DNA of 57,117 nucleotides from Caldilineaceae bacterium. Its GTDB lineage: Bacteria > Chloroflexota > Anaerolineae > Caldilineales > Caldilineaceae. Location of the stretch: NCBI GenBank assembly GCA_026989655.1, contig JALSIX010000098.1:1-57117 (forward strand), written 5' to 3'. Positions 1 through 57,117 of the stretch are shown here, piece after piece (position 1 is the first letter of the stretch; the number at the start of each line of letters is the position of its first letter). The translations under genes and the position numbers were made by a program. Below the pieces are notes generated by a model. It saw nothing but the letters and a program-made list of their open reading frames with translations. It did no database searches and was not told the DNA's origin.

Positions 1-1
1 C

Positions 2-577
2 GGCTGTCGGGCCGTGTCCACGCCCGCCGAGAGGCCGGCGGACACCGGGCCCGGGGTAGCCGCTGCCACGCCCATCCCCTCCCCCACCGCCACCCCTACC
101 CCGTCGCCCACGCCCACCGCCACGCCTACGCCCACCGCCACGCCTACGGCCACACCCACCGCGGTCCCCACCCCTACCCCAGCAGCTGCCACCTTCCGCT
201 GGGCCTGGACCGAAGATGAGCTCACGGCCCTGGCCCAGGAGCAGGTGCGCCAGCAGCCGGACCTGCCCGTGGATCCAGCCACGGTCTACGTGGACCTGGT
301 GCCAGAGGCGATCCGGGTGGGCGGCACGGTACGTCTGGGTTTCTTCCGCACCCAGGTGGAGGCCGTGATCGTCCTGGACCTGGTGGACGGCAAGCCCGTG
401 CCCACGGTGGAGGCCATCCTGGCTGGGGGCAGCCCTGTACCCGGCTTCCTGCAGGACCAGCTCATGGAAATGGCCCAGCCCTACCTGGACGAGTGGGCCC
501 AGGCCGAGCTCAGCTACGTGGTGGAGTCCATCGAGATCACCGACGACACCCTCTTCCTGGAAGGGCGGTTCCGGTAA
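2..577 (+). CDS. Putative lipoprotein with Pro/Thr linker (5'-truncated)
   Basis: The frame is open to the left edge, so the true start lies outside the window. The first visible codons read Gly-Cys-Arg-Ala, and a Gly-Cys pair followed by a low-complexity linker fits a lipobox, so a lipid-anchored exported protein is inferred. About 45 residues of Pro/Thr/Ala-rich linker follow, then a compact domain of roughly 125 residues that begins near FRWAWTEDEL. This domain mixes amphipathic helices with beta strands, and the phrase RVGGTVRLGFF resembles lipid-binding LmeA/DUF2993-type folds, but that is only a suggestion. A GTG at 14 is the first internal start candidate. No function is assigned. Confidence 0.6.
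   Translation, partial: GCRAVSTPAERPADTGPGVAAATPIPSPTATPTPSPTPTATPTPTATPTATPTAVPTPTPAAATFRWAWTEDELTALAQEQVRQQPDLPVDPATVYVDLVPEAIRVGGTVRLGFFRTQVEAVIVLDLVDGKPVPTVEAILAGGSPVPGFLQDQLMEMAQPYLDEWAQAELSYVVESIEITDDTLFLEGRFR
113..148 (+). repeat. 18-bp tandem duplication in the Pro/Thr linker
   Basis: The 18-bp unit CCCACCGCCACGCCTACG occurs twice in perfect tandem (113-130 and 131-148), within a wider CCNAC(C/G) low-complexity tract at about 75-180. It encodes Pro-Thr-Ala-Thr-Pro-Thr repeats, and its length probably varies between strains. Confidence 0.8.
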
Positions 578-661
578 TTTCGGCCTGGAAGCCTTCGGGC
601 CCTTCCCGTCCGTTCCAGGGATGGGTGGCCCCGGGCCTCGGTCCGGGGATCGGGCTCTTCG

Positions 662-684
662 CGCCCGGACACGGGGCCCGGGCG
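662..684 (+). terminator. Weak hairpin after the first gene
   Basis: Arms CGCCCGG (662-668) and CCGGGCG (678-684) pair perfectly around a 9-nt loop, 85 bp after the stop of the upstream gene. There is no U-tract. It may terminate transcription, but such short GC hairpins arise easily at this base composition. Confidence 0.3.
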
Positions 685-751
685 GAAGGTCCCCCAGGCC
701 CTCTGTCAGCCGAGGGGGCGGAAGATTACCCCGGCCCACCGCGGTTCGGGG

Positions 752-757
752 TATAAT
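752..757 (+). promoter_or_regulatory. -10 element upstream of uvrA
   Basis: A perfect TATAAT stands alone in a very GC-rich region 118 bp before the uvrA start codon. No good -35 box is present at 16-18 bp spacing. No SOS (LexA) box was recognised nearby. Confidence 0.5.
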
Positions 758-874
758 GGTGTTCTGGCGGTCTCGGCTTCGGGCCGGCCTGTGTCGGCAT
801 GTTCCGGGACCGTCCGTGCGGCGTCCCCCTGTGTGGGACAGTGGATCGCTGTGGCGAGACGGACATGGACCACC

Positions 875-3829
<2,955 letters not shown>

Positions 3830-3877
3830 GGCAGGGTCGGGCTGCCGGGGCCTCCATGGGCTTCGGGGCAAGATGGC

Positions 3878-3923
3878 CGGACAGAAGAGGCGGGAGCCCA
3901 TGGGCTCCCGCCTCTTCTGTCCG
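3878..3923. terminator. Perfect 46-bp palindrome, bidirectional terminator
   Basis: A 22-bp arm (from 3878) pairs perfectly with 3902-3923 around only two unpaired bases, which themselves lie in a CCCATGGG palindrome. It sits between the converging 3' ends of uvrA (+) and the subtilisin gene (-), so it should end transcription in both directions. It lacks a clear U-tract. Confidence 0.7.
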
Positions 3924-3949
3924 TGGGGCGGTGTCAGCGCATCCTGGCC

Positions 3950-6900
3950 CTACTCGTTGAAGATCAACGGCAGGATGAGCCGATGCTCCGCACAGACGTC
4001 CACCGGGACCTCCTGGGTCGCGATGGTGCGGTTGCCGAAGGTGTCGGTCACCTCGGCCCGGACGGTGTAGGTGCCGCAGGTGGCGTACTGGTGCTGGGCC
4101 TGGGCGATGGGGCTGACCGTGTAGGGCGAACCGTCTCCCCAGTCCCAGCGGACCTGCCAGATCTTCGCGCCCACGTTGGAGCTCAGGTTGGCCCGGACCA
4201 CGACCATGCGGGTGGTGGTCACCTGTTGGGTGACGCTGATGGTCGCGGAGGGCTCGTCATCCAGGTAGTCCAGGAAGCGTTTCAGCAGCGCCTCCCGGGT
4301 GGTGGTGTTGTTGAAGTTGTTCACCCCTTCCAGGCCGAAGCTGGTGTAGACCGAGCGGCCCTTGTAGCTCACCCCCGGCCGTTCCAGGCTGGGCTGGTCC
4401 CGGTGGGCCATGGCCACCACGCCCTCGCTTACGTTGTTGTCCCCCGCGTAGCGGAGCAGGGCCTGGAACGCGGCCACGTCGCTCTCCGGGTAGCTGGGCC
4501 CCGGGTTGCCGTTGATGAACAGCGGGTTCGTGGCCATCTCGTCGATGTAGCGCTGGTTCCCCGCGCCGTCGCCCAGTACCGGGGTGCTGGGCACCTGGCC
4601 CCGGATCTCGCCCGCGGGGTTGTCCGAGCTGTGGATGTTCACGTACAGGGCGCCGGCCAGACGCTGGGCCTGCTGTTCCGGGGTCAGGGTCACGGACACG
4701 TCCCAGGAGGCGGAGTCCGCGATCACCAGGGGTTGGGTGAAGGGGAAGAGGCTGTGCAGGGCCGGCCCGTTCACACCGGCCGTGCCGCTGTGGATGTGGG
4801 CGTTGGTGATGGTGTAGGGCTTGGCCACCTGGATCTCGATGGAGACCTGGAGCTCGTCGGTGAAGTTGTCGAAGACGAAGGTGGCGGTGCCGGTGATCTG
4901 CCCCGCGTTGTTCACCGGCGGCACCTCGTTCGCGCCGGTGAGCTCCACCTTGCCCAGGGCCCGGTTGGGTCCGGTGAGATCCAGGAAGAGGTCCTGGAAG
5001 GCCGGGGGGGCGCCGGTGGTGGGCACGATGGGATCGGTGGGCAGCCGGTTGTTGGTCACGCTGTCCTGGAGCTGATCGTTGCCCAGGATGGCGTCGTCGA
5101 AGAAGTGGTCGTCCAGGACGCCGGAGGCATCCTGCCCCATGACGATGACGCGGCCGCCCGCGTTGGCGTACTCCACCAACCGGTCCAGGTCCTTGGCGCT
5201 CAGCGGGGTGGGCACGGTGAAGGAGCCGTCGGGTCGGAAGTGGTCCCCGGTGAAGAGGAGCACCGTCTTGTATTTCATCAGGTTGGGGAAGCTGGGCACG
5301 AAGGTGTCGCTGGACAGGACCAGGGCCGAGGCATCCCAGTAGTCGAAGGTGATGCCCGCGGTGTTGCTCAGGTTGGTCAGGGCGTCCAGGTAGTAGGCCG
5401 AGTAGTCTGGGTGGCCCAGCCAGGGGCTGAAGTCCACGTCGATGAGGAGGACGTCCTTGCCTCCCAGCGGCTCCTGCACCACCCGGGCGAAGAAAGGCAG
5501 GTGGGCGTCGTAGCGGGTGCCGTCCAGGAGGATGTAGCCCTGGTTGATGTCCAGGGAGCCCTGGGCTGGGTCGAAGGTCACCTGGATGGATTTGGTCTCA
5601 CCGGGCCCCAGGTTGAGGGTGGTGGGGGCCACGCTGAGGCCATCGATGGTGGTGGTCTGGGTGGGCAGGAAGCCCCCGCTGGTGTCCAGGGTGCTCACCT
5701 GGAAGGTCTGGGCCTGGGTGGTGATGTTGGTCACCTGGATGGTGACGCTCTGGGGGCCCTGGCCCGTGCCGGAGATGACCAGGCCGAAGTCCGCCTTGGG
5801 CGGATCCAGGAGGACGCCCGGGTCCATGGCTGCGCCCAGGTCGATGCGGCCGGCGCCCATGTCGATGGGCTGGGCCGGGGTGCCGTCGAAGTTGTACACG
5901 TCCGTGAACTTGGCCGTGGACATGAGCGCGGACTTGATCTGGGCCGGCGTCCAGGTGGGGTAGGCCTGTTTCAGCACCGCGGCCGCGCCGGCCACGTGGG
6001 GCGCGGCCATGGAGGTGCCGCTGGCCTGGCCGAAGCCCAGGTGGCGGGCCTCGCCGCTGGCCCCGGGGGTGTAGCCCTGGGACATGATGTTGACGCCCGG
6101 CGCGGCCACGTCCGGCTTCAGGGTGTTGCGGGTGCTGGGGCCTCGGCTGCTGAACGCGGCGATCCGATCGGGGATGTTGCCCACCTGTCGGGCCACCATG
6201 TCCAGGGTGAACTGGGCGTCGTTGGGCTTTGTCTGCTGCCAGCCCACCATCGCGGTGCCCGCGGTGTTGCCGATGAAGATGGAGGAGATGGTGATGTCGC
6301 TGGCCGAGCAGTTGGGCGCGTAGTCACAGCCGAAGAGCATGCCGATGAGGGTGTCGCCGCCCTGAGGGGTGTTGTAGACGATCACGAACTCCGCGCCGGC
6401 CTGCTGGGCGTAGTAGACCTTGTTGGCGAAGAAACAGTCGCCCCGGCTGATCAGGGCCGCCTTGCCCTTGAAGGTGTCCGCGGGCCAGGCGGTGCAGCCG
6501 GTGGCGTTGTTCGGGTCCACGTTGGCCGCGGCCAGGTAGGTGTAGGTGAGGACCTGGCCGAAGGGCGGGGGCGGCCCGAAGAGGGCCAGGGCGAAGGGGA
6601 TGGGGCCCTGGAGGGTGGTGGTCACCGGCTGGGGCCCGGTGACCCGCAGCTCGCCGGTGGCGTAGGTGCCGCTGGTGGTGCTGGCCGCGACGTTGATGTA
6701 CTCGTCCGACGGATGGTCTCCGGTGCCTGGGTTGGGCCCCGCGTTGCCCGCGGACATGGAGACAAAGACCCCTGCGGCCACCGCGTTCCGCAGGGCCTGG
6801 TCCAGGGGGTCGAACTCCCCGCCCAGGCTGCCCGGGCCGCCGCCCCAGGAGTTGTTCAGCACGTCCATGCCGTCCTTGACGATGTCCTCCAGGGCCGCGA

Positions 6901-7867
6901 GGCCCTCGGCCGTGTGGAAGGAGCCGTCGCCCCGGACGCTGGCGTAGAAGACCCGATAGGAGCCCACCCACGCGCCGGGGGCCACGCCGCTGAAGCGGGG
7001 CAGCTTGGCGCCCGCGTAGACGCCGTCTGTGATGATGTTGCCGGCCGCGATGCCCGCGGTGTGGACGCCGTGGGGGGTGCCGTTCACGCCCGGCCAGGGG
7101 TTCTCATCCCCGGGGGCCGGCGGATCCCAGGGCCGGAAGTAGACCCGGCTCACGATGATCTTGCCGTTGTTGTTGGCGGTCAGGCCCAGGCCGCCCGCAG
7201 GGTAACCGGATGGATAGCTCCAGCCGTCCCCCCGGAACATGGGCGCGGCGTTGTGGATGCCCCCGTCCAAGGAGGCAACCTTGACGCCCTTGCCGGCCAT
7301 GGCCTGGCCTCCGACCAGGTTCCAGGCCACGTCCGCGTTGATCTGCAGGGTGCTGGTGTAGAGCTGGGGATAGTACTTCCGATCCCGGTAGACGGCCTGG
7401 ACGCCGGGGAGGCCCTGGAGGACCTTCTCCTCGTAGCGGCCGGCCTCGAAGCCGGCATCCACCACCACCGCGTTCATCACGATCTGGAAGCGCTCCTCCA
7501 CCTCCAGGCCCTGTTCGTTGATGTAGGTGGCCACCTTCGCGTGGGGAAGGGCCTGCTGCATGGCGGCCACGAAGGCCGCCTGCTCCGCCTGGAGCTGGGC
7601 GATGTAGCTCTGGGACGCCGGCGCGTTCACGTCCAGCTTGCCCGCGGCCGATCGGGCCCCGGGGAGCTCCCGGTACTTGACGGCCAGGGGCGGCGATTCC
7701 AGCACGACGATGAAGCGATGGGAGTAGGGGGAGGAGCCATCTGGCGTGGCACCGTTGCCGTCGGTCAGCTCAGCAGAGGCCACCATGCTGAAGGCCACCA
7801 TGCTGAGGGCCGCCAGAAGGACCACGATGCCCACCAGCGCGGTCACGCGTGTGAGCTTGCTACGCAC
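3950..7867 (-). CDS. Secreted subtilisin-like serine protease (S8) with PA, CHRD and PKD-like domains
   Basis: A 1305-aa exported endopeptidase. The GTG start at 7867 is chosen because AAGGAGG lies 7 nt upstream and a signal peptide (LVGIVVLLAALSMVAFS) follows. Catalytic residues are Asp201 (VASLDGG), His266 (HGVHTAG) and Ser619 (SGTSMAAPH), with the oxyanion Asn in VLNNSWGG. A PA insert lies around residues 450-555 (ALISRGDCFFANKV), as in large extracellular S8 proteases. After the protease come beta-sandwich segments, a Rossmann-like stretch around 800-920, a CHRD domain near 970-1100 (NAHIHSGTAGVNG...NPAGEIRGQVP) and a C-terminal PKD-like domain (WDWGDGSP...TVRAEVTDTFGN). Its likely role is degradation of external protein. 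It has a strong promoter and a leader of about 330 nt. It could be cell-bound rather than released. Confidence 0.93.
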   Translation of the reverse strand: MRSKLTRVTALVGIVVLLAALSMVAFSMVASAELTDGNGATPDGSSPYSHRFIVVLESPPLAVKYRELPGARSAAGKLDVNAPASQSYIAQLQAEQAAFVAAMQQALPHAKVATYINEQGLEVEERFQIVMNAVVVDAGFEAGRYEEKVLQGLPGVQAVYRDRKYYPQLYTSTLQINADVAWNLVGGQAMAGKGVKVASLDGGIHNAAPMFRGDGWSYPSGYPAGGLGLTANNNGKIIVSRVYFRPWDPPAPGDENPWPGVNGTPHGVHTAGIAAGNIITDGVYAGAKLPRFSGVAPGAWVGSYRVFYASVRGDGSFHTAEGLAALEDIVKDGMDVLNNSWGGGPGSLGGEFDPLDQALRNAVAAGVFVSMSAGNAGPNPGTGDHPSDEYINVAASTTSGTYATGELRVTGPQPVTTTLQGPIPFALALFGPPPPFGQVLTYTYLAAANVDPNNATGCTAWPADTFKGKAALISRGDCFFANKVYYAQQAGAEFVIVYNTPQGGDTLIGMLFGCDYAPNCSASDITISSIFIGNTAGTAMVGWQQTKPNDAQFTLDMVARQVGNIPDRIAAFSSRGPSTRNTLKPDVAAPGVNIMSQGYTPGASGEARHLGFGQASGTSMAAPHVAGAAAVLKQAYPTWTPAQIKSALMSTAKFTDVYNFDGTPAQPIDMGAGRIDLGAAMDPGVLLDPPKADFGLVISGTGQGPQSVTIQVTNITTQAQTFQVSTLDTSGGFLPTQTTTIDGLSVAPTTLNLGPGETKSIQVTFDPAQGSLDINQGYILLDGTRYDAHLPFFARVVQEPLGGKDVLLIDVDFSPWLGHPDYSAYYLDALTNLSNTAGITFDYWDASALVLSSDTFVPSFPNLMKYKTVLLFTGDHFRPDGSFTVPTPLSAKDLDRLVEYANAGGRVIVMGQDASGVLDDHFFDDAILGNDQLQDSVTNNRLPTDPIVPTTGAPPAFQDLFLDLTGPNRALGKVELTGANEVPPVNNAGQITGTATFVFDNFTDELQVSIEIQVAKPYTITNAHIHSGTAGVNGPALHSLFPFTQPLVIADSASWDVSVTLTPEQQAQRLAGALYVNIHSSDNPAGEIRGQVPSTPVLGDGAGNQRYIDEMATNPLFINGNPGPSYPESDVAAFQALLRYAGDNNVSEGVVAMAHRDQPSLERPGVSYKGRSVYTSFGLEGVNNFNNTTTREALLKRFLDYLDDEPSATISVTQQVTTTRMVVVRANLSSNVGAKIWQVRWDWGDGSPYTVSPIAQAQHQYATCGTYTVRAEVTDTFGNRTIATQEVPVDVCAEHRLILPLIFNE

Positions 7868-8204
7868 GATTGTCCCTCCTTCGCGTATCGGTGTGGGAAA
7901 GGCTCTGTGGGTTCGGCAGGGTCGGGTGAAGTGGGCGTGGGACGTTGTGGAAGCCGGGCCGTTACACCTCCTTTTTTTCTGGGGCGGTTTCTGGATCCCA
8001 GGGACGGACATCCAGATCTTTCCGGGACCGAGTGCAGCCGAGCCGATGCCTGGCGTGAAACCGACCGGGAAAGTGAAGGGCTACAGAGCAGAAGGGCATC
8101 TACGGCGAATTCCGACGATACCTTACACCGGCGAAGGCGGGGGATCGCGGCACGATTCGACGAAGGTGTAAGGGGCAGGTTGAGAAAGCTCGCCGTACGT
8201 AGGC

Positions 8205-8234
8205 AGTATAGCGTAACTGATAGCGCGTTGTCAA
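8205..8234 (-). promoter_or_regulatory. Consensus sigma-70 promoter of the S8 protease
   Basis: Read on the minus strand, a perfect -35 TTGACA (8234-8229) is followed after 18 bp by TATACT (8210-8205). An AT-rich stretch lies just upstream of the -35. The predicted transcript starts near 8198, giving an untranslated leader of about 330 nt before the GTG at 7867. Confidence 0.75.
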
Positions 8235-8240
8235 TTTAAA

Positions 8241-8311
8241 TGGACACAGGTTAGACGGACACAGGTAGATGGACACAGGTCAAATGGACACAGGTCAATG
8301 TGGACACAGGG
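8241..8311 (-). repeat. Direct-repeat array upstream of the protease promoter
   Basis: The core GGACACAGG(T) on the plus strand (ACCTGTGTCC on minus) occurs at 8241, 8256, 8270, 8285 and 8301, with a period of 14-16 bp. A diverged sixth copy (TGGACACAG) is at 8339. The array begins seven bases beyond the -35 box of the protease promoter, on its upstream side. This placement fits tandem activator-binding sites, although the period is 1.4-1.5 helical turns rather than an integral number. Confidence 0.75.
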
Positions 8312-8454
8312 GGCCAGGACCCAGGGAAAACGGGCAAGTGGACACAGCGGACGGTCCCCAGCAAAGGGCCACGGTGGGTGGAGGTGGGAGCTCGCTCCGC
8401 GCATGGCCCGAGCCCGATCGCGGTCGAGCACCATCCCCCAGCACATGGGCCGAC

Positions 8455-8483
8455 TTCCGGGCGTGGGCCACATGCGCTATACT
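8455..8483 (+). promoter_or_regulatory. Possible promoter of the thiolase-like gene
   Basis: TATACT (8478-8483) has TTCCGG 17 bp upstream (8455-8460). The -10 is good and the -35 is weak. It lies 92 bp before the ATG at 8575. Confidence 0.4.
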
Positions 8484-8574
8484 TCTGGGCAACGTGGTCG
8501 GAGGATCGCTTCGGTGGCGATGGCTCCGCATCCCAGAACCGTTCTCCACCATTCCCTGTCCATCGACGGAATCC

Positions 8575-9750
8575 ATGGGTAACCCCAGACTGCGCGAGGT
8601 AGCGGTCGTCGGCATCGGTCAGCTTCCGGTCCGTCAGCACCACGCCGCGGAGCTGCGGGACCTGGCTGCGGAGGCCATCGGCCTGGCCCTGGCCGACGCC
8701 CAGGCCCTGCCTGAACAGGTCCAGGCCCTCTACGCCAGTGCCATGCTCAGCGACGAGCTGCAGAACCAGAAACACGTGGCCGCCCTCATCGCGGACACCG
8801 CGGGGCTGGCCGGGGTGGAGGCCCTGGAGGTCCGGGCCGCCACCGCGTCCGGCGCCGCGGCCCTCCGCATGGCCCACCTGGCCGTGGCCAGCGGCGAGGT
8901 GGACCTGGCCGTGGCCGTGGGCGTGGAGAAGATGAGCGAGGGGGTGGTCACCCCGGTGTTGGCCAAGGCCCTGGACGCCCAACGGGAGGTGCCGGACGGC
9001 ACCACCCTGATCAGCGTCAACGCCGGGCTCATGCAGCTCTATCTGGACCGGTACGGCGCGCCCCGAGAGGCTCTGGCCCTCTTCTCGGTGAACGCCCATG
9101 CCAATGCCCGCCACAACCCGTACGCCCTCTTCCGGGAACGTCCCATCACCGTGGAGGATGTGCTCCGTTCCCGGGTCATCAACCCCCCCATCCGGCTGCT
9201 GGACTGTTCGCCCATCTGCGATGGGGCCGCGGCCCTGGTCCTGGCACCGGCCGAGGCCGCGGGGCGCTACACCCGACATCCCGTGTGGATCCGGGCCTCC
9301 ACGGTGGCCACGGATCGTTTCCGGGTGGCCGATCGGGCCGATCCCCTGGCCCTGGAGGCCGCCCGTTGCTCCGCGCAGAAGGCCTACGCCCAGGCGGGCC
9401 TGGGCCCCGAGGACGTGGATTTCTTCGAGGCCCACGATGCGTTCAGCATCATGGCCTGTCTGCTGTTGGAGGCCTGCGGCTTCGCGGAGCCCGGGCGCGG
9501 ATGGGAGCTGGCCCTTCAGGGCGCGATCCGGCCTTCCGGGCGCATTCCCATCGCGACCCGGGGGGGGCTGAAGGCCCGGGGCCACCCCATCGGCGCCACC
9601 GCGCTCTACCAGGCCGGGGAGATCGTCCAGCAGCTCACCGGCCGGGCGGGCGGCAACCAGCTCCCCAACCCCCGCGTGGGCATGATGCAGAGCGTGGGGG
9701 GCGCCGCGGCCACGGTGCTCACCCACATCTTCGTTCGAGAGGGGGGGTAG
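8575..9750 (+). CDS. Thiolase-superfamily protein (SCP2/acetyl-CoA acetyltransferase-like) lacking the nucleophilic Cys
   Basis: The 391-aa protein has the two-lobed thiolase fold of the SCP2-type/archaeal acetyl-CoA acetyltransferase family. Visible landmarks are VAVVGIGQLPV at the N-terminus, the helix motif ATASGAAAL (residues 89-97), HDAFS, GLKARGHPIGATA, and QSVGGAAATVLTHI at the end. In active relatives the motif reads CASG, with Cys as acyl nucleophile; here that position is Thr90. The His residues of HDAFS and GHPIG are kept. No DUF35/OB-fold partner gene, the usual neighbour of archaeal-type thiolases, is adjacent. ATG 8575 is chosen by homology of the N-terminus; no good RBS is seen. 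A CoA-binding or non-catalytic role is possible. Confidence 0.8.
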   Translation: MGNPRLREVAVVGIGQLPVRQHHAAELRDLAAEAIGLALADAQALPEQVQALYASAMLSDELQNQKHVAALIADTAGLAGVEALEVRAATASGAAALRMAHLAVASGEVDLAVAVGVEKMSEGVVTPVLAKALDAQREVPDGTTLISVNAGLMQLYLDRYGAPREALALFSVNAHANARHNPYALFRERPITVEDVLRSRVINPPIRLLDCSPICDGAAALVLAPAEAAGRYTRHPVWIRASTVATDRFRVADRADPLALEAARCSAQKAYAQAGLGPEDVDFFEAHDAFSIMACLLLEACGFAEPGRGWELALQGAIRPSGRIPIATRGGLKARGHPIGATALYQAGEIVQQLTGRAGGNQLPNPRVGMMQSVGGAAATVLTHIFVREGG

Positions 9751-9786
9751 CCCGCTCGGGAGGGATGGGCGCCCGTTCGGGTGGGC

Positions 9787-11598
9787 TCAGTGCCGGGCCC
9801 GCTCCAGGCTGGGCAGCAGGTGTTCCCGGACCACCACCTCCCAGCTCATACGGCGGGCCATGGCCTCCCCGGTCTCCAGCCGCTCCTGCAGGGTCTGGGT
9901 GTCCGTGGGCAGGCGCTGGAAGAGCTGCTGGGCTGCCTGGCCGCTGTTCCGGTGCTCGATCCAGTCCCGCACACCCTGGTCGATGGCCAGGGCATCCCAG
10001 GGAGAGTGCAGGGGGTAGGTCGCGGGGACCGTCACGTAGTCGGCCACCACTCGGTTCGGTGGGTTCTGGAACCGTCCGTGCCAGGCTGGGTCCTGGCGCA
10101 GGGCCTGGATGGCCTCCTCCATGAAGCCCACGCACCCGCACACGTTGGACACGCAGGAGATGGCTCCGAAGTTCAGGGGCTCCACCTGGGCGATGCCGAA
10201 GGGCTCGTAGATGCTCTGGCCGAACTCCACGTCGCTCCCCCGGCGCAGGTCCAGGAAGGTCATCTCCGGGGGCATCCGCCGGCCGCACCGTTCGGGCTCC
10301 CACCCGAACTGGTTGACGAAGACGATCCGGCTGTTGCGGGCCCTGCGGTTGAAGGGCTCCACCCCGTTGAAGAAGAAATCCACCTCGGGCCCTTGCAGGT
10401 CGCCGTTGTCGGCCCGGTGCCCCACGGGCCAGCCGTACTGGGCCTCCCAGGCATGGACCCATTCGGGCCGGCGTCCCCCGGGCACCGCGGTGCTGAGCAC
10501 GAAGAGCACCGCGGTGCGGCCCACGTGGGCCAGCATGCCGTCCAGGTGTTCCATCACCCGGATGTCCCGCCACAGCCCCTTGGAGAGGACCATGCGGGCC
10601 ACGTGGGTGAAGATGTGGTCCGGGCGATAGCCCACCAGATTCCGGGCATATTGCTGGAGCAGTCGCCGGGAGTGGAGCTTCTCCTCCAGGGAGATCTCCT
10701 GGACGGGCAGGCCGTTGTAGACTCGGTCGATGCGCCGGTGTCGGAAGTCGGGGCCCAGGAAGCGTAGCTCCTCCACCACCAGGTCCCCCACCGCGAGGAT
10801 GTGGTCGCAGCGGACCGCCTGCTGCACGATGGCGTGTTTGAAGAACGCGCTCTGGTCGCCGAAGAGGTCCTCCAGGGAGAGGTGCCACTCCCGGGCCTTG
10901 GAGAGCGCGTTGTAGAAGCGGGTATCGTGGCCGGGATGGCCCTCCACCAGGAGACGGGCGGTGGCCACCTCGTGGGCGTAGAAGACGGTGCGCCACCGGC
11001 CGGGTTCGTTGAGCTGGGCCGCGAAGACCACCGGCATGCCCAGCCACTCGTGGGCGATGACCAGGCGATCCTCGGGCTCCAGGCCCTGGTCCACCTCCAG
11101 GGCCTTCAACACCGCGAAGAGGGGCTGGGCGATGGCGAAATAGAGGTTGTACTCGTGGAAGCCGCTGTAGCGCTCGCTGTCGATGCCGTAGTGTTCCCAC
11201 ACGTGGTAGTGGAACCGGTGGATGGGCTCCGGGTTCGGCTGGGTGGCATCCACCAGCACCACCTCGTGTGCGTGCTCTCCGAAGCGACGGACGCCGTAGA
11301 GGACACCCACCTGGAAGGTCCGCTCCACCTCCTGCAGCCGGGCCCGTAGGCTCTCCTCCACTCCGTCGAAGATCCCGTGCAGGCTGCTGTAGTGGATGGT
11401 GAGGCCGTTGCTGGGGTGGACCATCCGCTCCATCTGCAGGGGATCTTGGCCGAACATGGGCCCCACCAGGATGCTGCGCTGCACCTGTTCGTTGTAGGCC
11501 CGGGAGCCCAACAGGCCGGCCAACACCGCGCCGATGCCGCCGATCTTGTGGCCGGCCTCGTGGGTGGCGTGGATCACCAGGGGAATGGTCCGGGGCAA
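9787..11598 (-). CDS. Glycosyltransferase of the glycogen/starch synthase-like GT-B type
   Basis: A 603-aa cytosolic GT-B enzyme. The N-terminal GHKIGGIGAVLAGL (Lys18) matches the K-x-G-G nucleotide-sugar loop of GT5/GT3-type synthases. The C-terminal YEPFGIAQVEPL carries the E-x7-E-like motif that binds the donor. No signal peptide or membrane segment is present. The start is TTG at 11598, supported by AGGAGGTGG just upstream. It lies 115 bp downstream of the spermidine synthase fusion in the same direction, so co-transcription is possible. The sugar donor and acceptor cannot be read from the sequence. Glycogen synthase-like activity is the closest guess and would fit the debranching-like hydrolase at the right end of the window. 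Confidence 0.8.
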   Translation of the reverse strand: MPRTIPLVIHATHEAGHKIGGIGAVLAGLLGSRAYNEQVQRSILVGPMFGQDPLQMERMVHPSNGLTIHYSSLHGIFDGVEESLRARLQEVERTFQVGVLYGVRRFGEHAHEVVLVDATQPNPEPIHRFHYHVWEHYGIDSERYSGFHEYNLYFAIAQPLFAVLKALEVDQGLEPEDRLVIAHEWLGMPVVFAAQLNEPGRWRTVFYAHEVATARLLVEGHPGHDTRFYNALSKAREWHLSLEDLFGDQSAFFKHAIVQQAVRCDHILAVGDLVVEELRFLGPDFRHRRIDRVYNGLPVQEISLEEKLHSRRLLQQYARNLVGYRPDHIFTHVARMVLSKGLWRDIRVMEHLDGMLAHVGRTAVLFVLSTAVPGGRRPEWVHAWEAQYGWPVGHRADNGDLQGPEVDFFFNGVEPFNRRARNSRIVFVNQFGWEPERCGRRMPPEMTFLDLRRGSDVEFGQSIYEPFGIAQVEPLNFGAISCVSNVCGCVGFMEEAIQALRQDPAWHGRFQNPPNRVVADYVTVPATYPLHSPWDALAIDQGVRDWIEHRNSGQAAQQLFQRLPTDTQTLQERLETGEAMARRMSWEVVVREHLLPSLERARH

Positions 11599-11713
11599 GG
11601 TCCACCTCCTGGGCGGGGTGGGGCGGTCGGCCTTCGGGCCCAGCAGCCCCGAGCCGCTCTGCAGGTGGGCTGCTGGGCCGAGGTCGATCCGGCGTCGCTG
11701 CAGGCGAGCCCGT

Positions 11714-12928
11714 TCAGGGAACGTTCTCGGTCACCGAGGTCCAGGGAGAGGCGACCTGGGGACGCGTCTCGGGCTCCTCGGGGTCCAGGTCCAGGTTGGT
11801 CCGGAAGACCGGGGGCAGGACGAAGACCGCGTCGGCCATCTCCGGCGAGAGATAGCGCAGTTCCGGGTGGGGCTCTCGGAGCCGCTTCAGGGGCGGATCG
11901 CTGGCCATCAGGAAGAGGTAGGCCCCACCGAAGCTGGGGATGCTGCCCCAGTAGGTCTGTACCTGCTGGAAGAAGCGACGGCTGAACCCAAGGGCGGAGC
12001 GGGGCTGGAAGGTCTGGAACCAGGGCGAGCCGATCTGTTGGGCCAGGATGCCCTGGGGCCGGAGAGCCTGCTTCAGCATCCGGTAGAACTCCGGGCTTCG
12101 GGTGGGCGCGGCCACGGTCTCGTCGAAGGGGTCGGTGAGGTCCACCACGGCCAGGTCAAACTGCCGGTCCGGGGCCTTCAAATACTCCATGCAGTCCGCG
12201 ATGACCAGCTCGAAACGAGGGTCCTGCAGCAGGTGGTCGGTGCCGAACCACTGCATGGCCCGCTGGACCACCTCACCGTCGATGTCCACCTGGGTCACCT
12301 GTTGGACCGGGGTGAAGCGCAGCAGGGCCTGGGCCGCGAAGCCGTCCCCCCCACCGATGAGCAGGGCCTCCACCGGATTCGGGTGGAACAGGGTGGGCAG
12401 GACTGCCAACAGCTCGTGGTACACGAACTCGTCCAGCTCTGTGGCCTGGAAGACCCCGTCCAGCCCCATGGCCTTGCCAAAGGGCACGGTCTCGAAGAAC
12501 TCCCAGCGTTGGTAGCGGGAGCGTCCTCCCTGGATGGGGCCCACAGTGGTTGCGGCCAATATGGCGTCGGGCAGAGACTCGTCGTGGAAGGCGCCGCGAA
12601 AATTGGGCCAGACCTGGGCCAGGTGGCGCTCGAAGTCCAGGACCGAGTCGTATCCGCTGCAGGAGGAGAGGGTGATGCTGGCGTAGTGGTGTTCCGGCCA
12701 GGTATGGATGGCCGCGTGGCTCTCGGAGAGGATCACCATGCCGGTGATGCCGGAGACCCCGTTGACCGGGGGAAAGAGGTGGTGCTGGGTTCCCAGGATG
12801 GTCAATCCCTGGGTGCGGTTGACGATCTCCAGGAACCGGTGCCAGGTGGCGATGGGGTCGGAGAAGTCCGCGAAGACGTCGTAGTTGCGCACGATCGGGC
12901 GCACGGCAGCCATGTCAGCCCCAGTCAT
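11714..12928 (-). CDS. speD-speE: AdoMet decarboxylase-spermidine synthase fusion
   Basis: A 404-aa bifunctional polyamine enzyme. Residues 1-130 are a class 1b S-adenosylmethionine decarboxylase. Pyruvoyl-forming Ser70 lies in SESH, followed by His75 and proton-donor Cys90, with the same spacing as Ser63/His68/Cys83 of the Thermotoga enzyme. Residues 140-404 are an aminopropyltransferase with YHE (170-172), GGGDG (192-196) and the catalytic Asp motif VVDLTDP (Asp263). The first half makes decarboxylated AdoMet and the second transfers its aminopropyl group, typically from putrescine to spermidine. ATG 12928 has GGGAGGTGAT upstream, located inside the last codons of a 52-codon ORF that overlaps this gene by 14 nt. 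Such fusions are known in scattered bacteria. Confidence 0.93.
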   Translation of the reverse strand: MTGADMAAVRPIVRNYDVFADFSDPIATWHRFLEIVNRTQGLTILGTQHHLFPPVNGVSGITGMVILSESHAAIHTWPEHHYASITLSSCSGYDSVLDFERHLAQVWPNFRGAFHDESLPDAILAATTVGPIQGGRSRYQRWEFFETVPFGKAMGLDGVFQATELDEFVYHELLAVLPTLFHPNPVEALLIGGGDGFAAQALLRFTPVQQVTQVDIDGEVVQRAMQWFGTDHLLQDPRFELVIADCMEYLKAPDRQFDLAVVDLTDPFDETVAAPTRSPEFYRMLKQALRPQGILAQQIGSPWFQTFQPRSALGFSRRFFQQVQTYWGSIPSFGGAYLFLMASDPPLKRLREPHPELRYLSPEMADAVFVLPPVFRTNLDLDPEEPETRPQVASPWTSVTENVP

Positions 12929-13073
12929 GGTGGATCACCTCCCATGGATGGATACGGACGAGGATGCATCCGGTGTCGACGCCCCACACCTGGGCGTTGG
13001 TACGGTCGGGATCGGAACGATCCGAGTCCGCCACGGTCGAGACAGCGGTGTTTGGGGTGGTTGTGAGGACCAT
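12915..13073 (-). CDS. 52-aa ORF overlapping the speD-speE start (possible leader)
   Basis: An ATG at 13073 preceded by AGGAGG at optimal spacing opens a 52-codon frame with GC-rich third positions like neighbouring genes. Its stop lies 14 nt inside the AdoMetDC fusion, and the fusion's ribosome-binding site is part of its last codons (Trp-Glu-Val-Ile). Translational coupling is therefore expected. The peptide has no known motif and three Trp residues, two of them near the end. It is either a small protein or a regulatory leader peptide for polyamine synthesis. The function is not known. Confidence 0.55.
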   Translation of the reverse strand: MVLTTTPNTAVSTVADSDRSDPDRTNAQVWGVDTGCILVRIHPWEVIHHDWG

Positions 13074-13305
13074 GGGTGCCTCCTGATGGTTTGGATAATC
13101 CGGTCGTCGGGACACGGCTGTTGGGCCACGGCCGGTCTGGCCGCGGCCCTGCCGTCGCCGCCCCCGTCACCTCTGGGCAAGAGGGGCACGGCAACGGCAC
13201 AAATTACCCCCTCCCAGGGCGGTCCTCGTGCCCGCGCCCAAGACGGGGTTCCGGTGCCGCAGATCGATTGCCCCCAAGGGGCGCCCGGCCCCAAATGGGC
13301 CTCCC

Positions 13306-13314
13306 ATTATAGCA
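13306..13314 (-). promoter_or_regulatory. Extended -10 promoter for the small ORF and speD-speE
   Basis: On the minus strand TGC-TATAAT (13314-13306) is an extended -10 element. The -35 region (TTTTGT at 17 bp) is poor, as is common for extended -10 promoters. The predicted leader is about 225 nt. The rest of 13074-13400 shows no other gene. Confidence 0.6.
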
Positions 13315-13400
13315 CAGGGGCCGGGGGGACAAAAATGTTCCCTCCCCTCACAATCCCGGAATCGAACGATCCCGGCCTACCGGCCATGTCGGCCCCGGGT

Positions 13401-13688
13401 TCACTTCGGTGGATCCACCTGGCCAGACCACTGGCGGAGCTTGGCCACCAGCTCGGGCGTGGACGGCTCGGTCAGCACGCTCCCGTCGGGGAACAGGATG
13501 GTGGGCACGGAGCGGTGGCCGTTGTTCAGCCGCTGCACCACCTGGGCCGCATCCGGTTCCTTGTCCAGGTCGATCTCCCGATAGGGGATGCCCATCTTCT
13601 TGAAGACCATCTTGGCCCGCCAGCAGTCGGGGCACCAGATGGTGGTGTACATGGTGATCAGGGTCTCGTCATGGTGGACTTCCGTCAC
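13401..13688 (-). CDS. Glutaredoxin-like thiol oxidoreductase
   Basis: A 95-aa thioredoxin-fold protein with the dithiol motif WCPDC near residues 18-22, the cis-Pro segment RSVPTILF and the Gly-x-x-(L/V) end region of small glutaredoxins and mycoredoxins. It probably reduces disulfides or mixed disulfides using a low-molecular-weight thiol or NrdH-type partner. GTG at 13688 is taken as the start (GAGGAACC upstream). The internal ATG at MYTT would remove the first beta strand. It lies upstream of the polyamine genes on the same strand, with its own promoter in between. Confidence 0.85.
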   Translation of the reverse strand: MTEVHHDETLITMYTTIWCPDCWRAKMVFKKMGIPYREIDLDKEPDAAQVVQRLNNGHRSVPTILFPDGSVLTEPSTPELVAKLRQWSGQVDPPK

Positions 13689-13993
13689 GGTTCCTCGCTC
13701 CTGGGTCCATGGCGGCGGGGGGCGCCCTGGGGGGGCTGTGCCCGGGGGTGTCCCAGGGGCCGGAGGTGGCCCCCCTTCCTAAGGGCAAGGGGGCAAGGGC
13801 CTCACCTCCCTCCGCGGACCGGACCCGTTGTGTCCCCCCGCCAACTGGTGTACTATACCGAATGGATGCACGATACCACTATACCACAGATGGGCCTGTT
13901 CGCGATGGGGCCCCTCCATGGCCCGACCCGGTTCCCCCAACGGGGGGACCTGTTCCGGTGGATCCGGGCCCGTTCCATCCCTGGAGAGCTGTC
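13689..13993. other. Intergenic region between glutaredoxin and FAD/Fe-S dehydrogenase
   Basis: No gene is seen in this 305-bp divergent spacer. It contains two direct copies of ACTATACC (13852-13859 and 13878-13885). Read on the minus strand, the second is TGG-TATAGT, an extended -10 that could drive the glutaredoxin gene. The repeats may also be operator half-sites. Confidence 0.45.
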
Positions 13994-16900
13994 ATGGTGA
14001 GTCCCGGTCGCGTTCTCTCGCCGTCCACCTCCCTGTCGCCTGGGGAGATGGACGCGATCCCCCAGGAGCTGCAGGAGCTGGTCCACGAGCTGCAGCAGGC
14101 CGTCCAGGGCGAGGTGCGCTTTGACGGCTACAGCCGCATGCTCTACAGCACCGATGCCAGCCTCTACCAGATCCAGCCGGTGGGTGTGGTGATCCCCAGG
14201 GTCGAGGAGGACATCCAGGCCACGGTGGAGATCACCGCCCGCCACGGTGTGCCCGTCCTGCCCCGGGGTGGAGGCTCGTCCCTGGCGGGCCAGACCGTGA
14301 ACGCAGCGGTGGTCATCGACACCAGCAAGTACCTGGATCGCATCCTGGCCCTCGACCCAGAGGCTCGCCGGGTCACCGTCCAGGTGGGGCTTTCCCTGGC
14401 CCGGCTGAACCAGACCCTGGCCCCTCTGGGGCTGATGGTGGGCCCCGATCCGGCCAGCGCGGACCGGGCCACCGTGGGGGGATGTCTGGGAAACAACGCC
14501 ACGGGCAGCCACAGCATCCTCTACGGCATGATGGCCGACCATGTGCTGGAGACCTGGGTGGTCCTGGCCGACGGCTCCCGGGCCCACTTCCACCCCATCC
14601 CGCCGGAGGAGCTGCCGGCCTGGGGGCGCGGCGACTCCTTGGAGGCCCGGCTCTATCGAGAGCTCCCCGCGCTGCTGCAGGAGATCCGGGATGCGGTCCT
14701 GGAACGCTGGCCCCGACATTGGCGGCGGGCCTCGGGCTACAACCTGGATCGGCTGCTGGCCCCTCTGTTGGGCCCGGAGGAGCGGGGCCGGCTGAGCTCC
14801 GTAGGGCGGTTCCGCCCTCCCGCGGCCGATCTCCGGCGCCTGGATCGCTTCAACCTGGCACAACTGGTCACCGGCGCAGAGGGCACCCTGGCCGTGGTCA
14901 CCCAGGCCACCCTGGCCCTGGTGGAACGCCCTTCCCGAACCGGCCTGGCTGTGGTCCATTTCTCCCGGCTGCTGGACAGCTGCGCGGCGGTCACCGATGT
15001 GTTGGAGACCGAGCCCAGCGCGGCCGAGCTGCTGGATCGCAAGCTCATGGACCTGGCCCGTTCCCGGCCGGAATGGGCCAGGCGGCTCCACTTCGTGGAG
15101 GGGGACCCGGAGGCGGTTCTCCTGGTGGAGTACTACGGCCGCCAGGAGGAGGAGCTGAGAGCTCGGCTGGACCGTCTGGAGCGCCATCTGCGCGGCCGGG
15201 GATGGCGTGGCCCGGTGGTGAAGATCCTGGATCCGGCCCGGCAGGCCCAGGTGTGGGCGGTGCGCAAGGCCGGGCTCAACCTGCTCATGGGCATGCGGGG
15301 GGACTTCAAGCCCGTGCCCGGCATCGAGGACGTGGCGGTGCCGCCGGAGAAGCTGGCCGAGTACCTGGGCCAGATCCTGGAGCACTGTCGCCCGATGGCC
15401 GCGGTGCCCGACGTGGCCGTCTACGCCCACGCCTCTGCGGGCTGTCTCCATGTCCGGCCTCTCCTGAACATGAAGAGCCAGGCCGGAGTGGACGCCCTGG
15501 CCGAGCTGGGCCACTTCGCCTGCGATCTGGCGGTCCGCTACAACGGGGCCATGAGCGGCGAACACGGCGATGGCCTGGCCCGCAGTGGGCTCAACCCCCG
15601 GCTCTTCGGCCCCTCGCTCTACGCGGCCTTGCAGCGGGTGAAGCGGCTCTTCGATCCCCAGAATCGGCTCAATCCGGGCAAGATCGTGGACGCGCCGCCT
15701 CCTACCCGGTTTCTGCGCTTCGGTCCGGACTACCACACCCAGGAGCCGGTCACCGTCTTCGACTGGCAGGCGGATGGAGGATACGCGGCCGCCATCGAGA
15801 TGTGCAACGGCGCGGGGGTGTGCCGCAAGCTGGGGGAGGGCACCATGTGCCCCAGCTTCATGGCCACCCGGGACGAGGAGGACAGCACCCGGGGACGGGC
15901 CAACGCGCTCCGCAACGCCCTGGCCGGCCGCATCCCGCCGGAGGAGCTCTTCTCGCCCCGGATGTACCGGGTGTTGGATCTGTGTCTGGGCTGCAAGGCC
16001 TGTCGGAGCGAGTGTCCCTCCGCGGTGGACATGGCCCGGATCAAGGCGGAGTACCTGGTCCACTACTATCGACGGCATGGGCTGCCCCTGTTCAACCGCC
16101 TGATGGGGCTGTTGCCTGCCCTGGGGCAGGGGCTGTTCCGGCTGCAGGAGGCCCTGCCCGGCCTGCCCCTGGTGGCCGGGGTCAACGGGCTGTTGGGCAG
16201 TGCCCTGGCCCAGGCCCTGGCACCCCGGCTGGGGATCCATCCCGCCCGGCCGCTGCCCCGCTACGCGTCCCGTCGCCTCAGCCGTTGGTTCGCGGCCCGG
16301 GGCGTTCCCCCGGAGGGCCCTAGGGGCCCCGTGATCCTCTTCCACGATACCTGGGCCGAGTACCATGTGCCGTGGGTGGGCCAGGCGGCCGTGCAGGTGT
16401 TGGAGGCCGCGGGCTATCGGGTCTTCCTGGCCTGGGGACGGAGCTGCTGTGGCCGGCCCCTCCTCACCGGTGGGCAGGCGGACCGGGCCCGAGCCTGGGT
16501 GGACCACAACGTGGCCCTCCTGGCTCCCTACGCGGCCCAGGGCATTCCGGTGATAGGCCTGGAACCGAGCTGCATCCTCACCCTGCGGGACGAGTACCCG
16601 GATCTGGCCAGCGACCGGACCCGGGCCCGGCTTCTCGCCGGCTGGGTCCAGACGTTCGAGGAGTTCGTGGTCCAGGAAGCGGCGCGCGGGGGGTTCCGGG
16701 GGATCTGGCAGGAGGGCGGTGTCGAGGCCCTGTTGCACGGCCACTGCCACCACAGGGCCCTGGTAGGGGATGGGCCCAGCGTGGCGGCTCTGGAGATGGC
16801 GGGCTATCGGGTGGCGGTGATCCCCAGTGGCTGCTGTGGCATGGCCGGGGACTTCGGCTACGGCGTGGAGCACTACGCGATCAGCCGGCGGATCGGCGAG

Positions 16901-17074
16901 GACCGGCTGTTCCCCGCGGTGCGGGCTGCGGAGCCGGACACGGTGGTGGTGGCCAGCGGCTTCAGCTGCCGGGAGCAGATCCACCACTTCACCGGTCGGG
17001 AGGCCATCCACCTGGCCCAGGCCCTGGCCCGGCGGCTGGGGCGGGCACGCCGGCGCGAGGAAGGGGGCAGGTGA
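13994..17074 (+). CDS. FAD-linked oxidase/Fe-S protein fusion (GlcD-GlpC type, YdiJ-like 2-hydroxyacid dehydrogenase)
   Basis: A 1026-aa fusion. Residues 1-520 are a PCMH-type FAD-binding oxidase (PRGGGSSLAGQ at 90-100, GGCLGNNATGSHS) and FAD-oxidase C-terminal domain (GEHGDG). Cys residues near 604-617 (CNGAGVC...MCPS) and 664-675 (CLGCKACRSECP) ligate two 4Fe-4S clusters. Two CCG domains follow (GRSCCG near 818, SGCCGMAG near 945). The order and length match the roughly 1018-aa YdiJ family, which oxidises D-2-hydroxyacids such as D-2-hydroxyglutarate or D-lactate and passes electrons to the respiratory chain. The substrate is inferred only. ATG 13994 is preferred because of GGAGAG just upstream; ATG 14048 is an alternative. 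Confidence 0.9.
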   Translation: MVSPGRVLSPSTSLSPGEMDAIPQELQELVHELQQAVQGEVRFDGYSRMLYSTDASLYQIQPVGVVIPRVEEDIQATVEITARHGVPVLPRGGGSSLAGQTVNAAVVIDTSKYLDRILALDPEARRVTVQVGLSLARLNQTLAPLGLMVGPDPASADRATVGGCLGNNATGSHSILYGMMADHVLETWVVLADGSRAHFHPIPPEELPAWGRGDSLEARLYRELPALLQEIRDAVLERWPRHWRRASGYNLDRLLAPLLGPEERGRLSSVGRFRPPAADLRRLDRFNLAQLVTGAEGTLAVVTQATLALVERPSRTGLAVVHFSRLLDSCAAVTDVLETEPSAAELLDRKLMDLARSRPEWARRLHFVEGDPEAVLLVEYYGRQEEELRARLDRLERHLRGRGWRGPVVKILDPARQAQVWAVRKAGLNLLMGMRGDFKPVPGIEDVAVPPEKLAEYLGQILEHCRPMAAVPDVAVYAHASAGCLHVRPLLNMKSQAGVDALAELGHFACDLAVRYNGAMSGEHGDGLARSGLNPRLFGPSLYAALQRVKRLFDPQNRLNPGKIVDAPPPTRFLRFGPDYHTQEPVTVFDWQADGGYAAAIEMCNGAGVCRKLGEGTMCPSFMATRDEEDSTRGRANALRNALAGRIPPEELFSPRMYRVLDLCLGCKACRSECPSAVDMARIKAEYLVHYYRRHGLPLFNRLMGLLPALGQGLFRLQEALPGLPLVAGVNGLLGSALAQALAPRLGIHPARPLPRYASRRLSRWFAARGVPPEGPRGPVILFHDTWAEYHVPWVGQAAVQVLEAAGYRVFLAWGRSCCGRPLLTGGQADRARAWVDHNVALLAPYAAQGIPVIGLEPSCILTLRDEYPDLASDRTRARLLAGWVQTFEEFVVQEAARGGFRGIWQEGGVEALLHGHCHHRALVGDGPSVAALEMAGYRVAVIPSGCCGMAGDFGYGVEHYAISRRIGEDRLFPAVRAAEPDTVVVASGFSCREQIHHFTGREAIHLAQALARRLGRARRREEGGR

Positions 17075-17095
17075 CGGCCCGGCGGGGTGGCCTTC

Positions 17096-19180
17096 TCACA
17101 GGAGGAGCCACAGGATGCCGGCCAGGACCCCCACGGCGGCCATGAGCCCCAGGGCCAGGAGGGCCAGCCGGGGGGTGTCCGCCCGTTCCACCTGGTGGCT
17201 CAGGGTCCGTGTCCCGTCCTCGGGGCCCAGGATCCAGGTCCGGGACGGTGCGTCCGGATCGGGGCGGAGGGTGATCTGGGCCTGGCTCTCCTGGGCCAGG
17301 CGTTGCCAGCGCGAGGCCTCCTGGCGGCGGTAGAGGGCCTGCAGGCGCAGGCGGAGCTGTTCGCCTGGCGTGAGGGTGTGCTGGGTGGCGGCCTCGGCCT
17401 GGGCGGCCTCCTGTTCCAGGCGCTGGGCCAGTGCATTCCACTGGTCGGCCGCCGGCCTCAGGTCCACCTCCAGGGAGAGCCGGGTACGCCGCCAGATGCC
17501 CCGGGTCTCCTGTTCGATGCCCGGGGCTGCCTGGACCAACAGGGTTCTCAGGAGGGCCCAGTGGGCGCTGGGGGGGATGGCCTGGGCCAGGTCCAGGCGT
17601 TGGCGCAGGCGGGTGGTGGTCAGTGCGATGCGCACCCGGTCGCCGTCTCGGCTCAGGGTGGGGGGTTGGGGGGTGGAGATGGCCTGCCAGGCCTGTTCCA
17701 GCCGTTCCAGGAGCTGGGCGGCCTCGGCCTCTCGTCCGGGGAGGATCGTGGTGGTCAGGGCCAGGCGGGCCTGTTCCGGTGTTGTCTCCAACACGGCCTG
17801 CCAGGGCCCGAAGAGGGCTCGGGCCTCCAGGGGCACCAGTTCCTGGGTGGAGATCAGCGGGCCGGCCAGGGCCAGGCTGGCCTGGAGGTCGCCCCGCTCC
17901 AGCAGCAACAGGGCCTGTTGCAGGACCGCGTCCTGGCGCGCGGTGTCCAGCCATTGGGGATCCACCAGGCCGGGGGGCAGCGCTTCCATCTGGGCCAGGA
18001 GGGCCAGGGCGGTGGCCCAGTCCTGGCGGTCTCGGGCCTGGGCCAGCTTGAGCCGCAAGGCCTCGGCCTGCCAGCGGCCCAGCTCGGCTCGGAGGGCCGC
18101 CTCGCCGGGCGGGAGGCTCTTCAGGGCCGCCTCCACTTCGGCCAGCATCAGGTCCAGGTAGGCCTCGTCCACCTGGCCGGTGGGGGTCACGGCCCGACCC
18201 CGGTAGAGCTCGGCTCGGGCTCGATGGAGTTCGGCTCGGGGGCGGCCTTGGATGTCCAGCCTCTCGGCCAGGGTGAGGGCGTCGCTGTACGCGGCCAATG
18301 CCTGGGCGTAGAAGCGCTCGCGGGCGTCGGGATCCAGGGCCGGGTGGGTGTAGAGGCGTTGGTAGTGTTCGGCCAGGCGTCGGGCCGCGTCCAGGGAAGG
18401 CTCGGCCTGGAGCACGTTCCGCAGCCGGACCACCTCCTGCCAGGTCCGAGGGTGGACGGCCTGGAACAGGAAGGGGTCGTGGGGGATCGCGGCCTCGCTC
18501 ATCCAGTAGAGCTGTCGGCCGTCGTAGCGCCAGTCGGCGGGGAAGAGCCGGAGCCAGCTCTCGTTGGGCAGGATCTCCCGGGGGGGCTCGGGCAGGTAGA
18601 TGCTGAGCCGCCAACTGTTGGGTGCGGTGGGCCAGGCCTCCAGCACGGCCATGGGATAGCGGACAGTCACCAGCTCGTCGTCGGGCAGGGGGACGGTGTA
18701 GCGGAGCAGGACCATGCGCCGTTCGTCCCCCTGGAGCCGGATGGTGGCCTGGGACGTGCCGTCCGGGCCGATGGTCAGGGGATGGGTGGGGCCGTCCTCG
18801 CTGGCCACGGTGAGGTCCTCGGGCAGGGCGGGGCCGGGTGTCTCCGGATCCAGCCGGGGGACCACCTTCAGGACCACATCCCGGGGCTTGCGGTCTGGGT
18901 TGTGCAGCCGGTACCGGGCCTCCACCTGGAGGAAGGCCCGCCCGTCCTGGGTCATCTCCAGGAAGATCTCCACCGTGTGGGTCAGGAGGCGGACCTGGGC
19001 CTCATCGGTGGGGAGGAGGAAGACGTGGACTCGGCCGGCATCCTCGGAGCGGGGCTGGGCGGCCTGGGCCGGCAGGGCCAGGAGGAGCAGCGCTACGGCC
19101 AGGAGGAGGCCTCTGAGGCGGTGGAGGGGATTTCCTGTACCACAAGTTGCAAAACCGCGCTCGTTCTGGTATGGTGACAT
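17096..19180 (-). CDS. Membrane-anchored protein with helical-repeat ectodomain, function unknown
   Basis: The 694-aa product has a signal peptide (LLLAVALLLLALPAQA) and a C-terminal hydrophobic helix (LALLALGLMAAVGVLAGILW) ending in WLLL. Residues 40-210 look like a beta-sandwich (VHVFLLPTDEAQVRLL...). The middle, roughly 230-480, is Ala/Leu/Arg-rich and helical with TPR-like periodicity (ARRLAEHYQRLY, AYSDALTLAERL). A second beta-rich segment follows (SRDGDRVRIALTTTRL). This suggests an externally exposed protein held by its C-terminal helix, perhaps a scaffold. The start is uncertain: ATG 19180 gives a normal signal peptide and ATG 19201 is the alternative. It converges with the FAD/Fe-S gene with only 21 bp between. 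Confidence 0.65.
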   Translation of the reverse strand: MSPYQNERGFATCGTGNPLHRLRGLLLAVALLLLALPAQAAQPRSEDAGRVHVFLLPTDEAQVRLLTHTVEIFLEMTQDGRAFLQVEARYRLHNPDRKPRDVVLKVVPRLDPETPGPALPEDLTVASEDGPTHPLTIGPDGTSQATIRLQGDERRMVLLRYTVPLPDDELVTVRYPMAVLEAWPTAPNSWRLSIYLPEPPREILPNESWLRLFPADWRYDGRQLYWMSEAAIPHDPFLFQAVHPRTWQEVVRLRNVLQAEPSLDAARRLAEHYQRLYTHPALDPDARERFYAQALAAYSDALTLAERLDIQGRPRAELHRARAELYRGRAVTPTGQVDEAYLDLMLAEVEAALKSLPPGEAALRAELGRWQAEALRLKLAQARDRQDWATALALLAQMEALPPGLVDPQWLDTARQDAVLQQALLLLERGDLQASLALAGPLISTQELVPLEARALFGPWQAVLETTPEQARLALTTTILPGREAEAAQLLERLEQAWQAISTPQPPTLSRDGDRVRIALTTTRLRQRLDLAQAIPPSAHWALLRTLLVQAAPGIEQETRGIWRRTRLSLEVDLRPAADQWNALAQRLEQEAAQAEAATQHTLTPGEQLRLRLQALYRRQEASRWQRLAQESQAQITLRPDPDAPSRTWILGPEDGTRTLSHQVERADTPRLALLALGLMAAVGVLAGILWLLL
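19147..19175 (+). promoter_or_regulatory. Possible promoter for the 100-aa gene
   Basis: TTGCAA (19147-19152), a 17-bp spacer and TGG-TATGGT (-10 at 19170-19175, extended) form a plausible sigma-70 promoter on the plus strand. It overlaps the 5' codons of the divergent membrane-anchored protein. Confidence 0.4.
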
Positions 19181-19332
19181 AGGAATTCGGTTCGCAATCA
19201 TGTCGTCAGGTGGAGTCCTCCCATCCTCCGATTTCGATCCTGCATGGGGGGCGGAGGCAGGGACGCACCACCGTTGCATCCACGGACAGGCCCTCGACAC
19301 AGGCCCTCGATAACGACGGTCAGGCTCCCGAC

Positions 19333-19635
19333 ATGGTCAGACTCCTGATGCAGTGGGACATCAAGATGGGGCGTGAACAGCCCTATTTCGAGTTCATCAT
19401 GCGTGACTTCGCGCCGGGGCTGATGCGGTTGGGTATCGAGCCCTCCGAGGTCTGGTATACCATCTATGGGGACGCGCCGCAAATGTTGACTTTGGGCGAT
19501 GTGGAGAGCCTGGAGAAGCTTGAGATGATCCTGCAGAGCCAGGGATGGAAGCATCTCCACGAGAAGCTGATGAACTACGTGACCAACTATCGGCAGCGCA
19601 TCGTGCTCCACAACCAGCGCAGTTTCCAGCTCTGA
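19333..19635 (+). CDS. Small conserved-looking protein, possible dimeric alpha/beta-barrel
   Basis: A 100-aa soluble protein starting MVRLLMQWDIKMGRE. The pattern of a beta strand, a helix with FEFIMRDFAPGL, a strand EVWYTIYG and later helices resembles dimeric alpha/beta-barrel (ABM/NIPSNAP-like) proteins. The family assignment is only structural intuition. Codon use is normal for the window. No convincing RBS precedes ATG 19333, and the frame stays open to about 19210, so the start could be further upstream. Confidence 0.6.
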   Translation: MVRLLMQWDIKMGREQPYFEFIMRDFAPGLMRLGIEPSEVWYTIYGDAPQMLTLGDVESLEKLEMILQSQGWKHLHEKLMNYVTNYRQRIVLHNQRSFQL

Positions 19636-19888
19636 GCTCCTGGCCGGAGGGTGCCCCCTACGCCTGGAGCGGAGGCCGATGAGCGGGCATCGCCCGGTCG
19701 TTCCCGTATCTCCGGCGGCGCACGGAAGCGCTCTCTCGACGTCGTCGCCCCGACAATTCCCCCGACCTGGCATCCCACGCGACGGTTGTGTGGTATGGGT
19801 GAAGGCGCCCCTGAGCCCCCGAGGCGCTCCTCCTAAGCTCGGGCCAAGGCCCATGCAAGTATTGGCGTATTCCCAGGCCCCCCCTCCT

Positions 19889-19925
19889 GTGGTAATGGTG
19901 TGGGGGCAAGGGAGTGGTAATGGTG
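19889..19925. repeat. Pair of 12-bp direct repeats
   Basis: GTGGTAATGGTG occurs at 19889-19900 and again at 19914-19925, 25 bp apart (centre to centre), in otherwise unremarkable intergenic DNA. The spacing is between two and two and a half helical turns. It could be a pair of protein-binding sites. Confidence 0.55.
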
Positions 19926-20078
19926 CGGCCAAGGTGGATGGAACCTCGAGGCCCGGTTTGGGCGTTGGACAGGTCCACCCCTGGCTCTGTCGGCGCTTCT
20001 CGTGTCCATGGGAGGCCAGGCCACGGATGGCCGAGGGATGGGGCGGAGGGATTGACAGTGGAACGACAGGTTCCGGGA

Positions 20079-20107
20079 TTGATCGGTCTGGCCTCGTGTA
20101 GTACAGT
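20079..20107 (+). promoter_or_regulatory. Probable promoter of the receiver-like gene
   Basis: TTGATC (20079-20084), a 17-bp spacer and TACAGT (20102-20107). Each box matches 4 of 6 consensus positions. A perfect TTGACA at 20052 has no suitable -10 partner. Confidence 0.45.
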
Positions 20108-20249
20108 GTAGACAAGAGGCAGAGCGTGTAGCGCGGTTTATTGGATATCCGGCGTTTCCTGCCTGCGGACAGCCGAATCCGAGCTCATCTCTGGAGGCCC
20201 ATGCAATCGAGACCACGTATCGCGCGAGCTAGAGATCGAGAGTGGCATC

Positions 20250-20738
20250 ATGGGAATCGCTATGGACATCCGTTCTGAGGAAAAGGTCACCCCTTCTGAG
20301 GGGCATGTCCAGGCCCGGCGTGTCGATCCTCTGTTGGCAGGCCGGCGTGTGCTGTGGCTCCAACAGAGCGCGCTTCGCCCCCGAGAGCCTGCGGCCCGGA
20401 TCGAGGCGATCCTCCGGGGTGCAGGGCTTCGTCTCCACAAGGGGGATCTCTTCTCGGTCTCCCAGGTGGACATGTCCGCGGTCGATCTGATCCTGTTGGA
20501 TGGCGTCGAGAACCTGGACGGTGTCATCGAGACCGTCCTCTCCCGCCTTCGTTTTGAGAGCCAGGCTCCCCTGATCGTGCTCACAGAACGTCACTCCAGC
20601 GATCAACTGGTGGCCGCGCTCATGGCAGGGGCAGACGCCATCTGGTCCTACGAGACGCCGGCAGAGCTGCTCCTGGTCCGCTGCAAGGCGCTGTTGCGCC
20701 GTTGGTCCACCCGGGCCGGCCAGGCCCCGGCGGGCTGA
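20250..20738 (+). CDS. Degenerate response-regulator receiver-like protein
   Basis: A 162-aa protein whose residues 30-150 follow the alternating beta/alpha pattern of a CheY-like receiver: RRVLWLQQ, VDLILLDGVENLDG, APLIVLTERHSS, and DAIWSYETPAELLLVRCKALLRR. The Asp of LILLD sits where the phospho-acceptor normally lies. The N-terminal acidic pair is missing, and no Lys follows strand 5. No output domain is attached. It may be a pseudo-receiver or a stand-alone regulatory module. The gene is followed by a canonical terminator, so it is probably transcribed alone. Confidence 0.65.
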   Translation: MGIAMDIRSEEKVTPSEGHVQARRVDPLLAGRRVLWLQQSALRPREPAARIEAILRGAGLRLHKGDLFSVSQVDMSAVDLILLDGVENLDGVIETVLSRLRFESQAPLIVLTERHSSDQLVAALMAGADAIWSYETPAELLLVRCKALLRRWSTRAGQAPAG

Positions 20739-20805
20739 GCGGTCCTCCTCGGCCCCATCGCCCCACCCCTCTGGAAGAACCGAACGGGACGCCCGGCAGT
20801 CCAAG

Positions 20806-20850
20806 GGGCGGTTTCCGCCAAGCCCAGGCTCGGCGGGAACCGCCCTTTTT
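20806..20850 (+). terminator. Rho-independent terminator
   Basis: A 14-bp GC-rich stem (arm GGGCGGTTTCCGCC at 20806-20819, one G-T wobble, partner ending at 20845) is followed by TTTTT (20846-20850). It lies 67 bp after the receiver-like gene and is the only hairpin in the window with a full classical U-tract. Confidence 0.85.
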
Positions 20851-20933
20851 GCTTTGCCGGCATGCGTCGGAGTGGGCCCGGGTGTCGGCGACCTGGGCGC
20901 GCGGGCCGGATGTCGTGGCCGGGGTGGGGGGAC

Positions 20934-21074
20934 ATAAATCCTAAACGGTTTAAGTCCGGAATGTACCGAGGGGCTATAGGAGGTCGGTTACGCTTCGTTT
21001 ACACTTAAAACACGCTATATTTGGCGTCCAAAAAATTCTGTGTTTCAAAACAAAAATGAAAAGGAGGTGGAAAA
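20934..21074 (+). promoter_or_regulatory. AT-rich regulatory region with palindrome and perfect Shine-Dalgarno
   Basis: Composition drops sharply in AT-rich DNA ahead of the HTH gene. TAAACGGTTTA (20942-20952) is a palindrome that may be an operator. TATATT (21016-21021) is a candidate -10, but its -35 is unclear. AAAGGAGGTGGAAAAATG provides the strongest ribosome-binding site in the window, five nt before the start codon. Confidence 0.5.
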
Positions 21075-21662
21075 ATGGCCTTGTATGTGCGTGCGTTGAC
21101 CCCGGAGGAAAAACAGGAATTGGAACGGATGTTGGATCATCCTGAACAGAGCCCCATTCCCCCGGAGAGGCTGATGATCGTCTATCTGTCGTCCCACGGC
21201 GTCAAGGTGAAGCAGATCGCGGAGACCGTGGGACTCCATCCCATCAACGTGCGCAAGTGGATCCACCGTTTCAACGCCCGGGGGCTGCCCGGCCTGAGCA
21301 CCCGGAAGTCGCCTGGACGTCCTCGGGTCTTCACCGAGGAGCAGCGGCGGAAGATCGTGGAGGTGGTCCAGACTCCGCCGGAGGCCTTGGGCCTGGACAC
21401 GCCCCGCTGGTCGCTCCAGCGCCTGCGTCGCTACCTGATCGAGCACGGGATCGTGCAGCAGATCAGCGTGGAGACCATTCGCCAGATCCTGGAGGAGCAC
21501 GGCGTTCGCTACCGGGCCACCCGTGGTTGGGGAGGATCGGCCCACAACGGCACGCGGAACCGGGGACAGAGCCATCGCCTCGGCCCGCCGGCGGGTTCCG
21601 ACGTGTCCCAAAACCGGGCCACCTTTTCCACATATCCCGTGCCTGGGCAGCGGAGGCCATGA
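21075..21662 (+). CDS. HTH protein resembling the N-terminus of IS630-type transposases
   Basis: A 195-aa protein with two helix-turn-helix units. Residues 30-75 ([24 protein letters not shown]) and 100-150 ([18 protein letters not shown]...[17 protein letters not shown]) have the HTH_29/winged-helix arrangement that precedes the DDE domain in IS630-family transposases. Here the DDE catalytic part is absent. After [10 protein letters not shown] the sequence turns into about 45 low-complexity residues and stops, and no DDE remnant follows. It has a perfect RBS and an AT-rich upstream region unlike its neighbours. It could be a truncated transposase or a domesticated DNA-binding regulator; the excellent translation signal favours expression. 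Confidence 0.7.
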
Positions 21663-21805
21663 GAAACGCCTGACTGCCCGGGCCGAAAAGGCGTCCGTTG
21701 TCCACATGGCCCTGTCGGCGAGCTACGTAGAGCCCGTTATCCGGCTGCGCTGGCTCCGTCATCGCCCTGGCTGGACAACCCGGCACGCGTGTTCCATCGG
21801 TGCGT

Positions 21806-21844
21806 CGCGGCGCTGGAGGTCAACCTCCGGCGCCGCGCGTTTTC
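21806..21844 (+). terminator. Rho-independent terminator after the HTH gene
   Basis: A 14-bp stem with one wobble (CGCGGCGCTGGAGG at 21806-21819 with 21824-21837) closes a TCAA tetraloop and is followed by GTTTTCC. It separates the HTH gene from the EAL-HDOD gene that starts at 21950. Confidence 0.7.
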
Positions 21845-21949
21845 CAGGCGAGCCTGGGCTCCTCTCCGGGCGCGCTGCCCTCGGGCGGGGACGGTTTTCT
21901 CGCCATTTGGCGGAAGTGCCTGGCACCTGGAACCCATACACTGGAAGCG

Positions 21950-23200
21950 ATGAACATCTGCGTTGCCCGTCAACCCATCTTCGATCGGACGAAGCGGCTG
22001 CACGGCTACGAACTGCTCTTCCGAGGTCCCCTGGAGCGGGCCCTGGAGGAGGGGGGCGGCGACGCGGCCACGGTCTCCGTCCTCACCCATGGCTTTCTCC
22101 TCATCGGGGTGGACACGTTGACCCATGGGCGCCCCGCGTTCATCAACCTCACCCGGCGCCTCCTGGTGGAGGACGTGATCACCGTCTTCCCCCCCGACCT
22201 GGTGGTGGTGGAGATCCTGGAGGACATCGAGCCGGACCGGGAGGTCCTCCAGGCCTGTCAGCGCCTGAAGAAGGGGGGCTACATCCTGGCCCTGGACGAC
22301 TTCACGGATCGGGCCTCCATGGGGCCCCTGGTGGAGCTGGCCGACATCATCAAGGTGGACTTCCAGGCCACCCCCCCTGAGGAACGCCGGCGCCTGATCC
22401 GCGTCTACGGCGGACCGCAGCGGGCCTTCCTGGCCGAGAAGGTGGAGACCCAGGAGCAGTGTCAGGAGGCCCTGCAGGAGGGCTACACCTACATCCAGGG
22501 CTTCTTCTTCAGCCGTCCCCACCTGGTGACCGGCCAGGACATCCCGGCCTATCGGCTCCACTTCCTCAACACGCTCTACGAGCTCCAGCAGCCCGATGTG
22601 AGCTTCGACATGTTGGCGGACCTGATCCTGCGGGACCTCTCCCTGTCCTACAAGATCCTCCAGTTCGTCAACTCGGCCTACTTCGGCCTCCGCCACCGGG
22701 TGCGGAGCGTGCGCCAGGCCCTGGTGCTGCTGGGCCTGGAGGAGGTACGCAAGTGGGCCACCCTCCTGGCCTTGACCGGCATCGGCCAGGACAAGCCCGC
22801 GGAGCTCGCGGTCCACGCGGCCGTGCGGGGCAAGTTCTGTGAGTTCCTGGGCGTGGGCGCGGGCTTGCGGGAACGGGCCACGGATCTCTACCTGACCGGT
22901 CTGCTCTCCCTGTTGGACGGCTTCCTGGACCGGCCCTTGGCCGAGATCGTGGCCGACCTTCCCCTGCACGAGGACGTGTTGGCCGCGCTCACGGAGCAGA
23001 CGGGCCCCCTGGCCCCCGTCTACCGTCTGGCCCTGGCCTACGAACGGGCCGACTGGGAGCGCGCCGAGGCGTGGGTGGCCCAGGTGGGGCTGAGGACCCG
23101 GGATCTGCCGGAGTTCTACTACCAGGCCGTGCGCTGGGCCGACGGGGTCTTCTACTACACCCCTTCACCCGATCACGCCCTCCGCCCGGAGCCCCGCTAG
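21950..23200 (+). CDS. EAL-HDOD signalling protein
   Basis: A 416-aa cytosolic protein of the YuxH-like EAL+HDOD class. Residues 1-200 form the EAL fold (GYELLFRG in place of the EAL signature, INLTRRLLVED, VVEILEDIE, LALDDF, KVDF, EKVETQEQ, IQGFFFSRP). Residues 210-400 form the HDOD domain (LILRDLSLSYKILQFVNSAYFG). Family members usually lack one or more EAL metal ligands and act as c-di-GMP sensors or regulators rather than phosphodiesterases. The altered signature motif here suggests the same. ATG 21950 matches the conserved start. Its last 36 bp overlap the 3' end of the convergent CoA-transferase gene. Confidence 0.9.
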   Translation: MNICVARQPIFDRTKRLHGYELLFRGPLERALEEGGGDAATVSVLTHGFLLIGVDTLTHGRPAFINLTRRLLVEDVITVFPPDLVVVEILEDIEPDREVLQACQRLKKGGYILALDDFTDRASMGPLVELADIIKVDFQATPPEERRRLIRVYGGPQRAFLAEKVETQEQCQEALQEGYTYIQGFFFSRPHLVTGQDIPAYRLHFLNTLYELQQPDVSFDMLADLILRDLSLSYKILQFVNSAYFGLRHRVRSVRQALVLLGLEEVRKWATLLALTGIGQDKPAELAVHAAVRGKFCEFLGVGAGLRERATDLYLTGLLSLLDGFLDRPLAEIVADLPLHEDVLAALTEQTGPLAPVYRLALAYERADWERAEAWVAQVGLRTRDLPEFYYQAVRWADGVFYYTPSPDHALRPEPR

Positions 23201-24388
23201 GGTCCTTCCGTCCAGCCCCAGGAGGGTGCCCAGGATCTCGTCCGTGTGTTCTCCCAGCCCCGGGGGGGCCGAGCGAATGGCCGGTGGGGTCCGGCTCATC
23301 TTGGCCACCGGCCCCACCAGGGGCACGGCCTCGCCCCGGCCGTCCACCACCTGTTGGACCATGTGTCGGGCCCGGGCCTGGGGGGTGTGGAGCGCGGTGG
23401 GGATATCGTTCACCGGCCCTGCGGGGATCTGGGCGGCGTGGAGGGCGGCCAGCCAGTCCGCGGTGCGCCGTTGTCGAAAGCAGGCCGCCAACATGGGAAC
23501 CAGGACCTCTCGATGGCGGACCCGATGGGGGTTGGTGGCGAACCGGGGATCCGTGGCCCACTGGGGTTCGCCCAGCAGCTCGCAGAGACGGGCGAACTGC
23601 CGGTCGTTGCCCACCGCGACCATGATGTGCCCGTCCGCGGTGGGGAAAGTCTGGTAGGGGACGATGGCCGGATGGGCGTTGCCGTGTCGGCGTGGGGGCT
23701 CTCCGCTCACCAGGTAGGCGCTGGCCACGTTCACCAGCCATCCCAGTTGCACGTCGTACAGCGCGATGTCGATGTACTGGCCCTGGCCGGTACGGTTCCG
23801 GTGGTGGAGCGCGGCCAGGATGGCGGTGGCCGCGAAGAGCCCGGCCGTCACGTCCACGATGGCGACCCCCACCTTGTAGGGCTCCCCGTCTTCCGGGCCG
23901 GTGATGCTCATGATCCCGCCCTCGGCCTGGATGACGGTGTCGTAGCCGGGGCGGGTGCGCTCCGGCCCCGTCTGGCCGTAACCGGTGATCGCGCAGTAGA
24001 TCAGGCCTGGGTTCTCCTGGCGGAGGGCCTCGTAGCCCAGCCCAAGTCGCTCCAGGGTCCCTACCTTGAAGTTCTCCAGGAGGACGTCGGCCTGGCGGGC
24101 CAGGGCCCGCAGGATCTCCTGCCCTCGGGGGTGCTTCAGGTCCAGGGCCAGGCTGCGCTTGTTGCGGTTGGCGCACAGGAAATAGGCGCTCTGGCCGCCC
24201 GGCGTGAAGGGAGGGCCCCAGTGGCGGGTGTCGTCCCCGCGACCGGGCTGTTCCACCTTGATGACCGTGGCGCCGTAGTCGCCCAACAACATGGTGGCGT
24301 ACGGCCCCGCCAGCACCCGGGTCAGGTCCAACACCAGGATGTCGTCGAGCGCGGCCCGGGGTGGGCTGTCGGAAGGGGGTTCGTCCAT
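23165..24388 (-). CDS. CaiB/BaiF family III CoA-transferase
   Basis: A 407-aa enzyme moving CoA between acyl donors and acceptors. Motifs include VLDLTRVLAGPYATMLLGDYGA at the N-terminus, IKVEQPGRGDDTR, the RNKRSLALDL segment, the catalytic Asp150 in RPGYD, and the C-terminal AGPVNDI region of family III transferases. The substrate is not predictable; relatives act on formyl-, carnitinyl-, succinyl- or mesaconyl-CoA. ATG 24388 has GGAG 8 nt upstream. The frame stays open far upstream, but no family similarity extends there. The stop lies inside the oppositely oriented EAL-HDOD gene. Confidence 0.93.
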   Translation of the reverse strand: MDEPPSDSPPRAALDDILVLDLTRVLAGPYATMLLGDYGATVIKVEQPGRGDDTRHWGPPFTPGGQSAYFLCANRNKRSLALDLKHPRGQEILRALARQADVLLENFKVGTLERLGLGYEALRQENPGLIYCAITGYGQTGPERTRPGYDTVIQAEGGIMSITGPEDGEPYKVGVAIVDVTAGLFAATAILAALHHRNRTGQGQYIDIALYDVQLGWLVNVASAYLVSGEPPRRHGNAHPAIVPYQTFPTADGHIMVAVGNDRQFARLCELLGEPQWATDPRFATNPHRVRHREVLVPMLAACFRQRRTADWLAALHAAQIPAGPVNDIPTALHTPQARARHMVQQVVDGRGEAVPLVGPVAKMSRTPPAIRSAPPGLGEHTDEILGTLLGLDGRTLAGLRAEGVIG

Positions 24389-24583
24389 GGGCGGTCTCCT
24401 GAACCTCCTGACTGGTGGGGATGTCGCGAGAACCCAGGGGCCCCTTCTCCGGACCCCTGGGTGTGGGCCCATTGTACCACGGCTCCCATCGAACAGGCAC
24501 CGTTCGATGGGGCCGTCAGTGCGGGCGGGGCCCGGCTTTCGCGGAGCTGGGCCGGGGGAGAGCTCGGAATCCGGGGTGTTCTT

Positions 24584-24612
24584 TTGGTGTTTCCCCTGGC
24601 GATTGGTATAAT
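24584..24612 (+). promoter_or_regulatory. Strong promoter of the winged-helix operon
   Basis: TTGGTG (24584-24589), a 17-bp spacer, and TGG-TATAAT with a perfect, extended -10 (24607-24612). It lies 64 bp before the GTG start at 24677 and is among the best promoters in the window. Confidence 0.75.
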
Positions 24613-24676
24613 GGCGTGTCGGATCGGCACCCGAGGACGTGGAAGTGGACGGTAGGCGACGGAGGAGGACCGCAAC

Positions 24677-26272
24677 GTGCTGCAGCGCAGAACCCAGACG
24701 GCCGCGTTCTGGCGGGATCAGTTCCAGGTCACCGATGAGGACCTGGACTACCTGCGCCAGGTGCTGGCCGAGACCCATCGGGCCCTGACCACCGAGGAGC
24801 TGGCCCTCCGGCTGGTGGAGGAATACCTGCGTCGGGAGACCAGCCGGATGGAATCCGAGCTGGCCAAGGGCGAGATCTACCAGCCCGCGGGCCACTACGA
24901 GGTGGGCCAGCGCATCGTCTTTCCCGCCATGGACTTCCAGGTGGGGGAGGTGGTGGGCATCCGGCCGGGGCGGAACCCCGAGCACGGGGAGTTCCAGGTC
25001 ATCCAGGTGAGGCTGGAGGGCAACGGCGACTCGGTGCGGGAGTTCGCGGCCGACCTGAAGACCCCCCATGCCCTGAACCTGGGCGAGGGGCCGGGCGAGG
25101 AGGGGACGCTCCTCTCCCCGGAGGAGATCTACCAGCTCTATCGGGACGAGATCGAGGAGAGCCTGCTCCACGCCCTGGAGGAGGGGCCCCGGGCCGATGA
25201 GTTCGTGCGGGTGAACGACCACTGGCTCCTGGCCGACATGTTGGCCGAGATCCACGTGGGCCATCTGAACATCGCAGAGGCCCTGATCGAGGTCCAGGGG
25301 CGGCCGTTGACCCCCGAGGAGATCCTGGAGGAGCTGGAGCTGGACACAGACGTGTCCCAGGCCATGCAGATCATCAGCCTGAACTACGCGCTCTCCCGGG
25401 ATCCTCGGTTCGACGATGTGAGCAGCGGCCCGGACCACCTCTGGTACCTGAAGCGGTTGGAACCCCAGGAGGCCCTGGAGGTCCCCCTGCTGCTGCGTCC
25501 GCACCTTCCCCGGTACAACCGAGCGCTTCTCAGCGTGGAGCTCCTCCAGCTGGAGTGGGAGCTGGACGACGAATGGGGGGAGGCCGGCGTCACCGGCGAT
25601 CTGAGCACCGGGATCCCCAGCACCAGCTTTGCCCTCATCTATCCCCATCGACGACACGGCACCATCCCCCTGAGCAGCCGCACCCGCTCCTTCTTCCCCA
25701 CCAAGCCCAAGGGCCGCTCCATGGTCACGGTCATCGACGGCCGCTGGGGCACCCGATACACGGCCTGGGTGGTCCACGAGGGGCGATACGTGTGCGGCCT
25801 GAAGGGCTGGATGGACGAGCACAACCTGCCGGTGGGGACCTACATCACCCTGGAGCGGACCCAGAACCCGGATGAGGTGGTGATCGACTACCGGCCCCGC
25901 CGGATGAAGCGCGAGTGGTCCCGTTTTGCCATCGCCAACCTGGATCAACGGCGACTGACCTTCGAGATGAACAAGGTCCAGATCACCTGCGAGTACGACG
26001 ACCTCCTGGTGGTGTCCGCCCAGGACCCAGAGGCCCTGGACGAGCTGGCCCAGGAGTACGAGCGCCTGGGGATCGGCCTGGACGAGATCGTGGAACAGGT
26101 GGTTCCCGAGCTGACCAAGCTCAGCCCCCAGGGCGTGGCCCATGCCAAGACCATCTACAGCGCGGTGAACATGGTCTACCGTTGTCCACCGGGCCCCCTC
26201 TTCTACTCGTTGGTGAGCAACCGCCGTTTCCAGGACGTGGGGGACGGCAACTTCGCCCTGAGCACTGCATAG
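24677..26272 (+). CDS. Uncharacterised multidomain protein with winged-helix-like (HARE-HTH-like) segments
   Basis: A 531-aa soluble, acidic protein that I do not recognise as a named family. Residues 15-60 are helical ([18 protein letters not shown]). Residues 70-140 look like a small beta-barrel ([22 protein letters not shown]). Residues 180-260 carry the pattern [21 protein letters not shown], reminiscent of HARE-HTH/RNAP delta-like winged helices. A C-terminal beta-rich region follows ([25 protein letters not shown]). GTG 24677 has GGAGGAGGA upstream. The start of the next gene is only 8 bp after the stop, and both share a strong promoter. A nucleic-acid-binding or transcription-associated role is inferred. 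Confidence 0.7.
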
Positions 26273-26280
26273 GGACGTCT

Positions 26281-26733
26281 ATGGCTACCCAGACCCAAGC
26301 CCGCAAGATCCGCTTGACCTGGTTCCGGCCCGATCTGGACACCAAGTTCCACATCGACTACGAATGGTGGGAACAGAGCGGCCGGGACTTCCGCCTGTAC
26401 CTGCGGGATCAGCTCTGCCCGGAGTGCCGGGAGCGCTTCCCCGACCACCGGAACACCGAGGACGTGGACTGGGTGGACCCGGAGACCGGCGAGGTCCACC
26501 GCGCGGATGCCCTGTGGGAATGTCTTCGCACCCGGTGCGTGAACGACCCGGACTACATCAACGAGCATCTTCCCCTGGCCACCGCGGTCTTTCGCATCTT
26601 CCTGGCCAACAACAACATGCCCTTGAGCGCCCGAGAGCTGCACCAGATCCTGCCCTGGAAGCCCGCGGAGACCATCCTGCGGGTTCTGGCGAGCGATCCG
26701 ATCCACTACGGCATTCGGCCGGTCCGGGAGTAG
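26281..26733 (+). CDS. Small zinc-ribbon-like protein with C-terminal winged-helix-like segment
   Basis: A 150-aa protein in operon with the preceding gene. CPECRERF...H and later WECLRTRCV supply Cys/His residues that could bind one zinc. The C-terminal 55 residues (TAVFRIFLANNNMPLSARELHQIL...ETILRVLASDPIHYGIRPV) have the pattern of a short winged helix, echoing the PLTPEEIL segment of its neighbour. I do not recognise the family. The two proteins may form a complex. It ends just before a strong bidirectional terminator. Confidence 0.7.
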   Translation: MATQTQARKIRLTWFRPDLDTKFHIDYEWWEQSGRDFRLYLRDQLCPECRERFPDHRNTEDVDWVDPETGEVHRADALWECLRTRCVNDPDYINEHLPLATAVFRIFLANNNMPLSARELHQILPWKPAETILRVLASDPIHYGIRPVRE

Positions 26734-26788
26734 GCTGCCGGCATCCCGAGCGGCTCCGCCGGGTCTGTGGCCAAGGAATCTGCTCGGA

Positions 26789-26826
26789 AGGAAAGGGGGG
26801 CGACCCACAGGTCGCCCCCCTTTCCT
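26789..26826. terminator. Bidirectional terminator between the operon and clpB
   Basis: A 17-bp perfect stem (26789-26805 with 26810-26826) has a 4-nt loop. On the plus strand the GC core is followed by CCTTTCC; on the minus strand the mirror arrangement serves clpB. It lies between two converging genes. Confidence 0.8.
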
Positions 26827-26879
26827 GTCTGTCCTGCCGCCCGGCCCGGTGGGATGGCCGGTGCCCGGGCCATCCTCGG

Positions 26880-29498
<2,619 letters not shown>

Positions 29499-29657
29499 GA
29501 TCTCTTCCCCCCTTGGTCGCGACCGGAGTGGAACGCCCTCTGGTTCGGCTCCGGTGCCCCTGGAATTCTCCGTGCGCGCACCGCACGTACGCCTCCTTGG
29601 CAGTTCCAGGATACCCGGGCTGTATAAGAACTTCACAAGGACAGTGTTAGCATCGGG

Positions 29658-32600
29658 TTAGAGGTGGCTGGGCGAGGGGCCTCGGCCGGGGAGCGGGGAG
29701 GGGGCCTGTGGCTCGGCCCGGCGACAGCAGCTCCAGAGCCCCACCCAGCCCAGGCCCCACAGGGTCCAGCCCAGGCCGCTCAGGGCCAGGCCCAGACGCC
29801 AGCTCCTGGGGCGGTACGTGAACACCACCCGATGTTCTCCTGGGGGCACCTGCACGCCCCGGAAGAGGAGGTTGGTGGGCAGGATGGGCGCGGGGATGCC
29901 GTCCACCCGAGCCTCCCAGCCGGGGTAGTAGGCGTCTGCCAGGACCAGGAACCCCGGCCTGTCGGTCTCTACCCGGAGCACCACCTGTTCGGCCTGATAG
30001 GCCTGGACCGTTACCCGGGACGATCTCCTCTCTTCGGTGCAGGGAAGGGGCTCGGCCAGGTTGCCCTCCACCACCGCGTAGCGCCGGCGAACCCGAGGAT
30101 CGGCCAGCCGATCCAAGGCCTCTTCCGGGGAGCTCACGGCCAGGACGCAGGAGGTAAACCATGCCCGACCCCGGCCCTCCTCCACCGCGTAGATCTTCAC
30201 GTCGCCGCTGTGGACCCGTCGGAAACGGCCCCGATCGCTGGGCAGCAGGGGCTGGAAGGTCCCGGTCCGGGCATCCACCAGGGTCATCCCCCGGACCACC
30301 ACGGAGAGCTCCGGGAGGCTGGGGAGGTAGGTGAGCTCCAGGGCTGAAGGGGCCTGGGGAGGGGCCAGCGGGAGAAGCACCTGGTACTCCTGTCGGCCTC
30401 CCTCCACATCCCGATAGGCCACGGTGGCGCCCCCGGCCGCGGCCAGAGGGCTGTCCAGGGCACCGTCTGCCAGGTGGGCCCCTGGACGTCCCCCCGCGGT
30501 GAGGGTCCATGCCGGGCAGGGGCCCGGACACGGGGGGGGCACCGCGACCCGGAGCACGGGCCGATTCCCCTGCTCGAGGCGGACGAGGGCCTCCGGGGGG
30601 CCATCCACATAGGCGATGAGGCCCACATGGGTGGCCTGGAAGGGCCGGTCCACGGCCACTCGGGCGGTGACGGTGGTGTCCTGGGAGAGGTGGACCCCGA
30701 TCTGCCGATCGTAGTAGATGCCCTGGAACCAGAGGTCCTGGACCTTGTCGGTGATGACGTAGCCCACCCCGGCCAGGGCCAGGAGATCGGCCGGAGGCAT
30801 CCGGTCCACCTGTTCCCGCAGGCGGCCGTCCGGCACCAGCTCCTCTGGCGGGACGAAGAGGCCGAGGAAACGGATGTAGCGTTGGAGGGGCAGCACGCCG
30901 CCGTCGAAGCCGTCCAGCGCGGGGATCCGCCAGAGGAGCGAGAGGTTCGGCGCCAGGATCTCCTGGGCCTTGAGCGCGACGATCAGCTCCCGGAAAGCGG
31001 CCTCGTCCAAGGGCGGAGGGCTGGGTTTCCGGAACAGCCGTTCCCAGTCGGCCATGTCCCCTGGATCGAAGAGGAGGGTGCTCATGCTCAGGAACCGGGG
31101 CATGGCTCCGGGGTGGAGCTCCCGGGCAGGGTCTGTGAGCAGGTAGGCCGGTGCGGTGCGAACGTCGAACACCGCCTGGGGGGCGGTGGGACGGGTGTGG
31201 GGCAGGGCTCGGGCGGCCAGGAGCAGGTCCACGGCCAACAGGGCCAGGAGGCCACCCGGGAGGAGCCGGGCCCAAGGGGAGCTCCGGGCTCTGGGCAGGG
31301 ACCTTTCCCAGCCGTCCACGGCCAGGCCGGCCAGGATGGCCATGCCCAGGGTGTAGAGCATCATCCACCGGGCCGGTGCCCGGAAGAGGTCGAAGCCGGG
31401 CACGAACTGGTAGAGCAGATAGTAGAAGGGATTCCAGCGCCCCAGGGCCAGGAAGAGCCCCAGCCCTGCCAGGAGCACCCCGCTCCACCACACTGGGGAA
31501 CGGTTTCTGGGATCCCGGCCTCGCCCCAGGCTCCAGAGGGCCAGGATCAGCCCAAGGGCGCCCACATAGGCCACGTACTCGGTGTAGCCTGGGGTGTCGA
31601 ACACCGCGCTCAGATCTCGCCAGCCGTAGGAGGGCAGCAGGGTCCAGAGGAGCCGATCGGGGCGGAGGCTGAAGCTGCTCGCGTCCCGGTAGCTCAGGCC
31701 CCCGCTGCGCAGGCCCAGACGGCTCAGCTCCAGGGTGGGCACGATCTGGGCCGCGGCCAGCCATCCTCCCAGAAGGGTGCCCAGGACGTAGACCAGGGAG
31801 GGGAAAAGCAGGGGGCCACCGGTCCTCCGGAGGCCTGTGGAGAGCCCTTGGGCAAGGCCCCGGAGGGCAAGGGGGTACCTGGGCCGGAAGGGCAGAGCCG
31901 GTGCTCCCCGGGCCACCCGATGTCCGACGGTCCAGAGGAGCCAGCATCCCACCCCAAAGAGGTTGATGTACACGGTCTGGGCATGGCCGGCCAGGAGCTG
32001 CAGGGCCACCAGTCCCCCGAAGAGGAGGAGGGGGCTGGCCATCCGGCGAGCGGGCCCGGGATTCTCCTTGGCAGGGCGGGCATCCGGGGCCTCTTCTCCG
32101 GTCCAGGCCTGCCCCGGCGCCGTGCCACGTCCCGGCCCCTCTCGGCGGAGGGTCTCCAGGGCGTGGGCCAGGGTCCAGAGCATCCACGGCAGCCAGGCCG
32201 CGGCATTCATCTGGTTGATGTGCCCCAGGAGGCCGCCGAAGAACCCGCTGCCGGCCAGGACCAGGCCCGTGGCCGTGCCGGCCAGCCAGCCCAGCCCCCA
32301 ACGGCGCATGAGCATGTAGCCCCCCATCCCCAGAAGCCAGGTGTGGAGGGCTCCGCTCCAGAAGATCTGTTTCGTCGGGCTCAGCCACATCAGGGGCCAG
32401 TGGAGGGGATAGAGGACCGCGGCCTGGGGGTTGGCCAGGAAGGGCACCCCCGCGAAGATGTAGGGGTTCCACAGGGGGATGCGCCCCGCTCGGAGGCTCT
32501 CGGAGGCGTAGGCCCGATAGGGGTAGAAGTAGTGGAGGATGTCGCCGCTGGCCAGGACCCGGTTGGTGAAGAGGAGGGGATAGAAAAGGAGGAGGACGAA

Positions 32601-32729
32601 CCCGGCCAGCAGCCCGGCCACGGCCAGGAGGGGCCCCAGACGCGGAAGAACCCGACGGCCAGAGGGGGCAGACCGGCCCCGGCCATTCGATGTGCGGTGT
32701 TCCGGAGCGGGGGGCTGGGCCGGCTCCAT
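29658..32729 (-). CDS. YfhO-type polytopic membrane protein
   Basis: A 1023-aa integral membrane protein. After a short polar N-terminus come a first membrane helix (LLAVAGLLAGFVLLLFYPLLF), the luminal loop with SGDILHYFYPYR...IPLWNPYIFAG, and about ten further helices, typical of GT-C-like/YfhO proteins. A large extracytoplasmic beta-rich domain and a last C-terminal helix follow. Members are thought to transfer sugars from lipid-linked donors to cell-envelope polymers. The Asp in SGDIL is the likely catalytic acid by analogy with GT-C enzymes. ATG 32729 is chosen. It lies 14 bp after the final stop of the radical SAM gene, so the three genes from 35.2 kb down form one operon. Confidence 0.85.
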   Translation of the reverse strand: MEPAQPPAPEHRTSNGRGRSAPSGRRVLPRLGPLLAVAGLLAGFVLLLFYPLLFTNRVLASGDILHYFYPYRAYASESLRAGRIPLWNPYIFAGVPFLANPQAAVLYPLHWPLMWLSPTKQIFWSGALHTWLLGMGGYMLMRRWGLGWLAGTATGLVLAGSGFFGGLLGHINQMNAAAWLPWMLWTLAHALETLRREGPGRGTAPGQAWTGEEAPDARPAKENPGPARRMASPLLLFGGLVALQLLAGHAQTVYINLFGVGCWLLWTVGHRVARGAPALPFRPRYPLALRGLAQGLSTGLRRTGGPLLFPSLVYVLGTLLGGWLAAAQIVPTLELSRLGLRSGGLSYRDASSFSLRPDRLLWTLLPSYGWRDLSAVFDTPGYTEYVAYVGALGLILALWSLGRGRDPRNRSPVWWSGVLLAGLGLFLALGRWNPFYYLLYQFVPGFDLFRAPARWMMLYTLGMAILAGLAVDGWERSLPRARSSPWARLLPGGLLALLAVDLLLAARALPHTRPTAPQAVFDVRTAPAYLLTDPARELHPGAMPRFLSMSTLLFDPGDMADWERLFRKPSPPPLDEAAFRELIVALKAQEILAPNLSLLWRIPALDGFDGGVLPLQRYIRFLGLFVPPEELVPDGRLREQVDRMPPADLLALAGVGYVITDKVQDLWFQGIYYDRQIGVHLSQDTTVTARVAVDRPFQATHVGLIAYVDGPPEALVRLEQGNRPVLRVAVPPPCPGPCPAWTLTAGGRPGAHLADGALDSPLAAAGGATVAYRDVEGGRQEYQVLLPLAPPQAPSALELTYLPSLPELSVVVRGMTLVDARTGTFQPLLPSDRGRFRRVHSGDVKIYAVEEGRGRAWFTSCVLAVSSPEEALDRLADPRVRRRYAVVEGNLAEPLPCTEERRSSRVTVQAYQAEQVVLRVETDRPGFLVLADAYYPGWEARVDGIPAPILPTNLLFRGVQVPPGEHRVVFTYRPRSWRLGLALSGLGWTLWGLGWVGLWSCCRRAEPQAPSPLPGRGPSPSHL

Positions 32730-32743
32730 GGCGCTGGGGGTGT

Positions 32744-34180
32744 TCACTTCCCTCGGCGACCCAACGGGTCGGCGGTGGGCTCCGCTCAACAGAACCAGTC
32801 CTCGGTCAGCCGGGGGGGCTCGGGAGAGGCCTGCAGGCTCAATGGGGGTGGGGGAGGGCGATCCGCGGTGCGGTAGGCCACGGCCTCGATCTGGGCGAAG
32901 GCGGCCTCCGGGTTCGCCTGGCCCACCGCGGTCTCCGCGATCCGGGCCACCTGTTGCTGGAGGGTGTCCATGCGGGGGTCGGGATGCACCCACCGGTGGG
33001 TGAAGTGGACGGGGTCCAGCGGGCCGAACCACCGCCGGTTCTCCGGGTCCTCCAGGAGCGCGCTCCCGGGCGGCACCAGCAGGCGGATGCTGAGCTGGAC
33101 AGGGGGGACGTTGGGGACCAGGCCATGGGCCCGGATCCAGGCCAGCATCTCCAGGTAGTCGTCCAGATGGGTCCAGGGAGTGAAGGGCAGCCAGGTGGGC
33201 TGGACCGCGAGATCCGCGGCGGCCAGGACCTCCAGGGCCCGTTCCAGATCGGCCCGGGTGTGGCCCTTGTGGAGCCGGGCCAGCACGGCATCGCTGGTGG
33301 ACTCGAACGCGGAGACCACGAAGAGCGCGCCCAGTTCCCGAAGCTCCTGGAGCAGGTGGGGGTGGGCCAGGATGTGCTCTACCTTGGTGGTGAAGTCGAA
33401 GGTGATCTGGGGGAACTCCCGGTGCAGGGCCTGGGCGACCCGCCGGGCGTGGCCGGGGCCGTTCAGGAAGTCCGGATCGCCGAAGGTGATGTGTTGGGCG
33501 CCGGCCGCCACCTGTTGGCGGATGTCCGCGAGGACCGTCTCCACGGGCACGGCGAAGAAGCGCCCCCGGTAGATGGGGACCACCGGACAGTGGCGGCAGG
33601 TGTGCAGGCACCCTCGGGTGCTCTCCGTGTACCCGGCCAGCCGGTGGGTGCCGTCCACCACCAAGCGGGCGTAGCGTTCCAGCGGGGGAAGCGGGCGTCG
33701 GGCCGGAACCGGATAGCGGGGGCGCACCCGGACCGGCGCAGCGTCCTGGGTCCGGGTGGTGACGCCAGGGACGGTGGCCGGGTCCTGGCCCTGGGCCAGG
33801 GCATGGGCCAGGGCCACCAGGGTGGGCTCCACCTCCCCGGCCAGCACCGAGTCGGCCAGGGCCGTTTCCTCCTTCCCCCGACCCAGGAGGAAACCCGCGT
33901 TCAGGTGGGCGTACAGGCCATAGAGACAGATGTGGGCCTCGGGGTTGGCGTCCCGTACCCGCCGCGCGGCCTCCACGCCCAGGCGGAGGGCGGTGTGCAT
34001 GGGCACCGAGATGGCCACCAGCCGGGCCTGGGCCACCTGGGCCTCGGGCCAGGGCGACACCGACAGGTCCACGGCGGTGACGGGGAAACCGGCCTCCTGG
34101 AGGGCGGCCAAGGGCCAGGCCAGGCTCAGGGGCTGGTGGCCCAGCTCGTAACAGGAGCAGAGCAGGACCGGGAAGTTCAT
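32744..34180 (-). CDS. B12-binding-like radical SAM protein, CUAEP-tail selenoprotein (Sec at TGA 32788-32786)
   Basis: Residues 1-130 resemble a B12-binding Rossmann domain (LLCSCYELGHQPL, ISVPMHTALRL, HICLYGLYAH). Residues 185-400 are a radical SAM barrel with cluster Cys191, Cys195 and Cys198. The frame reaches TGA at 32788 after PRLTEDWFC, but continues Ala-Glu-Pro and ten more codons to a second TGA (32746-32744). Cys-Sec-Ala-Glu-Pro is the tail after which the CUAEP/CCAEP-tail radical SAM family is named, to my knowledge; relatives without Sec have Cys there. A stem-loop 20 nt after the TGA fits a bacterial SECIS. The predicted product is 478 aa with Sec465. ATG 34180 overlaps the dehydratase stop as ATGA. 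The reaction is unknown. If TGA is read as stop, the product is 464 aa, ending at 32786. Confidence 0.85.
32757..32788 (-). promoter_or_regulatory. Putative bacterial SECIS element
   Basis: On the minus strand, TGA (32788-32786) is followed after 20 nt by the apical loop GTT, which closes a perfect 6-bp stem CGACCC/GGGTCG (32771-32757). A lower CCC/GGG helix can form across an internal loop. A G at the first loop position and a 16-37 nt distance from UGA are, to my knowledge, the accepted bacterial SECIS criteria, and both are met. Confidence 0.65.
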
Positions 34181-35187
34181 GGCACAGGCGGACGATGGAG
34201 CACCATGTGGAGCTGGTGGGGCGAGATGTTGCCCCCGCTCAGGATGAGGGCCACAGTCTTGCCGGCCAGGCGCTCCCGGAGGCGGAGGGCCGCCACCAGC
34301 GGGGCCGCGCCGGCGGGTTCGGCCAGGGTCTTGGCCTTTTCCAGGTAGAGGCGGACCCCGTCCAGGAGCTCCTCGTCCTCCACCAGGACGAAGTCGTCCA
34401 GATGGTCCCACAGGAGGCGTTGGGGCAGCATGAAGGGCGCTCCGGTGGCCAGCCCCTCCGCCAGGGTACGGTTGGGCGCGGTTCGGGGCGCCCGTTCCTT
34501 CCAGGTCAGGTAGGCGGCTGGGGAGGCGCTGGCCTGGACACCGATCACCTGGACCTGGGGTTTCAGCGTCTTGGCCACCACACAGGCCCCCGCGGCACCG
34601 CTGCCGCCCCCCACGGGCACGATGATGGTGTCCACCTCGGGGGCTTCCTCCAGGATCTCCAGGGTATGGGTGGCGACCCCGGCGATGAGGAGGGGTTCAT
34701 CGCCGGAGGAGATGAAGCGCAGCCCCTCCTCCTGGGCCATCTGCTCTCCGGCCGTCTTGGCCGCCTCGAAGTCCGAGCCCACCAGACGGACCTCTGCGCC
34801 GTGGCCGCGCATGGCCTCCACCTTGACCGGGTTCGCGTCCTCCGGCGCGACGATCACCGCGCGTACGCCGTAGATCCGGGCCGCGTAGGCAATGGACTGG
34901 CCGTGGTTGCCGGTGGACGCGGTGATCACCCCCTGGGCCCGCCCTGCCGAGGACAGGTGGGCCATGTAGTTCAGGCCGCCGCGGACCTTGAAGGCACCGA
35001 TGGGCTGGTGGTTCTCGTGTTTCACCAGGACCCGGGCCCCCACCAGCCGGTCCAGGGCAGGGTAGTGGTGGAGGGGGGTGGGGCGGAGATGGCGGGCGAT
35101 CACCCGCCGGGCCCGGAGCACGTCCGCAAAGGTGGGGGCCTGGGGCTGGGTCTCCGTCGAGGTCGCGGGGTGGGTTGGGGTGGCCAT
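34177..35187 (-). CDS. Threonine/serine dehydratase-family PLP enzyme
   Basis: A 336-aa fold-type II PLP enzyme that deaminates L-threonine or L-serine to the 2-oxo acid plus ammonia. PLP-binding Lys67 lies in PIGAFKVRGG, followed by the SxGNHGQ motif (TASTGNHGQS), the phosphate-binding GGGSGAAG and the C-terminal SGGN. No ACT domain is present, so feedback control by isoleucine is unlikely and a catabolic-type or related amino-acid dehydratase is favoured. ATG 35187 has AAGGAG 7 nt upstream. It is the first gene of a three-gene operon; its stop overlaps the radical SAM start (ATGA). The link with that selenoprotein could be functional. Confidence 0.88.
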   Translation of the reverse strand: MATPTHPATSTETQPQAPTFADVLRARRVIARHLRPTPLHHYPALDRLVGARVLVKHENHQPIGAFKVRGGLNYMAHLSSAGRAQGVITASTGNHGQSIAYAARIYGVRAVIVAPEDANPVKVEAMRGHGAEVRLVGSDFEAAKTAGEQMAQEEGLRFISSGDEPLLIAGVATHTLEILEEAPEVDTIIVPVGGGSGAAGACVVAKTLKPQVQVIGVQASASPAAYLTWKERAPRTAPNRTLAEGLATGAPFMLPQRLLWDHLDDFVLVEDEELLDGVRLYLEKAKTLAEPAGAAPLVAALRLRERLAGKTVALILSGGNISPHQLHMVLHRPPVP

Positions 35188-35258
35188 GGCAGACTCCTTG
35201 CACGGGGATCCGGCAGATGGACACGGCGGCCACAGCGGTCACCGAGATGGATGGTTCG

Positions 35259-35264
35259 ATTGTA
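35259..35264 (-). promoter_or_regulatory. -10 element of the dehydratase operon
   Basis: TACAAT on the minus strand lies 72 bp upstream of the ATG at 35187. The best -35 is TTCGAT at 18 bp, which is weak. It is divergent from the rsmA promoter about 100 bp away. Confidence 0.4.
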
Positions 35265-35352
35265 CCCGAATTCTCGGCGGGGATCGAATCGCGACGCGTC
35301 CCCGATCGCCTCGCTCCCGTCTCCCCGACACTTTCCCCAGACTTTCAACCAG

Positions 35353-35361
35353 TGCTACAAT
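35353..35361 (+). promoter_or_regulatory. Extended -10 promoter of rsmA
   Basis: TGC-TACAAT (35353-35361) is an extended -10; the -35 region (TTCCCC) is poor. The leader to ATG 35476 is about 110 nt. Confidence 0.45.
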
Positions 35362-35475
35362 GGATCCGGTGCGGCAATGGCCCCGCTGTGCCAGGGGGCC
35401 GTTGGCATAGGGGCCGCCGTGACCGAGGCCTGGTCACGGCCTGGGTCCCCAGATCGCCATGGGGGAGTTCCCAGG

Positions 35476-36369
35476 ATGTCCGCAGCGCCTTCCATCTTCC
35501 AGTTGATGCGCCGCCATGGGCTGGAGCCCAAGCGGTCTCTGGGCCAGAATTTCCTGGCGGACGAGGCCCACCTCCAGCGGATCGTGGAGGCTGCGGAGCT
35601 GACCCCGGCGGACACGGTGATCGAGGTGGGGCCCGGACTGGGAAACCTCACCCACCATCTGGCAATCCGAGCGGGTCGGGTCATCGCGGTGGAGCTGGAT
35701 CGGCGGCTGATCCCTGTTCTGCGGGAGCGCTTCGCCCACGGCCCCCCCGTGGAGATCGTCCACGGGGATATCCTGGACCTCCAGCCCGCGGAGCTCCTGC
35801 GGAGAGGGGAGACGGCGGGCGAGCCACAGGGCGCGGCGGCCCCACGCTACAAGGTGGTGGCCAACCTCCCCTACTACATCACCAGCGCGGTGTTGCGCCA
35901 TTTCCTGGAGGCCCGAGTCCGACCCGCCCTCATGGTGGTCCTGGTCCAGTGGGAGGTGGCCCGACGGATCGTTGCCCGCCCCGGGGAGATGTCCCTGTTG
36001 GCGGTGAGCGTGCAGTTCTACGCCAGGCCTCGGCTGGTGCACCGGGTTCCGGCCGGGGCCTTTGTCCCTCGCCCCAATGTGGACAGCGGGATCCTCCGCC
36101 TGGATCTTCGCCCGGAGCCCGCGGTGCCCGACGTGGATCCCGTCCGTTTCTTCCAGGTGGTCCGGGCGGGCTTCAGCCGGAAGCGCAAACAGTTGCTCAA
36201 CAGCCTCAGCGCGGGGCTGGCCCTCTCCAAGGAGGAGACCCGGGAGGCGCTGGAGGCCGCGGGCATCGACCCCAGGCGCCGGCCGGAGACCCTGTCCATC
36301 CAGGAATGGGGGCAACTGGTGCGGGCCTTCCAGGCCCGACGTTCCATTGCCCGGCAGGAGGCCGGGTAG
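35476..36369 (+). CDS. rsmA: 16S rRNA (adenine1518/1519-N6)-dimethyltransferase
   Basis: The 297-aa KsgA/RsmA enzyme dimethylates two adjacent adenosines in the 3'-terminal helix of 16S rRNA during 30S maturation. Motifs are SLGQNFL near residue 20, the AdoMet-binding EVGPGLGNLT, AVELDRRL, GDILDL and the catalytic NLPYYI. The C-terminal helical domain contains RPNVDSGILRL and FSRKRKQLLNSL. ATG 35476 (GGGGGAG upstream) starts at the homologous N-terminus; the frame is open further upstream without similarity. A thiolase gene follows 61 bp downstream. Confidence 0.95.
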   Translation: MSAAPSIFQLMRRHGLEPKRSLGQNFLADEAHLQRIVEAAELTPADTVIEVGPGLGNLTHHLAIRAGRVIAVELDRRLIPVLRERFAHGPPVEIVHGDILDLQPAELLRRGETAGEPQGAAAPRYKVVANLPYYITSAVLRHFLEARVRPALMVVLVQWEVARRIVARPGEMSLLAVSVQFYARPRLVHRVPAGAFVPRPNVDSGILRLDLRPEPAVPDVDPVRFFQVVRAGFSRKRKQLLNSLSAGLALSKEETREALEAAGIDPRRRPETLSIQEWGQLVRAFQARRSIARQEAG

Positions 36370-36430
36370 CGCCCGGGGCATGGGCGGGGCCGGTCCCCCG
36401 GGGATACCCTGTCGACAGGGAGGTGAGAAG

Positions 36431-37633
36431 GTGGCATCCATGGGAGAGGAAGCGGTCGTCCTGGGCAGTGCCCGGACACCCATCGGCCGTTTTCAGGGCA
36501 GCCTGCAGGCGGTCCCGGCGCCGGAGCTGGGCGCTGTGGCCATCCGGGCGGCGGTGGCCCGCAGCCATGTGGATCCGGCCGCGGTGGACGAGGTGGTGAT
36601 GGGGAACGTGCTCCAGGCGGGCGTGGGCCAGGCCCCGGCCCGCCAGGCCAGCGTCCGGGCCGGCATCCCGGTCCAGGTGGGGGCGACCACGGTGAACAAG
36701 GTGTGCGGCAGCGGCCTGAAGGCCGTGATGTGGGCGGCCCAGGCCATCCGGGCCGGGGATGCCTCCCTGGTGGTGGCCGGGGGGATGGAGAACATGAACC
36801 GGGCGCCCTACCTGTTGCCCGGTGCCCGCTTCGGCTACCGCCTGAACCACGCCCAGGCCCTGGATGCCATGGTCCACGACGGCCTGTGGTGTGCCTTCGA
36901 GGACCATCATATGGGCCACAGCGCGGAGTGGATCGCCCGGGCCTTCGAGGTGACGCGGGCGGAGCAGGACGCCTGGGCCCTGGAGAGCCACCGGCGGGCT
37001 GTAGCGGCCCAGGATGCGGGATGTTTCGCGGCGGAGATCGTGCCGGTGCCCCTGGACCGCGACGGCACATCCCTCTTCCAGCAGGACGAGATCCCCCGCC
37101 GGGACACCTCCATGGAGGCCTTGGCTCGGCTCAGGCCGGTGTTCCAGGAGGATGGCACCGTCACCCCGGGGAACGCCTCGCCCATCAGCGACGGGGCCGC
37201 AGCCCTGGTGGTCAGCTCCCGGGCCTTTGCCCAGGCCCATGGCCTGCGCCCGGTGGCCCGGATCCTGGGCTATGCCCAGGCCGCGGTGGAGCCCATCGCG
37301 CTCTTCACCGCGCCGGTCCACGCCATCCGCCGGCTGGCCGAGAGGCTGGGGAGGCGGCCGACCGACTTCGATCTGTACGAGATCAACGAGGCCTTTGCCG
37401 CGCAGACGGTGGCCAATGTCCGAGAGCTTGGGCTGGATCCGGCACGGGTGAACGTGCACGGAGGCGCCATTGCCCTGGGGCATCCCATCGGGGCCTCGGG
37501 CGCCCGGGTGCTGGTCACCCTGCTCCACGCCCTGGAGGAGCGGGGTCTTCGGACCGGGGTGGCGGCCCTGTGTCTCGGCGGCGGTGAGGCCGTGGCGCTG
37601 GCGGTGGAACTCCTGGAGGACGGAAGCGGGTGA
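36431..37633 (+). CDS. Acetyl-CoA C-acyltransferase (thiolase)
   Basis: A complete 400-aa thiolase that condenses or cleaves acyl-CoAs. The nucleophile is in [11 protein letters not shown], the His in [18 protein letters not shown] and the second Cys in [10 protein letters not shown]. It is of the acetoacetyl-CoA/3-ketoacyl-CoA thiolase type. GTG 36431 is chosen over ATG 36440 because GGAGGTGA sits 5 nt before the GTG and too far from the ATG. The stop overlaps the next start as GTGA, so the LuxR-Kelch gene is translationally coupled. In contrast to the other thiolase-like protein in this window (8.6 kb), all catalytic residues are present. Confidence 0.94.
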
Positions 37634-39069
37634 GCGCGAAACCCCTGGGCCGGCGACGTGCCTCCGGGGCCTCGTCCGTGGAGGACGTGGGCCCATCCCC
37701 TTCGACCTCTCCCCCGGCGGAGAACCCGTTGAGCGAGCGGGAGATGGATGTGGTGCGCCTGTTGGTGACCGGCGCCTCCAACAACGACATCGCTCGGGAG
37801 CTGGTCATCAGCCCCCACACGGTGAAGGTGCACCTGCGGAACATCTACGAGAAGCTCGGGGTGGGCAGCCGGGCCGAGGCCACCGCGCTGCTCCTGCAGC
37901 GTGGATGGGTGACCCTGCCGGGGGTCCAGGCCCCTCCGGCCGAGGAGGCCGTCGCGGAGCCGCCGCCTCTGGAGGACGGGTCGGGAACGCCGTTCCCCTG
38001 GCAGCTCCCCTACCTGGTGGCCGGGGTGGTGTTCTCCCTGGTGGTCCTGTTCTTCCCGGCCTTCATGGGGGAGGGCCGCCGGGAGGCCAGCCTGCTGACG
38101 GACGCGGTGATGCCGACCCTGGGGCCGGCCAGCCTACAGGCCCTGCCCCGGTGGCAGATCCGGGCCGCGCTCCCGGTTCCCCGAAGCCGCCTGGGGGCCG
38201 TGGCCCTGGAGGATGGGACCTTGTACGCGATGGGAGGCGAGGGGGTCCAGGGGGTGCTCCTGGAGCAGGTGGAGCGCTACAACGCCCAGGTGAACGAGTG
38301 GGAGCCCGTCGCGCCGTTGCCCATGCCCCTGGCCAACATGGCCGTGGCCACAGACGGGCAGCGCATCTACGTGGCCGGGGGCGCGACAGCCACGCCGAAC
38401 CGCCCCCAGCGGATCAGCGATGTGCTGTGGCTCTACACCCCCCGGACGGATGCCTGGCAACAGTTGGGCTGGCTTCCCCGGCCGCTGGCCGGCGCCGGGC
38501 TGGCCTACTGGGACGGCGTCCTCTACCTGGTGGGAGGCTGGGACGGCCAGATGGTGCAGGACACGATCTGGCAGGTCCCGATCCAGGGCGCCCGCAGCAT
38601 CGACGCGACGGCGTGGCAGGTGCTGGGCCGGCTGGAGATCCCTCGGGCCTTCATGGGGGCCACGGTGGTGGACGGGATCCTCTACGTGGCCGGGGGCTAC
38701 GACGGCCAGCAGGAACGGGCAGAGGCGGAGGCCTTTGTCCTGGCGGACGGTCGGCGACAGGCGTTGCCGCCTCTCTCCACCCCCCGGGGCGGCATGGCCC
38801 TGCTCTGGGACGGGATGTCCATCTTCGCGGTGGGGGGTGGGTGGACCCGTCCTACCTCCACCCTGGAGCGCTACGACACCGCCATGGGGCTGTGGAGCAA
38901 CTTCCCGGCCCCCTATGCCGGAGAATGGCGCCATATGGGGGCCGCGGCCACCTCCACCGGCTACCTCCACCTGGTGGGGGGGTGGTCGGGGGGATACCTC
39001 AACACCTACCTCCGGTACCAGAGTTCCTTCCGGACCTTCCTGCCCTCCACGAAGAACTCGGGCGAGTGA
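37630..39069 (+). CDS. LuxR-type HTH, transmembrane helix, Kelch propeller fusion
   Basis: A 479-aa membrane-spanning protein. Residues 33-92 are a LuxR/GerE HTH ([20 protein letters not shown]...[18 protein letters not shown]). An acidic Pro-rich linker leads to one membrane helix at 127-146. Residues 160-479 contain about six Kelch-like repeats ([51 protein letters not shown]), expected outside the cell. The architecture suggests a one-step transmembrane regulator in which the propeller senses an external ligand and the cytoplasmic HTH binds DNA. It is coupled to the thiolase by a 4-bp overlap. The ligand and targets are unknown. Confidence 0.85.
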
Positions 39070-39097
39070 GCCCTGCTCCGGCCCACGTTCTGGGGGC

Positions 39098-40057
39098 TCA
39101 GATCCGCCCGGCCAGCCGGCGGATCTTATCCCCGGTCTCCCGCCAGGAGACCTTGCTCAGCCCCAGTTTGTGACGGAGCTGCTCCTCGGGCATGCCGTTG
39201 CGGTAGTCCCGCACCGCACAGGTCCAGCGGAGGATCTCGAAGCCCACCTGGATCCGGGTGATCTGGGCCCGTTTGCCCAGGTCATCCAGCACGTATTCCA
39301 GGTTCCGGGGCGTGCATTCGAACAGGAACCGTCTGGGGCGGTACTGGATCAGGTACTGGTCCAACACCGGGAGGAAGCCCGGGTGCAGGGGCAGCCGGCG
39401 GTTCTTGTGCGCGTAGCGGGTGTCCGCGTAGCGGATGTGGACCTCCGGTGCGCTGGGGCGGGAACGGTCGATGTCCTCGATGAGGAGGTTCGCGCACTCG
39501 CCCTTCTTCATGCCGGTCTGGAGGAGGAGGCTGGCCAGCACGTAGGGCCGGGCGTCGGGTTTCTGCCGATCCCAGAGGAGGTCCTGGGCGGTCTGGAGCA
39601 GCCGTCGCACCTCGTCGTCGTGGAGGATGGCGGGAAGGGGTGTCCGCACGGAGTGTTGGACGATGGGCGCGGCCGGGTCGGTGCCGATGGCGCCGATCTC
39701 GTGGAGCCAGCCGAAGAAGACCTTCAGGGTGGTGATCCGGCGGGCCAGGGTCTTGGGGCTGCAGGGCCGTTCGCGTTCCCTCTGCATCCAGGTGAGGAAG
39801 TCGTTCAGATGTTCCGTCTGGATCTCCCGCAGCACCGCGGTGTCGTCCATGAAGGTGCGCAGGATCTTGAGGTCGTTGCGAAAGGCCTTGATGGTGTTCT
39901 GGCTGAACCCCTTGGCCACCATGTAGTCGTCGAACTCCTGGACGGCCTGGCCCAGGGTGCTGTGGGCCCGCAGGGGCGGCGCGGCACTGGTGGCCGGATC
40001 CACCTCCACGGGGGAGGAGGGCGAACTGGACTGAGCTGGGCGGATGGACTCGTCCAT
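39098..40057 (-). CDS. Tyrosine-recombinase-fold protein without catalytic residues
   Basis: A 319-aa protein with an N-terminal SAM-like core-binding domain (residues 33-125, [29 protein letters not shown]) and a C-terminal integrase-fold domain. The canonical active site is lost: the TGLR arginine is Lys184 (TGMKKGE), the HxLRH box is EILRW (only Arg277 kept), LGH is LGL (His to Leu300), and no Tyr follows. DNA binding without strand cleavage is therefore likely, as a regulator or nucleoid-type protein. ATG 40057 has GAGGAG 8 nt upstream and a near-consensus promoter 50 bp away, so it is not a decaying fragment. No mobile-element borders or att-like repeats are seen. Confidence 0.85.
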
Positions 40058-40105
40058 GGCTTGGCTCCTCAGCAGGTAGATCGTGGTGGGATGAAGCGCC
40101 CCCTC

Positions 40106-40134
40106 ACTATAATGGGAAGGCGGGGATTTGGCAA
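40106..40134 (-). promoter_or_regulatory. Promoter of the recombinase-like gene
   Basis: On the minus strand, TTGCCA (40134-40129), a 17-bp spacer and TATAGT (40111-40106). The predicted leader is only about 40 nt to ATG 40057. Confidence 0.7.
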
Positions 40135-40200
40135 GTTTTCGTGTAGATATTCGCTGGGGGGACAGGGCCCCTGGGTTCCTGGCGAGAAACCCGGCCCCGT

Positions 40201-40230
40201 TTGACAGCTTTTCCCCGATCCCTATACAAT
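40201..40230 (+). promoter_or_regulatory. Promoter of the CoxII-like small membrane protein
   Basis: A perfect TTGACA (40201-40206) is followed by TATACAAT, giving TATACA at 16 bp or TACAAT (40225-40230) at 18 bp spacing. It lies 54 bp before ATG 40284 and may also feed the cox genes. Confidence 0.7.
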
Positions 40231-40283
40231 ACGGTCCATCTTGGATCCGTTGTCCCGTATCCGTCGTCAAGGACTGTCCAGCC

Positions 40284-40661
40284 ATGCGGCGATTGCTCCT
40301 GGCCCTGGCGCTGGGCCTGGTGCTCTTCTGGCTCCTGGCAAGCTATCTGCCCCAACTTCGATTCTGGTCTCCTGTCGCGTTCCATCCCCGCCTGGTCCCC
40401 TGGTTCCAGGGGCTGCTTCTCGTGGGCGCCGTCCTGTTCGTGGCCATCCAGATCTCCCTGCTCTGGGCTGTGAGGCGCTTTCCGTCCCGGATCCCTTGGG
40501 TGGAGGTCTCCGCGGGATCTCAGCAGGAGCCCAGGGGTGTTTCCCCGCTCGCCCGGGCGGAGGTCCGGATCGACCGCCGTCTGGAGTACCTCTGGACCGC
40601 GCTCCCCCTGGTGGGCACCTTGGTGCTCATCGGTGTGACGGCTCACCTGATCGGGGGATGA
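40284..40661 (+). CDS. Small membrane protein resembling only the N-terminal part of oxidase subunit II
   Basis: A 125-aa protein with three hydrophobic helices: residues 4-22, 40-62 and 102-123. The last, preceded by RRLEYLWTALPLVGTLVLIG, strongly resembles the E-x-x-WT-x-x-P helix of cytochrome oxidase subunit II (LEIVWTAVPLVIVIVLG in the next gene). No CuA domain follows. It lies 168 bp upstream of coxB on the same strand. It could be an extra oxidase subunit, an assembly factor, or a relic of a duplicated subunit II. The good promoter and intact frame argue against a relic. Confidence 0.75.
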   Translation: MRRLLLALALGLVLFWLLASYLPQLRFWSPVAFHPRLVPWFQGLLLVGAVLFVAIQISLLWAVRRFPSRIPWVEVSAGSQQEPRGVSPLARAEVRIDRRLEYLWTALPLVGTLVLIGVTAHLIGG

Positions 40662-40765
40662 GGCCATTCGGGCTCTGGCGTACCATCGTTGGGGAGGGGT
40701 TGCCTGGGTGCCGCTCACCGGGAATGGTCCGAAGTTTTTATGGACGCAGCTTTTGTGATAAAGTG

Positions 40766-40771
40766 TACAAT
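40766..40771 (+). promoter_or_regulatory. Possible -10 element of the cox operon
   Basis: TACAAT lies 58 bp before the coxB start in a locally AT-rich patch (40735-40775). No good -35 box was found at standard spacing. Confidence 0.35.
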
Positions 40772-40829
40772 CGGTTTCTCCCCCGAGCGTGTCTGCAACC
40801 GGTATCCACACCCAGGTGAGTGAGGCATC

Positions 40830-41846
40830 ATGGGCAAATACAGACGCCATTTCACCGTCGTCGCCGTCCTGGTCGTGTTGGGCACGGTCTTCATGGATTG
40901 GCTCCTGCGGACTGTGCTCTACCTGCCTCCCGAGGCCAGCACCCAGGCCCGGATCGTGGACGGCCTCCTCCGGATCCACATCGCGCTGATCGCCTTCTTC
41001 TTCTCCCTGATCGTGGTCTTCGTGGCCTACAGCGTGATCGTCTTCCGGGCTCGGCCTGGGGAGGAGGGAGACGGGGACTTCATCCACGGCCATACCACCC
41101 TGGAGATCGTGTGGACGGCCGTCCCCCTGGTCATCGTCATCGTCCTGGGCCTCATCGGCGCCCGGACCCTCAACGAGATGACCGCGCCCCAGCCCAACGA
41201 GATGGTGATCCAGGTGGTGGGCCGCCAGTGGTCCTGGACCTTCACCTACCCGGACACGGGGATCACCAGCTCGGAGATGGTGGTGCCGGTGGATCAGCCC
41301 ATCCTGTTGAAGATGGAGTCGCCCGACGTGATCCACTCCTTCTACGTGGCGGAGTTCCGCATCAAGCAGGACCTGGTGCCCGGACGGGTCACCGAGGTGC
41401 GCTTCACCCCGACCCAGACCGGGGTCTTCCTGGTCCGCTGCGCGGAGCTGTGTGGCACGGCCCACGCGGACATGCGGGCCCCCGTCCGGGTGGTGACCCA
41501 GGAGGAGTACCAGGCCTGGGTCCAGGAACAGAGCGCCCAGCCGGCCGACGACCCCGTGGCGTTGGGCCAGAAGGTGGCGGAGACCCAGGGCTGCCTGGCG
41601 TGTCACAGCATCGACGGCACCCGGCTGGTGGGCCCCACCTGGCAGGGGTTGTTCGGCAAGGAGGAGGCCCTGGAGGACGGGCGTACGGTGACGGTGGACG
41701 AGGCGTATCTGTACCGGGCCATCGTGGACCCGGACGCGGAGATCGTGGCCGGGTTCCCTCCGGGCGTCATGCCCCAGAACTACGGCGAGGTCCTGTCCGA
41801 GGAGGAGATCCAGGCCCTGATCGAGTACATCAAGTCGCTGCAGTAG
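40830..41846 (+). CDS. coxB: Cytochrome c oxidase subunit II with fused cytochrome c (caa3 type)
   Basis: A 338-aa subunit II. Membrane helices come first, with WTAVPLVIV in the second of the helical hairpin. The cupredoxin CuA domain follows: VIHSFYV, then C-A-E-L-C-G-T-A-H-A-D-M, which provides both Cys, Glu, His and Met. The C-terminal 90 residues are a class I cytochrome c with heme-binding CLACH and the axial Met in GVMPQNYGE. This fusion defines caa3 oxidases, which take electrons directly into the bound cytochrome c. ATG 40830 is preceded by GTGAGTGAGGC. It leads the order subunit II, I, IV, III. Confidence 0.97.
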   Translation: MGKYRRHFTVVAVLVVLGTVFMDWLLRTVLYLPPEASTQARIVDGLLRIHIALIAFFFSLIVVFVAYSVIVFRARPGEEGDGDFIHGHTTLEIVWTAVPLVIVIVLGLIGARTLNEMTAPQPNEMVIQVVGRQWSWTFTYPDTGITSSEMVVPVDQPILLKMESPDVIHSFYVAEFRIKQDLVPGRVTEVRFTPTQTGVFLVRCAELCGTAHADMRAPVRVVTQEEYQAWVQEQSAQPADDPVALGQKVAETQGCLACHSIDGTRLVGPTWQGLFGKEEALEDGRTVTVDEAYLYRAIVDPDAEIVAGFPPGVMPQNYGEVLSEEEIQALIEYIKSLQ

Positions 41847-41901
41847 CACGCCGTCGCTGCGGGAGCCCTGCAGCGTGGTTCTGCCCCACGGGGCTGCCCC
41901 G

Positions 41902-41938
41902 CGGGCGGGCTGGCGGCAACGGCCCTGCGGCCCGCCCG
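41902..41938 (+). other. Hairpin between coxB and coxA
   Basis: CGGGCGGGC (41902-41910) pairs perfectly with GCCCGCCCG (41930-41938) in the 162-bp coxB-coxA spacer. No U-tract follows. It could attenuate transcription or protect an mRNA end so that subunit amounts differ. Confidence 0.3.
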
Positions 41939-42008
41939 GTCTCGGTGATGGTCTTGCCCCAGGGCGCGTTGCCATGGTCCTCTTTCTCACGTTCGTTGGA
42001 GGTGGTGC

Positions 42009-43889
42009 ATGACTCTGTTCTCGTTGGGACTGGTCCGGGGCATCATCGGCCAGGTCATTGCCTTTCTGGCCGGCATGGCCTTGGTGGTGGTGATCCGGGC
42101 CTTGATGGGGCTGCCGGCCTGGGCGGCCGAGCCGGCCTGGGTGGTGGGCGGCCTGGTCAGCATCGTGGGCTTTCTGGTGGGGGTGGGCGCCCTGAGCGAC
42201 TGGCTCAAGTGGATTCGAGGGGAGGAGACACCCCTGCGCCATGGGCCGCCCGAGGGGAAGCCGGCCTGGGTCCGCTACTTTGAGGTGGACTACAACCACA
42301 AGGTCATCGGTGTCCAGTACACGGTGTGGGGCCTCTTCCTGCTGATGACCGGCGGCTTCTTCGCCCTGGCCTTCCGCACCGAGCTGGTGCAGGCCGGGAT
42401 CCAGTTCCTGGGCTACGATCTGTTCAACAGCTTCATCGGCCTGCACGGCATCGTCATGATCGCGGCCATCCTGCTGGGTGTGGGCGGCATGGCCAACTAC
42501 CTGGTGCCTTTGATGATCGGCGCGGAGGACATGGCCTTCCCCCGGCTGAACGCGCTGGGCTTCTGGATCAACGTGCCCGGGACCCTGCTCATCCTGTTGA
42601 GCCTGGTGGTGGGGGGCTGGGATGCCGGCTGGACCGGATATCCTCCTCTGAGTGCTCGAGGGCCCATTGGCTACCAGCTCTTCTTCCTGGGCGTCTACGC
42701 GGTGGGCCTCTCCTCCATTGTGGGCTCCATCAACCTGATCGTCACCACCCTGCGCATGCGCTCCAAGGGGATGAGCCTCTTCCGCATGCCCATCTTCGTG
42801 TGGGCGGTCTTCGCGACCAGCCTGATCCAGCTCACCGCGACCCAGCTCATCGGCCTCTCCTTCCTCATGGTCCTGGTGGAGCGGGTGTTGGGCATGGGGT
42901 TCTTCGACCCCGGGGTGGCCGGCCCAGGACAGCAGCTCATGGAGGGCGGTGGCGATCCCCTGCTCTTCCAGCACCTGTTCTGGTTCTACAGCCATCCGGC
43001 CGTCTACATCTTCATCCTGCCAGGCCTGGGCATCATCTCCGAGCTGTTGCCGGTGTTCGCCCGCAAGCCCCTGTTCGGCTACAAGTGGATCGCCATGTCC
43101 AGCCTGGCCATTGCCCTGGTGGGCTTTCTCGTGTGGGCCCACCACATGTTCGTCTCCGGCATGAACCCGGATCTGCGGATCCCCTTCATGTTCTCCACCC
43201 TGTTGGTGGCCGTGCCCACGGGGGTGAAGTTCTTCAGCTGGGTGGGGACCCTCTGGGGCGGGAAGCTCCACTTCCCTACCCCCATGCTCTTCGTGCTGGG
43301 GGCCATCTCCGTCTTCCTCATCGGCGGCCTCACCGGGCCCATGCTGGCCACGGTGACCACGGACATCCCCCTGCACGACACCTACTTCGTGGTGGGGCAC
43401 TTCCACGCCACCATGTTCGGCGGCTTCGTCTTCCCCTTCTTCGCGGCCCTCTACTACTGGTATCCGAAGGTCACCGGCCGGATGTACAACGAGACCCTGG
43501 GCAAGATCCACTTCTGGATCATGACCCCGGCCTTCTGGGTGCAGACCTTGGGCCAGATGACCACCGGCATGATGGGGATGCGCCGCCGCATCGCGGACTA
43601 CGACCCCACCCTGGGCGCGGGCAACATCGAGGCCGTGCACCTGGTCATCACCCTGGCGGGCTTCGCCATCGCCTTGGGCGTGGTGCTCATGGTGTACAAC
43701 TTCATCCAGAGCGCGGAGGTGGGCGCGCGGGCCGGTGTGAACCCCTGGCGCTCTCGCTCTCCCGAGTGGCAGATCCCCTCGCCGGTGCCCGAGCACAGCT
43801 TTCCCTCGCCCCTGCGGGTGGTGGGGGAACCCTACGACTACGGCCGGCCCGGGGCCTATGTGGCCCTTGGCGCCGCCGGCGACGACTGA
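42009..43889 (+). CDS. coxA: Cytochrome c oxidase subunit I (A2-type heme-copper oxidase)
   Basis: The 626-aa catalytic subunit reduces O2 to water and pumps protons. Low-spin heme His is in FIGLHGIVMI, CuB ligands are in FYSHPAVYIF and WAHHMF, and the heme His pair is in VVGHFHATMF. The helix VI motif is YSHPAVY instead of HPEVY: the Glu at the end of the D channel is replaced by the Tyr-Ser pair that marks A2-type enzymes such as the Thermus and Rhodothermus caa3 oxidases. The N-terminus has two extra helices before the usual core. GGAGGTGGTG precedes ATG 42009. Confidence 0.97.
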   Translation: MTLFSLGLVRGIIGQVIAFLAGMALVVVIRALMGLPAWAAEPAWVVGGLVSIVGFLVGVGALSDWLKWIRGEETPLRHGPPEGKPAWVRYFEVDYNHKVIGVQYTVWGLFLLMTGGFFALAFRTELVQAGIQFLGYDLFNSFIGLHGIVMIAAILLGVGGMANYLVPLMIGAEDMAFPRLNALGFWINVPGTLLILLSLVVGGWDAGWTGYPPLSARGPIGYQLFFLGVYAVGLSSIVGSINLIVTTLRMRSKGMSLFRMPIFVWAVFATSLIQLTATQLIGLSFLMVLVERVLGMGFFDPGVAGPGQQLMEGGGDPLLFQHLFWFYSHPAVYIFILPGLGIISELLPVFARKPLFGYKWIAMSSLAIALVGFLVWAHHMFVSGMNPDLRIPFMFSTLLVAVPTGVKFFSWVGTLWGGKLHFPTPMLFVLGAISVFLIGGLTGPMLATVTTDIPLHDTYFVVGHFHATMFGGFVFPFFAALYYWYPKVTGRMYNETLGKIHFWIMTPAFWVQTLGQMTTGMMGMRRRIADYDPTLGAGNIEAVHLVITLAGFAIALGVVLMVYNFIQSAEVGARAGVNPWRSRSPEWQIPSPVPEHSFPSPLRVVGEPYDYGRPGAYVALGAAGDD

Positions 43890-43923
43890 TCCGTGACGCT
43901 GGAGAGAGGGAGGCGAGGAACCC

Positions 43924-44115
43924 ATGCGAGGTCACTACCGAACCGGTATCCTGGTGCTGATCGCCCTGGCGGTGCTCACGGGCATCGAGTACGTCATCGC
44001 GGTCAGCTTCCCGTCCACCGCGCTGCTCTTCCTGGTGGCCATCATGAAGGCGGCCCTGGTCCTGTACTACTTCATGCACGTCACCAGCCTGTGGTCTGAG
44101 GAAGGAGGGCACTGA
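43924..44115 (+). CDS. Cytochrome c oxidase subunit IV family protein
   Basis: A 63-aa membrane protein with two helices (TGILVLIALAVLTGIEYVIA and LLFLVAIMKAALVLYYFMH). The KAxLVxxYFMH pattern is typical of the small prokaryotic subunit IV (CtaF/CyoD-like), which stabilises the CuB site during assembly. ATG 43924 follows GGGAGGCGAGG. It lies 34 bp after coxA and 5 bp before coxC. Confidence 0.88.
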   Translation: MRGHYRTGILVLIALAVLTGIEYVIAVSFPSTALLFLVAIMKAALVLYYFMHVTSLWSEEGGH

Positions 44116-44120
44116 GGCTT

Positions 44121-44732
44121 ATGAGCGCTGTCGCAGCCCACGCGGACGTGGAGGCCCATGTGGCCGAGGCCGACTACCAGGAGCGCACCCGGCGCAACCG
44201 TCTGGGCCTCTGGCTCTTCTTCGTGTCCGAGCTGTTTATGTTCGGCGGCCTGCTGGTGGCCCGTTTCTACCTGTGGCGGGAGAACGGCGAGATCGTCCGG
44301 CCGGAGCTGGACCAGAACCTGGGCCTGATCATCACGTCGATCCTGCTCCTGAGCAGCTACTTCATGAACCGGGCCGAGGTGGCCATCGCCCACAACGACC
44401 GCACCAACTTCCTGGTCAGCCTGCTCATCACCGCGGCCCTGGGCACCGTCTTCCTGGTGGGGGTAGTGGTCTTCGAGTGGGGCGCCCATCTTCGACCCTG
44501 GGACGGCGTCTTCGGCGCGGTCCTCTTCGGCATGACCGGCATGCACGCCCTGCACGTGCTCTCCGGGATCATCCTGATCCTGAACGTCTGGTGGCTGGGG
44601 ACCAAGGGCCACTTCTCCGCGGAGGAACACTGGGGCGTGGAGGCCTGTGCCATCTACTGGCACTATGTGGACCTGATCTGGATCTTCTTCTACCCGGCCC
44701 TCTACCTCATCGGTCGGGCGGTGCCCGCTTGA
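44121..44732 (+). CDS. coxC: Cytochrome c oxidase subunit III
   Basis: A 203-aa protein with five membrane helices, the short form of subunit III used by caa3 and quinol oxidases. Conserved features are GLWLFFVSELFMFGGLL, the MTGMHALHVLSG helix, HWGVEACAIYWHYVDLIWIFFYP at the end. Subunit III binds subunit I and maintains steady turnover. Its RBS (AAGGAGGGC) lies inside the end of the subunit IV gene. Confidence 0.95.
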   Translation: MSAVAAHADVEAHVAEADYQERTRRNRLGLWLFFVSELFMFGGLLVARFYLWRENGEIVRPELDQNLGLIITSILLLSSYFMNRAEVAIAHNDRTNFLVSLLITAALGTVFLVGVVVFEWGAHLRPWDGVFGAVLFGMTGMHALHVLSGIILILNVWWLGTKGHFSAEEHWGVEACAIYWHYVDLIWIFFYPALYLIGRAVPA

Positions 44733-44780
44733 CAGGGGCCGTGGAGAGGAGGTCCGCGGAAGCGGTCCGGCAGTGAATCC

Positions 44781-44819
44781 GACGGGTGACCGCCCAGGCC
44801 AACACGGCGGTCACCCGTC
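44781..44819 (+). terminator. Perfect hairpin between coxC and ctaG
   Basis: GACGGGTGACCGCC (44781-44794) pairs perfectly with 44806-44819 around an 11-nt loop. There is no U-tract, so partial termination between structural and assembly genes is the likely effect. It lies 25 bp before ATG 44844. Confidence 0.5.
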
Positions 44820-44843
44820 CGTGCACAGAACCCACATCGGCCC

Positions 44844-45776
44844 ATGGATCTGCTCGTCCGCACCCTGTTGGGGCCCTGGCAGTTCGACCCCGGGGTGGTC
44901 CTCAACCTGAGCCTGCTGGCCCTCGTCCACGGGCTGGGTTGGTGGCGGCTGCGCCGACGGGGCCACCGCGGCCTGGCCAATGGATGGCGCCTGGCCGCCT
45001 ATCTGGGCGGCCTGTTCGCCCTGGCCCTGGCCCTCCTGTCGCCCATCGATGGCCTGGGGGGGCTCCTCCTCATGTTCCACATGGTGCAGCACCTGCTGCT
45101 GATGATGGTGGCGGCCCCGCTGTTGCTCCTGGCCAACCCCTTTCCCGTCTTCCTCTGGGCGCTTCCCCGGGGTCTCCGGCTCGCGGTGGGGGGGCTCTTC
45201 CGTCCCCAGACGGCCCTGGTCCGGGCTCTGCGGATGGCCACCAATCCGCTGGTCGCGTGGATGGTCTACCTGACCGTCTTCCTGGGCTGGCACGATCCGA
45301 ACCTGTATGACCTGGCCCTGGGCTATCCCTGGGTCCACGACCTGGAGCACGGGTCCTTCTTCCTGGGGGCCCTCCTCTTCTGGTGGCATGTCATCGGTGC
45401 AGGTCCCCAGATCCACCGGCGGCTCTCGACCTTCCAGCGGGCCCTGTACGCGCTCAGCATGGTGCCGGCCAACATGCTCACGGGGGTGGCCATCGCGTTC
45501 TCCGAGACGCCCATCTACACCTACTACACCACCGTCCCCCGGATCTACGGCATCGGGGTGATGGAGGACCAGGTCTGGGGCGGCCAGATCATGTGGATCC
45601 CGGGCAGCATGATGTACCTCCTGGCTGCCCTCATCCTCTTCTCCCGGCTGATGAGCGACGCAAGCCCTGCGGCCCCACCCATGGAGGCATGGGAGACGGA
45701 GGAGGCCCTGCTCGCGCCGGGCCTGGAAGGACAGGGACATCGACGCAAATGGCACGCTCTGAAGCACGAACTCTGA
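44844..45776 (+). CDS. ctaG: caa3-type oxidase assembly protein CtaG
   Basis: A 310-aa polytopic membrane protein of the Caa3_CtaG family, with about seven helices. Typical segments are the MFHMVQHLLLMMVAAPLLLL helix with conserved His residues, LGWHDPNLYDLAL, LFWWHVI and MVPANMLTGVAIAF. Family members are needed for maturation of caa3 oxidase, probably in copper delivery. This is unrelated to the Cox11-type CtaG of proteobacteria. Its end overlaps the next gene by 28 bp. Confidence 0.92.
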   Translation: MDLLVRTLLGPWQFDPGVVLNLSLLALVHGLGWWRLRRRGHRGLANGWRLAAYLGGLFALALALLSPIDGLGGLLLMFHMVQHLLLMMVAAPLLLLANPFPVFLWALPRGLRLAVGGLFRPQTALVRALRMATNPLVAWMVYLTVFLGWHDPNLYDLALGYPWVHDLEHGSFFLGALLFWWHVIGAGPQIHRRLSTFQRALYALSMVPANMLTGVAIAFSETPIYTYYTTVPRIYGIGVMEDQVWGGQIMWIPGSMMYLLAALILFSRLMSDASPAAPPMEAWETEEALLAPGLEGQGHRRKWHALKHEL

Positions 45777-46357
45777 GCCGGCCCCTGGTCGGCCTTGTCC
45801 TGCTCCTGGCCCTGGCCTGGAGCCAGCTGGGAGGGGCGGACGCCCATGGAGGCGGCGATCCCCGCCTCCAGGCGGAGCCCGTGGGCCCCTACCGGCTGTT
45901 CGTGTGGGTCCAACCCTCGCCTCCTCAGGTCGGGGAATACCACGTCATCGTGGCCCTCACCGAGGCCCTGCCCGACGATCCCACGGGGTTGAACGGCCCC
46001 CCGGTCTTCGACGCGGCGATCCAGGTGCGCCTGGTCCACCAGGAGAGCGGACAGACCCTGGAGGCGGCGGCCACCCACGAGGGCGCGGACAACCCGGTCT
46101 TCTACGAGGCCCGGCTCCAGGTGTCCCAGCCTGGGACGTGGGCCGTCCACATCCAGATCGCGGGGCCGAAAGGCACCGGCCAGGCCCGCTACACAGAGGC
46201 CTTTGCCCCGGCCCCGTCCTCCTGGCGGGAATGGGCCCTCGGGGGCGGTGTCCTCCTGGCGGTGGCGGGGGGGCTGGGCCTCTGGCTCCGGGGACGGGGC
46301 TCGGTCCGGCCGCTCCGGCGCTCGGCCGGGCCTTCCGGGGCCCTGTCCCGACGTTAG
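45749..46357 (+). CDS. Exported membrane-anchored beta-sandwich protein in the cox cluster
   Basis: A 202-aa protein with signal peptide (LVGLVLLLALAWSQLGGADAH), a domain of about 120 residues rich in beta strands (YRLFVWVQPSPPQVGEYHVIVALTE... GTWAVHIQIAG) and a C-terminal membrane helix (LGGGVLLAVAGGLGLWL). The domain resembles FixH/YtkA-like Ig folds that accompany copper or oxidase assembly. Its exact role is unknown; its place between ctaG and the SURF1 gene suggests oxidase maturation. ATG 45749 lies inside the end of ctaG. Confidence 0.75.
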   Translation: MARSEARTLSRPLVGLVLLLALAWSQLGGADAHGGGDPRLQAEPVGPYRLFVWVQPSPPQVGEYHVIVALTEALPDDPTGLNGPPVFDAAIQVRLVHQESGQTLEAAATHEGADNPVFYEARLQVSQPGTWAVHIQIAGPKGTGQARYTEAFAPAPSSWREWALGGGVLLAVAGGLGLWLRGRGSVRPLRRSAGPSGALSRR

Positions 46358-46363
46358 CCTGCC

Positions 46364-47176
46364 ATGAACCTGGGCACCTTCTTCAACCGTCGATGGTGGT
46401 GGAAGACCCTGTTGGTCCTGCTGGCCATGGGGGTCATGGTCCGGTTGGGGCTCTGGCAGCTGGACCGGCTGGAGCAGCGGCGGGCTGCCAACGCCACCTT
46501 GCTGGCCCGACTGGAGGCCGAGGTGATCTCTGTGGACGGAGCCTCCCTGCCCGGAACGCCGGAAGAGCTGGCGGATCGTCGGGCCGTGGTGACCGGCACC
46601 TACGACTACGGGCGCCAGATCCTGATCAAGAACCGCTTCTACCAGGAACAGCCGGGATACTGGGCGGTGACCCCGTTGCGTATCCAGGGCAGCGAGCAGG
46701 CCATCCTGGTGGTCCGGGGCTGGATCCCTCTCGCCCTGGCCGATCCGGCCCGATGGCCGGAGTTCCAGGAGGGAACCGACCCGGAGCTTCAGACCCTGGA
46801 GGGCTATCTCCAGCCCGGCCAGCGACCGCCCCAGGGCGCGCAGTCCGAGGCCCCGGAGGGCTTCCAGCGAGAGTGGTTCCGCCTGGACATCGCCGCCATC
46901 CAGGCGCAGATGCCCTACGAGCTGTTGCCGGTCTACTTCCAGGTCGCGGCCGAGCCTGGCCGCAGCTTCCAGGCCCTTCCCGTCCGGTTGCCCGCCCCCG
47001 CGACGGAGCTGAGCGAGGGCAATCACCTGAGCTATGCCCTCCAGTGGTTCTCCTTTGCCCTGATAGCGGCCCTGGTCTACGGGGCCCTGGTGTACCAGCA
47101 GGAGACCCAGGGCGCCAAGCACACCCGTGGAGAAGGAACTCGGCATGTTGAGCGAATCCATGCAGGTCGTAGCTGA
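46364..47176 (+). CDS. SURF1 family oxidase assembly protein
   Basis: A 270-aa protein with membrane helices at both ends (WWWKTLLVLLAMGVMVRLGLWQL and LSYALQWFSFALIAALVYGALV), the SURF1 hairpin topology. Landmarks are GLWQLDRLEQRRAAN, AVVTGTYDYGRQILIKNR, GYWAVTPLRI, ILVVRGWIP and NHLSYALQWFSFA. SURF1 proteins help insert heme a into subunit I. It starts 6 bp after the previous stop, and its 3' end overlaps ctaB. Confidence 0.93.
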   Translation: MNLGTFFNRRWWWKTLLVLLAMGVMVRLGLWQLDRLEQRRAANATLLARLEAEVISVDGASLPGTPEELADRRAVVTGTYDYGRQILIKNRFYQEQPGYWAVTPLRIQGSEQAILVVRGWIPLALADPARWPEFQEGTDPELQTLEGYLQPGQRPPQGAQSEAPEGFQREWFRLDIAAIQAQMPYELLPVYFQVAAEPGRSFQALPVRLPAPATELSEGNHLSYALQWFSFALIAALVYGALVYQQETQGAKHTRGEGTRHVERIHAGRS

Positions 47177-48119
47177 GCGCCCCGGGGTCTCCCGGCCTCG
47201 ATCCACGGCCTGGGTCCGGGTGGCCGACCTGATCGCCCTGACCAAGCCCCGCATCGTCGCGCTCCTGCTCCTCACCACCCTGGTGCCCATGTTCCTGGCC
47301 GGCACCACGCCGCCGGATCTGGGCCGGATCCTGTGGACCCTGCTGGGGGGCTTTCTGGCTGCCGGGGGCGCCAATGCCCTGAACCAGTACCTGGATCGGG
47401 ACATCGACCACGTGATGGCCCGCACCCGGAAACGACCGCTGCCCAGCCGGCGCATGGAACCCTGGCAGGTGGCCCTCTTCGGGACCCTCCTCAGCCTCCT
47501 GAGCTTCCTCCAGCTCTGGTGGACGGTGAACCTCCTCACGGGGCTCTTGGCCCTGCTGGGGATCGTCTACTACGTGGGGCTCTACTCCTCCTTCCTGAAG
47601 CGGCGGAGCACCCAGAACATCGTCATCGGGGGCGCGGCCGGGGCCATTCCCCCTCTGGTGGGCTGGGCCGCGGTGGCCAACGAACTCTCCCTGCTCCCCT
47701 TGTTCCTCTTCCTCATCGTCTTCTACTGGACGCCCCCCCATTTCTGGGCCTTGGCCCTGGTACGACAGCGGGAATACCGACGGGCAGGCGTGCCCATGTT
47801 GCCCGTGGTGGCCGGGGACCGGGAGACCCACCGTCAGATCCTGCTCTACAGCGTCCTCCTGGGCATCGTCAGCATGGTGCCGGCCCTCCTGCGCCTCCTG
47901 GGCCCCCTCTATCTGGCAGCCGCCCTGGGCCTCAACGCTCTCTTCCTGGCCTATGCCTGGGCGATCTGGCGGCGACCCCACAGCCACCGCGTCTGGCGCC
48001 TCTACAGGTACAGCCTCCTCTACCTGGCCATCCTCTTCCTGGCCATGGGGCTCGACCGGCTCTTCTACACCCCGCCGGCCGGTCTCCTGGACCTTCACCT
48101 GCGCCTGCCCAGCCTCTGA
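47145..48119 (+). CDS. ctaB: Protoheme IX farnesyltransferase (heme O synthase)
   Basis: A 324-aa UbiA-superfamily prenyltransferase with about nine helices that adds a farnesyl group to heme B, the first step to heme A. The Asp-rich motifs are NQYLDRDIDHVMARTRKRPLP, matching the family pattern N-x3-D-x3-D-x2-M-x-R-T, and YxxxLKRRSTQN. ATG 47145 is selected because GGAG AAGGA lies 8-10 nt upstream; GTG 47127 is also possible. Heme A synthase (CtaA) is not in this window. It ends the oxidase cluster. Confidence 0.95.
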   Translation: MLSESMQVVAERPGVSRPRSTAWVRVADLIALTKPRIVALLLLTTLVPMFLAGTTPPDLGRILWTLLGGFLAAGGANALNQYLDRDIDHVMARTRKRPLPSRRMEPWQVALFGTLLSLLSFLQLWWTVNLLTGLLALLGIVYYVGLYSSFLKRRSTQNIVIGGAAGAIPPLVGWAAVANELSLLPLFLFLIVFYWTPPHFWALALVRQREYRRAGVPMLPVVAGDRETHRQILLYSVLLGIVSMVPALLRLLGPLYLAAALGLNALFLAYAWAIWRRPHSHRVWRLYRYSLLYLAILFLAMGLDRLFYTPPAGLLDLHLRLPSL

Positions 48120-48212
48120 CAGCAGGTCGGGCCCTCCTCCTTCCTCCTTGCAGGCCTTGAGCCTGCCGTCCTTACGAATCCATTGGAATCTAGCTTGCAG
48201 AAACCATGGATC

Positions 48213-48249
48213 CTGTGTGGCATGCTGTCACACAGAACAGGCTTATTAT
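48213..48249 (+). promoter_or_regulatory. Operator-like inverted repeat and -10 of the RpiR gene
   Basis: CTGTGTG (48213-48219) and CACACAG (48229-48235) form a perfect 7-bp inverted repeat with a 9-bp centre, just upstream of TATTAT (48244-48249), where the -35 box would be. RpiR regulators often bind such dyads near their own promoter. No good -35 is seen, which fits an activated or repressor-overlapped promoter. Confidence 0.45.
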
Positions 48250-48254
48250 GTGAA

Positions 48255-48301
48255 GTTCCGGCATGGATGCCGGAACCCATGTTCGGCGGGCTTTCCCCGC
48301 C
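48255..48301 (+). other. Two consecutive leader hairpins before the RpiR gene
   Basis: GTTCCGGCA/TGCCGGAAC (48255-48276, 9-bp stem, TGGA loop) is followed by GGCGGG/CCCGCC (48285-48301, 5-nt loop). Both lie in the expected leader, 18 bp or more before ATG 48319. They may be operator dyads in DNA or RNA structures. Confidence 0.4.
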
Positions 48302-48318
48302 CTAGAAGCGAGGCCATC

Positions 48319-49182
48319 ATGAGCTATCGTGAACGTATCCGGATGTACTACGAGCGTCTGAGTCCCAGCTACCGGCGGGTCGCGGACTTCATCCTGGCCC
48401 GCTACTACGACGTGGCCTTCATGACCGCGGCGCAGTTGGCCCAGGCGGTCGGTGTGGACACCACTACGGTGGTCCGTTTTGCCCAACGTCTGGGCTACAA
48501 CGGATATCCGGATCTCCTGCAGGAGATCCGGCGCCAGGTCAGGGAGGAGATCTACGGGGTGTACCAACCCCAGCCCCTGGCCCACGGCGATCCGGCCGAG
48601 GTGTTCAAGGCCCAGGTGGAGCGCGACATGGCCGGCCTGCGCCAGATCCTGGTCCACAACCCCGCTGCCCTGGTCCAGGAGGTGGTGGCCATGTTGGAGG
48701 CCGCGAACCGGATCTTCCTGGTCGCGGAGAGCTACGCCGGGCCGGTGGCCCAGCTGTTGGCCACGGAGCTGCGCCATCACGACATCCGGGCCGAGGCCCT
48801 GCCCGAGGACCCGGTGAACCGGGCGGCCACCCTGGCCGATCTGGAGAGCCAGGACGTGGTGGTGGGGCTCACGGTCACCACCCATGGGGAGGGCGTGGCC
48901 CGGGTTCTCGAGTTCGCCCGCTCCCAGGGATGCAGGACCCTGGCCCTGGTGGGTTCCCTGGAGAACGAGGCAGGGCGAGTCGCGGACCGGGTGATCCACG
49001 CGCCCTCCGAGGAGGGCAGCCCCCTGCAGAGCGTGGTGCCCATCACCGCCGCGGCCACGGGTCTGGCCCAGGCCCTGGCGGTCCGCCGGATGGCCAGCCC
49101 CAGCCGTCGGCGTCGGTTCGCCGAGGTCTACCACTTCCTGATCCGCCAGCCCATCGCCCAGGAGGCAGAGGTGGCCAACTGA
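48319..49182 (+). CDS. MurR/RpiR family transcriptional regulator
   Basis: A 287-aa regulator with the RpiR HTH at residues 1-77 (LSPSYRRVADFILARYYDVAFMTAAQLAQAVGVDTTTVVRFAQRLGYNGYPDL) and a sugar isomerase (SIS) domain around 115-255. It is expected to sense a phosphosugar and control carbohydrate genes. In the SIS part the usual Ser/Thr pockets read VAESYAGPVAQLL and VGLTVTTHGEG. No sugar operon is adjacent on the same strand. ATG 48319 is preceded by GAAGCGAGGC. The gene is bounded by a strong terminator. Confidence 0.9.
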   Translation: MSYRERIRMYYERLSPSYRRVADFILARYYDVAFMTAAQLAQAVGVDTTTVVRFAQRLGYNGYPDLLQEIRRQVREEIYGVYQPQPLAHGDPAEVFKAQVERDMAGLRQILVHNPAALVQEVVAMLEAANRIFLVAESYAGPVAQLLATELRHHDIRAEALPEDPVNRAATLADLESQDVVVGLTVTTHGEGVARVLEFARSQGCRTLALVGSLENEAGRVADRVIHAPSEEGSPLQSVVPITAAATGLAQALAVRRMASPSRRRRFAEVYHFLIRQPIAQEAEVAN

Positions 49183-49218
49183 GCCCTTGGGATGGGGGCG
49201 GAAAACCCCGAACGATCG

Positions 49219-49256
49219 CGCGGAGGAGGCCGGGGGCAACCCCGGCCTCCTCCGCG
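49219..49256. terminator. Perfect 17-bp stem with GCAA tetraloop, bidirectional terminator
   Basis: CGCGGAGGAGGCCGGGG (49219-49235) pairs perfectly with 49240-49256 around GCAA, a stable GNRA loop. It lies between the convergent RpiR and PA14 genes. Only two T residues follow the stem on the plus strand, while the minus strand continues with ATCG. Confidence 0.75.
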
Positions 49257-49282
49257 TTCCGGGATCCCGTACCGCTGTGGCT

Positions 49283-50536
49283 TCAGCGGGGGCAGGACCA
49301 GGGGGTGTAGTTGTCCGCGCCGGCCCGGATGCGGAACTCCGGCTCCCCCCGATCCACGTTGCCGATGGAGTCGGCCAGCCGGCCGTCGATGTAGCGCTCG
49401 ATCCAGTAGGGCTCGCCGCGGCCACCGTAGGTGTAGACGTCCACCGGCAGACCGTCCACCTTGAGGTAGCCGTCCGCCCGGATAGCGCCGATGCCCCGCG
49501 GGGTGACCCGGTACCACTGGCCGGTGCTCACGTCCCGGCGGTAGATGACGATCCACGCATCGTTGGGCGGGTTCGGCGGCACGCAGGTGATCAGATTGCC
49601 CACGTCCAGGAAGGGCTCGCCAGGCTGGATGGAGAGCCGGGCCACCGCAAAGGTGTCGTTCTCGAAGTACTCCATGACCACCTCGTGGATGCCGGCCTCC
49701 AGCCAGACCTGGGCCTCATGCCGGGTGGGCGACATCAGGCGCCACTCGTCGATGATCTTCCGACCGTCCACATACAGCCGCACGCCGTCGTCCGTCACGG
49801 TGATGAACTTGTAGCGGCCCGTCTGGTCGATCCGGATCCGCCGGGTCCACCGGACCGAGAAGCGGTCCGCGGGCACGGCCGGATCCGGCGAACCGGTCCC
49901 CCAGTCGAAGTCGATCGCGGGATCCTGGCGGATCCGGACCGGGGTGCCCTTCAGCTCCATGTTGGCGAAGTACTCTCCCCGCCAGGCAGGGTCCTCCTGG
50001 CCCTCTGGGGCCGGAGCGGGGCGCGGCCGCGGGGTGGGTGTCGGGGCCCGACGTACGGGCTGGAGCTCGAACCGCACCGTGGCCCAGCCGGTCCGCTCGT
50101 AGAACTCCACCCGAAACTCGTGGCGGCCTCCCAGATCCAGCTCGGTGCGGAAGGTGCGGACCCCGTGGTCCCACCAGCCGTTCAGGACCAGTTGGCCGTC
50201 CACGAAGACCCGGACCCCGTCATCGCCGGTGATGGAGAGCCGATAGCGGCCCGGTGCCAGCTCCAACACCCGGGTCCACCGGGCGGAGAAGTAATCTGGG
50301 GCCACCGCCGGCCCCGGCGAATCGAACCCCCAGGTGTGGGCGATGGCACCCTCGAGACGGCGGAGCACCGGCGGCCCGGCCAGGCTGGTGTTGTTCCAGT
50401 ACAGGGCTTGCCACGAGGATTCCCCGGTTGCCGGGGCCATCGGCACATGGGCCCATACGGTTCCGGACCCTGCCATCCACCACAGCAACGGGATCACCAC
50501 CAGAAGTGCAGAGAGGAGCACAGGCACGCGTCGCAT
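49283..50536 (-). CDS. Secreted protein with two PA14-like domains
   Basis: A 417-aa exported protein with a signal peptide ([24 protein letters not shown]). Two homologous PA14-type beta-sandwich domains lie near residues 45-165 ([13 protein letters not shown]...[17 protein letters not shown]) and 185-315 ([13 protein letters not shown]...[17 protein letters not shown]), separated by a Pro/Thr linker. The DDGVR(V/L)(F/Y)VDG signature is the carbohydrate-binding edge in PA14 lectin-like domains. The last 100 residues ([19 protein letters not shown]) are unassigned. A sugar- or surface-binding role is inferred. ATG 50536 follows AAAGGAGGGG. Confidence 0.88.
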
Positions 50537-50608
50537 GGTTCGTCCCCTCCTTTCCGAGCCGTGAACGAACCGAGACGGGACACGAGCCAGCAGCGACATC
50601 CCTCCGGG

Positions 50609-50637
50609 TTGTCCGGAGATCGGTCGTCTGCTATCCT
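50609..50637 (+). promoter_or_regulatory. Promoter of the YgeY-like hydrolase gene
   Basis: TTGTCC (50609-50614), a 17-bp spacer and TATCCT (50632-50637). The leader to ATG 50804 is about 160 nt. Confidence 0.45.
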
Positions 50638-50644
50638 AGCCTCT

Positions 50645-50668
50645 GTGTCCGGCATCCACACCGGACAC
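50645..50668 (+). promoter_or_regulatory. Inverted repeat at the transcription start, operator candidate
   Basis: GTGTCCGG (50645-50652) and CCGGACAC (50661-50668) form a perfect 8-bp dyad with an 8-bp centre, directly downstream of the -10 box. A repressor bound here would block initiation. It could instead be an RNA hairpin at the mRNA 5' end. Confidence 0.45.
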
Positions 50669-50803
50669 GACCACATCTCGACGGGCCACTGTCGATGACC
50701 CACTACGGAGACGTCCGGACCGGGCTCCTCGGTTCCCGCCGGGGAGCTCCATCCGCCTTTCTACCAGGGAGATACGGATACACACAGCAAGGAGATGGAG
50801 CGC

Positions 50804-51955
50804 ATGGACACGGGAAAGCTGCTGCTGTTTGCCCAGGACATTGTCCGTATCCCGAGCCTCTCCGGCCAGGAAGCGGAGGTGGCCCGTCGGATCCACCAGG
50901 AGATGGAGGGGCTGGGGTACGATCGGGTCTGGATCGATGGGTGGGGGAACGTCATCGGCGTTCTGGAAGGCCCTCAGCCCGGGCCCACCCTGGTCTTCGA
51001 TGCCCACATGGACACGGTGGGCATCCCCCCGGAGGCCTCCTGGGACGGCGATCCCTTCGGTGGGTTGGTGTCCCAGGGGATGCTCCATGGGCGGGGAAGC
51101 GCGGACATGAAGGGGGCCCTGGCCGCCATGGTCCATGGGGTGGCCGGGCTGGATCGGCGACACCTGCGGGGACGCGCGGTGGTGATCGCCTCGGTGATGG
51201 AGGAGGTGCTGGAGGGGGTGGCCCTGGCCCGGGCCATCGAGCAGACCGGGGCAGACCTGGTGGTCATCGGTGAGGCCACGGACCTGAACGTCGCCCGAGG
51301 TGGCCGGGGACGTGCCGAGGTGCACCTGAAAACCCTCGGCCGGCCCGGGCACACCTCGGCGCCCCACCTGGCCCGCAACGCGGTGCTGGACATGGTGCGG
51401 GTGATCCAGGCCGTGGAGGGCCTGGCCCTGCCCGATCACCCCCTGTTGGGGCCGGCCCTGTTCGGCCTGAGCGATATCATCTCCGAGCCCTATCCCGGCC
51501 ATTCGGTGATCCCCAGTGTATGCCGGGTCACCTACGATCGGCGTACCCTGCCCGGTGAGGACGTGGACGCGGTCCTGAAGCCCATTCGGGAACATCCCGA
51601 TCTGGCGGACATCCGGCTGGAGGCCCGCATCGGCGTGGGTGAACATACCAGCTACACCGGTGAGACCCTGGTCCACGAGAAGTTCTTTCCGGCCTGGGTC
51701 TTTCCCGCGGAACATCCCTTTGTGCAGGATGCCCTGGGGGCCGTGCGAAGCGTGGGCATCCCCGCGGAGCTCACCGCGTACCGTTTCTGCACCAATGCGG
51801 CCTACACGGCCGGCGTGGCGGGCATCCCCACGGTGGGCTTTGGCCCGGCCCAGGAGGCAGACGCACACCGGGTGAACGAACGGGTGTCCGTGCAGGCCCT
51901 GGTGGACGCCGCCCGGGGGTACCGGGCCATTGCCCGGCGGGTCCTCCAGGCGTAG
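50804..51955 (+). CDS. M20-family zinc hydrolase, YgeY-like (selenium metabolism-linked)
   Basis: A 383-aa M20 metallohydrolase (peptidase/deacetylase fold). Metal ligands include His68 and Asp70 (DAHMDTVGI), Asp101 (GRGSADMKG), Glu133/Glu134 (VMEEV) and later GEATD. Beyond generic M20 motifs, DAHMDTVGIPP, SWDGDPF, RGGRGRAEV, VTYDRRTLPGE and GIPTVGFGP follow the E. coli YgeY pattern. YgeY homologues co-occur with selenium-dependent molybdenum hydroxylases; their substrate is unknown. ATG 50804 has AAGGAG 9 nt upstream; ATG 50795 overlaps that RBS and is rejected. Other M20 amidohydrolases (ArgE/DapE-like) remain possible. Confidence 0.82.
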   Translation: MDTGKLLLFAQDIVRIPSLSGQEAEVARRIHQEMEGLGYDRVWIDGWGNVIGVLEGPQPGPTLVFDAHMDTVGIPPEASWDGDPFGGLVSQGMLHGRGSADMKGALAAMVHGVAGLDRRHLRGRAVVIASVMEEVLEGVALARAIEQTGADLVVIGEATDLNVARGGRGRAEVHLKTLGRPGHTSAPHLARNAVLDMVRVIQAVEGLALPDHPLLGPALFGLSDIISEPYPGHSVIPSVCRVTYDRRTLPGEDVDAVLKPIREHPDLADIRLEARIGVGEHTSYTGETLVHEKFFPAWVFPAEHPFVQDALGAVRSVGIPAELTAYRFCTNAAYTAGVAGIPTVGFGPAQEADAHRVNERVSVQALVDAARGYRAIARRVLQA

Positions 51956-51969
51956 GAGGGGCCAATACA

Positions 51970-52012
51970 CGGGAGCGGTGGCCGAGGGAGGACCCCGAAA
52001 CCACCGCTCCCG
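51970..52012 (+). terminator. Hairpin after the YgeY-like gene
   Basis: CGGGAGCGGTGG (51970-51981) pairs perfectly with 52001-52012 around a 19-nt loop, 14 bp after the stop. No U-tract follows. It faces the end of the minus-strand membrane-protein gene at 52140. Confidence 0.6.
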
Positions 52013-52139
52013 AGCACACAAAGGAGGAGGAAGACACCTTCACCCTACCGCAAGACCTCTCCGAGGGCCGTAACCCCTCTTACCATCCTGGGTGGCCATC
52101 CATCGGGGATCCGGCAGGATCCGCTGGGGCCGCGTCGCC

Positions 52140-52559
52140 TCACCGACGGTACGCGGTGCGCAGAAAGGTCAGGACCGTGAGCACGCTGAGCAGACAGGTG
52201 GTGAAGACCGCCAGAAGGCCGGCCTGTCCCAGCCGGTGCAGGGCCTGGAACTGGCCCTGGAAGTAGGCCGCGAACAGGACCAGGGCCAGGGCACCGTCTC
52301 CGATGGCGGTCCCCACCAGGAGCCCCAGGCTCGGCTCCGCCTCCTGGGCAGCCAGCAGACGGGCGACGCCGTTGCCCAGCAGGGCGGCTCCGCCGGCCCG
52401 GACCATCCACCAGGGCGTTGTGGCCGGCAGGCCCAGGGCCGTCAGCCAGGGCGGTGGGAGGAAGAGCAGAAGGCTGCCCAGCCCGAGCCCCAGCACCAGG
52501 CCAGTCCACCGGAAGAGCCAACGAATGGTGCGGTAGTAGTCCTGGAACGTGTAGGCCAT
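52140..52559 (-). CDS. Small four-helix membrane protein, function unknown
   Basis: A 139-aa hydrophobic protein with about four membrane helices (WTGLVLGLGLGSLLLFL, MVRAGGAALLGNGVARLL, LLVGTAIGDGALALVLFAAY, AGLLAVFTTCLLSVLTVLTFL). I do not recognise a family. ATG 52559 lies 4 bp after the AlaX stop, with GGAG in the end of that gene serving as RBS, so the two are co-translated. It is the last gene of the ggt-alaX operon. Confidence 0.7.
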   Translation of the reverse strand: MAYTFQDYYRTIRWLFRWTGLVLGLGLGSLLLFLPPPWLTALGLPATTPWWMVRAGGAALLGNGVARLLAAQEAEPSLGLLVGTAIGDGALALVLFAAYFQGQFQALHRLGQAGLLAVFTTCLLSVLTVLTFLRTAYRR

Positions 52560-52563
52560 GGGG

Positions 52564-53802
52564 CTACTCTGCTCCTTCCGGATGCTGGATGTGCAGGTGG
52601 GCCGCCAGTTGTCGGGCCATGTGGGCCAGGGCATCGTCCAGCCGGGAAGAGGGCAGGCCGCCTTGGGCGAAGTCCGGTCGTCCTCCGCCGCCTCCTCCGT
52701 GTTGGCCGAGCACAGCCCGGGCCAGTGCCGCCACGTCCACATCTATCTGCGAGCCCCGGGCCAGGATCACCGTGGCCCGGCCGCCGGAACGAGCGCCCAG
52801 CACCGCCACCAGGTCCGCTTGCTGGACCAGGACCTGGGCCAGCCCCTTCAACGCCTCCGGTTCCAGATCGTCCACGGTGGTCACCAGGAGACGGGCCGAA
52901 CCCACGGCCCGGGCCTGCTCCGCCAGATATTGGGCTCGGTGGGCCCACGCCTGGGCCTGGAGCCGGCGGAGAGAGCGCTCCTGTTCCCGGGCACGGGCCA
53001 GCAGGGCCGCCACCCGATCGGGCACCGTCTCCGGGCCCGTGTCCAGCAGGAGGGCGGCCCGGTGGAGCCATTCCCGGCTTTGTCGATAGTGCTGGATGGC
53101 CCTTCTGCCACACAGGAAGTGGACGCGGATCCGGCCTCGGTGGCGCTCTGCCCGGAGAAGGGCCACCGGCCCGATCTCGCCTGTGCGCCGCACGTGGGTG
53201 CCCCCACATGCAGACCAGTCGTAGCCCTGGATCTCCACGATCCGGATCCGTCCGGTGACCTGGGGCGGGCGGCGCAGGGGCAGGTGGGCCAGGCGTTCCT
53301 CGTCCACCCAGTAGGCGTGGATGGGGCGGTTCTCCGCGATGAGGCGATAGGCCTCCTCCTCCACCTGGGCCAGCGCGTCCTCCCCCACCTCTGGGACGGC
53401 CAGGTCCAGGGTGTTGGTCGTCCGGCCGAAGTGGACCGACACGGTCTCCCAGCCAAAGAGGCGGTGGAAGGCCCGGGAGAGGAGGTGTTGGCCCGAGTGT
53501 TGTTGCATGTGGTCGTAGCGGCGGGGCCAGTCGATCTCCCCCTCCACCTGGACCACCCCTGGCTCCAGCGGATGGGCCAGCACGTGGACCACCCGACCCC
53601 GGTCGTCCACCCGGACATCCACCACCGGGATGCCCTGGAGACGTCCGGTGTCGTGGGGCTGTCCCCCGGAGGTGGGGTAGAAGTAGGTCCTGTCCAGGAG
53701 GACTCCGGGTCCACCGTCTACCTGTACCTGTCCCACCACCTGGGCCACAAAGTGGGTGGTGTAGGCGTCCTCGTAGTAGCCACGGGCCGAGACCTCTGTC
53801 AT
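52564..53802 (-). CDS. Alanyl-tRNA editing protein (AlaX, long form with DHHA1 domain)
   Basis: A 412-aa free-standing relative of the AlaRS editing domain, which hydrolyses mischarged Ser-tRNA(Ala) or Gly-tRNA(Ala). The N-terminal beta-barrel (FYPTSGGQPHDTG) is followed by the zinc site: HMQQHSGQH around residue 98 and CGGTH around 202. A coiled-coil-like segment (ARAREQERSLRRLQAQAWAHRA) and a C-terminal DHHA1 domain with a Gly-rich stretch (GQHGGGGGGRPDFAQGG) make it a long AlaX-L type. ATG 53802 follows CAGGTG. It lies 22 bp downstream of ggt. Confidence 0.92.
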   Translation of the reverse strand: MTEVSARGYYEDAYTTHFVAQVVGQVQVDGGPGVLLDRTYFYPTSGGQPHDTGRLQGIPVVDVRVDDRGRVVHVLAHPLEPGVVQVEGEIDWPRRYDHMQQHSGQHLLSRAFHRLFGWETVSVHFGRTTNTLDLAVPEVGEDALAQVEEEAYRLIAENRPIHAYWVDEERLAHLPLRRPPQVTGRIRIVEIQGYDWSACGGTHVRRTGEIGPVALLRAERHRGRIRVHFLCGRRAIQHYRQSREWLHRAALLLDTGPETVPDRVAALLARAREQERSLRRLQAQAWAHRAQYLAEQARAVGSARLLVTTVDDLEPEALKGLAQVLVQQADLVAVLGARSGGRATVILARGSQIDVDVAALARAVLGQHGGGGGGRPDFAQGGLPSSRLDDALAHMARQLAAHLHIQHPEGAE

Positions 53803-53824
53803 CACAGCACCTGCCTGGACTCCC

Positions 53825-55504
<1,680 letters not shown>

Positions 55505-55776
55505 GGATACAGCCTCCCTGGGGTGGGAAGACGGGACAGAGGGCCTTCTCCTCGGCGGACAGGCGACCCACGGCCGCGCGCGGGCGGACAAGGGGCCCTC
55601 CACCGAGCGGCATGGGACCCAGACCTGCATTGGACGGAAGCGGCCGGCCCACCGGTGCGGACAGGAGCACCAGGGCCGAGCCGGCCCTGGGCCACGGAGA
55701 TCTGTCGCGGATCCATGACCGCGGCCCTGCCGGCCCCACGGATGGGCCATGGCCATGGGCCCGCCCGAAACGGCTT

Positions 55777-57117
55777 TCACACCGGTCCGCCGCCGGGGCG
55801 GATGAACACGTCGTTCACCTCCTGGGCCACTGCGGAGGCGGGCTTGGCGGCCAACAGGTCGTCGAACAGGGGCAGGGTGCCGCTTTCCACAGCCCGGTGG
55901 GCATAGAGGTACATGGCTGCGGACCAGGCCTGCTGGGCGTAGCCCATGGGGTGTCCGCTGCGACCGTGGAGCCACTCGTTGAACTCCCAGTCCTGGTCCA
56001 CTCCCTGGCGGTTGGCCTCGGCCAGGGCGAGCAGGAGTTTCTCCGCCTCGGCCTGCCAGCCATGGCGGACCAGAGCGGCCACATGGAAGCCGCCGATCAT
56101 GGGCCAGATACCGCCGTTGTGGTACTGGTGGGGCAGGTTCAGGTTGCGGCTGCGGTAGTACTCTCGCCAGTGGCTCTCGCCCGGGTAGATGGGCGGTTCG
56201 ATGGCCCGGGTGGGGTAGGGTTCGGCCATGCCGGTCTGCCGCATGTAGCGGAGGATGTGTTCCGCCCGATGGCGGTCCGCGATGCCCGTCAGGATGGCCA
56301 GCAGGTTGGCCCATGCGTCGCACCAGTCGCCGTATTCGCGGAAGGCCACGAAGGGCAGGTAGAAAGGGCGGCTGGAGATGGTGCCCACGTTGTGGTAGAG
56401 CATGAACCACTCCAGGCGGATGGCCTTGAGCCGCTCCAGGTGCTCGGCGAAGTGCTCCGCAACCCAGCATCGGTCGATCCACAGGAGGAGGTTGATCCGT
56501 TCGTGGACGCCGGCCGCATCCACACAGGGGCGGTGGAATGATCCGCCGGGAGCCACCTCGCGTCCCAGGATCTCGTGGGCCAGGAGGGCCGCGTAGTAGA
56601 GCACATTGTCGTAGAGCACGTTGTAGCGGACGGCCAGCAGATCCATCCAGTCCCCGGCCTCGGGCACCTCCAGCAGGCCGCATTCGTTCATGTCCTGGTA
56701 GTCCAGCCACAGCAGGGCCCGGTCGATGGCCGGCCAGTGCGCGGCCAGGAAGGCCCGATCGCCGGTGAGGCGGAAGTGCAGGTAGTGTCCCAGGATGAAC
56801 CAGAGGTTGGAGTCCACCGCGCCGGCGTTCTCGGTGCTGATGTAGCCGGTGTCTGGGTTGACGTTCAAGGGGATCAGGCCCCGGCGGGATTGGAACGCGG
56901 ACAGGGTCTCCAGGGCATGCCGGCCGGCCCGGATCAGCGTCTCCTCGCCCACGGCCGCGGCCCCCAGGAAGGTCACCATGCTGTCCCGGGCCCAGATCTG
57001 GGGGTACCCGGCCCGCAGGGCCGAGGCCCGGTATCCCTTTCCCGGCACCACACAGCGGTGTAGGATCTCCTGGGCCCGTTGGTGGGCCTCCGCCAGCAGA
57101 TGGGCGCGTCTCGCTCG
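55777..57117 (-). CDS. Glycoside hydrolase with (alpha/alpha)6 barrel, debranching/GH100-like (5'-truncated)
   Basis: The frame runs off the right edge, so the N-terminus is missing; at least 446 residues are visible. Features are IWARDSMVTFLGA, GLIPLNVNPDTGYISTENAGAVDSNLWFI, EVPEAGDWMDLLAVRYNVLYDNVLYY and the C-terminal QYHNGGIWPMIGGFHV and EFNEWLHGRSGHPMGYAQQAWSAAMY. The helical-barrel layout with Asp in WARDS and AGDWMD and Glu in DWEFNEW matches amylo-alpha-1,6-glucosidase and neutral-invertase-like enzymes. The substrate (glycogen, sucrose or trehalose-type sugar) is undetermined. The 272 bp up to ggt contain no other gene. Confidence 0.85.
   Translation of the reverse strand, partial: RARRAHLLAEAHQRAQEILHRCVVPGKGYRASALRAGYPQIWARDSMVTFLGAAAVGEETLIRAGRHALETLSAFQSRRGLIPLNVNPDTGYISTENAGAVDSNLWFILGHYLHFRLTGDRAFLAAHWPAIDRALLWLDYQDMNECGLLEVPEAGDWMDLLAVRYNVLYDNVLYYAALLAHEILGREVAPGGSFHRPCVDAAGVHERINLLLWIDRCWVAEHFAEHLERLKAIRLEWFMLYHNVGTISSRPFYLPFVAFREYGDWCDAWANLLAILTGIADRHRAEHILRYMRQTGMAEPYPTRAIEPPIYPGESHWREYYRSRNLNLPHQYHNGGIWPMIGGFHVAALVRHGWQAEAEKLLLALAEANRQGVDQDWEFNEWLHGRSGHPMGYAQQAWSAAMYLYAHRAVESGTLPLFDDLLAAKPASAVAQEVNDVFIRPGGGPV

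Follow-up and report, generated by a model that had tools for sequence, protein, structure and literature searches.

A CUAEP-tail radical SAM gene of a Caldilineaceae bacterium with an in-frame TGA that very probably encodes selenocysteine

In the genome of a Caldilineaceae bacterium, a radical SAM gene on the minus strand reaches a TGA codon directly after a cysteine codon, and the frame remains open beyond it. Does this TGA end the protein, or is it read as selenocysteine (Sec)? The question was addressed from the window, the whole stretch of 57,117 nucleotides that was analysed, together with homologous loci and the genomes that carry them.

Reading frame and family membership

From the ATG at 34180-34178, the minus-strand frame reads ...PPRLTEDWFC-TGA-AEPTADPLGRRGK-TGA. 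Directly after Cys464 comes codon 465, the first TGA (32788-32786), and the 13 sense codons between the two TGAs comprise AEP and ten more. The first-pass annotation had given the same coordinates, Cys464, codon count and second TGA at 32746-32744, all of which proved correct on re-reading. The features of the locus are as follows.

32744..34180, minus strand: gene for a predicted radical SAM selenoprotein, CUAEP-tail and B12-binding-like; 478 amino acids including Sec465; 705 bits to NF040546; CX3CX2C motif at C191, C195 and C198
32786..32788, minus strand: in-frame TGA, predicted Sec465, based on TGA/TGC/TGT in homologues and the Sec machinery in the genome
32757..32771, minus strand: bSECIS hairpin CGACCC-GUU-GGGUCG with the loop G at 32765, based on folding, conservation, covariation and a recoding test
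32744..32746, minus strand: predicted true stop TGA, in a GTGA overlap with the next gene if that gene starts at the GTG, which is a possible start
34177..35187, minus strand: upstream gene for a PLP-dependent threonine/serine dehydratase-like enzyme, overlapping the radical SAM gene at ATGA
29658..32747, minus strand: gene for a YfhO-family membrane protein, downstream of the radical SAM gene

Both overlaps were read directly from the sequence, with the gene starts themselves being putative. The YfhO-family gene is probably a mere operon neighbour. The PLP enzyme was considered as a pathway partner and rejected, as it is not a conserved neighbour among the homologues.

When the first TGA is read as a sense codon, the product is recognised by the NCBIfam model NF040546, named 'CUAEP/CCAEP-tail radical SAM (seleno)protein'; the score is 705 bits, the cut-off 500, and the match spans profile positions 1-467 of 468. 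The tail WFC-TGA-AEP satisfies the C-(U/C)-A-E-P pattern of this family. Additionally, an alignment of 52 homologues shows no variation in the tail residues E, W, C, C, E and P or in the CX3CX2C motif. The Radical_SAM domain of Pfam (PF04055) also scores over its cut-off, but the B12-binding domain PF02310 reaches 23.6-23.8 bits, below its cut-off of 32.1. The window gene is thus a new copy of an already curated and named family, with which it shares the full-length match, the tail and the Sec/Cys codon. The sole difference concerns its SECIS, which uses the register with a loop of three nucleotides and has Pro in place of the Gln of most relatives. The first-pass annotation had given Cys-(Sec/Cys)-Ala-Glu-Pro as the mark of a named family and considered its occurrence across a TGA to be very unlikely by chance; the curated model and its alignment through the TGA bear out both statements.

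While the family has a curated model, it is not among the 119 selenoprotein families of a 2026 inventory (PMC13188914), and the term 'CUAEP' was not found in the literature searched. Other radical SAM selenoproteins, the TIGR04167 type and TrsS (NF045646), are known (PMC13188914), but these belong to different families and have Sec at different positions. In RefSeq, the Thermomicrobium roseum protein carries the CUAEP name, yet its CDS (L126:5935-7371) stops at the TGA. This is the truncation that had been expected of standard annotation, and the window adds one more confirmed gene of the kind that ordinary annotation cuts short.

Comparative evidence for selenocysteine at codon 465

Homologous tails were collected from 80 loci and from genome searches, which contributed 20; with the window there were 100 tails, 97 of them distinct. 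Among the distinct tails the codon aligned with Sec465 is TGA in 59 and TGT or TGC in 38, and five of these 38 have a TGA one codon earlier. By type there are 56 CU tails (Cys-TGA), 33 CC (Cys-Cys), five UC (TGA-Cys) and three UU (TGA-TGA). Sec and Cys have replaced one another repeatedly. A tree of 79 proteins, from which the tail residues and one poorly aligned protein (L036, also left out of the structural work) had been excluded, implies by a quick method at least 12 Sec/Cys changes, at least six of them forced by starred branches. In this tree the window protein groups with two Caldilineaceae proteins (L022 and L023) at about 63% identity.

The hairpin at 32771-32757 had been noted in the first pass, with its 20-nt distance from the UGA and a G first in the loop, and was compared with the published bSECIS rules. 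These call for a spacing of 16-37 nt to the loop, a loop of 3-9 nt, a stem of 4-16 bp, a G in the first two loop positions and a minimum free energy (MFE) of -7.5 kcal/mol or lower. The window hairpin agrees with all of them: the spacing is 20, the loop GUU and the stem 6 bp, the energy is about -16 kcal/mol for 45-49 nt folded, and the hairpin belongs to the predicted MFE fold. The stem survives in only about 1% of synonymous recodings of the window copy. Compared with dinucleotide shuffles, the fold energy of this copy alone is unremarkable (z -0.85), and the argument therefore relies on comparisons among homologues. Rfam at gathering thresholds gave no match in the window, from which no conclusion on the SECIS is drawn.

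Across the family, the hairpin is tied to the TGA. Every Sec form (64/64) has G at position 24 and G or U at position 25, compared with a loop G24 in 23/33 and G/U25 in 19/33 Cys forms. When a hairpin was counted only if both loop bases were right and, in either of two registers, no more than one of the five core pairs was missing, it was found in 64/64 Sec forms vs. 9/33 Cys forms (Fisher p 1.1e-15, not corrected for kinship). Folding beyond the constraint of the protein averaged z -1.24 in CU forms and +0.09 in Cys forms. Covariation points the same way: among the 38 sequences that share the register of the window copy, both sides change in six of seven pairs. Double-changed cells number 37, whereas shuffles give 11.8 and none of 500 reaches the observed count, and the signal is lost when the pairing partner is slid. 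Choosing the register by best fit biases the counts towards pairing, but not towards double changes. Some Cys forms, such as L049, L050 and L115, still possess the hairpin, as expected after recent loss of Sec.

The source genome (4.09 Mb, 99% complete) encodes the complete Sec machinery. The matches to selB (325 bits), selA (582 bits) and selD (332 bits) are all over the family cut-offs, and tRNA-Sec (selC) is present with the anticodon TCA (UCA in the RNA). ARAGORN found no tRNA genes in the window, and tRNA-Sec sits on another contig. The selD gene, too, codes for a selenoprotein: an in-frame TGA lies within the ACAGUASK motif of its active site (L018:1501-2496). In a sample of genomes from the same phylum, assigned to Chloroflexota because hits in it are identical to loci of Thermosporothrix and other members of that phylum, selA is over the cut-off in all 42 tested genomes with a TGA-bearing CUAEP gene and in 37/38 genomes whose CUAEP gene has no TGA. 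In a cross-phylum set, selA occurs in 25/28 Sec-form vs. 15/21 Cys-form genomes, a difference that is not significant (p 0.15); in this count L055 was scored as present, though its gene is split over two contigs. The three Sec-form MAGs with no selA match over the cut-off (L028, L038 and L043) are probably incomplete.

Taken together, these observations bear on two other readings of the TGA. It could be a genuine stop, with the protein ending at Cys464 and the AEP codons being chance or a remnant, and the RefSeq CDS of the T. roseum homologue agrees with this in stopping at its TGA. However, the C, C, E and P that follow W do not vary among the 52 homologues, the Cys forms run on through the same tail, and a covarying hairpin is kept in all Sec forms but has decayed in most Cys forms, so that a stop at this codon is very improbable. 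Nor is it credible that the TGA is decoded by general readthrough or under a reassigned code. While the open frame extends to either side of the TGA, as such decoding would have it, TGA works as a stop both for the radical SAM gene and for the gene upstream, the aligned residue in relatives without the TGA is always Cys and never Trp or Gly, and tRNA-Sec and SelB are present in the genome. Almost certainly, then, the gene encodes an NF040546 enzyme in which Cys464-Sec465 would arise from recoding of the UGA at 32788-32786 by SelB and tRNA-Sec, directed by the hairpin at 32771-32757, with translation ending at the TGA at 32746-32744. The family membership, the alternation of TGA, TGT and TGC, the covarying SECIS tied to TGA and the complete machinery are direct results of the computation; from these sequences we infer insertion of Sec at residue 465, a reading as secure as comparative genomics allows.

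The first-pass annotation fared well in this comparison. It had pointed to selA, selB, selC and selD in the host genome and to TGT or TGC at the Sec codon of homologues, and both are found. It had also named homologues that truly end at WFC as evidence against Sec, and the homologues instead carry on through AEP. Its proposal of Sec insertion is therefore supported by the comparative evidence.

Tandem and shifted TGA codons

Beyond the window, the main value of the family lies in its tandem TGA variants and in its link to a ligase. Tails of the form WY-TGA-TGA-AEP (WYUUAEP) occur in L064 (9290-9410), L065 (7540-7600) and L090, and all three proteins exceed the NF040546 cut-off. In five others (L051, L071, L078, L097 and L099) the tail is WY-TGA-Cys-AEP (WYUCAEP), with the predicted Sec at the first position of the pair. 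The UU state occurs at two separate places on the tree, and selA is present in 8/8 genomes with UU or UC tails. As the UU and UC patterns were not found in 400 sampled Chloroflexota genomes, these tails are rare.

The UU tails possess one bSECIS-like hairpin, which lies 20 nt past the second TGA and 23 nt past the first. This single hairpin would serve both TGA codons. The rare UU tails would put to the test whether neighbouring UGA codons can both be decoded under one SECIS. The adjacent UU motif is not listed in the inventory of 119 families (PMC13188914), and a literature search on consecutive Sec returned nothing relevant. The UC and UU tails go beyond what the NF040546 database entry holds.

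ArsL kinship, the ATP-grasp ligase and possible chemistry

After NF040546, the second-best NCBIfam match is the ArsL model NF040542, with 295.5 bits and the next match at about 50; the ArsL cut-off of 450 bits is not reached by the window protein. ArsL acts in arsinothricin biosynthesis, where its proposed role is to move the aminocarboxypropyl group from SAM onto arsenite (PMC8552651). Both proteins possess a B12-like/radical SAM architecture, the CX3CX2C motif and an adjacent Cys pair in the tail. In an alignment with two ArsL-type proteins (34-38% identity), the CC of the ArsL tail pairs with Cys-Sec. In contrast, the RCCLKC tail of ArsL lacks AEP and Sec, and the window protein has CUAEP in its place, so that only the Cys pair aligns. 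This kinship is not part of the NF040546 entry. An arsenic role, as suggested by ArsL, was considered and dropped; none of the conserved neighbours of CUAEP loci was recognised as an ars gene.

The AlphaFold2 model is confident except for the last residues (pLDDT 94, pTM 0.92), with the tail modelled less surely (mean pLDDT 64 for residues 461-470). Its nearest folds are AprD4 (Z 28.1), OxsB (26.7), MgmA (26.3) and TsrM (25.4). This fold spans different reactions, and sharing it does not establish which one is catalysed.

Clustering of neighbouring genes identified an ATP-grasp protein with the L-amino-acid-ligase C-terminal domain PF18603 just downstream of the CUAEP gene in many loci. The first clusters contained numerous antisense shadow ORFs, and the analysis was limited to those clusters that had family matches. 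Among 400 Chloroflexota genomes, the ligase is present in 97 of the 99 with the radical SAM gene vs. 34 of the 301 without it (odds ratio 381, p 1e-60, not corrected for kinship), and in 50 of the 97 it lies within 6 kb of the radical SAM gene. No ATP-grasp ligase gene is found among the neighbours of the radical SAM gene in the window; the ligase of the source genome, with 55% identity, is on another contig (G000:C138:10785-12023, L122). The near-obligate co-occurrence also extends past the database entry, and it provides a concrete handle on the function of the enzyme, which is unassigned in the sources searched. The 34 of these genomes with the ligase and no CUAEP gene include G008, G017 and G167.

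Based on these relationships, the enzyme would form an amino-acid product from SAM, as is proposed for its relative ArsL. At the active site, the vicinal Cys-Sec tail would bind or reduce a soft ligand, which might be a metal, metalloid or chalcogen, and the ATP-grasp ligase would join the product to another amino acid. The three steps are offered jointly as a tentative proposal, by analogy with ArsL, and are rather unlikely to hold all together. A somewhat better prospect, if still short of probable, is a cobalamin-dependent methylase or dehydratase in which Cys-Sec would act in redox reactivation or protection. The best folds (AprD4, OxsB, MgmA and TsrM) and the B12-binding domain, weakly detected below the Pfam cut-off, are consistent with such an enzyme. 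However, the ArsL model is by far the second-best match, ArsL too has a tail Cys pair, and the fold is common to different reactions. If the ArsL-like chemistry is extended to the whole family, the CUAEP protein and its ligase might represent a widespread undescribed pathway in which Cys-Sec or Sec-Sec holds a soft element for formation of a SAM-derived carbon-heteroatom bond, the product is ligated, and some lineages insert tandem Sec under one SECIS; this picture is speculative and unlikely as a whole.

Other genes recur near relatives of the window gene. A Priestia locus of the RCCLKC-tail (ArsL) type has an ATP-grasp gene nearby (L127:477-1700), which is only distantly related to the CUAEP partner (21% identity). 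In several Ktedonobacteria (L026, L027, L029, L031 and L033), an Fe(2+)-trafficking protein (PF04362) is encoded 15 nt upstream, and the same family also occurs near many acidobacterial CUAEP copies. In a few other loci, an NfuA-like protein adjoins the CUAEP gene.
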